Below are positions 1 through 36,928 of a stretch of DNA of 36,928 bases, in pieces (the first letter of the stretch is position 1; each line of letters opens with the position of its first letter). The stretch is taken from positions 1-36,928 of IMG/VR virus record IMGVR_UViG_3300046003_003542. One strand, given 5' to 3'. The position numbers were made by a program, and so were the translations under genes. The notes beneath the pieces were generated by a model that saw only the letters and a list, made by a program, of their open reading frames with translations, searched no databases and was not told the DNA's origin. This DNA is from a virus.

Positions 1-1
1 A

Positions 2-319
2 TATGGTGCTGCTGGTTCTTATGGTAAATTATTTGGTGAAGAACTTGCAACTGGATTAGCGATTAGTGGTTTTATGTATAAAGGTAAATTAGCTAAAAAA
101 CTGGATGCTACTATAATTGTTGCTTGCGTATATTCACCGTTTACTAAGTATTATACGACAGATTGGTTCAAATCCACACCAATTATCGTACCGTTCTTTA
201 ACTTCAACTATAGACTAACAAAGACGTTTGGTATGGGGTTAACAGGAGGTACTACTTATATGGCTGGTCAAAATGTAGTTAACTATCAAATTTTAATGGG
301 TGCAAAATTAGTATTATGA
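2..319 (+). CDS. C-terminal part of an outer-membrane-like beta-barrel protein (5' end outside window)
   Basis: The reading frame is open from base 2, so the gene begins upstream and only about 105 C-terminal residues are visible. The Met at 74 is probably internal. The visible part alternates short hydrophobic and polar strands. It is rich in Gly, Tyr and Thr and ends in a hydrophobic strand (NYQILMGAKLVL), as the last strand of many outer-membrane barrels does. The stop overlaps the start of the next gene (ATGA at 316-319), so the two are probably co-translated, and that next gene encodes an exported lectin. Barrel fold and envelope location are inferences from composition; no family was recognised. 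It could instead be a beta-rich virion protein. Confidence 0.5.
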   Translation, partial: YGAAGSYGKLFGEELATGLAISGFMYKGKLAKKLDATIIVACVYSPFTKYYTTDWFKSTPIIVPFFNFNYRLTKTFGMGLTGGTTYMAGQNVVNYQILMGAKLVL

Positions 320-1302
320 GGTGGTTATTTATCATATTATTATTTTTTACAACAGATTTATTTGCTCAATTCACTTATAGTGGATATATTTACAATGCAA
401 ATGGGTCTGGTGCTGTAAATGTTCCTATAAAATTATATAGAAGAACAAACTCAACTATTACAGGATTTACATCTCAAAACAATTATAACGGACACTCATA
501 TTATCGCTCTACAGGATCTGCTTATTGGACTCAAGCAAAAGCAAACTGTGATGCTATGGGAGGACACTTAGTAACAGTAACCACTTCAGCAGAAAATAAT
601 TTTTTATATAATTTATGGCCTTCAGGATGGATTGGATTAACGGATGAGGTAACAGAAGGCACATGGAAATGGGTTACTGGAGAAACTTACTCATATACTT
701 CTTGGAATGGTGGAGAACCAAATAATGCTGGTAATGAAGATTATGTACAATTTGTTGGTGGGGGAAAATGGAATGATTTACCAAATGCAGTATCATTACC
801 TTATGTATTAGAATTTGATTATCTTGTTACAACTTCTTCTTGGACTTATTATAAAACTGTTTATACTAACTCATCGGGATATTACTCTATTTCAGAAGCT
901 TATGATCCTTCTAAAGAATATTATATTCAACTTGATGTACCTTCAGTTACTCAATCTTTAACAAATAATGATGGTTTAGCAATTGCTAATATTTTATTAG
1001 GTAAAACCACAGTTAATGGTCTTTCATATCATATGTTTGATTTAAATAATGATAGTAGACTTAATATTGCTGATGAATATTATTTATTTGCTAGAAAAGC
1101 AGGGAGATTTACAAGTTGGGATGGTATTGTAGATGCTAGATTATTTACTGTATCTGAATATAATTCTATAAAAGCAACATCAGGTAACGTTAGAGTTACT
1201 TATCCTGGTGTTTCATCTATTACTACTTCTACATTAACCTCAGGTGGAACTTTAAATTATTATCTTATTGCTCCTGGATATTCTGGTTCTATATCTTATT
1301 AA
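316..1302 (+). CDS. Secreted C-type lectin-domain protein with dockerin-like motif
   Basis: Residues 1-18 form a typical signal peptide: a short basic start, a hydrophobic core and LFAQ at the end, as is common in Bacteroidota. Residues about 58-168 form a C-type lectin domain with WIGL at 105-108, the sugar-binding EPN triad at 134-136 and the calcium-site WND at 152-154. Only one cysteine (C78) is visible in the domain, so the usual disulfide is missing. Residues about 214-262 resemble a dockerin or EF-hand duplex, with a DLNNDSRLNIAD calcium loop at 242-253. A beta-rich tail follows. EPN normally indicates mannose-type specificity. A signal peptide is unusual for a virion fibre, so the protein may act at the host envelope. 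It could also be an adhesion protein taken up from a host. Confidence 0.82.
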   Translation: MRWLFIILLFFTTDLFAQFTYSGYIYNANGSGAVNVPIKLYRRTNSTITGFTSQNNYNGHSYYRSTGSAYWTQAKANCDAMGGHLVTVTTSAENNFLYNLWPSGWIGLTDEVTEGTWKWVTGETYSYTSWNGGEPNNAGNEDYVQFVGGGKWNDLPNAVSLPYVLEFDYLVTTSSWTYYKTVYTNSSGYYSISEAYDPSKEYYIQLDVPSVTQSLTNNDGLAIANILLGKTTVNGLSYHMFDLNNDSRLNIADEYYLFARKAGRFTSWDGIVDARLFTVSEYNSIKATSGNVRVTYPGVSSITTSTLTSGGTLNYYLIAPGYSGSISY

Positions 1303-1310
1303 TATTTATA
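1303..1310 (+). promoter_or_regulatory. Late-promoter-like motif TATTTATA
   Basis: An exact TATTTATA preceded by AA starts within the stop codon of the lectin gene and ends 6 nt before the next ATG. It is one of six exact junction copies. A start site 6-7 nt downstream would give a leaderless or nearly leaderless mRNA. The promoter role is inferred from recurrence. Confidence 0.5.
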
Positions 1311-1316
1311 ATAAAA

Positions 1317-1769
1317 ATGTCTAATTTAACCTCATTTAATTTAAATCTTAGTACCGCAACTTCGGGAACTGTTGATGTAGGGAATGTTTCCTATGCTACA
1401 GCTTCTTTTGTGGGTTCTGGTTCTTTTGCTTTGACTTGGGGTTATGAAGTTTGTGCTATAAATGGATATACATTTATAACAGATTCATATACACAAAGTT
1501 ATGAACCTTCAAGTTCAGCAACACCTTTATTTTATGTTACTGCAACTACAGGTTCAACAGATACAGTAGATACAATAAATAGACTTCCTGATAGAAGAGG
1601 ACAAATTCCATTTACTTATATTAACACAGCTTTAGGATGGATAAGTGGAAGTGAGAAATATATTACATTATATACTTGTAGTGTTTATGATTATCCTGCT
1701 AACTTACTTCAAGAAGATGGTTACTATTTACTACAACAAGACGGATCAAAAATAATATTAAACTTTTAA
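1317..1769 (+). CDS. Small beta-rich virion or fibre-type protein, unknown
   Basis: This 150-residue protein is rich in Ser, Thr, Gly and Tyr and looks like a beta-structured fibre or decoration protein. The C-terminus carries two copies of a short unit (LLQEDGYYLLQQDGSKIILNF region), a form often seen at the ends of phage fibre and tail proteins. There is no signal peptide. A late-promoter-like motif ends 6 nt upstream, and no Shine-Dalgarno is visible. The next fibre-type gene starts 4 nt after its stop. No specific family was recognised. The structural role is inferred from composition and position between a lectin gene and another fibre-like gene. Confidence 0.6.
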   Translation: MSNLTSFNLNLSTATSGTVDVGNVSYATASFVGSGSFALTWGYEVCAINGYTFITDSYTQSYEPSSSATPLFYVTATTGSTDTVDTINRLPDRRGQIPFTYINTALGWISGSEKYITLYTCSVYDYPANLLQEDGYYLLQQDGSKIILNF

Positions 1770-1773
1770 AAAT

Positions 1774-2412
1774 ATGCCAGATTTACCTATAGACCAACTG
1801 CCCTCAGCTAGTGCTTTACAACCAAATAATGTGTTTCCTGTTGTACAAGACAATGTTACTAAACAAGCTACTTATAGTTCAATACTATATGCTCCTGGAA
1901 ATAATTACGGACTTTTTACCCAAACAGTTTCTAGTACTCCTATTACAAATACTACAACTGAAACCAGTTTAATTTCAACAGGAGTAGGTACTCTTTCAGT
2001 TCCTGCAAATGGATTTTCAATTGGAGATTCATTTTATGCTATATCAACAGGTCATATTTCTGCTCAAAATAATAATACATTACGTATTAGAGTTAAAGCT
2101 AATAGTATATTATTAGCTGATACTGGTATTCTTACTTTAGCTGGAACTACTAATCAACACTATAAATTAGAATTATATTTTACAGTTAGAACATTAGGAG
2201 GATCAGGAGTAGCTTCTATTGTAACAGGGGGAAATTTCACTTATATTAAAGATGCTTCTACAAATTTTGAAGGTGAACTATTTAGTACAGAAACATCTAC
2301 TGGGTTTAATACAACAATTCAAAATACTTTAACAGTTACCGCTCAATGGGGTGCCGCTAATGTTAATAATTCTATATATTCGGATATTTTCACTTTGAAT
2401 AAAACTTATTAA
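1774..2412 (+). CDS. Tail-fibre-type protein with short adaptor N-terminus
   Basis: The protein has 212 residues. The first 35 or so (PIDQLPSASALQPNNVFPVV and on through a Gln-Asp-x-Val-Thr-Lys segment) match the short adaptor at the start of many phage fibre and appendage proteins, where a phrase of the type 'I-x-x-L-P-x-A ... V-P-V-V-Q-x-x-V-T-K' attaches to a trimeric stem. The rest is a Thr/Asn-rich beta-sandwich-like region ending in SDIFTLNKTY. It lies 4 nt downstream of another fibre-like gene and 1 nt upstream of the next, so it belongs to this operon. It probably forms or decorates a distal fibre, but the partner is unknown. Confidence 0.6.
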   Translation: MPDLPIDQLPSASALQPNNVFPVVQDNVTKQATYSSILYAPGNNYGLFTQTVSSTPITNTTTETSLISTGVGTLSVPANGFSIGDSFYAISTGHISAQNNNTLRIRVKANSILLADTGILTLAGTTNQHYKLELYFTVRTLGGSGVASIVTGGNFTYIKDASTNFEGELFSTETSTGFNTTIQNTLTVTAQWGAANVNNSIYSDIFTLNKTY

Positions 2413-2413
2413 T

Positions 2414-2860
2414 ATGTTATTAGAAATTGTAACCCCAATTATTATGTTATTATCAGGACCTAATTGTACTTATGTAGCTCCTCCTATTAATCAAACTAAA
2501 ATACAAACTGTTGGTGATAGAGATATTACCTTCGGTGTTAAAGAAGAGGTAGAAGAAATTTTATCAAACAAAGGTATTATTGTTTGTGATTCTGGAGGTA
2601 TAAAAGTAGAAGTATTTATCAATAAAATTGAATCACCTCAAGAAATTGTAAATATAATGGGTGTTCAATGGTTAAAAAAAGACTATATCATTGAGACTGA
2701 AATTGTAAAAGAAGGTATATCTTATAAAGGGACAGGTATTAAAAAAACATTTGTATTTGCTATGTTTTTAAACGTAGAAGGTGGAGAAGTACCTTTAAAT
2801 AAAAAAGCATTTTCAAAAGCACTACAAACTTCTTTAAAGAGCGCTTCAAAATCTCTTTAA
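2414..2860 (+). CDS. Hypothetical protein with hydrophobic N-terminus, possibly exported
   Basis: This 148-residue protein begins with a hydrophobic stretch (about residues 2-14) followed by a cysteine near residue 18. That could be a short signal or lipoprotein leader, although the sequence before the cysteine is not a good lipobox. The body alternates beta strands with charged helices (residues about 35-110) and ends in a basic/serine-rich tail. It directly precedes the holin/lysin pair, so a spanin or envelope role is possible but unsupported by motifs. The start lies 1 nt after the previous stop. The family was not recognised. Confidence 0.55.
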   Translation: MLLEIVTPIIMLLSGPNCTYVAPPINQTKIQTVGDRDITFGVKEEVEEILSNKGIIVCDSGGIKVEVFINKIESPQEIVNIMGVQWLKKDYIIETEIVKEGISYKGTGIKKTFVFAMFLNVEGGEVPLNKKAFSKALQTSLKSASKSL

Positions 2861-2868
2861 TATTTATC
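2861..2868 (+). promoter_or_regulatory. Late-promoter-like motif TATTTATC (variant)
   Basis: AATATTTATCAA overlaps the stop of the preceding gene. It matches the recurrent AATATTTATAA motif with one change in the core. It lies 61 nt upstream of the holin-like gene, giving that gene the longest leader among the motif-associated genes. Confidence 0.42.
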
Positions 2869-2929
2869 AATAAACGTTCCATTTAATTAGTTGTGTTTGT
2901 TAAACTAAAAAAACTAAAAACAAACAAAC

Positions 2930-3196
2930 ATGAAACAATTTTTCAAGTCATTATTCGATGACAACAACTCAATCAACGAAAAAGCCGTTGTAGGATTTAT
3001 CGCATTCTTTATGCTAGTAATTGCTCTTATTGTAGACCTAGTTACAGGTTACATGGGTACAGCTTTAGTACTTAACGAGTTCATCTTTGATGGATTTATG
3101 GTAATTATTTTAGGTTCATTTGGTATCGCTTCAGTCGATAAATTTATGAACAAAAAAGACAAACACGAAGAAGATAAAGATAACATAGAAGAATAA
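2930..3196 (+). CDS. Holin-like small membrane protein
   Basis: The protein has 88 residues with two predicted membrane segments (about 19-43 and 47-68). It has a short N-terminus with a basic start and acidic middle, and a highly charged C-terminal tail (KKDKHEEDKDNIEE). Size, two-segment topology and charged tail fit a holin, which would open the inner membrane at the end of infection. It is followed after 5 nt by a lysin candidate and then a terminator, which is the usual layout of a lysis cassette. The leader is A-rich with AAAC repeats and no Shine-Dalgarno. Holins share little sequence, so the call rests on topology and position. Confidence 0.68.
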   Translation: MKQFFKSLFDDNNSINEKAVVGFIAFFMLVIALIVDLVTGYMGTALVLNEFIFDGFMVIILGSFGIASVDKFMNKKDKHEEDKDNIEE

Positions 3197-3201
3197 TTAT
3201 T

Positions 3202-3792
3202 ATGGCTTACACAAGAGAACAAATTGAAGGTGCCGTTAAAGGCAAAGGGTATGTATGGTTTGAAGGTGCAAAAGACTTCGACTTAAACATTGTTGGAGTT
3301 AGAAACTCTGCAACCGGTAACAAAGTTACAAACGTATTTGATGATACAATGACTGTATCTTATAAAGAAGGTGGTGTATGGAAATTTCATCAATGGACTT
3401 GTACTACTGATCCAGGAACTAAAGGTGTTAAAGAATTTCACAATGCTGCTGGTGTGGCTCGTTTAGTTGAAGGTCAATATAGAGGTTCACATACTTTAGG
3501 TTTACACCAAGGAAAATATGAAGCTTTAAAACAACAAAAACCAGTTAAAGTATATCGTGATGCTAATAAAGATATGACTTATGATGAGTCTAAAATTGCA
3601 GAAGGTATCTTTGGTATTAATATCCATAAAGCAGGTGCAGATTCTACTTACGTAGAAAACTGGTCTGAAGGATGTCAAGTGTTTAAAAAGTCTGCTGACT
3701 TTGATGCATTTATGGTATTAGCTAGAAAATCAGCTGCTATTCATGGTAAATCATTTACTTATACACTTATTGAATCTAGCGATATTAAGTAA
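3202..3792 (+). CDS. Endolysin candidate with YkuD-like H...WSxGCQ motif
   Basis: The protein has 196 residues and no signal peptide. The C-terminal half carries GINIHKAG with H142, followed by VENWSEGCQVF with C158. This His ... Ser-x-Gly-Cys arrangement is the active-site pattern of YkuD-type L,D-transpeptidase folds, with Gln in place of the usual residue after Cys. I infer an enzyme that cuts or rearranges peptidoglycan cross-links. No classical lysozyme, amidase or SH3 domain is visible. It lies 5 nt after a holin-like gene and is followed by a hairpin terminator, which supports a lysis role. An alternative is a virion-associated wall-modifying enzyme. Confidence 0.62.
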   Translation: MAYTREQIEGAVKGKGYVWFEGAKDFDLNIVGVRNSATGNKVTNVFDDTMTVSYKEGGVWKFHQWTCTTDPGTKGVKEFHNAAGVARLVEGQYRGSHTLGLHQGKYEALKQQKPVKVYRDANKDMTYDESKIAEGIFGINIHKAGADSTYVENWSEGCQVFKKSADFDAFMVLARKSAAIHGKSFTYTLIESSDIK

Positions 3793-3814
3793 TTAAATAT
3801 TAAATATTTTATAG

Positions 3815-3840
3815 AGAGCCGGCATTAGTCGGCTCTTTGT
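3815..3840 (+). terminator. Hairpin terminator after the lysis genes
   Basis: The stem AGAGCCG (3815-3821) pairs with CGGCTCT (3830-3836) around an 8-nt loop, and the downstream arm runs into TCTTTGT. The T-tract is short, so termination may be partial. It lies 22 nt past the stop of the lysin candidate. Confidence 0.7.
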
Positions 3841-3928
3841 ATATAGTTATATTAGACAAACCAGCGCACAACTCCGTGATCTGGGTATTAAATGTTATTA
3901 TAAACGCTATAGTATTAGTTATATTGCA

Positions 3929-3936
3929 TATTTATG
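3929..3936 (+). promoter_or_regulatory. Late-promoter-like motif TATTTATG overlapping a start codon
   Basis: A one-base variant of the recurrent TATTTATA core. Its last three bases are the ATG assigned to the next gene. If it acts as a -10 element, transcription would start near 3942, downstream of that ATG, so either translation begins at the GTG at 3940 or the gene is read from an upstream transcript. Confidence 0.3.
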
Positions 3937-4386
3937 CACGTGGATGTAAATAAAATATTTGGATTATTTGGTGGTGAGGACAAAAATCCTAAACACGATT
4001 CTGATAGCAATCAGGATATGTCTTATCTATTAGAAGATTACAAACAACACCCTATGTTTTGGGTTGGAATGTTCAAAAAACTTATTTATAATCATAAAGT
4101 ATTCAACGCTAAAGTACTTAATTCATTTAAAGACTTAGACGGTGAATTAGATATGAATGATGTAGAGAATGCCGGTGAATTTATAATGTATAATAGAGCT
4201 TGGTATTGGATTAATAAAATCGATATTAAAGAGACACTACATCAAAACGCTTTAACACATTACGCAGACGAAATATTACTTACCTATACTAAAGTAGTAA
4301 TATTATACTTCCAGGAATTGGAAGAATACGAAAAATGTGCGCATCTTAAAAAGATTCAAGATTTCCTTGAAAGTATCTTAAAGTAA
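3934..4386 (+). CDS. Conserved-type phage hypothetical protein
   Basis: This 150-residue soluble protein has an acidic, low-complexity stretch at about 15-30 (GEDKNPKHDSDSNQD) followed by a helical body rich in Trp, Tyr, Leu and Lys and a helical C-terminus. No signal peptide, membrane segment or catalytic motif is visible. The ATG at 3934 lies inside a promoter-like motif, and GTG at 3940 in the same frame is an alternative start that would shorten the protein by two residues. It opens the gene block that leads to the late sigma factor. Function unknown. Confidence 0.6.
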   Translation: MHVDVNKIFGLFGGEDKNPKHDSDSNQDMSYLLEDYKQHPMFWVGMFKKLIYNHKVFNAKVLNSFKDLDGELDMNDVENAGEFIMYNRAWYWINKIDIKETLHQNALTHYADEILLTYTKVVILYFQELEEYEKCAHLKKIQDFLESILK

Positions 4387-4388
4387 GC

Positions 4389-4417
4389 TTGGCGTCACCA
4401 TTTCTTATTTGTATATT
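4389..4417 (+). promoter_or_regulatory. Sigma70-like promoter candidate (TTGGCG-N17-TATATT)
   Basis: TTGGCG at 4389-4394 (4 of 6 consensus bases) is separated by exactly 17 nt from TATATT at 4412-4417 (5 of 6). The predicted start near 4424 leaves about a 26-nt leader to the ATG at 4450. This would be an early or middle promoter, distinct from the TATTTATA class. In an AT-rich genome such matches also arise by chance. Confidence 0.35.
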
Positions 4418-4449
4418 GGGGATACGAGAGTTTAGAAAAATAAGAAAAT

Positions 4450-4647
4450 ATGAAGAATAGAGAAATAATGATGAGACGGTTGGAACGAGCCGAGGGTGGG
4501 ATTGAGAAATTACATTTTATCCTAAGTCGCCAAGGTTCGAGAGAACAATTTGAGGAGGTACTCCAAGAAGTAAGAGAATTAATCCAAGAAACTAAAGCAT
4601 TCGTTCAACAGGAACCATTAGGTCCCGGAGAAATTAATCAATACTAA
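4450..4647 (+). CDS. Small helical protein, unknown
   Basis: This 65-residue, strongly charged protein is predicted to be almost entirely helical (about residues 3-52), with spaced leucines and isoleucines that would suit a coiled coil, and a Pro/Gly-rich end. The size and composition fit small oligomeric adaptor or chaperone-like phage proteins, but no family was recognised. It lies 5 nt upstream of the HD-domain gene and may share its transcript. Several codons use G more freely than neighbouring genes do (cgg, cga, gag, ggg). Confidence 0.55.
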   Translation: MKNREIMMRRLERAEGGIEKLHFILSRQGSREQFEEVLQEVRELIQETKAFVQQEPLGPGEINQY

Positions 4648-4652
4648 TAGTT

Positions 4653-5438
4653 ATGCAATTAACAGCGGAACAAATCCAATCCAATTGGGTTGAATTAATT
4701 GGTTATATTAAAGACCATATTCAATCCCCACGTAAAGAAAAATTAATTGAGTTTTATGAAAAATTTGAGGACAGACTTATTTTAATGCCTGCTTCTCCTA
4801 AAAAAGAATATCATAATGCTTTTCCTGGTGGTTACGTAGATCACGTAAATCGTGTTATTAAAGGTGCTCTTCATCTTCATGAATTATGGGGTATGATGGG
4901 TGCTGATTTATCTACTTATACTAAAGAAGAACTAGTATTTTCTGCTCTTAACCATGATTTAGGTAAAATGGGTGATGAGGAAAATGAATCTTATATCCCT
5001 CAAACAGATGAATGGAGACGTAATAAACTTGGTGAAGACTATATGTTTAATAAAAAAATCCCATTTGCTTCTGTTCCTGATCGTAGTTTATTTTTACTTC
5101 AATCCCATGGTATTTCATATTCCTTTAATGAAATGATTACTATCCAGACTCATGATGGTTTATATGATGAAGGTAATAAAAAATATTTAATGGGATTTAT
5201 GCCCGAGCAAAAACCTCGTACATCACTCCCACTTATTGTACACCAGGCAGATTTAATGGCCGCAAGAATCGAATTTGAATACGAGTGGTTACCTAAATTC
5301 AATTCAAACTTGGATGAGCAAAAGAAAAAATATACATTAGAGTCAAATAAAAAATATCCAACACCCGCTGCTGCTAAACAAAAAGCATTAGGTAGTGTGA
5401 AAAGTGAAGGATTAAAAAACTTATTAGACAATTTATGA
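4653..5438 (+). CDS. HD-domain metal-dependent phosphohydrolase
   Basis: This 261-residue protein carries the HD-superfamily signature: H64 in GGYVDHVNRV, the H101-D102 pair in SALNHDLGK, additional histidines at 152 and 167, and H197/D200 in VHQADLMAARIEFE. These residues bind one or two divalent metals. HD enzymes hydrolyse phosphoester bonds, often in nucleotides, so a part in nucleotide pool control or removal of a signalling nucleotide is plausible. The substrate cannot be read from the sequence. The C-terminus (about 215-261) is a lysine-rich helical tail. Its stop overlaps the next start (ATGA), so translation of the two is probably coupled. Confidence 0.85.
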   Translation: MQLTAEQIQSNWVELIGYIKDHIQSPRKEKLIEFYEKFEDRLILMPASPKKEYHNAFPGGYVDHVNRVIKGALHLHELWGMMGADLSTYTKEELVFSALNHDLGKMGDEENESYIPQTDEWRRNKLGEDYMFNKKIPFASVPDRSLFLLQSHGISYSFNEMITIQTHDGLYDEGNKKYLMGFMPEQKPRTSLPLIVHQADLMAARIEFEYEWLPKFNSNLDEQKKKYTLESNKKYPTPAAAKQKALGSVKSEGLKNLLDNL

Positions 5439-5713
5439 TACTAACAATTATTATCCTTTCAATTCTGGTCGTAACTTTTGGATTTACGACCTTTAACCTC
5501 CTCCGTAAAAACGAAAAACAGGAGGATATCCTAACAGGTTATATGTCCTATCTTAATAAGATTTCCGATGTCATTGAGGAATCAGAAAAAAAGATGATGG
5601 AAGTAGATGCTAAAGGCAGTTTCAAATCCGATGATGAAGTAGGATTCTTTTTCACCCAAATTCAAAGTATTCAAACAATATTAAACGCCTTCATTATTAA
5701 GAATATTAAGTAA
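5435..5713 (+). CDS. Small single-pass membrane protein, phage-conserved type
   Basis: This 92-residue protein has one N-terminal membrane segment (about residues 1-21), then a charged helix with coiled-coil character and a conserved-looking stretch KGSFKSDDEVGFFFTQI at about 60-76. I recall this D-D-E-V-G-F/W-F-F phrase in small hypothetical proteins of T4-like marine phages, but that is from memory. The start overlaps the preceding stop and the stop overlaps the next start (TAATG), which ties it to the HD enzyme and the late sigma factor. It probably sits in the inner membrane with its body in the cytoplasm. Function unknown. Confidence 0.65.
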   Translation: MILTIIILSILVVTFGFTTFNLLRKNEKQEDILTGYMSYLNKISDVIEESEKKMMEVDAKGSFKSDDEVGFFFTQIQSIQTILNAFIIKNIK

Positions 5714-6423
5714 TGGAAGAAGTTGTAGTTAAGAAGAAAAAGAAGGGGGTACAATACTTTACTCAAGCAACTGAGGATGCTATTGTACTATATAATAATA
5801 CTCCTGATTTTGAATTAAGGAGTAGAATTTATAATGATAGAATACATTATGCCTTTTTTAAATTAACAGAAAATATAATTCATACATTTAAGTTCTATTA
5901 TACCGAAGTTGATAATATTGAAGATTTACAACATGAGGTAATAACATTTTTATTATCCAAAATCCATTTATTCAATCCAGAACGTGGAGCTAAAGCATAT
6001 TCATATTTTGGAACTATTGCAAAACGTTATTTAATTTTATCAAACCAAAAAAATTATAAAAAACGTATTGATACTGCCCCAATTGAATCTTTAGAAGAAG
6101 ATGAAAATCATTCATATACAATTGATGATTCATCTCCAAATGAACGTTTATCTAAATTTATAGACATATATACAGAACACTGTAGTCAAAATTTAACAAA
6201 AATATTCCCTAAAGAATATGATGCTCAAATAGCAGATGCAATTTTAGAATTATTTCGCAAAAGAGAAAATTTAGATATATTTAATAAAAAAGCTCTTTAC
6301 ATTTATATCCGTGAAATTGTAGATGTTAAAACCCCTAAGATTACTAAAATAGCTAATCAGTTATACGATATTTTTAAACAACACTATTTCTTCTATTTAG
6401 AGCACGGATATACAAATTTTTAG
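5713..6423 (+). CDS. 55: Late-transcription sigma factor, T4 gp55-like
   Basis: The protein has 236 residues with a sigma region 2-like core at about 33-115. It contains a helical 2.1-2.2 segment ending DLQHEVITFLLSKI, then FNPERGAKAYSYFGTIAKRYLI, whose aromatic and basic residues match the promoter-melting and -10 recognition part. Short divergent sigma factors of this type are gp55 relatives, which direct host RNA polymerase to late promoters with the help of the sliding clamp. The N-terminus is a lysine-rich tail and the C-terminal 100 residues are helical. There is no region 4, so no -35 contact is expected. It immediately precedes the baseplate block, whose first gene has a TATTTATA motif. 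The gp55 assignment is by pattern, not alignment. Confidence 0.75.
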   Translation: MEEVVVKKKKKGVQYFTQATEDAIVLYNNTPDFELRSRIYNDRIHYAFFKLTENIIHTFKFYYTEVDNIEDLQHEVITFLLSKIHLFNPERGAKAYSYFGTIAKRYLILSNQKNYKKRIDTAPIESLEEDENHSYTIDDSSPNERLSKFIDIYTEHCSQNLTKIFPKEYDAQIADAILELFRKRENLDIFNKKALYIYIREIVDVKTPKITKIANQLYDIFKQHYFFYLEHGYTNF

Positions 6424-6429
6424 TTTTAA

Positions 6430-6437
6430 TATTTATA
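6430..6437 (+). promoter_or_regulatory. Late-promoter-like motif TATTTATA
   Basis: An exact core within the 19-mer TTTTAATATTTATAACAAA (6424-6442), which recurs identically at 22932-22950. It lies 20 nt before the ATG of the next gene and just after the stop of the sigma factor gene. Confidence 0.58.
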
Positions 6438-6457
6438 ACAAACTAATATCGTATATT

Positions 6458-6793
6458 ATGTCACAATTTGATAATGTTATTTTTGGTAAGAAAAAATTCT
6501 CCGATGTTTTGGAGGAAATTTACAATAACCAAAAGAAAAAAGACCAACAGGTTAATGCTTTAATTTCTGAATTAAAACCATTAATTTCTGATATTGGGGA
6601 TGCTACTTTAGTAGTTCCTTTAATTAAAGAATATATGGAAATTAGCGTTAAAAACGATGATATCTTAATTAAAATGGCAGCTTTAGCTCAACGAGCTATG
6701 GCAACTGTATCATCTGATGGTTCTCTTACTATTTCTGATGAAGAAAAAGATCAATTATTAGCCGCAATGAATGAATTAAAAGGAGATAAGTAA
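6458..6793 (+). CDS. Small helical protein at head of baseplate operon
   Basis: This 111-residue protein is almost entirely helical: FSDVLEEIYNNQKKKDQQV, then a Leu/Ile-rich helix, then a short Ser/Asp turn before the final helix. There are no catalytic motifs, signal peptide or membrane segments. It is the first gene after an exact late-promoter-like motif and its stop overlaps the start of the spike gene (TAATG at 6791-6795). Expression is therefore tied to the spike, which suggests an assembly factor or a small hub component. An AGGAG at about 6781 lies ahead of the spike start. The family was not recognised. Confidence 0.6.
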   Translation: MSQFDNVIFGKKKFSDVLEEIYNNQKKKDQQVNALISELKPLISDIGDATLVVPLIKEYMEISVKNDDILIKMAALAQRAMATVSSDGSLTISDEEKDQLLAAMNELKGDK

Positions 6794-8019
6794 TGAGTGA
6801 ATATGGACTTACATCTTTTTTTCAACGTACTAGCGCTAATATAGGTAGTGTAATTGACTCTGTTAAAAGAGGTTTACATGAAGTTAGAGCAGTTAGGGTA
6901 TTAAGTATTGTTTTAGATGAAACCCATCCAAGATTTAAAGAATTAGGTGAGTGGAATGGTTTAGGTATTATTGAATATGAAGATGTTATTAACCCATTAC
7001 CATCTCCATCATTACCTACAGCAAGACCATTAGTCGGCAATTTTAAAAGTTTACCATTAATTAATGAGATTGTTTATATAATTGCATTTCCAAATACTAA
7101 TATTGATACTATTTCTTCAAATGTAACTGATTATTATATTAATATAGTTTCACTTTGGAATCATCCTCATCATAATGCTTATCCAACATCTCCTAATGCT
7201 TTACCTCCAACCCAACAAAAAGATTATATTGAAACAACTGGTGGTAATGTTCGAAGAGTAACAGATCAATCAACTGAAATATTTTTAGGTAAAACGTTTA
7301 TTGAACGTTCTAATATCCATCCATTATTACCTTTTGAAGGTGATATACTTGAAGAAGGTAGATGGGGTAATAGTATTAGAATTGGTTCTACCGTTCAAAA
7401 TACACCTAATAATTGGTCTTCAGTTGGTACAAATGGTGATCCTATTATGATTCTTCGAAATGGACAAGGTGTTCAAACAGAAGAAGGTTGGGTACCAACA
7501 GTAGAAGATATAAATAATGATGATTCATCTATTTATCAAACAAGTACTCAAAAAATACCTTTAAATGCATCAAGTACAAATTATTTAAGTTATAAAAATA
7601 ATCCACCTCAAACACCTGATCAATATGCTGGAAAACAAATTATTATAAATTCAGGACGTTTAGTTTTTAATTCAACTTTAGATCATATTTTATTAAGTTC
7701 TAAAAAATCTATTAATTTAAATGCACAAGAAAGTGTTAATATTGATGCCCCAACAGTTACATTACAATCAGGAAAAGTATATTTAGGTTCTAAAAATGCA
7801 ACAGAACCTTTATTATTAGGTAATAAAACAATTTCTACTTTAAATAATTTAATTAATAATTTAAGTGCATTTTGTCAAGTTTGTTCTACAGTAGTTGGAA
7901 CAGCTCCAGGAACATATATTGTTCCCTTAAATGCGGCTGCAGATCAATTATCAGCTCAATTAAAAGTAATTCAGGGTAATCTTGAAAAATTAAAATCAAA
8001 ATCTAATTATACTGTATAA
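6793..8019 (+). CDS. Baseplate hub spike, gp5-like (no lysozyme domain)
   Basis: This 408-residue protein has an OB-fold-like N-terminal half, VRVLSIVLDETHPRFKELG through LINEIVYIIAFP and YYINIVSLWNHPHHNAYP. The C-terminal part (about 280-345) has short alternating strands such as SINLNAQESVNIDAPTV and KVYLGSKNATEPLLLG, typical of the beta-helical end of gp5/VgrG-like spikes. Such proteins form the trimeric needle that punctures the outer membrane. T4 gp5 carries a lysozyme domain between these parts. None is visible here, and the middle instead holds HPLLPFEGDILEEGRWGNS. It overlaps the genes on both sides by one base. Confidence 0.78.
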   Translation: MSEYGLTSFFQRTSANIGSVIDSVKRGLHEVRAVRVLSIVLDETHPRFKELGEWNGLGIIEYEDVINPLPSPSLPTARPLVGNFKSLPLINEIVYIIAFPNTNIDTISSNVTDYYINIVSLWNHPHHNAYPTSPNALPPTQQKDYIETTGGNVRRVTDQSTEIFLGKTFIERSNIHPLLPFEGDILEEGRWGNSIRIGSTVQNTPNNWSSVGTNGDPIMILRNGQGVQTEEGWVPTVEDINNDDSSIYQTSTQKIPLNASSTNYLSYKNNPPQTPDQYAGKQIIINSGRLVFNSTLDHILLSSKKSINLNAQESVNIDAPTVTLQSGKVYLGSKNATEPLLLGNKTISTLNNLINNLSAFCQVCSTVVGTAPGTYIVPLNAAADQLSAQLKVIQGNLEKLKSKSNYTV

Positions 8020-8987
8020 TGGCTGCTATCACCCCAGAAGAACAAGAACAAGAAAGATTGCAAAAAGCAGCTGATGATCAATTATTGTTAGATCAACAAG
8101 ATGCTAATAATATAGATGCTAATCAAATTGAAAATGCTACCCCTACTTCTTTAAAAGCAATGGGTATTGCTAAATTACCTTTATTATTATTAGTAATAGG
8201 TAATCAAGTTAAAAAAATAATCAATCCAGCATTAAAAAAATTAATAGATACTTATATAAAAAAGTTTTTAGATGCTGATACTTGCCCAGATGCCGCTACA
8301 TTAGCTAAAATTAGACAACAAAGAGATTTAATAGTTGGTCAATTAAATAAAGTAGGTAGAGTATTAAATGTTATTACAATATCATTAACTGGTGTTTCTA
8401 CATTTTTAAATATATTACAAGTTTTTATTAAAGGAATTGATGCTGCAAAAATAGCTGCAAAAATTGCAGCCGTAGCTTTTCCTCCATTAGCAGCAGCTTT
8501 ACCGGCTCTTTTAGCTACTTTAACTAATGCTAAAACAGCAGCTCTTATAGATCCAACTACAGGTAATTCAAGATTACAAAAATTAACCTCAATTATAGGT
8601 GGAGCTGCTTTAGTTGCTTCTATTGTAGGTGGTTTTATATTAGCAGCAGTAGCATTATTAAAATCAATAGATGCATTTTTAGAGAAATGTGATCCTATAG
8701 TTCAAACTGATCCAAATATACTTGTTCCTATATCTAAAGAAATCCAAGATATAGCAGATGCTCAATTACAAGCAGATAATACTCAAAATGAAACAACATA
8801 TCAAGGATTTATTTTTGATATTGAAATAGTACCTTATACACCTACTGTAAATCGTAGACGTGCAGTTGGTAAAAATCAATCAGGAATTGTGTTAATTCAA
8901 ACCGAATTATCATTTACAACTGATGATCAAACTTTAATTAATGAACTAAAACTAATAATTGACAGAGATAATTTAAAAGCTTACTAA
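8019..8987 (+). CDS. Hydrophobic hub-associated baseplate protein, candidate membrane-active component
   Basis: The protein has 322 residues with an acidic N-terminus (about 1-40) and at least three strongly hydrophobic stretches (about 112-137, 142-167 and 190-215, with a shorter one near 53-60). A beta-rich C-terminal domain at about 255-322 contains RRRAVGKNQSGIVLIQTELS. Position between the spike and gp25 suggests a hub or tail-tube-end protein. The hydrophobic segments would be unusual for a stable baseplate piece and fit a protein that enters the host membrane on ejection, or a short tape-measure-like component. Neither role has motif support. One base overlaps the spike gene. Confidence 0.6.
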   Translation: MAAITPEEQEQERLQKAADDQLLLDQQDANNIDANQIENATPTSLKAMGIAKLPLLLLVIGNQVKKIINPALKKLIDTYIKKFLDADTCPDAATLAKIRQQRDLIVGQLNKVGRVLNVITISLTGVSTFLNILQVFIKGIDAAKIAAKIAAVAFPPLAAALPALLATLTNAKTAALIDPTTGNSRLQKLTSIIGGAALVASIVGGFILAAVALLKSIDAFLEKCDPIVQTDPNILVPISKEIQDIADAQLQADNTQNETTYQGFIFDIEIVPYTPTVNRRRAVGKNQSGIVLIQTELSFTTDDQTLINELKLIIDRDNLKAY

Positions 8988-8993
8988 TTTTAA

Positions 8994-9001
8994 TATTTAT
9001 A
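8994..9001 (+). promoter_or_regulatory. Late-promoter-like motif TATTTATA
   Basis: An exact core within TTTTAATATTTATAAACAATG. It ends only 4 nt before the ATG at 9006. A start site 6-7 nt downstream of the core would fall on that ATG, predicting a leaderless transcript. Confidence 0.5.
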
Positions 9002-9005
9002 AACA

Positions 9006-9356
9006 ATGAAACCATCAGACTTTAAAAAAATTATTAAGGAAGCCGTAAAAGAAGCTATTCAAGAGGAATTAAAAGATATCCTATTGGAAGCAGTACGTGC
9101 TCCTAAAACGGTTGTAAACGAATCAATAAGAGATACTTACGCACAACCACACATTGAAAAACCTAAACAATTAAACGCTTCTGAAAGACGCGCTATGTTT
9201 GGAGATTTACTAGAAGATATGCAAAATAATAAACCAGCAGTAACAGCATATGCTGGTCAATTTAACCCTACAGGACCTGTAGATAATGTTAACGGAACAT
9301 TACCTGCTGGAGAAGTAGGATTAGATATGATTATGGGTTTAATGAACAATAAATAA
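9006..9356 (+). CDS. Small structural-type protein with basic/acidic N-terminal helix
   Basis: This 116-residue protein has an N-terminal amphipathic helix (DFKKIIKEAVKEAIQEELKD, about 5-24) followed by a flexible middle with Pro and Asn. The C-terminus is Gly-rich and ends GEVGLDMIMGLMNNK. The helix resembles the C-terminal helix of the 34313 protein (ALKEIIKAEIKNILK) and could be a docking element. It sits between the hub and gp25 with a one-base overlap to gp25 and its own promoter-like motif, so a minor baseplate or assembly role is likely. No family recognised. Confidence 0.6.
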   Translation: MKPSDFKKIIKEAVKEAIQEELKDILLEAVRAPKTVVNESIRDTYAQPHIEKPKQLNASERRAMFGDLLEDMQNNKPAVTAYAGQFNPTGPVDNVNGTLPAGEVGLDMIMGLMNNK

Positions 9357-9763
9357 TGGCATTCGGAGCAAAAAAGATATACCCTATAGATACAAGACCA
9401 GGTACTGGTGTTGGTGTGGCTATTCCTTTTAATGCTCCTGGAGTATTTAAAATAACTTATACTACAAAAGAAGCCATTAAAAATAATTTAATTAATTTTT
9501 TCTTAACAAATAAAAATGAAATATATTTAAATCCAATATTTGGTGGTAATTTACGAGCATTTATTTTCCAACAAATTGATACAGGTAATCTTGATTCATT
9601 AAAAGAAGATATTCAATATCAAATAGGATTATATTTTCCTAGTGTTATTATAGGAAGTTTAAACATAGATTCATTCCCAGATATTAATCAAATTAACATA
9701 GTATTAAAATATAATATAAAAGATACAGGTTTAAGTGATACTGTAGAAATAGCATTTACATAA
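9356..9763 (+). CDS. 25: Baseplate wedge protein, gp25-like
   Basis: The protein has 135 residues, the normal size for the gp25 family. The central segment EIYLNPIFGGNLRAFIFQQ matches the family's E-x-x-x-x-P-x-F-G-S-x-L motif, followed by a helix (DSLKEDIQYQIGLYFP) and the final strands, including INQINIVLKYNIKDT. gp25 joins sheath and baseplate wedge and starts sheath polymerisation. It is flanked by TAATG overlaps, with the gp6-like gene directly downstream, the order expected for T4-type and other contractile injection systems. Confidence 0.88.
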   Translation: MAFGAKKIYPIDTRPGTGVGVAIPFNAPGVFKITYTTKEAIKNNLINFFLTNKNEIYLNPIFGGNLRAFIFQQIDTGNLDSLKEDIQYQIGLYFPSVIIGSLNIDSFPDINQINIVLKYNIKDTGLSDTVEIAFT

Positions 9764-11622
9764 TGGCAACTCAACGAAAAAATATACAATACATTAATAG
9801 GGACTTTAGCGAGTTAAGAGCTAGTTTAATAGACTATGCTAAAACTTATTTCCCTACAACCTACAACGATTTTACTCCAGCATCACCAGGTATGATGTTT
9901 ATGGAGATGGCTGCTTATGTAGGTGATGTTTTATCATTTTATCTTGATAATCAAATTCAAGAAACATATGTACAATATGCTCGTCAAACAAATAACTTAT
10001 ATGAATTAGCTTATATGTTTGGTTACAAACCAAATGTAACTCAAGTTGCTTCAGCCCCTATTACTTTTTATCAACAAGTACCAGCTAAATTGTCTGGTTC
10101 AACATATGTTCCTGATTTTGATTATACACTTTTTATTAATCAAAATGCTCAAGTAAAATCTGTTACTAACCCTAATATTTCCTTTTTAATAGAAGACCCA
10201 ATTGATTTTTCAGTTTCAAGTTCAGGCGATCCAACAGAAGTATCAATTTTTGCTACATCAGGAGGTAATCCAACTTCATTCTTATTAAAAAAAACAAGAA
10301 ATTCAATATCATCAAATATTAATACAACTACATTTTCATTTGGTACTCCTCAACAGTTTTCAACAGTAGAAATTAATGCTGAAAAAATTATTGGTATATT
10401 AGATGTTTTTGACACTGATACTAATGAATGGTATGAAGTAGATTATTTAGCACAAGATGCCGTTTATGATTCTATAAAAAATACAAATCCAAATGATCCT
10501 AATTTATCACAATACCAGGGTGATACACCATATCTTTTAAAACTTAAACAAGTTCAAAGAAGATTTATTACACGTTTCTTAAATTCAGGTTCATTACAAA
10601 TACAATTTGGTGCTGGAACAGCAACAGATACAGACGAAGAAATTATTCCTAATTCCGATAACGTAGGTTTAGGTTTACCATTTGAAAAATATAAGTTAAC
10701 AACAGCTTATGCTCCTTCAAATTTTATATTTACAAAAACTTATGGTATTGCTCCTTCACAAACAAACTTAACAGTTAGATATTTAACTGGAGGTGGAGTT
10801 GAAGCAAACGTACCATCAAATGATTTAACAAACTTAGTAGCAGAAATTCAATTTTTAAATTCAAATTTAAACCCAGTAACTGCAAATGAAATATTTGCTT
10901 CATTAGCTGTTACAAATCCAATTGCAGCAGATGGTGGAGGAGATGGAGATTCAATAGAAGAAATTAGACAAAATACATCAGCAAATTTTGCAACACAATT
11001 ACGTAATGTAACACAAGATGATTATTTAGTAAGGTCATTATCAATGCCTGCTAAATATGGAGTTATTGCTAAAGCATATATTGAACCTACAAAGGCACAA
11101 TCAATGTCTGCAGGCGAATCTAACTCCGTATTAGATTTGTATGTGTTGTCATATAACGCAAGTAATCAATTAAACATAGCATCACCCGCTTTAAAACAAA
11201 ATTTAACTACATACTTATCTCAATATAGAATGGTTAATGATGCTGTTAATATTAAAGATGGATTTATTATTAATATTGGAGTAAATTTTGATATTATAGT
11301 ACTCCCTGAATTTAACAGTAACCAAGTATTATTTGATTGTATTGCAGCATTAAAAGATTATTTTGCTATTGATAAATGGCAAATCAATCAACCTATTGTT
11401 TTAAGAGAACTTTATATTCTTTTAGACAGAATAAAAGGTGTACAAACAATAAAAAATATAACAATTTCAAATTTAGTAGGAACAAATTTAGGATATTCAC
11501 CATATGCTTATGATATAAATGCAGCAACAATTGGTAATGTAATTTATCCATCTCTTGATCCTTCAATATTTGAAGTAAAATATCCAAATCAAGATATTCA
11601 AGGTAGAGTAGTAAATTTATAA
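9763..11622 (+). CDS. 6: Baseplate wedge protein, gp6/baseplate-J-like
   Basis: This 619-residue protein is close to T4 gp6 in length. The N-terminus (INRDFSELRASLIDYAKTYF ... MMFMEMAAYVGDVLSFYLDN) is the classic gp6 start, and residues about 388-415 (GGGDGDSIEEIRQNTSANFA) match the J-type core. A mixed alpha/beta C-terminus (about 480-600) contains DFIDIIVLPEFNSN-like strands and REL..LDRIKGVQTI. gp6 forms the wedge that locks the baseplate and drives its change on contraction. It overlaps gp25 by one base and is followed 9 nt on by the DNRLRE-like gene. Confidence 0.9.
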   Translation: MATQRKNIQYINRDFSELRASLIDYAKTYFPTTYNDFTPASPGMMFMEMAAYVGDVLSFYLDNQIQETYVQYARQTNNLYELAYMFGYKPNVTQVASAPITFYQQVPAKLSGSTYVPDFDYTLFINQNAQVKSVTNPNISFLIEDPIDFSVSSSGDPTEVSIFATSGGNPTSFLLKKTRNSISSNINTTTFSFGTPQQFSTVEINAEKIIGILDVFDTDTNEWYEVDYLAQDAVYDSIKNTNPNDPNLSQYQGDTPYLLKLKQVQRRFITRFLNSGSLQIQFGAGTATDTDEEIIPNSDNVGLGLPFEKYKLTTAYAPSNFIFTKTYGIAPSQTNLTVRYLTGGGVEANVPSNDLTNLVAEIQFLNSNLNPVTANEIFASLAVTNPIAADGGGDGDSIEEIRQNTSANFATQLRNVTQDDYLVRSLSMPAKYGVIAKAYIEPTKAQSMSAGESNSVLDLYVLSYNASNQLNIASPALKQNLTTYLSQYRMVNDAVNIKDGFIINIGVNFDIIVLPEFNSNQVLFDCIAALKDYFAIDKWQINQPIVLRELYILLDRIKGVQTIKNITISNLVGTNLGYSPYAYDINAATIGNVIYPSLDPSIFEVKYPNQDIQGRVVNL

Positions 11623-11631
11623 TAATATAAA

Positions 11632-12789
11632 ATGGCAGTATATAAAATATTTCCTGAAAAAGATGCAACAATGTATTCATTGTTCCCTAACATGAATACG
11701 GGAATGGATGAAATAATTGAGGCAACTGAAACAGTCTTTGCATATTCAGACCCAAATCCACAAACAAGTAGATTTTTAATTAGATTTGATAATAACGATC
11801 TTAATACTGCATTTGATTTAATGCCTCAAAATGTATATGATAGTGGATCTTGGAAGGCTAATTTACAATGCTATATTGCTACTTCTACAGGAATGAATGC
11901 AACTACTACTCTTGAATGTTACCCTGTTTCAGGTTCTTGGAATATGGGTACAGGAAGATATTTAGATGTACCTTCAATAACAAATGGTGTTAGTTGGATT
12001 TGGAGAACATATTCAGGATCAATTAAATGGCCTACAGTTATTGCTAGTTTAGGATCAAATGTAACAGCTTCCTATAATGTTTCATATTCATTTGCTGGTG
12101 GTGGTACTTGGTACACAGGTTCTCCTGTTCCTTATTATACATCAAGTGTTACTCAATCTGTAGAATTTACATTTTATGGTACTAAAGATCTTAATTTAAA
12201 TGTTACAAATACTATAAAAGCTTGGGCTACAGGTGCTTTTTATAATGAAGGATTTATTTTAAAACAAAAAGATGAATTTATTGACAATAAAGATATCCAA
12301 CCAGAATTAAAATATTTCTCAAGAGATACACATACAATTTACCCACCAGCTTTACAAATTAGTTGGTTTGATTTTTCTTTTAATACAGGATCTTCAACAC
12401 AAACAGTTTTAAATACTACACCTGCTACATTAACATTAGCACAAAACCCAGGAACATTTTATCCTGAAAGTATTAATAGATTTAGAATTAATGCTAGACC
12501 TGAATATCCAATTCAAATATGGGAAACATCATCAGTTTATTTAAATAATTATTATTTACCTTCAGGTTCATCTTTATATGCTATTAAAGATTTAGATACT
12601 AATGAATACGTAATAGATTTTGATTCACAATACACTCAGATTAGCGCAGATGCTACATCAAGTTATTTTGATGTATATATGAATGGTTTAGAACCTGAAA
12701 GATATTATGCAATTTTAATTCAAACAAACCTTAATGGTTCAACAATAGTATTTGATAATCAATATTACTTTAAAGTTATAAACGGATAA
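11632..12789 (+). CDS. DNRLRE-like beta-sandwich tail protein
   Basis: The protein has 385 residues. The first 220 or so show a DNRLRE-type domain: SRFLIRFDNNDL (an S-x-L-I-R-F-D strand), then ECYPVSGSWNMGTGRYLD and NGVSWIWRTYSGS. These domains form stiff beta-sandwiches on cell-surface fibres and on phage tails. A second part (about 225-385) is also beta-rich, ending YYAILIQTNLNGS and FDNQYYFKVING. It lies directly after gp6 and overlaps the next gene by one base, so it is probably a wedge-periphery or fibre-attachment protein. No enzyme motif is visible. Confidence 0.7.
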   Translation: MAVYKIFPEKDATMYSLFPNMNTGMDEIIEATETVFAYSDPNPQTSRFLIRFDNNDLNTAFDLMPQNVYDSGSWKANLQCYIATSTGMNATTTLECYPVSGSWNMGTGRYLDVPSITNGVSWIWRTYSGSIKWPTVIASLGSNVTASYNVSYSFAGGGTWYTGSPVPYYTSSVTQSVEFTFYGTKDLNLNVTNTIKAWATGAFYNEGFILKQKDEFIDNKDIQPELKYFSRDTHTIYPPALQISWFDFSFNTGSSTQTVLNTTPATLTLAQNPGTFYPESINRFRINARPEYPIQIWETSSVYLNNYYLPSGSSLYAIKDLDTNEYVIDFDSQYTQISADATSSYFDVYMNGLEPERYYAILIQTNLNGSTIVFDNQYYFKVING

Positions 12790-13151
12790 TGTCGGGCGAA
12801 AGTATAAATTTAACAAAACAAGTATATAGTAAAACCCAATACGAAAGGGTTATTGATACTTCTTTTACCCAATTAGTTCAACCTGCTGCTACAGCTTCTG
12901 TAGTAGCACCTACAATATCAGTAGCAGAATTTTTTACAAATTACCAAACTTTATTCTTTGAAATACCTAAGTTTGGAGATATAAATTCTCATGAGTACCT
13001 TATTAAAACTAGTCAGGAATATGCTGGTGATTTTAATAATGACGAAACAATTCAAGCATTAATTGAAGAAATTACTCAATTAAGACAAGAAAATTTAGAT
13101 TTACAACAACAAGTTATCACAATTCCAACAATATCAACAGGAAGTATATAA
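12789..13151 (+). CDS. Small tail protein with C-terminal coiled coil
   Basis: This 120-residue protein has a Thr/Ala-rich N-terminus followed by SVAEFFTNYQTLFFEIPKFG and NSHEYLIKTSQEYAG. A heptad-like helix at about 84-110 (ALIEEITQLRQENLDLQQQV) suits a trimeric coiled coil. I recall similar small proteins beside giant tail proteins in phages of Bacteroidota, but cannot name the family. One-base overlaps on both sides tie it to the DNRLRE-like gene and the 1871-residue gene. It may be the adaptor that joins the giant protein to the baseplate. Confidence 0.65.
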   Translation: MSGESINLTKQVYSKTQYERVIDTSFTQLVQPAATASVVAPTISVAEFFTNYQTLFFEIPKFGDINSHEYLIKTSQEYAGDFNNDETIQALIEEITQLRQENLDLQQQVITIPTISTGSI

Positions 13152-16100
13152 TGGCCGAAATAATTAACATAACCCCGTTAAACCCAAATACATTTGAGTT
13201 TCAAGAATATTCAGTGAGTGATACTTCTCTTATTACTTCTATAGAAACTGAAAACTCATTTGACCCTACTACAGATCATATTGAATATTTTATTTATGAT
13301 TTAAATGGAAATATATTAACAAGTAATGTTTTTGGTTATAATGGTTATAGATTATTAGATAATGTTTTAACTATCTATCCTGAAATTGATTTAACAACTC
13401 AAGGATTTACTGAAGGTCAATATAATACTTTATATAATTTTGTAAGTAATAAATTAGCATCTAATCCTAATAATACTTATTTTATATCTCAAATCAGCCC
13501 AGATAGAACTGAGGTTAGATTAGATACAACTTTAATACCTGATTTTTTAGTAATATCTTCTTCAATTGAATTATCAAATAATATTACTACTTCAACAGGA
13601 AGTTATTATGATTTTTATTTAAATTTTGGTGATAATGAATTAGCAATTGCTAATAATATCTTATTAGATACTTCTAGTATTACTAATCCTACAGTATTAG
13701 TTAAACTATACGAACCACTTCCAGAGCAATTTACAATAAATTCTCAATTATGGGTAGTAACTCAAGTAGCAACTCCTGTTGCTTATAATATTAATATTGT
13801 TCAAACTTTTGATGTAGCTGATAATAACATCTATTTAAAAGGTCCAAATACTAATCTTAATATTAAAAACCAAATTAATAATTCAACAGATTATAATAAT
13901 TCAAATCAACTTTCAGTTACAGATTCAACCCAAGGTTCTGGAAGTTTAAGATACCAATTAAATAGTTTATTAGCTAAAACAGGAATTGAAATTAATATAG
14001 ATTATTCTAATTATGATAATTTTATTCATTTTTCATCTGCTCAAACTAGATTAGAAAATTTTTATTATAAACTATCTTTAATTGAACAATATAATTACAG
14101 TGCAAGTTATTCAAGTACCACCTCAGCAAACTACTACGTTTCATCAAGTAATGTTGTTTGGCAATCTAAAATAAATGAAATTATTACTGGATTTGATAAT
14201 TATGAGTATTTCTTATACTTTGATTCAGGTTCAGCTTGTTGGCCAAAAACAGGTCAAACACCTCCTTATACTAATTATACAACAACATCTACATCTGGAT
14301 CAAATTGGTTTATATCTCAATCTTTAGTAGCAGAAGAATATGACATTGAAAATAACAATGCTTTAATAAATACTATTCCTTCTTATCTTTTAGAAGATCC
14401 ATCAAACGCTCAATATGAGTTGTTTATAGAAATGATTGGTCAACATTTTGATAATATATTTTTATATACTCAAGATGTTACAAATAAATACAATAATGAT
14501 AACCGTTTAAATTATGGTGTATCAAAAGATTTAGTAGCCGATATCTTAAGAGATATGGGTATTAAAATCTATCAAAATAACTTTTCAACAAACGATTTAT
14601 ACTCAGCTTTATTAGGTTTAACACCTTCAGGCAGTTTATATAATTTACCTTACACGACTGGCTCATTGCCAACTCCTTCGGGATATGAGTATATAAACAC
14701 GTATGTTACCGCATCAGCTACAGGGTCATTAATACCGACCGAAGACATAAACGCTGAGATATATAAACGCATATATGCGAATTTACCTTACTTACTTAAG
14801 AAAAAAGGTACAGTAGAAGGTTTAAGAGCATTAGTTACTCTTTATGGTATCCCCGATACTATTTTACAAGTAAACGAATTTGGTGGTCAAGATAAAATTA
14901 TAGAAAATGATTATGACCTTTGGTTTGATCAATATAATTTTGCTTATTATACAAGTGGTTCATCATACATTAGTTCATCATTTTCTTTAAATACTTCTTG
15001 GAACGCAGATAATGATGTTCCTCAAGCAGTAGAATTTAGATTTAGAACAGATGGTTTACCACAAAACACAGCAAGTATTGCTTCTCAAAGTTTATGGGAA
15101 ACTGATACTTTTGTTAAATTAGTTTTAAAATATACTGGTTCAGGTTATACAACAGGATCATATAGTGGATCTGTAGTTAATCCTTATAACCAATATGCTA
15201 AATTAGATTTTATACCTGATTATACTTCTCCTCAAACATCCGCAAGTGTTTACTTACCTTTTTATAATGGAGAATGGTGGTCTGTTTTAATAAATAAAGT
15301 AGGTTCAGTCTATACTTTATATGCTAAGGATAAAAATTATAAAGGTGAAGATGGAAATACAATTGGTTTTCAAGCTTCATCATCAGTTGATCCATTTACA
15401 GAAGATCCTTGGAATAATGCCGTTAAATCTTATTTTGGTATTTCATCATCCCTAGCTGGAAAATACTTTACAGGTTCATTTCAAGAAATTAGATATTATG
15501 TTAATGCTTTAGATTCAAGTTCTTTCAATGATTATGTAATGAATCCTTACTCAATAGATGCTAATGGTGTTAATACAGCACCAACTGATTTAGCATTTAG
15601 AGCGTCTTTAGGAGGTGAATTATATACATCATCAATATCAATTCATCCTAAAGTAACAGGTTCTTGGATAACTACATCTTCATTTGCTTCTAATAGTAAT
15701 TTTTACACAAGCTCAGGAGGAACATATATTCCAAATACCGAAATATTTTATTTAAATCAATTCCCAGCAGGTATTAAAAACCGAGTATCTAATAAAATTA
15801 GACAACAAGGTGAAATTTTACCTTATAGTGGAAGTAATGAAACTAACTTACCAACAAATCAAGTATTATCTCCATTTATTTCAATACAACAAAGTGTTGC
15901 TGTAAGTGGATCTTATACACCAAACATTGATTATGTTGAAGTAGCCTTTTCACCTCAAAATCAAATTAATAATGATATCGCTGGTCAATTAGGTTATTTT
16001 AACATTGGTGAATATATTGGTGATCCAAGATTAGTACCAACTAAAGAAGAATCATATCCTGCTTTAGATGATATTAGAGATTACTATTTTGAAAAATATA

Positions 16101-18766
16101 CAGGCAATTATAATATTTGGGATTATATAAGACTTATCAAATATTTTGATAACTCTTTATTTAAAATGATTGCTGACTGGACACCAGCAAGAACAGATTT
16201 AGCTTCAGGTATTGTAATTAAACAAACAACTTTAGAAAGAAATAAATATCCTGTTCCACAACCTAATATTACCTCATCAATTGCATGGGTTGAAAGTGGT
16301 TCATATGTAACAGATATTTTATTTAATTTAACTAACGCAGAAATATCTCCAACTGGTTCATATACTGTATTTGCACCCCACACATATAATTTTGGTACTA
16401 CTTTTACAGGTAGTTTTAATAATGTTAGTGGAACTGATGGAAGTGATTGTTACATTTGGTATTATACACCAGATGCACTTGCAGGACCTCCTATAGTATT
16501 ACTTGCTCTTGATGGTGTAAATAGTTTACGTACTGGAGATGAAGTTTCATTTAATTTTACTTATAATAATATAACAGCAGGAGGTAAAATAGAATTTTAT
16601 TGTAATTCATCAATTGGATCAGTTTTATTAGATGCTTATGTAACTGGAAGTGGATTTGAAGCAACAAATATTCCCTACGAAGTTGAAGATCTATTAGTTA
16701 CAGGTTCATCAATTCAAATGTATACTATTACTGGTAGCTCAGGTGGATCAATTGTAGATACAGAAACTTTAATATATTCTGCATCCTCAATTAGTTTAAC
16801 TAATCCTTCAGCGACTTCATCTTTAATTAATATTGGTGAAACTGGAGCTATTAATATACAAGCTAATATATTTTCTAGTGGTACTAACACAACTTTTAAA
16901 ATATATAATGGTCAGGATATAAATTCAGGAATATTATTATATGAAAATAATACAACAACTACTACTAATTATACAATAAACGAAACATTTAATATAACAA
17001 GTGGATATGTTTTATTATATAAAAGTAGTGTATCAATCCCTGATCCTGTTGTTATAAGTAATTTAAACATATATCAAGAACCCTCATATTACCAAACCGT
17101 AGAAACTGTTTATGGATTAAATCAAGTATTAATCCCTAATGAATTTGATTTTAATGGTGAATTACAAGGTTCAGAAATATTAGTTACTGATGGAGATTTA
17201 AATGGTGGTAATCCATTTTTAAAATTCCCTACTCAAGAATATAGATATGATATTAAACTTTATGATAATGTATTTATAAGCGAAAATGCATGGTTTGCCG
17301 ATCCAGTACCTTCAGGAGAAATGCAATGTTATTATTATCAAAATTTTGGGTCTCCTGGATTTGGAATGAAATATGCCAAAATTAGTAAAACTTCCTTAAA
17401 TGGTTTAGATACAACTTCTACTCTTGAAGATTTACAAGACTTTAGAATTGATATTTTAAGCCCAACAGGAACTTATGAAACCCATACAGTAATTAGTATT
17501 CAAGAACAATCAAATTATTTTTTATATACTTTAATTGCTGATAATTTAACATATACAGCAGCAACATACCTTGATAGATTAGTAGTATTATCCCCAATTG
17601 ATAATACTATATTTATTAATTCAAATTATGATACATTAGTTAATAATGCAGAGGCAACAAGATTTAATGATGAATTTTTTGATGTTGATTTTTCTTCAAA
17701 TGCTATTACAGCCGTAAATGCCGTTAATATTATTAGTGCTTCTAGAGGAACAGGTAGTGCAACACCATCAACAACACCTGCTTCTAATTATACAACAGCT
17801 CGTATTGCTAATCCAAGATATGATGGGTGTAAAAATACATCCCCTGATATTAATATAGGAACAGAAAATCAACTTCCAGCTATTGAACAATATGGTAAAT
17901 TTGCTTTTTATTATAAAGGAGCAATTAACCCCGATAATTTTTATCCTGCTAATTCTACTATTTTTAAATTAGAAACAATGATAGATGATGAAGGAAATTT
18001 CCTTCAACCAAAAATATCTAGTTCATATTATTGGAATGGATTAGCTTCATTTGGTAAAGATGAAATTGTAACCATTACAGTTCAAAATTCATCTTCAGTA
18101 ACTCAAACAACATTAGCAGCAGTTCAAGGAGAAAATACAGTATATATTCCTTTTGAATATCTTAATTCTCCAATAATGACAGCCTCAAGTTCAGGTTTTA
18201 ATATTTGGGAATTTACTTTAGATTCAACAGGATCAATGAAATTTGATGAATATGGTATATCAACACCTGAAGTATATGGTCCATATTGGGCAACATCTTC
18301 TATATATGGAGCTACTGTATTAACTTCTTCAATAGCTACAATAGGAAACCAATTTATATCTAATTCTATAAACCCAGGAATTTATCAATACCCTGGAGAT
18401 ATTGTTTCTAGTATGGCCCGAGATGGATTTGATGCACCTGTTTCTACTATAAATCCTGAAGTTGGTGATATATTTTATGTTTCTTCTTCTTTATATGGAA
18501 GTAGAATAATAAGTACATCATTTACAAATACTGATTTTTATGTATATTTAGATAATCCTGTATTTTTTACTAATTCACAAATTTTAAATAAATTCGTAAT
18601 TGTAAGACAATATCAAAATTTAAACAGAATTGTATTAAATATTGGTCTTAGTGGAAGTAATCCATCAGTAGGTTCAGGATTTATATTTACTCAAAAATCA
18701 ACTAATTTATTTAAGGATAATATTGATAGTATTATTACTGATCTTACATCAAGAAACTTAATTTAA
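13151..18766 (+). CDS. Giant baseplate/tail protein (1871 aa)
   Basis: The longest protein in the window. Residues about 533-580 (EIYKRIYANLPYLLKKKGT ... LVTLYGIPDTIL) are the tail-protein core I associate with wedge or tail protein I-like proteins. Residues about 600-770 look like a LamG/concanavalin-like sugar-binding domain (QAVEFRFRTDGLP ... WWSVLINKVGSVYTLYA). Residues about 982-1020 (YTGNYNIWDYIRLIKYFDNS ... TPARTDLASG) form a second conserved segment. The C-terminal 800 residues are beta-rich Ser/Thr/Asn repeats. Position after gp6 suggests a gp7-like wedge role combined with receptor binding, but T4 gp7 is only about 1030 residues. No frameshift is visible. Confidence 0.75.
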   Translation: MAEIINITPLNPNTFEFQEYSVSDTSLITSIETENSFDPTTDHIEYFIYDLNGNILTSNVFGYNGYRLLDNVLTIYPEIDLTTQGFTEGQYNTLYNFVSNKLASNPNNTYFISQISPDRTEVRLDTTLIPDFLVISSSIELSNNITTSTGSYYDFYLNFGDNELAIANNILLDTSSITNPTVLVKLYEPLPEQFTINSQLWVVTQVATPVAYNINIVQTFDVADNNIYLKGPNTNLNIKNQINNSTDYNNSNQLSVTDSTQGSGSLRYQLNSLLAKTGIEINIDYSNYDNFIHFSSAQTRLENFYYKLSLIEQYNYSASYSSTTSANYYVSSSNVVWQSKINEIITGFDNYEYFLYFDSGSACWPKTGQTPPYTNYTTTSTSGSNWFISQSLVAEEYDIENNNALINTIPSYLLEDPSNAQYELFIEMIGQHFDNIFLYTQDVTNKYNNDNRLNYGVSKDLVADILRDMGIKIYQNNFSTNDLYSALLGLTPSGSLYNLPYTTGSLPTPSGYEYINTYVTASATGSLIPTEDINAEIYKRIYANLPYLLKKKGTVEGLRALVTLYGIPDTILQVNEFGGQDKIIENDYDLWFDQYNFAYYTSGSSYISSSFSLNTSWNADNDVPQAVEFRFRTDGLPQNTASIASQSLWETDTFVKLVLKYTGSGYTTGSYSGSVVNPYNQYAKLDFIPDYTSPQTSASVYLPFYNGEWWSVLINKVGSVYTLYAKDKNYKGEDGNTIGFQASSSVDPFTEDPWNNAVKSYFGISSSLAGKYFTGSFQEIRYYVNALDSSSFNDYVMNPYSIDANGVNTAPTDLAFRASLGGELYTSSISIHPKVTGSWITTSSFASNSNFYTSSGGTYIPNTEIFYLNQFPAGIKNRVSNKIRQQGEILPYSGSNETNLPTNQVLSPFISIQQSVAVSGSYTPNIDYVEVAFSPQNQINNDIAGQLGYFNIGEYIGDPRLVPTKEESYPALDDIRDYYFEKYTGNYNIWDYIRLIKYFDNSLFKMIADWTPARTDLASGIVIKQTTLERNKYPVPQPNITSSIAWVESGSYVTDILFNLTNAEISPTGSYTVFAPHTYNFGTTFTGSFNNVSGTDGSDCYIWYYTPDALAGPPIVLLALDGVNSLRTGDEVSFNFTYNNITAGGKIEFYCNSSIGSVLLDAYVTGSGFEATNIPYEVEDLLVTGSSIQMYTITGSSGGSIVDTETLIYSASSISLTNPSATSSLINIGETGAINIQANIFSSGTNTTFKIYNGQDINSGILLYENNTTTTTNYTINETFNITSGYVLLYKSSVSIPDPVVISNLNIYQEPSYYQTVETVYGLNQVLIPNEFDFNGELQGSEILVTDGDLNGGNPFLKFPTQEYRYDIKLYDNVFISENAWFADPVPSGEMQCYYYQNFGSPGFGMKYAKISKTSLNGLDTTSTLEDLQDFRIDILSPTGTYETHTVISIQEQSNYFLYTLIADNLTYTAATYLDRLVVLSPIDNTIFINSNYDTLVNNAEATRFNDEFFDVDFSSNAITAVNAVNIISASRGTGSATPSTTPASNYTTARIANPRYDGCKNTSPDINIGTENQLPAIEQYGKFAFYYKGAINPDNFYPANSTIFKLETMIDDEGNFLQPKISSSYYWNGLASFGKDEIVTITVQNSSSVTQTTLAAVQGENTVYIPFEYLNSPIMTASSSGFNIWEFTLDSTGSMKFDEYGISTPEVYGPYWATSSIYGATVLTSSIATIGNQFISNSINPGIYQYPGDIVSSMARDGFDAPVSTINPEVGDIFYVSSSLYGSRIISTSFTNTDFYVYLDNPVFFTNSQILNKFVIVRQYQNLNRIVLNIGLSGSNPSVGSGFIFTQKSTNLFKDNIDSIITDLTSRNLI

Positions 18767-18768
18767 CA

Positions 18769-18776
18769 TATTTATA
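18769..18776 (+). promoter_or_regulatory. Late-promoter-like motif TATTTATA
   Basis: An exact core in CATATTTATAATAAAA, starting 3 nt after the stop of the giant tail gene and ending 17 nt before the next ATG. It probably restarts transcription for the fibre block. Confidence 0.55.
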
Positions 18777-18793
18777 ATAAAATACACAAAAAA

Positions 18794-19459
18794 ATGGGAT
18801 ATTTAAATAACAGCGTAGTAACAGTAGACGCAATTTTAACTGATACAGGCCGTCAATTGCTAGCTCAAAACGATGGTCTATTTAGAATCACTCAGTTTGC
18901 TTTAGCAGATGACGAAATCGATTATACTTTGTATAATCCAAACCACCCTTCAGGTTCTGCTTATTATGGACAAGCGATTGATAACATGCCTTTATTAGAG
19001 GCGTTTCCTCAATCAACACAGGTAATGAAGTATAAACTTACAACTTTACCTCGTGGTACAGCTAGAATGCCAATCTTGGATTTAGGTTATACTTCGATTA
19101 TAATCAAACAAGGTGCTGCATTAGCAATTACACCTCAAACATTAAATTACTTTGGTGGAAATACTTTTGAAGCTGCTGGTTATACAGCTACAATCTCTGA
19201 TGTTAGATTATTCTCAACATTCGAAGGTGTAGGTGTTAATACTCCATCAGTAACAGCATTAAATGTAACTAATCAAACAACTACATTAGGTACTTCAGTA
19301 TCTAGAACAGTTGTAGGTACTACAATTAATTTAAGAGCAACAACAGTAAATACGTTATTTGGATCAAATAATATCTTACAGGCTACTTTAACAGTAGTAG
19401 GTAGAGATTCAGGCGCTCGTTTAACAATTCCAGTAACAGTAACAAGAGTATCTTCATAA
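18794..19459 (+). CDS. Virion structural protein (tail/baseplate), phage-conserved type
   Basis: The protein has 221 residues. The N-terminus (NSVVTVDAILTDTGRQLLAQ ... FALADDEIDYTLYNPNHPSG) matches a phrase I associate with structural proteins of T4-like marine phages, including the I-T-Q-F-A-L-A-D-D-E-I-D-Y block. The middle keeps a long strand-turn region ending in DVRLFSTFEGVG at about 137-148, and the last 70 residues are Thr/Val-rich beta strands resembling an Ig-like domain. No signal peptide is present. It follows a promoter-like motif and starts the fibre block. The precise place in the virion cannot be told. Confidence 0.7.
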   Translation: MGYLNNSVVTVDAILTDTGRQLLAQNDGLFRITQFALADDEIDYTLYNPNHPSGSAYYGQAIDNMPLLEAFPQSTQVMKYKLTTLPRGTARMPILDLGYTSIIIKQGAALAITPQTLNYFGGNTFEAAGYTATISDVRLFSTFEGVGVNTPSVTALNVTNQTTTLGTSVSRTVVGTTINLRATTVNTLFGSNNILQATLTVVGRDSGARLTIPVTVTRVSS

Positions 19460-19470
19460 AAAAATAGAAT

Positions 19471-20550
19471 ATGTCATTTAACAGATTAGACCCAAGTGAT
19501 TTTGTAGTTAGCACGGATGCTATTTCATCTACATTATTTTCAAATAATTCACCATCGTTAACCTCGATATTTACTTCTTCTGTACAAGTAGCAAGTTCAG
19601 CAGGTAACTATTATATTAATGCTTATAATTCTACAACTACAGCATCAATTCAGTTTGCAATTGCTTATGGTAATGAAGTAGGTAGTGGTAGTTTAAATTA
19701 TAATCAAGCTGTTAATGGTAAATCTCCAACTGGAACAATTTGGGGCCAATGGCAAGACTTAGTATTAGGTGATGAAAACGCTAAATTTGTATTTGGTACT
19801 GTATCTTCATCTGAATTTTTTGCTTTACCTATGGAAAGAGCAAGATATAAAGATTCATTATTTTTAGGTTCTTTATCATTAACACTTTCAGGTAGTTCAG
19901 GTTCAATTACTTTAACAGATAATAGTAACTATGTATCTGCTGTTCAATTTTGTGAAGCAGGTAGAGTATTTCAATTAATCACAGGTTCAACAGGTGTTAT
20001 ATCTTCAAATTTAGGATCTAATACATCTGAAGGATATTCTAAAAATTCAGGATCATATGGTTGGTTATTACCAGATATTGGAACTATTTTATTAAACCCA
20101 ATGGCTTTAGCTGATTTTCCTATTAGTGGAGGTATTGGTTTAGGATATAGTGGTTCATTTGCTTGGGGTCCTCAAGTTGTAGTATCAACAGGATCTATAA
20201 CACCTATAACAAGTGCTAATATTTCTTTATATCAAGCTATTAGTCAATCAATGGCTAAACTTGGAACAGTTGGTGATTTTTTTCTAAATGCTCAAGAATC
20301 AATTACTTCAGATTTTATATTTGTAAGACCTAGAAGTTCAGAATTTAATTATTCAGAAAATCCATCATTCATTTCGGGTTCAACAGGTGAAGTATTATAT
20401 TCTTCATTTATTAATAACCCACAAACTTACATTACAACTGTAGGTTTATATAACGATAACAACGAATTATTAGCAGTAGCTAAACTTTCAAGACCATTGC
20501 CAAAAGATTTTACAAAAGAAGCTCTTATTAGAGTTAAGTTAGATTTCTAA
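19471..20550 (+). CDS. Virion structural protein with C-terminal module shared with its neighbour
   Basis: The protein has 359 residues. It begins RLDPSDFVVSTDAISSTLFS and has an extended beta-rich body with GQWQDLVLGDENAKFVFGT at about 93-111. The last 70 residues (EFNYSENPSFISGSTGEVLY ... TTVGLYNDNNELLAVAKLSRPLP) align with the end of the next protein, so this is a shared module, probably a docking or trimerisation domain. No catalytic motif or signal peptide is visible. It lies in the fibre block 11 nt downstream of the previous virion gene. Role inferred from position and composition. Confidence 0.7.
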   Translation: MSFNRLDPSDFVVSTDAISSTLFSNNSPSLTSIFTSSVQVASSAGNYYINAYNSTTTASIQFAIAYGNEVGSGSLNYNQAVNGKSPTGTIWGQWQDLVLGDENAKFVFGTVSSSEFFALPMERARYKDSLFLGSLSLTLSGSSGSITLTDNSNYVSAVQFCEAGRVFQLITGSTGVISSNLGSNTSEGYSKNSGSYGWLLPDIGTILLNPMALADFPISGGIGLGYSGSFAWGPQVVVSTGSITPITSANISLYQAISQSMAKLGTVGDFFLNAQESITSDFIFVRPRSSEFNYSENPSFISGSTGEVLYSSFINNPQTYITTVGLYNDNNELLAVAKLSRPLPKDFTKEALIRVKLDF

Positions 20551-20555
20551 AATGA

Positions 20556-21590
20556 ATGGGTGCTTTCAAACAATTTTTAGCAGCAGACATCACAGTCGTC
20601 CCCTTCGAGGTAAATAAGGCATTTTCTTATAAGGGGGTTGAACTTGATGCATCTGATGTTAGTATTAATAGATTTTTAGGAACAAATTTATCAGGTTCAT
20701 TATTTAATCCTGATACTGATCCTACAACAGGTCAAACTTCTATTGAATATCAACGTTTGATATATAGTTCTATTCAAGAATTATATTATTCAAACCATTT
20801 GAGTTCAAGTTACAATGACCCTGCTGTTACAGCTAGTTTAATACCCGGTACTACTCCAGAAGGAGATAGATTTATTGGACCAGCTCAATCGGATGGAAGA
20901 TATTTTAATTATAATCAAACTACATTAACGTTTGAAAAAATATTCCCTACAGGATCAGGTTCCCAAATTGGGGTTTTATCGATTCCTTCACGTTTATATG
21001 GTAATTATATTGTACCAAATTCATTTATATGGAATTCGGATGGTATTTTAATTAATGATGATGGTGAAGGAAATTTAATAAATTCAAATACAGGATTTAT
21101 TTGTGGACAAATATTTTATCCTCATGGTTTAGCAATTATTACTGAAGGTATTTTAGGTGAAGATGGATATGGATATGGGTATGGTCTTTATGGTTCACTT
21201 GTATATGGTAGTGGTAGTACAGTTGGGTATGGATATGGTAATTATGGTTCACTCATATATGGTTCTGGATCAAGTCTTACTATAGAAGATTTTATTTCAT
21301 CTCCAAATGTAACTTGTTCATTTTCATCTTCTCTTAATATTTATGAATCGCAATATAAATGTACTATTAGTGAAAATGAATTTAATTTTAGTTTAAATCC
21401 TTCAGCATTATCAGGTTCAACCGATGGAGCTGTTTATGATTTTATAACATCATCATATTTTGCTCCTTATGTAACAACAGTGGGATTATATGATGAAAAT
21501 CAAAATTTATTAGCAATAGGAAAATTATCACAACCATTACCAACTTCACCTACAACAGATACTACAATACTTATAAACATAGATAGATAA
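20556..21590 (+). CDS. Virion structural protein with Tyr/Gly-rich repeat
   Basis: The protein has 344 residues. The N-terminus MGAFKQFLAADITVVPFEVN and the segments SIEYQRLIYSSIQELYYSNH and GVLSIPSRLYGNYIVPNSF suggest a conserved tail protein. Residues about 203-241 contain two near-identical 16-residue units, GYGYGLYGSLVYGSGS and GYGYGNYGSLIYGSGS. The last 70 residues repeat the C-terminal module of the 19471 protein (VTTVGLYDENQNLLAIGKLS). An out-of-frame ATG at 20552 lies 4 nt upstream; the ATG at 20556 gives the long frame. Probably a fibre-network or collar protein. Confidence 0.7.
   Translation: MGAFKQFLAADITVVPFEVNKAFSYKGVELDASDVSINRFLGTNLSGSLFNPDTDPTTGQTSIEYQRLIYSSIQELYYSNHLSSSYNDPAVTASLIPGTTPEGDRFIGPAQSDGRYFNYNQTTLTFEKIFPTGSGSQIGVLSIPSRLYGNYIVPNSFIWNSDGILINDDGEGNLINSNTGFICGQIFYPHGLAIITEGILGEDGYGYGYGLYGSLVYGSGSTVGYGYGNYGSLIYGSGSSLTIEDFISSPNVTCSFSSSLNIYESQYKCTISENEFNFSLNPSALSGSTDGAVYDFITSSYFAPYVTTVGLYDENQNLLAIGKLSQPLPTSPTTDTTILINIDR
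21164..21275 (+). repeat. Tyr/Gly-rich tandem repeat inside the 20556 gene
   Basis: Two copies of a roughly 48-nt unit with a linker encode GYGYG-(L/N)-YGSL-(V/I)-YGSGS. DNA copies are similar but not identical. Such low-complexity Tyr/Gly loops could expand or contract by slippage. Confidence 0.6.
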
Positions 21591-21591
21591 A

Positions 21592-22887
21592 ATGGCACTT
21601 ACATTATCAAAAACAAACATAGTAAACGGCAATATAGTTCAAGCAGCAGATGTATCTCAAAGTATAGATGCCTTAACAGGAACAGCCGCTTATGACATTA
21701 CCATTAGTGGCTCATTAACTGTTACAGGTTCATTAAATATTAATGGAATGTTAGAAGGTACAGGAGCTAGCTATAAAACCGTTGTTATAAATGATACAAC
21801 AGGACAATTAAGATTTTCAACCTCAGGAGGTAGTGGTGCTACAGGTACATCAGGTACTTCAGGAGCTACAGGTACATCAGGTACTTCAGGAGCTACAGGC
21901 ACATCAGGTACCTCAGGTGCAAATGGTACCTCAGGTTCTTCAGGCGCTACAGGTACCTCAGGTACTTCAGGTGCTACAGGTGCTACAGGTTCAAGCGGTA
22001 CTTCTGGTACTTCAGCTCCAGGTATTACCTCAGGTACTTCCGGTGCTACAGGTACATCAGGAACTTCAGGAGCTAATGGTTCTTCAGGTTCTTCAGGTAC
22101 TCCAGGAACCCCAGGTTCAAGCGGTACTTCAGGTGCTAATGGTTCTTCAGGTTCTTCAGGAGCTGTAGGTTCAAGTGGCACATCAGGTGCTACTGGTACT
22201 GCTGGTACATCAGGAACTAGTGCTGGAGGTGGTGGATCTTCAATTTCATATAATAACGTTTCAAGATATTTTGTTACAGGTAGTGGTGCTTTTGGTACAA
22301 CTGATGGTCCAAACATGTTTGCTGTAACTTCAGCAACAGTTTATACTGGTTTATCTTGGGCACGTTCAACTACTAGTTTAACTATTGCAACTACTACAGC
22401 TACATTTTCCGTAGGTGATTGTGTAGTAATTAGAAATGCTAATGCTGATAATTTTTATACAACAGTAACATCAGTTAGTGCTGGTGTTAGTTTTACTGTT
22501 ACTACAGCTGACTCAGGTGGTACTTCAGGAACAGAAGCCGCTTACAGTGCTGCTATTAGAACAACAGCCTTTACTTCTGGAGCAGCAAATGTAACTATAG
22601 CTTGTCCTTCAGGTGCAGATGTTCAAATATTAGGATTATTAATTCAAACAGGAACTAGAGCTAGTAATGGTCCTGTTGCTATAACAATGCCTCAATCTCT
22701 TACTAATGGTGCTGGTACAGATAATGCTTTTGGAAATCAATATTTTCCAATTTTTAGGGTACAATCAAATTCGGGTGGTATTACAACAGCAGCTATGTCA
22801 ATAGAAACAGTTTCTAATTTTAATATATTTACTCTAACTGGTATGACTAGTACTCCATCTCAATTAATAAGAGTTAATTTTTCGTAA
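21592..22887 (+). CDS. Collagen-like tail fibre (431 aa)
   Basis: An N-terminal stem-binding part, residues about 1-80, contains [20 protein letters not shown], a phrase common in phage fibres. It leads into an uninterrupted Gly-X-Y collagen-like region at about 81-212, made of [12 protein letters not shown] and a few GTP/GEP-type triplets. Phage collagen-like segments form trimeric stalks, here low in proline. The C-terminal 215 residues are beta-rich and end [17 protein letters not shown], probably the tip domain. The DNA of the repeat shares exact stretches with the larger fibre downstream. A strong terminator follows the gene. Confidence 0.83.
21832..22230 (+). repeat. Collagen-like Gly-X-Y coding repeat (small fibre)
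   Basis: About 130 Gly-X-Y triplets' worth of 9-nt and longer units (GGT-ACA-TCA and relatives) with many near-repeats. The minus-strand frame across it is an artefact of the repeat. Confidence 0.85.
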
Positions 22888-22907
22888 AAATTTTTATATT
22901 AATTAAG

Positions 22908-22935
22908 AGCCCTATAATTTAGGGCTTTTTTTTTT
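22908..22935 (+). terminator. Strong Rho-independent terminator between the two fibre genes
   Basis: The stem AGCCCTA (22908-22914) pairs with TAGGGCT (22920-22926) around a 5-nt loop (TAATT), followed by a run of ten T that starts with the last base of the stem. This is the best terminator in the window. It is followed immediately by a TATTTATA motif, so the large fibre is a separate transcription unit. Confidence 0.9.
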
Positions 22936-22937
22936 AA

Positions 22938-22945
22938 TATTTATA
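22938..22945 (+). promoter_or_regulatory. Late-promoter-like motif TATTTATA
   Basis: An exact core inside the 19-mer TTTTAATATTTATAACAAA (22932-22950), identical to the copy upstream of the baseplate block. It overlaps the end of the terminator T-run and ends 21 nt before the large fibre ATG. Because it sits just past a terminator, it has to supply the transcription of that gene. Confidence 0.65.
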
Positions 22946-22966
22946 ACAAAATATATTTTTTCTATT

Positions 22967-25900
22967 ATGGCATATTATAAAAACGGAGCATTAACCATAC
23001 CATTCTTTAACGATTTTCCTAATTCGATAACTGGTAATTTAACTAATGGATCCAACATAATTACTGGGGTCAGTAACTTTAGTTATTTAACATCTTCGTT
23101 AACAGCTAGTAATGCTAATATTCCTTCAAATACATCTATAGTATCTTTTAATACAAGTTCAAATACTATTACATTAAACGGAAATGCTACAGCAACTGTA
23201 ACTTCAGCAACTATTGATTTACAAACAGCCCCAGGTACTTATTTAATTGAAAGTGCTTCTTTTTATAATGTAAATGGTAATGTTTTTGTTTCAGATGTAA
23301 CAAGTTCCGATCAATTAGGGGGCAGTGGTTCATATTGGGTAGTAACAGCTAACGCTACTGATCCTAATACTGGAAATCCATTAAATGGTATATATATTTT
23401 ATATAAAGTAACTAAAATTTTATATGCGGATGATTCTTTAAGTAAAATTAGTTTTTATGGTGCTTGGGATGCAGAAGGAACACAAGCAGAAAGTGGATTT
23501 GTACCTACAAATGCTATTACAAATCCATTTGGTTCATCTTCCCCAGAACATAATTTTACTTCATTACAAGATGATTTAGCAGGTTCTTACGCATTTCAAG
23601 CAGGAACAGTTCCTGGAGCATATAATACAGATACATTAAGTATTACAGATAATTTTCTTCAAACTCACGTATATTATACCGGTTCAACAGTAACATCACA
23701 GTTAGTTGGTGTTAACTATACTGGTTCAGGAGTTAATGTATATCAATCAGGATCAAATCCAAATAATATTTTCGTAGAAATTACAGGTGGAGGCGGTGGT
23801 AGTAGTACAAGTGGTACTTCTGGTATTTCAGGTACTTCAGGTGCTAACGGTTCAAATGGAACTTCAGGAGAAAATGGTACTTCAGGAACTTCAGCTCCTG
23901 GTATTACCTCAGGTACTTCAGGTGCTACAGGTGCTACAGGTTCAAGCGGTACTTCAGGTACTTCAGCTCCTGGTATAACTTCAGGAACTTCAGGCGCTAC
24001 AGGTGATACAGGAACCTCAGGTACTTCGGGTGCTACAGGTTCAAGCGGTACTTCAGGAGCTAATGGTTCTTCAGGTACTTCCGGTGCTCCAGGTTCTCCA
24101 GGAACCCCAGGTTCAAGCGGTACCTCAGGTGCTAATGGTGCAGAGGGTTCAAACGGTACTTCAGGTGCTAATGGATCAAATGGAACATCAGGTATTACAG
24201 GAACTTCAGGTACATCAGGAGCTACAGGTATTGATGGTTCTTCAGGAACTTCAGGCGCTTCAGGTTCTCCAGGAACCCCAGGTTCAAGCGGTACTTCAGG
24301 TGCTACAGGTTCTTCAGGTACCTCAGGCGAAAACGGAACCTCAGGCACATCAGGTGCAAATGGCTCAAACGGTACTTCAGGTGCTACAGGAACTCCAGGT
24401 TCATCAGGAACTTCAGGTATTTCAGGAGATCCAGGAACCCCAGGTTCATCAGGAACTTCAGGCGAAAATGGTACCTCAGGTACTTCAGGTATAAATGGTT
24501 CAAACGGTACTTCAGGTGCTAATGGTTCAAATGGTACATCAGGTACTTCAGGCGCTAATGGTTCAAATGGAACTTCAGGCGCTACAGGTTCAGATGGTTC
24601 TAATGGTACTTCAGGAATTAACGGAACTTCAGGCACATCAGGCGCTAATGGCTCAAACGGAACATCAGGCACTTCAGGCGAAAACGGAACTTCAGGCACA
24701 TCAGGCGCTAATGGCTCAAACGGAACATCAGGCACTTCAGGCGAAAACGGAACTTCAGGCACATCAGGCGCTAATGGCTCAAACGGAACCTCAGGCACTT
24801 CAGGCGCTAATGGCTCAAACGGAACATCAGGCACTTCAGGTGCAAATGGCTCAAATGGAACATCAGGCACTTCAGGTGCTAATGGCTCAAACGGAACCTC
24901 AGGCACATCAGGCGCTAATGGCTCAAATGGAACATCAGGCACTTCAGGCGAAAACGGAACTTCAGGCACTTCAGGTGCAAACGGCTCAAACGGAACTTCA
25001 GGAACCTCAGGCGCTAATGGCTCAAATGGAACATCAGGTGCTACAGGAACCCCAGGTTCAAGTGGTACTTCAGGTGCAGCAGGAGATCCAGGAACCCCAG
25101 GTTCATCAGGAACATCAGGCGAATCAGGTACTTCAGGTTTTATGGGTATACCAGTATTTACTCCTGTATTTTCAGATACTTCTTATGGTGTTGATTCTTC
25201 AACATTTATAAACACAGGTGGAGGTGGTAGTAGCTATGATGCTTATGCAGGTTCAACTCAATCATATTCAAGAGGAGTTTATGTGACAGCAAAAACTACA
25301 GCAGATAATATAGATGTAGCTTTTGGTTTAACTGAAAATGCATTATCCGCTGATCCAGATGATTTAAATTATTCATTTAGATTTAATAATGGTGGTAATT
25401 TTAGAATTTATGAATTAGGAACATCAGTATTAGCTGCAACTGCATATACTTTAAGTGATATTTTTTATATAACATATGATGGTTATAACGTTAGATATTA
25501 TCAAAATTCTACTTTATTAAGAACAATAGCTAGAGCAATAGGTAACCCATTAGCATTTAATTCAACTTACCTTACAAGTAATGAAGGATTTACTAATGTT
25601 GGATTTGGTCCAATGGGTGAAGCTGGAACTAATGGTACTTCAGGAAATACAGGTGCTACAGGTACATCAGGAACTTCAGGTACTAGAGGTTCTTCAGGTT
25701 CTTCAGGTACTTCAGGTGCATCAGCAGCAACAGCAATTACTAATAATGTAAATAACTATGTTGTAACTGCAACAGGTGATTCAAATACTCCATTTAATGG
25801 AGAATATAATTTAACATTTAATGGAGCTACATTAACTGTAAACGCTATAGATATAGGTACAGGTGGCGCAGGTCCAGGAAGCACTGGTGTAGGTACTTAC

Positions 25901-27010
25901 ATTTTAAGTAATAGTACCCCATCGGCAGATTTTAATACTGCTATAGGATATTGGGCCCTAAGGGATAATACAGATGGTAATAGAAATACAGCTTTAGGAG
26001 CTCTTACATTACGTTATAATACATTAGGTATTTATAATACTGCTTTAGGATATGAAACTTTAGCTTATAATCTAGCTGGTGATTATAATACTTCAGTAGG
26101 ACATAGAGCTTTATTTATTTCACGAGATAAAGATTATAATACTTCTATAGGACATGAATCGATGTATAATATGACATCTAGTTTTAATACAGCTGTAGGA
26201 TCTGATGCTTTAAGAGGTAGTGTTACAATTGCTAATAATACTGGGGCTTCAAATACTGCTATAGGATATCAAGCATTATATTCAATATCATCCGGAGCTT
26301 ATAATACAGCGGTAGGATCTTTAGCAGGTGATTTGTTAACTACAGGTGGTGGTAATACTCTTATAGGATCTGGTTCAGGAGAATCTATAACAACAGGAAA
26401 TAATAATACAATTATAGGTAAATATGCTGGAACAACAGCTTTAACTTCTACAGTAGTATTATCTGATGGTTTAGGTAATGTTCAATTATATGCTACAGGT
26501 AGTAGAGTAGCAATTAATAAAACAACAACCCCAAATGCTACATTAGATGTAAACGGTAATACTATAATCACAGGTTCATTAACAGTAACAGGAAATATTG
26601 TTAATAATTTAGGAATGGGATTTGTGAGTTGTAGTTTAACAGTAAATGGAGCAACAGCAGGAACAAGAGCAATTACAGCTTCATTTAAAGATGTAGATGG
26701 TACATCTTTACCACGACCACAACAATTAATACATTGGTGGACTAGTACAGCACAAACTGGATCAGCAGCCGTACCACCACCAGCAGTTACTAATGGTACA
26801 GTAACTACATATACAGTACTTGCAGGTACTAATGTTGTACCTATATCAAATTCAGGTTCAATTAATCACGCGGTAACAGACAATAATGGTAATTTCGTTG
26901 TACGTTTAAATGGAGGCACAGACACTCCTGCTACAATTTGGTTTAATACAGAAGTACAAGGTATAATATACTCAATAAGTACAACAATAAATACAGCAAC
27001 AGCACCATAA
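22967..27010 (+). CDS. Giant collagen-like tail fibre with lectin-like and YadA-head-like domains (1347 aa)
   Basis: Domain order: N-terminal attachment and shoulder domain (about 1-278); a collagen-like Gly-X-Y stalk (about 279-722); a concanavalin-like globular domain with DLNYSFRFNNGGNFRIYE (about 725-883); a short second collagen-like piece (about 884-920); and about ten NTA-(I/L/V)-G-x-x-AL repeats (about 988-1158) like the head of trimeric autotransporters. ITGSLTVTGNIV and a 130-residue tip domain end the protein. It is almost certainly a trimeric receptor-binding fibre. No S74 chaperone domain is present at the end, so it must fold without self-cleaving help or use a separate assembly factor. 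Its stalk DNA contains a 63-nt tandem repeat. Confidence 0.85.
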   Translation: MAYYKNGALTIPFFNDFPNSITGNLTNGSNIITGVSNFSYLTSSLTASNANIPSNTSIVSFNTSSNTITLNGNATATVTSATIDLQTAPGTYLIESASFYNVNGNVFVSDVTSSDQLGGSGSYWVVTANATDPNTGNPLNGIYILYKVTKILYADDSLSKISFYGAWDAEGTQAESGFVPTNAITNPFGSSSPEHNFTSLQDDLAGSYAFQAGTVPGAYNTDTLSITDNFLQTHVYYTGSTVTSQLVGVNYTGSGVNVYQSGSNPNNIFVEITGGGGGSSTSGTSGISGTSGANGSNGTSGENGTSGTSAPGITSGTSGATGATGSSGTSGTSAPGITSGTSGATGDTGTSGTSGATGSSGTSGANGSSGTSGAPGSPGTPGSSGTSGANGAEGSNGTSGANGSNGTSGITGTSGTSGATGIDGSSGTSGASGSPGTPGSSGTSGATGSSGTSGENGTSGTSGANGSNGTSGATGTPGSSGTSGISGDPGTPGSSGTSGENGTSGTSGINGSNGTSGANGSNGTSGTSGANGSNGTSGATGSDGSNGTSGINGTSGTSGANGSNGTSGTSGENGTSGTSGANGSNGTSGTSGENGTSGTSGANGSNGTSGTSGANGSNGTSGTSGANGSNGTSGTSGANGSNGTSGTSGANGSNGTSGTSGENGTSGTSGANGSNGTSGTSGANGSNGTSGATGTPGSSGTSGAAGDPGTPGSSGTSGESGTSGFMGIPVFTPVFSDTSYGVDSSTFINTGGGGSSYDAYAGSTQSYSRGVYVTAKTTADNIDVAFGLTENALSADPDDLNYSFRFNNGGNFRIYELGTSVLAATAYTLSDIFYITYDGYNVRYYQNSTLLRTIARAIGNPLAFNSTYLTSNEGFTNVGFGPMGEAGTNGTSGNTGATGTSGTSGTRGSSGSSGTSGASAATAITNNVNNYVVTATGDSNTPFNGEYNLTFNGATLTVNAIDIGTGGAGPGSTGVGTYILSNSTPSADFNTAIGYWALRDNTDGNRNTALGALTLRYNTLGIYNTALGYETLAYNLAGDYNTSVGHRALFISRDKDYNTSIGHESMYNMTSSFNTAVGSDALRGSVTIANNTGASNTAIGYQALYSISSGAYNTAVGSLAGDLLTTGGGNTLIGSGSGESITTGNNNTIIGKYAGTTALTSTVVLSDGLGNVQLYATGSRVAINKTTTPNATLDVNGNTIITGSLTVTGNIVNNLGMGFVSCSLTVNGATAGTRAITASFKDVDGTSLPRPQQLIHWWTSTAQTGSAAVPPPAVTNGTVTTYTVLAGTNVVPISNSGSINHAVTDNNGNFVVRLNGGTDTPATIWFNTEVQGIIYSISTTINTATAP
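23800..25137 (+). repeat. Long collagen-like Gly-X-Y coding repeat (large fibre)
   Basis: Over 440 residues of Gly-X-Y triplets, mostly [12 protein letters not shown] and GEN. The repeat is built of nested units of 9, 36 and 63 nt. It is a likely site of length change by recombination or slippage. Confidence 0.88.
24621..24789 (+). repeat. Perfect 63-nt tandem repeat inside the collagen-like stalk
   Basis: Two perfect 63-nt copies (24621-24683, 24684-24746) and 43 nt of a third before the first mismatch. The unit encodes 21 residues of the GANGSNGTSGTSGENGTSG type. The surrounding stretch uses GGC for glycine much more than the rest of the fibre, which prefers GGT and GGA. Confidence 0.85.
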
Positions 27011-27033
27011 TTAAAATAATAATATAAAACACA

Positions 27034-27477
27034 ATGTGGTTATACAACAAACAAGTTATTGAAAAACTTGAGGATTTTCCTCAAGACGCTTTTGGTTTTA
27101 TATACATTACTACGCACAAACCGAGCGGAGTATCGTATATTGGGAAGAAATCGCTATATCACAACGTTAAACGCAAATTAACGAAGAAAGAATTAGCAGA
27201 GCAAACCGGCCGAGGCCGTAAACCAACAACTCAAGTAGTACAAAAAGAATCGGATTGGAAGACCTATTATGGTTCAGCCAAACCGATTCTTGAAATTTTA
27301 AAAGATGGTAAACACGATGAGTTTACTCGCGAAATCCTACAAATAGTAAACAATAAAAAACTATTAACATATTACGAATGTAAGTATCTATTTACATATG
27401 GTGTATTAGAGCATTCAGTTGAGTATTTTAACGATAATATATTAGGTAAGTTTTTTAGGAAAGATTTTGAATCTTAA
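27034..27477 (+). CDS. GIY-YIG-type endonuclease
   Basis: This 147-residue protein carries the GIY-YIG core: GFIYITTH (21-28) and SYIGKK (34-39), then the family's SDWKTYYGS element (73-81), R99-E100, and a helix with E115. This arrangement is common in stand-alone phage endonucleases often labelled putative endonuclease or Seg-like. Such enzymes cut DNA, as homing endonucleases or in host-DNA degradation. Nothing in the flanks indicates an insertion inside another gene. It follows the large fibre by 23 nt. Confidence 0.82.
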   Translation: MWLYNKQVIEKLEDFPQDAFGFIYITTHKPSGVSYIGKKSLYHNVKRKLTKKELAEQTGRGRKPTTQVVQKESDWKTYYGSAKPILEILKDGKHDEFTREILQIVNNKKLLTYYECKYLFTYGVLEHSVEYFNDNILGKFFRKDFES

Positions 27478-27490
27478 TTATTTTTTTGTA

Positions 27491-27498
27491 TATTTATG
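27491..27498 (+). promoter_or_regulatory. Late-promoter-like motif TATTTATG (variant)
   Basis: GTATATTTATGATTATAAAG has one change in the core. It ends 20 nt before the ATG at 27519, the same spacing as at 6430. It lies inside a frame that could be read from a TTG at 27486, which argues against that start. Confidence 0.4.
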
Positions 27499-27518
27499 AT
27501 TATAAAGACATTATAAAA

Positions 27519-28106
27519 ATGAAACAACCATTAAACGAACAATTCCGCAGAATGCAACAACTAGCGGGTATAATTACTGAATCACAGTTCACTGAAGCTG
27601 AATCTATTACTATTGAAAAAATAGAAAAAGGTAGAGATACAGGTATGGCATTTGGTGCTATAGGAGCAGGATATATTATAACATTATCTAATGGTAAAAC
27701 TGTTAAATCGGATGATGAGGATTTATTAGAAAGATATAAAGTAATAAGAGATGGTAGAAAAGATATAGACCAATTAAATACACTATTAGTTGGTAAATCT
27801 TGGGATATAAATGAATCTCAAATCAACGAAAAAAATGAGGATTTATTATCTTTTATTAAACAAAATCAAGCTAAAGCCGCTGATGAAGTAGGAGCTATTC
27901 GTTTAGAAGATATTATGATAGATGATTTAGAGGATGTTGGAGCAACAGCAATATTTGATGATGATGAGGGTGATGAAATGAGAGGTGGAGTAGCGTTTAG
28001 ATATTCTGAGGATGTAGATGATGATTTTGAAGGTGAAAATGGTGATGCACCAAGACCTATAGAAGTAGCTGGAAAAGAATTAATGTATATTAGTTATAAT
28101 ATTTAA
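27519..28106 (+). CDS. Leader-bearing hypothetical protein, related to its downstream neighbour
   Basis: The protein has 195 residues. The ATG at 27519 is chosen over a TTG at 27486 because the N-terminus MKQPLNEQFRRMQQLAG then aligns with that of the next protein, and because a promoter-like motif lies between. An (I)-x-E site (I19-T20-E21) ends the leader. Residues about 105-118 (NEKNEDLLSFIKQN) repeat the N-terminal region of the neighbour. The body is acidic, with a DDDEGDEMRGG stretch, and ends GKELMYISYNI. The leader resembles capsid-targeting sequences of T4-type phages; this is an inference. Function unknown. Confidence 0.65.
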   Translation: MKQPLNEQFRRMQQLAGIITESQFTEAESITIEKIEKGRDTGMAFGAIGAGYIITLSNGKTVKSDDEDLLERYKVIRDGRKDIDQLNTLLVGKSWDINESQINEKNEDLLSFIKQNQAKAADEVGAIRLEDIMIDDLEDVGATAIFDDDEGDEMRGGVAFRYSEDVDDDFEGENGDAPRPIEVAGKELMYISYNI

Positions 28107-28107
28107 A

Positions 28108-28623
28108 ATGAAACAATCATTAAACGAATTTAAACGCATGCAAGAATTAGCAGGTGTTTTAAATGAAAAAAATGAGGATTTATTATCGTTTGTTAAAGAT
28201 AACGAAAATACAATATTAGATCTTATTAAAGATGAAAATATTAAAAAACTAAAAAATATTTATTCAAATAATAAAGGTAATGTAATAGCTACTCCTTTAT
28301 TTACTGATTATGAAATGGTATCATCTCCAAATGCAATGATCACATTAAATGGAAAAACGTATTCAATTAAAGATGTTACTAACAACCCAGATAGATTTTT
28401 AAATAAAACAGTTATTTTTCAATTAAACAAGGATAATCGACCTCAAAAAAGAACAATAGGGATGATTGAAGATAATGCTGTGGGTTTTACTGAAAAAAAT
28501 ATATCTAAAGGGGTTGAAATTTTATTTTCAACTTCACCAATTAAAAATGAAGGTGAGGAAGATAGATTAGGTAAAGTAAATATTAACGGTAAAAATATAT
28601 ATTGGTTAATGTATAACTCTTAA
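28108..28623 (+). CDS. Leader-bearing hypothetical protein, paralogue of the upstream gene
   Basis: The protein has 171 residues. The N-terminus MKQSLNEFKRMQELAGVLNE aligns with the upstream protein and ends in an L-x-E site (L18-N19-E20). NEKNEDLLSF follows directly, whereas in the neighbour the same phrase lies about 80 residues further in. The body is a basic, beta-rich domain (ATPLFTDYEMVSSPNAMITL ... GKTYSIKD), ending in GKNIYWLMYNS, again like the neighbour. It starts 1 nt after the previous stop and ends just before a terminator. Probably a duplicated pair that has diverged. Function unknown. Confidence 0.65.
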   Translation: MKQSLNEFKRMQELAGVLNEKNEDLLSFVKDNENTILDLIKDENIKKLKNIYSNNKGNVIATPLFTDYEMVSSPNAMITLNGKTYSIKDVTNNPDRFLNKTVIFQLNKDNRPQKRTIGMIEDNAVGFTEKNISKGVEILFSTSPIKNEGEEDRLGKVNINGKNIYWLMYNS

Positions 28624-28644
28624 AAATAAAAAATATATTAAGTT

Positions 28645-28669
28645 AAGCTTGGGAAACCAAGCTTTTTTT
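28645..28669 (+). terminator. Strong Rho-independent terminator with GAAA loop
   Basis: The stem AAGCTTGG (28645-28652) pairs perfectly with CCAAGCTT (28657-28664) around a GAAA tetraloop, and T continues to 28669. It closes the unit of paralogous small proteins before the primase gene. Confidence 0.92.
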
Positions 28670-28683
28670 ATTATATTACGGTT

Positions 28684-29613
28684 ATGCTTAATCAATCTCT
28701 AGTTGCACTGACTAATTCGGTGCTAGGTTCTGGTAAATCAACGGCAAGAGGTAACTATGCTTACCACTGTCCGCTATGTAACCACCCTAAACCTAAACTA
28801 GAGATTAATTTCACTGAAAATGATAAAGGTGAAAACCCATGGCACTGTTGGGTTTGTGATAAAAAGGGTAAAAAACTATATCAATTATTTAAAGCAGTAG
28901 AAGCATCACCTGAAAAAATGGCTGAATTAAAAGTCATTGTAAAATATGTAGGTAATGAAAAAAATGTTGTAGTTGAAACTAAACTAGAACTACCCAAAGA
29001 ATTTAAACTATTAAACAATATCCACCAATCAGACATTACTGGAAGACAAGCTATGGCTTATATCAAATCCAGAGGTATTACTGAAGAGGATATTATGAAA
29101 TATGGTATTGGTTATTGTGAAAAAGGACGTTATGCTAATATGGTTATTATACCTTCATATGATGCTAAAGGTAATTTAAATTACTTTACAGGCCGCTCAT
29201 TCGAAAAACAACCATCAGTAAAATATAGAAATCCTCAAACATCAAGAGATATTATTCCATTTGAAATGTTTATTAATTGGGATTTACCTTTAATATTATG
29301 TGAGGGTCCATTTGATGCTATTGCTATTAAACGAAATGTTGTGCCACTTTTAGGTAAAAATATACAATCAAATTTAATGAAGAAGATCGTGATGTCTTCA
29401 GTTGAAAAAATATACATTGCTCTTGACCGTGATGCCCAAAAACAGGCGTTGAATTTCTGCGAACAGCTAATGAAGGAAGGTAAAGAAGTATATCTTGTAG
29501 ACATGAAGGATAAGGATCCAAGCGAAATGGGGTTCGCCAACTTCACTAATCTAATCCAAGAAACATACCCCTTAACATTCTCGGGCTTGCTTGAGAAAAA
29601 ACTATTTTTATGA
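28684..29613 (+). CDS. DNA primase with CHC2 zinc finger and Toprim domain (T4 gp61 type)
   Basis: The protein has 309 residues. A zinc-binding part (C29, C32 and C55, C58, in YHCPLCNH and WHCWVC) starts the protein and binds template DNA. The Toprim core has E207 and G208 in LILCEGPFDA, with D211, and the D248-x-D250 pair in IYIALDRDAQKQ, which bind metal for RNA primer synthesis. The size is near T4 gp61 (about 340) and shorter than bacterial DnaG. No helicase domain is fused. The gene starts 15 nt after a strong terminator and its stop overlaps the nuclease start (ATGA), so the two are coupled. Confidence 0.9.
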   Translation: MLNQSLVALTNSVLGSGKSTARGNYAYHCPLCNHPKPKLEINFTENDKGENPWHCWVCDKKGKKLYQLFKAVEASPEKMAELKVIVKYVGNEKNVVVETKLELPKEFKLLNNIHQSDITGRQAMAYIKSRGITEEDIMKYGIGYCEKGRYANMVIIPSYDAKGNLNYFTGRSFEKQPSVKYRNPQTSRDIIPFEMFINWDLPLILCEGPFDAIAIKRNVVPLLGKNIQSNLMKKIVMSSVEKIYIALDRDAQKQALNFCEQLMKEGKEVYLVDMKDKDPSEMGFANFTNLIQETYPLTFSGLLEKKLFL

Positions 29614-30377
29614 GTACTATAAAACACTCTTACAATCGAATTTTAGAGATTTCGGATGACCATAAACAAATCACGTTACCCGATTCTCGTTTTTACAGAC
29701 GTAATGATCATTATTATCCGTCTGTTACTTATGTTTTAAGATATTACCCAAAGGGTAAATTCTTTGAAGACTGGTTAAAAAAAGTAGGTTATTCAGCTGA
29801 ATATATTGTTAAAAAAGCAGGTGAAGAAGGTACACAAGTACACGAAATGATTGAGCAATATTTGGAAGGTAAAGAAATGAACTTCCTTAACCAATTTGGT
29901 AGCCCTCAATACAGTCCTGATGTATGGCAAATGTTTCTACGTTTTGTTGATTTTTGGGAAGTTTATAATCCTAAATTAATCGAAGCCGAAGTACATTTAT
30001 TTTCAGACGAACTAAAAGTAGCAGGTACATGTGATATGTTATGTGAAATTGATGGTAAACTATGGTTAATCGACTTTAAAACATCTAATCACGTTCAACC
30101 AACATATCAACTACAAACAGCAGTTTATGGTCAGTGTTATAAAGAATGCTTTGGTAAAGAGGTCGACAATTATGGTATTTTATGGTTAAAATCAACTAAA
30201 CGTAAAACTAATAAGGAAAAAATGCAAGGTAAAGGTTGGGAGATGGTATTACCTACTCGCACACACGAAGAAAATCTTGATATTTTCCGTACTGTTCGCC
30301 GTTTATTTGATTTAGAAAATCCAAACGATGCTCCTGTATTTACTGAATTTAAAACTCAAGTTAAAAGAGAGTTATAA
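29610..30377 (+). CDS. PD-(D/E)XK nuclease, Cas4/RecB-like
   Basis: This 255-residue protein carries the family motifs in order: G-x-x-x-H ending at H78 (GTQVHEMIE), E127 in IEAEVHLFS, D142 in GTCDML, D155-F156-K157 in LWLIDFKTS, and Q169/Y173 in QLQTAVY. These form the catalytic site of RecB/Cas4-type exonucleases. No iron-sulphur cysteine set typical of Cas4 is apparent, so a RecB-like single-domain nuclease is more likely. It is translated with primase, so a role in DNA replication, recombination or end processing is likely. No CRISPR context is present. Confidence 0.85.
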   Translation: MSTIKHSYNRILEISDDHKQITLPDSRFYRRNDHYYPSVTYVLRYYPKGKFFEDWLKKVGYSAEYIVKKAGEEGTQVHEMIEQYLEGKEMNFLNQFGSPQYSPDVWQMFLRFVDFWEVYNPKLIEAEVHLFSDELKVAGTCDMLCEIDGKLWLIDFKTSNHVQPTYQLQTAVYGQCYKECFGKEVDNYGILWLKSTKRKTNKEKMQGKGWEMVLPTRTHEENLDIFRTVRRLFDLENPNDAPVFTEFKTQVKREL

Positions 30378-30385
30378 TATTTATA
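30378..30385 (+). promoter_or_regulatory. Late-promoter-like motif TATTTATA
   Basis: An exact core starting at the base after the nuclease stop codon, in ATAATATTTATAACG, ending 12 nt before the ATG of the kinase gene. It probably starts the unit of leader-bearing proteins from here onward. Confidence 0.58.
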
Positions 30386-30397
30386 ACGAAAACAAAA

Positions 30398-31201
30398 ATG
30401 GTGAGTTTATTAAGGTTATTAAATGAGATTAAAGGTAACCCTAAAGCTCTTATTCTTGCTGGAGCTCCGGGTGCTGGTAAAGGATCTATATTACGGGGAT
30501 TAAATTTAGGTGGTTTAAAAATTTTTAATTTAGACGACACTATTGCCGCGTTATCTAAATCCGATGGGTTTACTTTAAATCAAAAAGCAGCAAGTGCTGA
30601 AGATAGAAGTAAATTTGCTAAGGCAATGGCCGCAGCTACTAAAAATCTTAAAACAGAACTTATTCCAACAGCAGTTGCTAATAAAGACTCATTTGTTTTA
30701 GATGGCACTTCAGCATCATTTAAAAATACTATTGAATTAAAACAACAGTTAGAGGAAGCAGGATATGATGTGATGATGTTATATGTTTATACTGACCTAG
30801 AAACGTCTTTAGATCGTAACGAAAAACGATTTGAAAAATCAGGTGGAGAAGATAGAAGTTTATATCCAGGTGCATTATTAGGTACTTGGTTAAATGTAGC
30901 TAAAAATTTTGAAACATATCAACAATTATTTGGAGATAATTTTGTATCTGTATCTAATACAGGCAAAGATGAAACTTTAAAGGATATTGAAGCTATATTA
31001 CAAAAATATGTTTATCCATTTATTCCAAAAGACGCTAAACCTAAAACAGATAAGGAAAAAGCTAAATCTAAAGAAGCAGCAGATAAGTTAAATGCTGAAA
31101 TGACAACTTTCCTTAATTCAGATCAAACAAAAAATATTATTAATTCTTCAGTCTCAAAAGAAGAAGCACAAACTAAAATAAATAAATTTATACAATCATG
31201 A
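30398..31201 (+). CDS. P-loop kinase-like protein with short N-terminal leader
   Basis: The protein has 267 residues. Residues 1-10 (MVSLLRLLNE) form a leader ending in L-x-E, followed by a P-loop GAPGAGKGS at 22-30 after strand KALILA. A D-D pair follows in FNLDD at 43-47. DRNEKRFEKSGGEDRSLYPG gives an arginine-rich lid-like segment. The fold fits small AAA_33/zeta-type kinases. The C-terminal 60 residues are helical and lysine-rich. The substrate is unknown. The leader resembles T4 capsid-targeting sequences. Its stop overlaps the next start (ATGA). Confidence 0.72.
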   Translation: MVSLLRLLNEIKGNPKALILAGAPGAGKGSILRGLNLGGLKIFNLDDTIAALSKSDGFTLNQKAASAEDRSKFAKAMAAATKNLKTELIPTAVANKDSFVLDGTSASFKNTIELKQQLEEAGYDVMMLYVYTDLETSLDRNEKRFEKSGGEDRSLYPGALLGTWLNVAKNFETYQQLFGDNFVSVSNTGKDETLKDIEAILQKYVYPFIPKDAKPKTDKEKAKSKEAADKLNAEMTTFLNSDQTKNIINSSVSKEEAQTKINKFIQS

Positions 31202-31590
31202 AATTATTAGACTTATTAAACGAAGTAGAAAAAGAAGAAAAAGCAGCTAAAAAAGCAGCTCCTATTGAGGAAGCTGAAACAACAACTGTTGATGAAATTG
31301 GTAAATTCTTCGTTGCTAAAAAACCAACATCTAAAAACGATAAAGTTGAAGATTTAGTAGTTGAAACAAGCGTATTAGATTTTACTTCATTAGGATTAGA
31401 ACCTAAAAAATTATTAGGTATCTATAAAGATAAAATGAGTGCTAAAAATAAAGCTTCAGACGCTATTAAAGAATACGAAGTACAACTTAAGGAAATGGAA
31501 GAGGCTATGAATGACTTTAGAGAAGCTAAAAAAGGCATTGACGAAAAGAAAAAATTAGCTAAAGAAAAAATACAAAGGCTTAAACAATAA
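31198..31590 (+). CDS. Leader-bearing coiled-coil protein, unknown
   Basis: This 130-residue protein begins MKLLDLLNEVEKEE, almost the same leader as the kinase upstream (LLRLLNEIK), with an L-x-E site at L7-N8-E9. Residues about 11-40 are Ala/Glu/Lys/Thr-rich and probably flexible; residues about 77-130 form a long charged helix with coiled-coil character. There is no catalytic motif. High charge, low complexity and small size resemble T4 internal head proteins. Overlaps on both sides (ATGA upstream, TAATG downstream) tie it to the kinase and the 730-residue fusion. Confidence 0.65.
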   Translation: MKLLDLLNEVEKEEKAAKKAAPIEEAETTTVDEIGKFFVAKKPTSKNDKVEDLVVETSVLDFTSLGLEPKKLLGIYKDKMSAKNKASDAIKEYEVQLKEMEEAMNDFREAKKGIDEKKKLAKEKIQRLKQ

Positions 31591-33782
31591 TGAATTCTTT
31601 TACTAGAATATTATTAGAAGATCTTTTAGAAATAAAAAATCAGGATTATATTATTTATTTTGATATAGATGATACTTTGACTGATTATTCTAATCGTTTA
31701 GGTAATATGATTATTACTGATCCTGAAACAGGAGAAAAACGTCCTATTAAATCTACAGATACTGTTGATAATATTGAATTTTGGACTAGTGCTAAATGGT
31801 TACCTGGTTCTAAACAAATGTTTGATTTTGCTAAAAATAATTTTAGTAATGTAGAAATACTTTCTGCTGTTCCTGAATTATCTAAAGCAAATAAAGAACT
31901 AACAGGTAAAAGATTTTTTGATGATCCTATTAATGGTAAAATAGAATGGTTAAATAAAAATATAGGATCAATAAAAACCATTTGGACTAAATCTGGAAAA
32001 GAAAAAGCAATTTATGCTACTCCTAATACTATTTTAATAGATGATAAACCAGAAAATATTAAAGCATTTAAACAAGCTGGTGGTATTGGTATTTTAATGG
32101 ATACTCCTCAAAATGTTATAAATAAACTTAATGATTTATTAGAGGGAAAAGAAATAACTCAAGAGGGTATTATAGATGATACTAAATCTAAATTAAAAAA
32201 ATTTATTCTTGCTGTTAAACAAGAAGGTCAAGAAACAAGAGCAGCTGTAGGATTAATTATTAAATCAGCTAAAGGTGAAATTACTTTAACAGATGAGCAG
32301 AAAAAACAAATTGGTGAACAATTAAAAGATATTCTAAAATTAGTAGGTTTAACTGCTATTGCTACTTTACCAGGTGGATTTATTGTAGGTGCTTTAATTA
32401 AATTATTTAAAGCCGAACATTTAATTACCCCATCATCAATGATGAATGAAGATATTGATCCTCTAGAAGCAACTACATTTGTTGGTTCTGTTCAAACTAT
32501 AGTAGATGGTAAACGTGATGTTGGATATATTGCTTTAAAAAATATACCTAAAGACGAAATTGAACAAATAAAAACATTAGTTTCGGATAATAATTTAAAA
32601 ATACTTTCTGTTAAAGGTGATCAAAAACCTACTATTATATATAAAGCAGATAAAGAATTAGAAGCTAAAGAATTAAAAGATATAGCTGAAAAATATAATG
32701 GTTATCTATCAATTAAAGCTACTGAAGAAGAATCTAGAAGAATAGGTGAAATTTTAGGATATAGCAAAGAAAGTATAGATAAATACATTGAAAAACATAA
32801 AGCATCTAATATTAAAGAAATAGTAACAGCTACAGAAGTTATTTGTGATAACTGTGGTTGGGAATGGCCTATAGCAGATGGTGGTGATGACTTATATATT
32901 TGCCATAAATGTGGACATGATAATAATCCTGATTTAGAAGAAGGTAGAAAAAAGAAATCTGATCCTAAAAAAGGAACAGGTAAAAAACCAGAAGGTTCAG
33001 GTCGTAGATTATACACAGATGAAGATCCTAAAGACACAGTTAGTATTAAATTTAAAACTAAAGAAGATATTGTTGATACTTTAAATAAAACGTCTTTTAA
33101 AGCTAAACCGCATGCTCGTCAATCTCAAGTAATTAATTTAATTCATCAACGAGTAAGAGCAGCTTACGGTAAAGCAAAAGATCCTGAAGTAAAAGCAAGA
33201 TTAAAACGTGCTTTAGATTATATTGAAAAACGTAAAGAAATGTCTAAAAAGAAGACAGAACGTTTAAATAAAATGAAAGAAGCTTCTGACCCACAAGCAG
33301 GTACAGCTTTACCATATGGTTCAGGATTTGCACCCGTTAAAGAAAATGACCCGTTTGGTTTAAATGAACTAGCACGACAATTTATTGACGAAACTTTAAA
33401 AGAAACTTGGAAACCCGAGGAATCTTTCGTATCTTTATCTAAATATATGATTGACAATGGAATGAATATTAAACCATTGCCTAAAATAAAGGTTATATCG
33501 GATGATAAAGACAACGCATCCAATCTTTTGGGCAAAACAGCTTACTACAATCCTACAGAAAAATCTATTACTCTGTATACTATGGATAGACACCCAAAAG
33601 ATATATTGCGTTCGTTTGCTCATGAAATGGTCCACCACGAACAAAATTTAGAAGGTAGATTAGGTAATATTAATACTACCAATACTAGTGAAGATGGTCA
33701 TTTAGATAAAATTGAAAGAGAAGCAATTGAAATAGGGGGTATTATGTTACGTAATTGGGAAGATAGTATAAAAAATGTATAA
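31590..33782 (+). CDS. Multidomain fusion: HAD-like, LETM1-like, zinc ribbon and HExxH metallopeptidase (730 aa)
   Basis: Residues 1-16 are a leader with L-x-E sites (E10, E14). Residues about 19-190 are a HAD-like domain: D25-I-D27-D28 in YFDIDDTLTDY, and ILIDDKPEN later. Residues about 227-275 match a LETM1-like segment (EITLTDEQKKQIGEQLKDIL, then GLTAIATLPGG), with a hydrophobic stretch. A zinc ribbon has C419, C422, C438, C441 (CDNCGWEWP ... CHKCG). Residues about 453-485 (KKGTGKKPEGSGRRLYTDED) look like DUF5872. The C-terminus has H678-E-x-x-H682 in AHEMVHHEQ, with EREAIEIGG further on as a possible third ligand, typical of a zinc peptidase. Target unknown. Confidence 0.75.
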   Translation: MNSFTRILLEDLLEIKNQDYIIYFDIDDTLTDYSNRLGNMIITDPETGEKRPIKSTDTVDNIEFWTSAKWLPGSKQMFDFAKNNFSNVEILSAVPELSKANKELTGKRFFDDPINGKIEWLNKNIGSIKTIWTKSGKEKAIYATPNTILIDDKPENIKAFKQAGGIGILMDTPQNVINKLNDLLEGKEITQEGIIDDTKSKLKKFILAVKQEGQETRAAVGLIIKSAKGEITLTDEQKKQIGEQLKDILKLVGLTAIATLPGGFIVGALIKLFKAEHLITPSSMMNEDIDPLEATTFVGSVQTIVDGKRDVGYIALKNIPKDEIEQIKTLVSDNNLKILSVKGDQKPTIIYKADKELEAKELKDIAEKYNGYLSIKATEEESRRIGEILGYSKESIDKYIEKHKASNIKEIVTATEVICDNCGWEWPIADGGDDLYICHKCGHDNNPDLEEGRKKKSDPKKGTGKKPEGSGRRLYTDEDPKDTVSIKFKTKEDIVDTLNKTSFKAKPHARQSQVINLIHQRVRAAYGKAKDPEVKARLKRALDYIEKRKEMSKKKTERLNKMKEASDPQAGTALPYGSGFAPVKENDPFGLNELARQFIDETLKETWKPEESFVSLSKYMIDNGMNIKPLPKIKVISDDKDNASNLLGKTAYYNPTEKSITLYTMDRHPKDILRSFAHEMVHHEQNLEGRLGNINTTNTSEDGHLDKIEREAIEIGGIMLRNWEDSIKNV

Positions 33783-34323
33783 ATTAACAGATCTATATAA
33801 ACAAATTAAAGAGGAAGCTACTGAAGGTCCTCAATCACAATATAAAATTTATTGTGATATGGATGGTGTTTTAGTTGACTTTGATAAAGGTTATCAAGCA
33901 TTAACAGGTAAAGAAACACACCACGTTGATGTTCAAGGTAAAAACGAATTTTGGGATGCTTTTAGAAGTGGTCTTGAAAATAAAAAAATGCAAGAAAAAG
34001 ACTATTGGGCAAACTTACAATGGATGCCTGATGGTAAAGAATTATGGGATCATATTAAACAATATAAACCCACATTACTTTCAGCGCCTTCTAGAGATCC
34101 ACAATCACGTTGGGGTAAACGTATTTGGGTTAAGAAAAATATCCCAGGTACTCCATTGATTTTAGCATACGCTGAAACAAAAAAGAATTATGCTAAAAAG
34201 GATTCAATACTTATAGACGATAGAGCTTCTAATATTTCTGACTGGAATGCAGCTGGAGGTATTGGAATTTTACATACATCAACAGCAACAACATTAGATA
34301 AATTAAGCGAATATGGCATTTAG
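33775..34323 (+). CDS. HAD-superfamily phosphatase/nucleotidase-like protein with leader
   Basis: The protein has 182 residues. The leader MYKLTDLYKQIKEE has an I-x-E site (I11-K12-E13), followed by a spacer and the HAD core: D28-x-D30 in YCDMDGVLVDF, S103 in LLSAPS, and D148/D149 in SILIDDRASN. The compact size and lid fit 5'(3')-nucleotidase-like phosphatases. The ending GGIGILHTSTATTLDKL resembles the HAD end of the 730-residue protein (GGIGILMDTPQNVINKL), which suggests a duplication. It overlaps both neighbours (8 nt and 11 nt). The substrate is probably a nucleotide but this is not proved. Confidence 0.8.
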   Translation: MYKLTDLYKQIKEEATEGPQSQYKIYCDMDGVLVDFDKGYQALTGKETHHVDVQGKNEFWDAFRSGLENKKMQEKDYWANLQWMPDGKELWDHIKQYKPTLLSAPSRDPQSRWGKRIWVKKNIPGTPLILAYAETKKNYAKKDSILIDDRASNISDWNAAGGIGILHTSTATTLDKLSEYGI

Positions 34324-34645
34324 AAGAGTAGTACTTACAGGAGACAGGATTAAAGAAACAGAAGAAGACGTAAAACGTTTATTTTCTACAGATGTATTCA
34401 AACGCAATTATGCTGGTTTGAAAACGTCTATTAAGCAAGGTGCTAAAGCAGACACAATCGTCGTTGATATTAACGGTGAGGGCGCTGATACGGTAGCTAA
34501 AAAAGTAAAAGATGTTGGTAATAAATTTAAAGTAAAAGCAGTTATTAAAACTGAAAAACCAATGACAGCTACAAGTGAATCAAAAATTACTAAATCTGCT
34601 TTAAAGGAAATAATTAAAGCTGAAATTAAAAATATATTAAAATAA
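34313..34645 (+). CDS. Small protein with C-terminal amphipathic helix, unknown
   Basis: This 110-residue basic protein has a helical N-terminus (DRIKETEEDVKRLFST), a strand-helix-strand middle (TIVVDINGEGADTVAKKVKD ... KVKAVIKT), and a final helix ALKEIIKAEIKNILK. That helix resembles the N-terminus of the 9006 protein and may be a docking tag. It overlaps the HAD gene by 11 nt, so it is coupled to it, and its stop overlaps the next start (TAATG). No enzyme motif. Function unknown. Confidence 0.55.
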   Translation: MAFRRVVLTGDRIKETEEDVKRLFSTDVFKRNYAGLKTSIKQGAKADTIVVDINGEGADTVAKKVKDVGNKFKVKAVIKTEKPMTATSESKITKSALKEIIKAEIKNILK

Positions 34646-35214
34646 TGAGCAACGATTCGGTTTTAAAAAAAGAGTTTAAACAAAATGACGTACAACGTCT
34701 TCGTAACCTTGTTCAAGGTAAATACGGTGACCGTACTTCTATGGGAACTGGTTATAGTAAAGCAAAAGAATTTCATGATGAGGGTGATATTTGGGAAGAA
34801 AGTGGTCGACAATGGACTATCAAAAATGGTGTTAAACAAAACATCACAAAATTGGATAAGGCAAAAGAAGGTATTGTTTTACCATTATTTTGTCCTACTT
34901 GTTCTAAATCAACTAAACCACATTTAGATAAAAAATGGTTTATAATGTATGGGCATTGTTTTAACTGCCAAGTAGATTTTGAACATAAACTTAAAAAAGA
35001 AGGTAAATTACAAGAATTTGAAAAAGATATAATCAATCAACATTTAGATGGTGTTACTAAAGATTTTGAAATTTGGTTTGAAGAATTAATCAATACTAAA
35101 GACGAATTTATAACAGAAGCAGGTGATATTGAAAAATGGGATGGTAGTGGTAAAGAACAGTTGTTAAAATACAAGCAGGAGGCCTTGGAATACCTCCAGA
35201 AACAAAAGAAATAA
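34645..35214 (+). CDS. Zinc-ribbon phage protein, conserved type
   Basis: The protein has 189 residues. The N-terminus (VQRLRNLVQGKYGDRTSMGT ... DIWEESGRQWTIKNGVKQN) matches, from memory, a conserved family in marine T4-like phages. C83/C86 (CPTC) and C105/C108 (CFNC) form a probable zinc ribbon. The C-terminal half is helical and acidic. No leader like those of the neighbouring proteins is seen. A role in transcription or protein binding is possible but unproved. One-base overlaps exist on both sides. Confidence 0.65.
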   Translation: MSNDSVLKKEFKQNDVQRLRNLVQGKYGDRTSMGTGYSKAKEFHDEGDIWEESGRQWTIKNGVKQNITKLDKAKEGIVLPLFCPTCSKSTKPHLDKKWFIMYGHCFNCQVDFEHKLKKEGKLQEFEKDIINQHLDGVTKDFEIWFEELINTKDEFITEAGDIEKWDGSGKEQLLKYKQEALEYLQKQKK

Positions 35215-35831
35215 TGACAACACTATCAATGATAACAACTATTATTGTGGCTCTTATAACAGCCGTAATTGGACCATTAGTAATGACTTGGGTACAATTA
35301 AAATTAGCAAATAAACCAAAAATATCACCTGTTAAAGAAGCAATTGATTTAAACGAATTAGTCGATAATCAATTAGATATGATGATGGATGAATTAGATT
35401 GTAGTAGAATATGGATTGGACAATTCCACAATGGTGGACATTTTTACCCAACAGGTAAATCAATCCAGAAATTTTCTATATTTTACGAAAAATTAACTCC
35501 AACAACGTCTGCAATTCAGCATATATTCCAACAAATCCCCGTATCATTATTTCCAAAAGCATTGTCTAAATTATATAAAGACGGCGAATTAGGTATTGTT
35601 AATTATGATACTGACGAAACATATGATTTAAGTATGTTTGCTAAAGATTATAATACTAAATCTTTTTATATGTTAGCCATAGATGATTTAGATGATCATT
35701 TTATTGGTGTAATGGGTATTTCATTTAATGACAAAGAACATAGATTATCCAAAGAAGAATGGATATTTATACGTCAGAAGGTGGGTGCCATTGGTTCTCT
35801 ATTAACCGGATATTTAAATAAGAAAAAATAA
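35214..35831 (+). CDS. Membrane-anchored GAF-like protein
   Basis: This 205-residue protein has one N-terminal membrane segment (about residues 5-28), then a cytoplasmic body: CSRIWIGQFHNGGHFYPTG, then SIFYEKLTPTTSAIQHIF, then SFYMLAIDDLDDHFIGVMGI. The strand-helix layout and the start and end of this body suggest a GAF-like sensory fold, although I cannot confirm it. No kinase or cyclase domain follows. It is coupled to both neighbours by TAATG overlaps. A phage-coded membrane sensor or an inner-membrane exclusion protein are possible; neither is shown. Confidence 0.6.
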   Translation: MTTLSMITTIIVALITAVIGPLVMTWVQLKLANKPKISPVKEAIDLNELVDNQLDMMMDELDCSRIWIGQFHNGGHFYPTGKSIQKFSIFYEKLTPTTSAIQHIFQQIPVSLFPKALSKLYKDGELGIVNYDTDETYDLSMFAKDYNTKSFYMLAIDDLDDHFIGVMGISFNDKEHRLSKEEWIFIRQKVGAIGSLLTGYLNKKK

Positions 35832-36928
35832 TGAAAGACTTAGAAAAAATTAAAGAATTCTTTTTAAAAGATAGAGCAATGACTGCAGCTTACGAAGGTA
35901 ACACAGAATATTTTAAACCCGTAATTCGTAAGGATAAAAACTCCCCATCTATTTTATATGTTGATATAGCTTACCCAGAAGGTTCAGGCGTTTTATCTAT
36001 TGGTGGATCTAAAACTATGTCGGGTCAAGATAGAGAAACAGGTGCTGAAAAAGCAATGAAAGATGGTGAAAAAATTAGACAAATATTATTATCAAAATAT
36101 AACATTGAAGATAGTGATGTAAATGATTTAAAAAATGGTATAGTACAAGTATTTGCCGTATCAGATGATTTTGCTAAAATGTCTACTCCTTCATTAAATG
36201 AAAACTTTCCAGGCCCAGGTGAAGTAGTAGATGCTAAATATCTAAATAATGCTATGTTAGATTATTTTAACAGAATGAATATTAAATTATTGATTAATAC
36301 TAAAACTGAAAAAGGAATTAAAGGTGGTGTTGGTACAATGTATGGTGATTTAGTTTTTAATGGAGACGATATCAAGTTAAAAGATATTGTAAGTGTTGAA
36401 ATTATAGAATCATCAATAAGTGAAGCTAAAAAAGAAGATAAAGTAGATACCATCACAATGGATGTTCCTTTGTTTATTCGTATGTTAGAATATTCAAGAG
36501 AAGATGCTGCTGAGGATATGGATTTACATGATGTTACTGAAAAAGCAATTTCATTAGGTAAAGAAAGAGGTATCTTACAAATGGATGATTATGATGAAAT
36601 TATAGGTACTACTGAAAAAGTAGTTAAAGAAGAAGTAAGTTTTCTTTCTTTAAAAGATGATAATCCATTTGATGATATCCCTTCAATAGAAATTCAACTT
36701 ATAGACGATAAAGAAGGCATTAGCTCTCCTAAGGCATTTGTAAATATTAGTTCTATGGGTCATGGTGGTGAAAACGGTAAAATGGAAATCCTAAAAAACA
36801 ACCCAGCCTTACAAGATAAGGTAATGAAAGAACTACAAATAGAATTTCAAAAAACATTTAGAAGAGTTATCCATAGTATATTAGGAGAACCATTTGGATT
36901 AGATGAGAAAAAAGTTAAAGCTGAAAAA
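35831..36928 (+). CDS. Phage-conserved-type protein, 3' end outside window
   Basis: The frame is open from ATG 35831 (overlapping the previous stop as TAATG) to the last base, giving 366 residues without a stop. The first 120 residues contain SILYVDIAYPEGSGVLSIGG. Residues about 211-260 (DVPLFIRMLEYSREDAAEDM ... LGKERGILQMDDYDEIIG) match a segment I associate with DUF5661-like structural or packaged proteins of T4-like phages, though this is from memory. A later part has QLIDDKEGISSPKAFVNISS. No leader of the (L/I)-x-E type is evident at the start. The product continues beyond the window. Confidence 0.65.
   Translation, partial: MKDLEKIKEFFLKDRAMTAAYEGNTEYFKPVIRKDKNSPSILYVDIAYPEGSGVLSIGGSKTMSGQDRETGAEKAMKDGEKIRQILLSKYNIEDSDVNDLKNGIVQVFAVSDDFAKMSTPSLNENFPGPGEVVDAKYLNNAMLDYFNRMNIKLLINTKTEKGIKGGVGTMYGDLVFNGDDIKLKDIVSVEIIESSISEAKKEDKVDTITMDVPLFIRMLEYSREDAAEDMDLHDVTEKAISLGKERGILQMDDYDEIIGTTEKVVKEEVSFLSLKDDNPFDDIPSIEIQLIDDKEGISSPKAFVNISSMGHGGENGKMEILKNNPALQDKVMKELQIEFQKTFRRVIHSILGEPFGLDEKKVKAEK

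Follow-up and report, generated by a model that had tools for sequence, protein, structure and literature searches.

The window analysed here is the whole stretch of 36,928 nucleotides (positions 1 to 36,928 of IMG/VR virus record IMGVR_UViG_3300046003_003542), with the section at 27519-34323 under study. It comes from a T4-related group of phages that infect Bacteroidota, in which unrelated enzymes apparently carry cleavable N-terminal tags for packaging into the head. The window is a genome fragment that ends short of its head genes, and the prohead protease and scaffold of this phage are thus what we infer from its relatives. The following features were recognised.

27519..28106, + strand: candidate cargo protein 1, body without known family
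27519..27581, + strand: its LAG-type leader, MKQPLNEQFRRMQQLAGIITE, predicted cut after ITE; iE 0.0033 with an HMM built from scaffold C-tails only
28108..28623, + strand: candidate cargo protein 2, body without known family
28108..28167, + strand: its LAG-type leader, MKQSLNEFKRMQELAGVLNE, predicted cut after LNE; iE 0.63 (weak) with the scaffold C-tail HMM
30398..31201, + strand: zeta-toxin/PezT-like P-loop kinase (Pfam, PDB profile and fold matches)
30398..30427, + strand: its short T4-CTS-like leader, MVSLLRLLNE (L4, L7, L8, E10), from homolog alignment and predicted structure
31198..31590, + strand: Lys/Glu-rich probable coiled coil, from sequence
31198..31224, + strand: its short T4-CTS-like leader, MKLLDLLNE, from homolog alignment
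31590..33782, + strand: mosaic fusion of HAD, middle helical module, zinc ribbon, basic module and C-terminal HExxH metallopeptidase-like module
31590..31631, + strand: its leader, MNSFTRILLE(DLLE), from leader comparison across homologous loci
32144, 32450, 32819, 32942, 33344 and 33404, + strand: ends of the P1 codons of its joint sites (residues 185, 287, 410, 451, 585 and 605)
33775..34323, + strand: NT5C-type HAD (5'-nucleotidase-like), from profile matches
33775..33813, + strand: its leader, MYKLTDLYKQIKE, from homolog comparison
35831..36928, + strand: mosaic protein truncated by the window edge, from sequence and homologs
35831..35896, + strand: its probable, diverged leader, MKDLEKIKEFFLKDRAMTAAYE, from homolog comparison

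All six unrelated bodies that the preliminary description had listed behind leaders ending in (L/I)-x-E were found in place, and its assignments of a P-loop kinase (30398), a HAD/metallopeptidase fusion (31590) and a HAD nucleotidase (33775) were confirmed. The 35831 protein is probably a seventh leader-bearing member, since most of its homologs begin with MKD(I/L)QKIKEFFS(K/Q)PxxE, from which the window copy has diverged. The 30398 body matched Pfam Zeta_toxin over the cut-off (E 1.7e-16) and, in a PDB profile search, zeta (1gvn) and PezT (2p5t), while the P-loop kinases returned by a fold search included 3q8x and 2p5t (TMq 0.41-0.53); by sequence match and P-loop fold it belongs to the zeta toxin/PezT kinases and is a predicted kinase. 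Defence-system profiles run against the candidate cargo gave a single weak BrxA match and nothing else. At 27519, the program-called reading frame opens at TTG 27486, and the ATG at 27519 is favoured as the start because the leaders of homologs begin at the same Met. The leader-free status claimed for neighbouring genes needs one correction: the nuclease at 29610 does hold I-L-E at residues 11-13, so that absence of the motif is no clean contrast between leader and non-leader proteins, but its family missed the conservation threshold. Leaderless homologs of the 33775 protein occur among homologous loci.

Two kinds of leader can be told apart, namely short ones resembling the T4 capsid-targeting sequence or CTS (30398, 31198, 31590) and long ones of the form RMQxLAGI(I/L)xE (27519 and 28108), of 20-21 residues. 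The T4 pattern (positions 4 and 7 hydrophobic, L/I-x-E spanning 8-10) is exact in 30398 and 31590 and one residue shorter in 31198; the 13-residue leader of 33775 differs from it at -3. The leader of T4 IPII and IPIII, read from the sequence record, is MKTYQEFIAE, and experiments on the T4 CTS have linked positions 4 and 7 to targeting and positions 8 and 10 to processing (PMC9026906). Positions 4, 7 and 8 are hydrophobic and position 10 is Glu in all 29 distinct N-termini homologous to that of 30398, position 9 being variable, and L(-6), L/I(-3), L/I(-2) and E(0) are found in 47/47 distinct N-termini of the 31198 family. The predicted structure of 30398 places the leader as a low-confidence stretch (mean pLDDT 52 over residues 1-10, below 50 at residues 9-11) outside a well-predicted body (about 90). 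In homologous loci, leaders close to that of 31590 precede another, nucleotidylyltransferase-like enzyme, i.e. the leader is swapped between two unrelated enzymes. That the short leaders might be copies of the scaffold N-terminus was considered and dropped, as no significant similarity between the two was found.

The long leaders, by contrast with the T4 system, have a match at the other end of the presumed scaffold. The LAG leaders of 27519 and 28108 match its last ~20 residues, reciprocally by HMM: after the scaffolds themselves, the next matches of the scaffold-tail HMM are cargo N-termini (E from 7e-5), and an HMM of 22 cargo leaders, the 28108 leader being in its training set, matches scaffold C-ends at 7.0-19.8 bits (best shuffled score, 5.2), lying within 0-2 residues of the C-terminus. 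In all 13 aligned scaffold tails the module is preceded, at a distance of exactly six residues, by an (L/I)xE site. The tail is kept in Mel-JY01, LR756508 and RM378; in four records of the same clade (G005, G007, G012, G020) it is present with no LAG cargo in the available sequence. We infer the identity of the scaffold from its acidic composition and from its gene lying between those of the S77 protease and the major capsid protein, i.e. the gp22 position. PHROG head-scaffold profiles gave no match to the proposed scaffold of immuto, G002, Mel-JY01, RM378 or LR756508, cyanophage gp22 serving as positive control (3.6e-114). These matches suggest that the LAG tag is a copy of the C-terminal stretch of the scaffold, and hint at how cargo may be captured.

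A gp21-type S77 prohead protease, whose presence with the head genes was to be checked, was found in 11 of the 23 related records searched, always over the family cut-off and adjoining head genes; the PF03420 search of the 36.9-kb window, a fragment ending before the head genes, gave no match. In the cultured relative Flavobacterium phage immuto, gp070 is a head maturation protease (phrog_207, E 6e-53) and gp066 the major head protein (E 7e-71). The presumed scaffold of immuto is gp067; gp083 (111675) has a leader with a predicted cut after ITE, and predicted N-terminal cut sites are also placed in gp082, gp087, gp092, gp076 and gp077. Candidate substrate sequences for gp070 are ILSEQFRRMQKLAGIITE-SQF and PKEIISE-VSEQVSRWQKLAGIIK. 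No published virion proteomics of immuto-like phages were found in the literature searched. As to cargo, the relatives widen the enzyme repertoire in the direction first predicted, since a T4-CTS-like N-terminus (MNLQKLVKEVLDE) occurs there on a protein that has an ART-PolyVal ADP-ribosyltransferase domain (PF18760), recalling T4 Alt. Pfam searches with more tagged proteins of the relatives mostly gave no match, DUF5661, DUF5872 and ART-PolyVal being the domains seen.

Like polyvalent proteins, the 31590 protein joins multiple unrelated domains with enzymatic or binding functions in a single chain, and its module joints lie near [LIVM]xE sites. Across the large fusion proteins, [LI]xE sites and module joints fall together (z 13.5 raw; p 0.003 when averaged by boundary class), while control motifs were null at the joints in the class-averaged test. 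An AlphaFold model of the 31590 fusion was set aside (mean pLDDT 45.6), its low confidence being due to misalignment of mosaic homologs.

It may be asked whether these leaders are functionless, i.e. generic amphipathic N-termini that arose by chance or by recent DNA duplication of gene starts. The (L/I)-x-E motif by itself is frequent and is weak, non-diagnostic evidence: conserved by family at residues 7-24, it was found in 17/124 families versus 4-12 in internal windows, but the control motif [LI]xxE also scored 17 families, and this test was rejected as non-specific when taken alone. When N-terminal 32-aa windows of non-homologous proteins were compared, 99 family pairs reached at least 30 bits, versus 1, 0 and 0 in three internal windows; the resemblance between leaders of unrelated bodies far exceeds chance. 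Signal peptides clustered as a separate N-terminal group in the same test, where they also served as internal positive control, and the leaders were thus rejected as Sec signal peptides. The T4-CTS spacing pattern was present in 111 of 1,759 proteins, versus 12.4 in shuffled N-termini (maximum 22) and 0.68% at internal Met, and was not enriched in other phage stretches (phi38:1, 0/71; SPO1, 1/50). It also matches the terminase (MSQDLKQIIREEY), and some tagged-looking proteins are therefore false. Recent DNA copies of a leader do exist in G003 and G010, but synonymous codons differ between most leaders, and those of the two LAG leaders in the window differ as well, so that conservation acts at the protein level. 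With the Glu invariant and the adjacent position variable, a chance or duplication origin is barely credible for the whole set, the controls contradicting it, while single proteins could still owe their leader to chance.

Leaders with a function could still serve an assembly other than the head, such as the tail, a membrane or a chaperonin compartment, and one class of helical N-termini (MKPSDFKKIIKEAVKEAIQEELKDILLEA, 9006) does adjoin baseplate genes. We regard this as very improbable, since the LAG leaders match a protein encoded between head protease and major capsid protein, the tagged genes are grouped in a block preceding the terminase-to-capsid cluster, and the leaders share their geometry with a sequence proven to target the head. 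A closer competitor, which we still consider unlikely, accepts the leaders as packaging tags and attributes the likeness between LAG leaders and scaffold tail to both being recognised by the S77 protease, as substrates or as docking sites, with no common partner in shell or core. The [LI]xE sites flanking both modules would fit such docking, and the T4 literature suggests mixed protease and core contacts (PMC9026906). Other predicted substrates, namely the short leaders and the propeptide of the major capsid protein (NQAKQLVxE), nevertheless have no LAG module, which is therefore unneeded for cutting.

The capsid-targeting interpretation of the preliminary description is supported in part, by leaders that resemble T4 CTS propeptides and by an S77 protease in relatives; packaging into the virion, cleavage, ejection and an early takeover role are predictions. 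Two observations that we regard as central go beyond that description, namely the match of both long leaders to the scaffold C-terminal tail and the predicted cut sites at the module joints of the fusions. We consider it probable that the leaders are T4-type capsid-targeting propeptides acting as follows. During head assembly they would tether freshly synthesised proteins to the core of the prohead; the S77 protease would then cleave after [L/I]-x-E, leaving the enzymes free within the head, from which they may be ejected together with the DNA and take up a role in the host. Short leaders would act as the T4 CTS does, hydrophobic -6 and -3 serving targeting, and L/I at -2 and Glu at 0 serving cutting. 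Long leaders would be copies of the scaffold C-terminal tail (module RMQKLAGI), by which cargo takes the partner of that tail, most likely the inner shell face, with scaffold, portal or protease as less likely partners; cut sites beside the module would release scaffold and cargo alike. Fusions such as 31590 would enter as one chain under one leader, to be cut into modules at the [L/I]-x-E joints. The fuller proposal we hold at about even chances: a shell-binding scaffold tail, transplanted with adjacent protease sites onto the N-termini of unrelated enzymes, would be the packaging signal, large polyproteins loaded under one tag would be cut in the head by the prohead protease, and new injected effectors would evolve by module shuffling at protease sites. 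The tag also yields a sequence rule by which proteins that are packaged in the head, and probably injected, could be sought among the many uncharacterised genes that uncultured phages carry.

The closest known system is the T4 CTS of IPI-IPIII and Alt, cut by gp21, with which the present leaders share a short N-terminal position on unrelated bodies, hydrophobic residues at 4, 7 and 8, Glu at 10 and the L/I-x-E motif, as well as an S77 protease with the head genes and an ADP-ribosyltransferase among candidate cargo (both here in relatives). Unlike T4, there are more leader classes here, the long one matching the scaffold C-terminal tail, and the candidate cargo comprises kinase, HAD, nucleotidylyltransferase-like and metallopeptidase-like modules and multi-site fusions. 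In the T4 literature consulted, the CTS is credited with an affinity for the prohead core, its binding site being unnamed; a tag that copies the scaffold tail would supply, for one group, an answer that is specific and can be tested, namely that cargo and scaffold use a common partner. In P22 and herpesviruses, the C-terminal tail of the scaffold is the likely shell-binding element, and in herpesviruses a protease site directly before the tail frees it. Here, unlike in those viruses, the module is also N-terminal on unrelated cargo, and shell binding is a proposal. Inner-body and ejection proteins of phiKZ and SPN3US likewise have propeptides that are removed by the prohead protease, some with several cuts, as is predicted here from sequence, but those propeptides mostly span 111-254 residues, the SPN3US motif is A-x-E, and a scaffold counterpart was not known as of the 2017 paper (PMC5694885, PMC10052503). 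Finally, polyvalent proteins (Iyer, Burroughs, Anantharaman and Aravind 2017) are similarly multidomain, predicted to be packaged and injected, and endowed with peptidase and ART domains; their processing has been ascribed to their own metallopeptidase (PMC5512222), whereas the joints described here coincide with prohead-protease motifs, which suggests how multi-enzyme injected proteins may arise and be released.

The window, a 36.9-kb IMG/VR viral fragment, encodes baseplate wedge proteins (9356 and 9763; proteins are designated here by their start coordinates), tail fibres, a primase and an exonuclease, along with small and mosaic genes that form a block. All six (L/I)-x-E leaders of the preliminary description (27519, 28108, 30398, 31198, 31590 and 33775) were indeed found in the sequence. 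The 35831 protein is a probable seventh bearer; the majority of its homologs begin MKD(I/L)QKIKEFFS(K/Q)PxxE, the window copy having diverged. The nuclease at 29610, previously set apart as leaderless, is not a clean contrast, with I-L-E at its residues 11-13. Taken alone, the motif proves little, because its family-level conservation near the N-terminus (17 of 124 families) compares with 4-12 families in internal windows and is equalled by the control motif [LI]xxE, likewise with 17 of the 124. Elsewhere, a small protein at 9006-9356, directly before the gp25-like wedge gene, has a conserved helical N-terminus, MKPSDFKKIIKEAVKEAIQEELKDILLEA, which matches the leader pattern, yet baseplate genes adjoin. 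Long collagen-like G-T-S-G repeats occur in two tail-fibre-like proteins at 21592-27010. The top PHROG match of 27034-27477 is labelled 'NAD synthetase', which looks wrong; homing endonuclease families were also matched, and the gene adjoining the primase in Microcystis phage Mel-JY01 is annotated GIY-YIG.

Leader sharing was evaluated by comparing 32-residue windows across 1,216 proteins of 285 body families, with comparisons limited to proteins whose bodies are non-homologous. N-terminal windows gave 99 family pairs of at least 30 bits, versus 1, 0 and 0 in three internal windows; C-terminal windows gave 6, the strongest including low-complexity tails. N-terminal sharing comprised two groups, one of leaders and a separate one of signal peptides, the latter providing an internal positive control. 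The leaders are portable between enzymes. Closely similar M(N/D)xLTK-LLEDLL leaders precede the HAD domain in the window and in a homologous locus (L042), and in more than 10 relatives similar ones precede a domain resembling nucleotidylyltransferases (GGGFKPPTKGH). Within this clade the HAD family includes leadered proteins; in other contigs, it has members that start 2-10 residues ahead of the catalytic DMDG.

The short leaders of the 30398 and 31198 families have the geometry of the T4 capsid-targeting sequence (CTS), represented in the T4 record by MKTYQEFIAE of IPII and IPIII, in which mutants tied targeting to residues 4 and 7, and processing to residues 8 and 10 (PMC9026906). Among 29 distinct N-termini of the 30398 kinase family, Leu at position 4, Leu/Ile at positions 7 and 8, and Glu at position 10 were invariably found (29/29 each), while position 9 takes seven different residues; the same spacing was observed in 47/47 distinct N-termini of the 31198 family. 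In the AlphaFold model of 30398, the body is well folded (mean pLDDT 89), versus 52 for the first ten residues and below 50 for residues 9-11. A general CTS pattern, M-x(1-5)-hydrophobic-xx-hydrophobic-[LI]-x-E, recovered IPII and IPIII in T4 stretches; its 111 matches among 1,759 proteins compare with 12.4 expected by shuffling (maximum 22) and with 0.68% at internal Met. The pattern was not enriched in phi38:1 (0/71) or SPO1 (1/50). It also matches terminase, and is therefore not specific for individual proteins.

The primase and the 31590 protein were used as queries to gather related loci, about 80 for each, and genes were called in twelve related records; the more distant G006 was excluded from most counts. 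The gp21-like protease gene for which the preliminary description had proposed a check was recovered, PF03420 (gp21-type S77 protease) scoring above its cut-off in 11 of the 23 records of relatives that were searched. Judged by the major capsid protein, the nearest cultured or named relatives are Flavobacterium phage vB_FspM_immuto (56%), Mel-JY01 (49.5%), LR756508 (49%), which is an uncultured huge phage, and Rhodothermus phage RM378 (36%). The block syntenic to that of the window sits, in immuto, between the tail fibres and a terminase-portal-protease-scaffold-capsid cluster. Record G020 carries homologs of 31590, 33775, 34645, 35214 and 35831 in the window's order, with protease, scaffold-position and capsid genes about 18-20 kb downstream. 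At the S77 protease N-termini of relatives (e.g., L168:19243-19857), [LI]xE with a variable x is conserved around residue 20 (12/12), which is compatible with self-processing. Immuto gp067 (L241:35627-36868), located between head protease and capsid protein and bearing a scaffold-type tail, is annotated 'DNA polymerase phi-like protein', a probable misannotation.

The long leaders of 27519 and 28108 contain an RMQKLAGI-like module, also found at the C-terminus of the presumed scaffold, whose gene is flanked by those of the S77 protease and the major capsid protein (KNPIVESNEMVNRFQKLAGII in G002, KEIISEVSEQVSRWQKLAGIIK in immuto; the related DLERIKRLAGL in RM378). A scaffold-tail HMM, whose seven rows were chosen by a position rule and include one distant and one mis-picked protein, ranked, among 1,733 proteins, N-terminal cargo leaders directly below scaffolds; their E-values start at 7e-5 (0.0033 for the 27519 leader; a weak 0.63 for that of 28108). 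Conversely, an HMM of 22 cargo leaders scored 7.0-19.8 bits on the C-ends of scaffolds (best shuffled 5.2), the matches lying 0-2 residues from the end. The 27519 and 28108 leader codons differ, and their similarity is therefore maintained at the protein level. Scaffold tails, including those of Mel-JY01 and LR756508, place [LI]xE exactly six residues ahead of the module Arg (13/13 aligned), versus three in most cargo; most cargo with this LAG module has (L/I)xE directly ahead of the module and [LIV]xE after it. In LR756508 (484 kb), an apparent leader of this type, MDKSRFQELAGVLSE, occurs at L248:2322-2609, and the scaffold-position protein ends in RMQKLADIS. In a 128-kb record (L189), a 168-residue protein outside the head cluster (G004:124159-124665) has a weakly scaffold-tail-like C-terminus, NEDYQKRQWQHRAGIIK (iE 0.25).

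Cleavage-type sites also coincided with module joints in fusion proteins. Mosaic relatives of 31590 and 35831 (70 non-redundant sequences) gave 549 BLAST boundaries, of which 203 lay at most 6 residues from [LI]xE, versus 89 expected by circular shift. When 185 boundary classes were averaged, so that repeated modules do not inflate the test, the effect was smaller but still present (0.246 vs 0.162, p 0.003; 0.348 vs 0.236 for [LIVM]xE), with no effect for [LI]xD, [LI]xK, [LI]xxE, [LI]E or [FYWAG]xE. In 31590, the most frequent homology breaks (181-189, 287, 405-408, 447-452, 583-585 and 611) adjoin sites at residues 185, 287, 410, 451, 585 and 605. Two cargo-like proteins of related loci carry internal leader modules, two LAG copies in L110:12192-13526 and KKKLKAQIKEMILAELNED in L117:14772-16268, suggesting joined cargo genes.

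The 30398 body is zeta/PezT-like. HAD domains of NT5C type make up 33775 and the N-terminus of 31590, whose C-terminal module is metallopeptidase-like. A related protein (L168:4055-5002), whose N-terminus MNLQKLVKEVLDE fits the T4-CTS pattern and which matches ART-PolyVal above cut-off (1.2e-8), recalls T4 Alt. Sampled tails of T4-type gp22 (e.g., MAAYLKAARTNR and MAQYLKALDRWS) are, as judged by eye, similar in shape to the scaffold tails. On these sequence comparisons, the best reading of the leaders is that of T4-type capsid-targeting propeptides, with putative packaging, cutting and ejection. On this reading, two features are added to the T4-type scheme: one class of leaders matches the scaffold C-terminal tail, and the putative polyproteins have joints that line up with protease sites.
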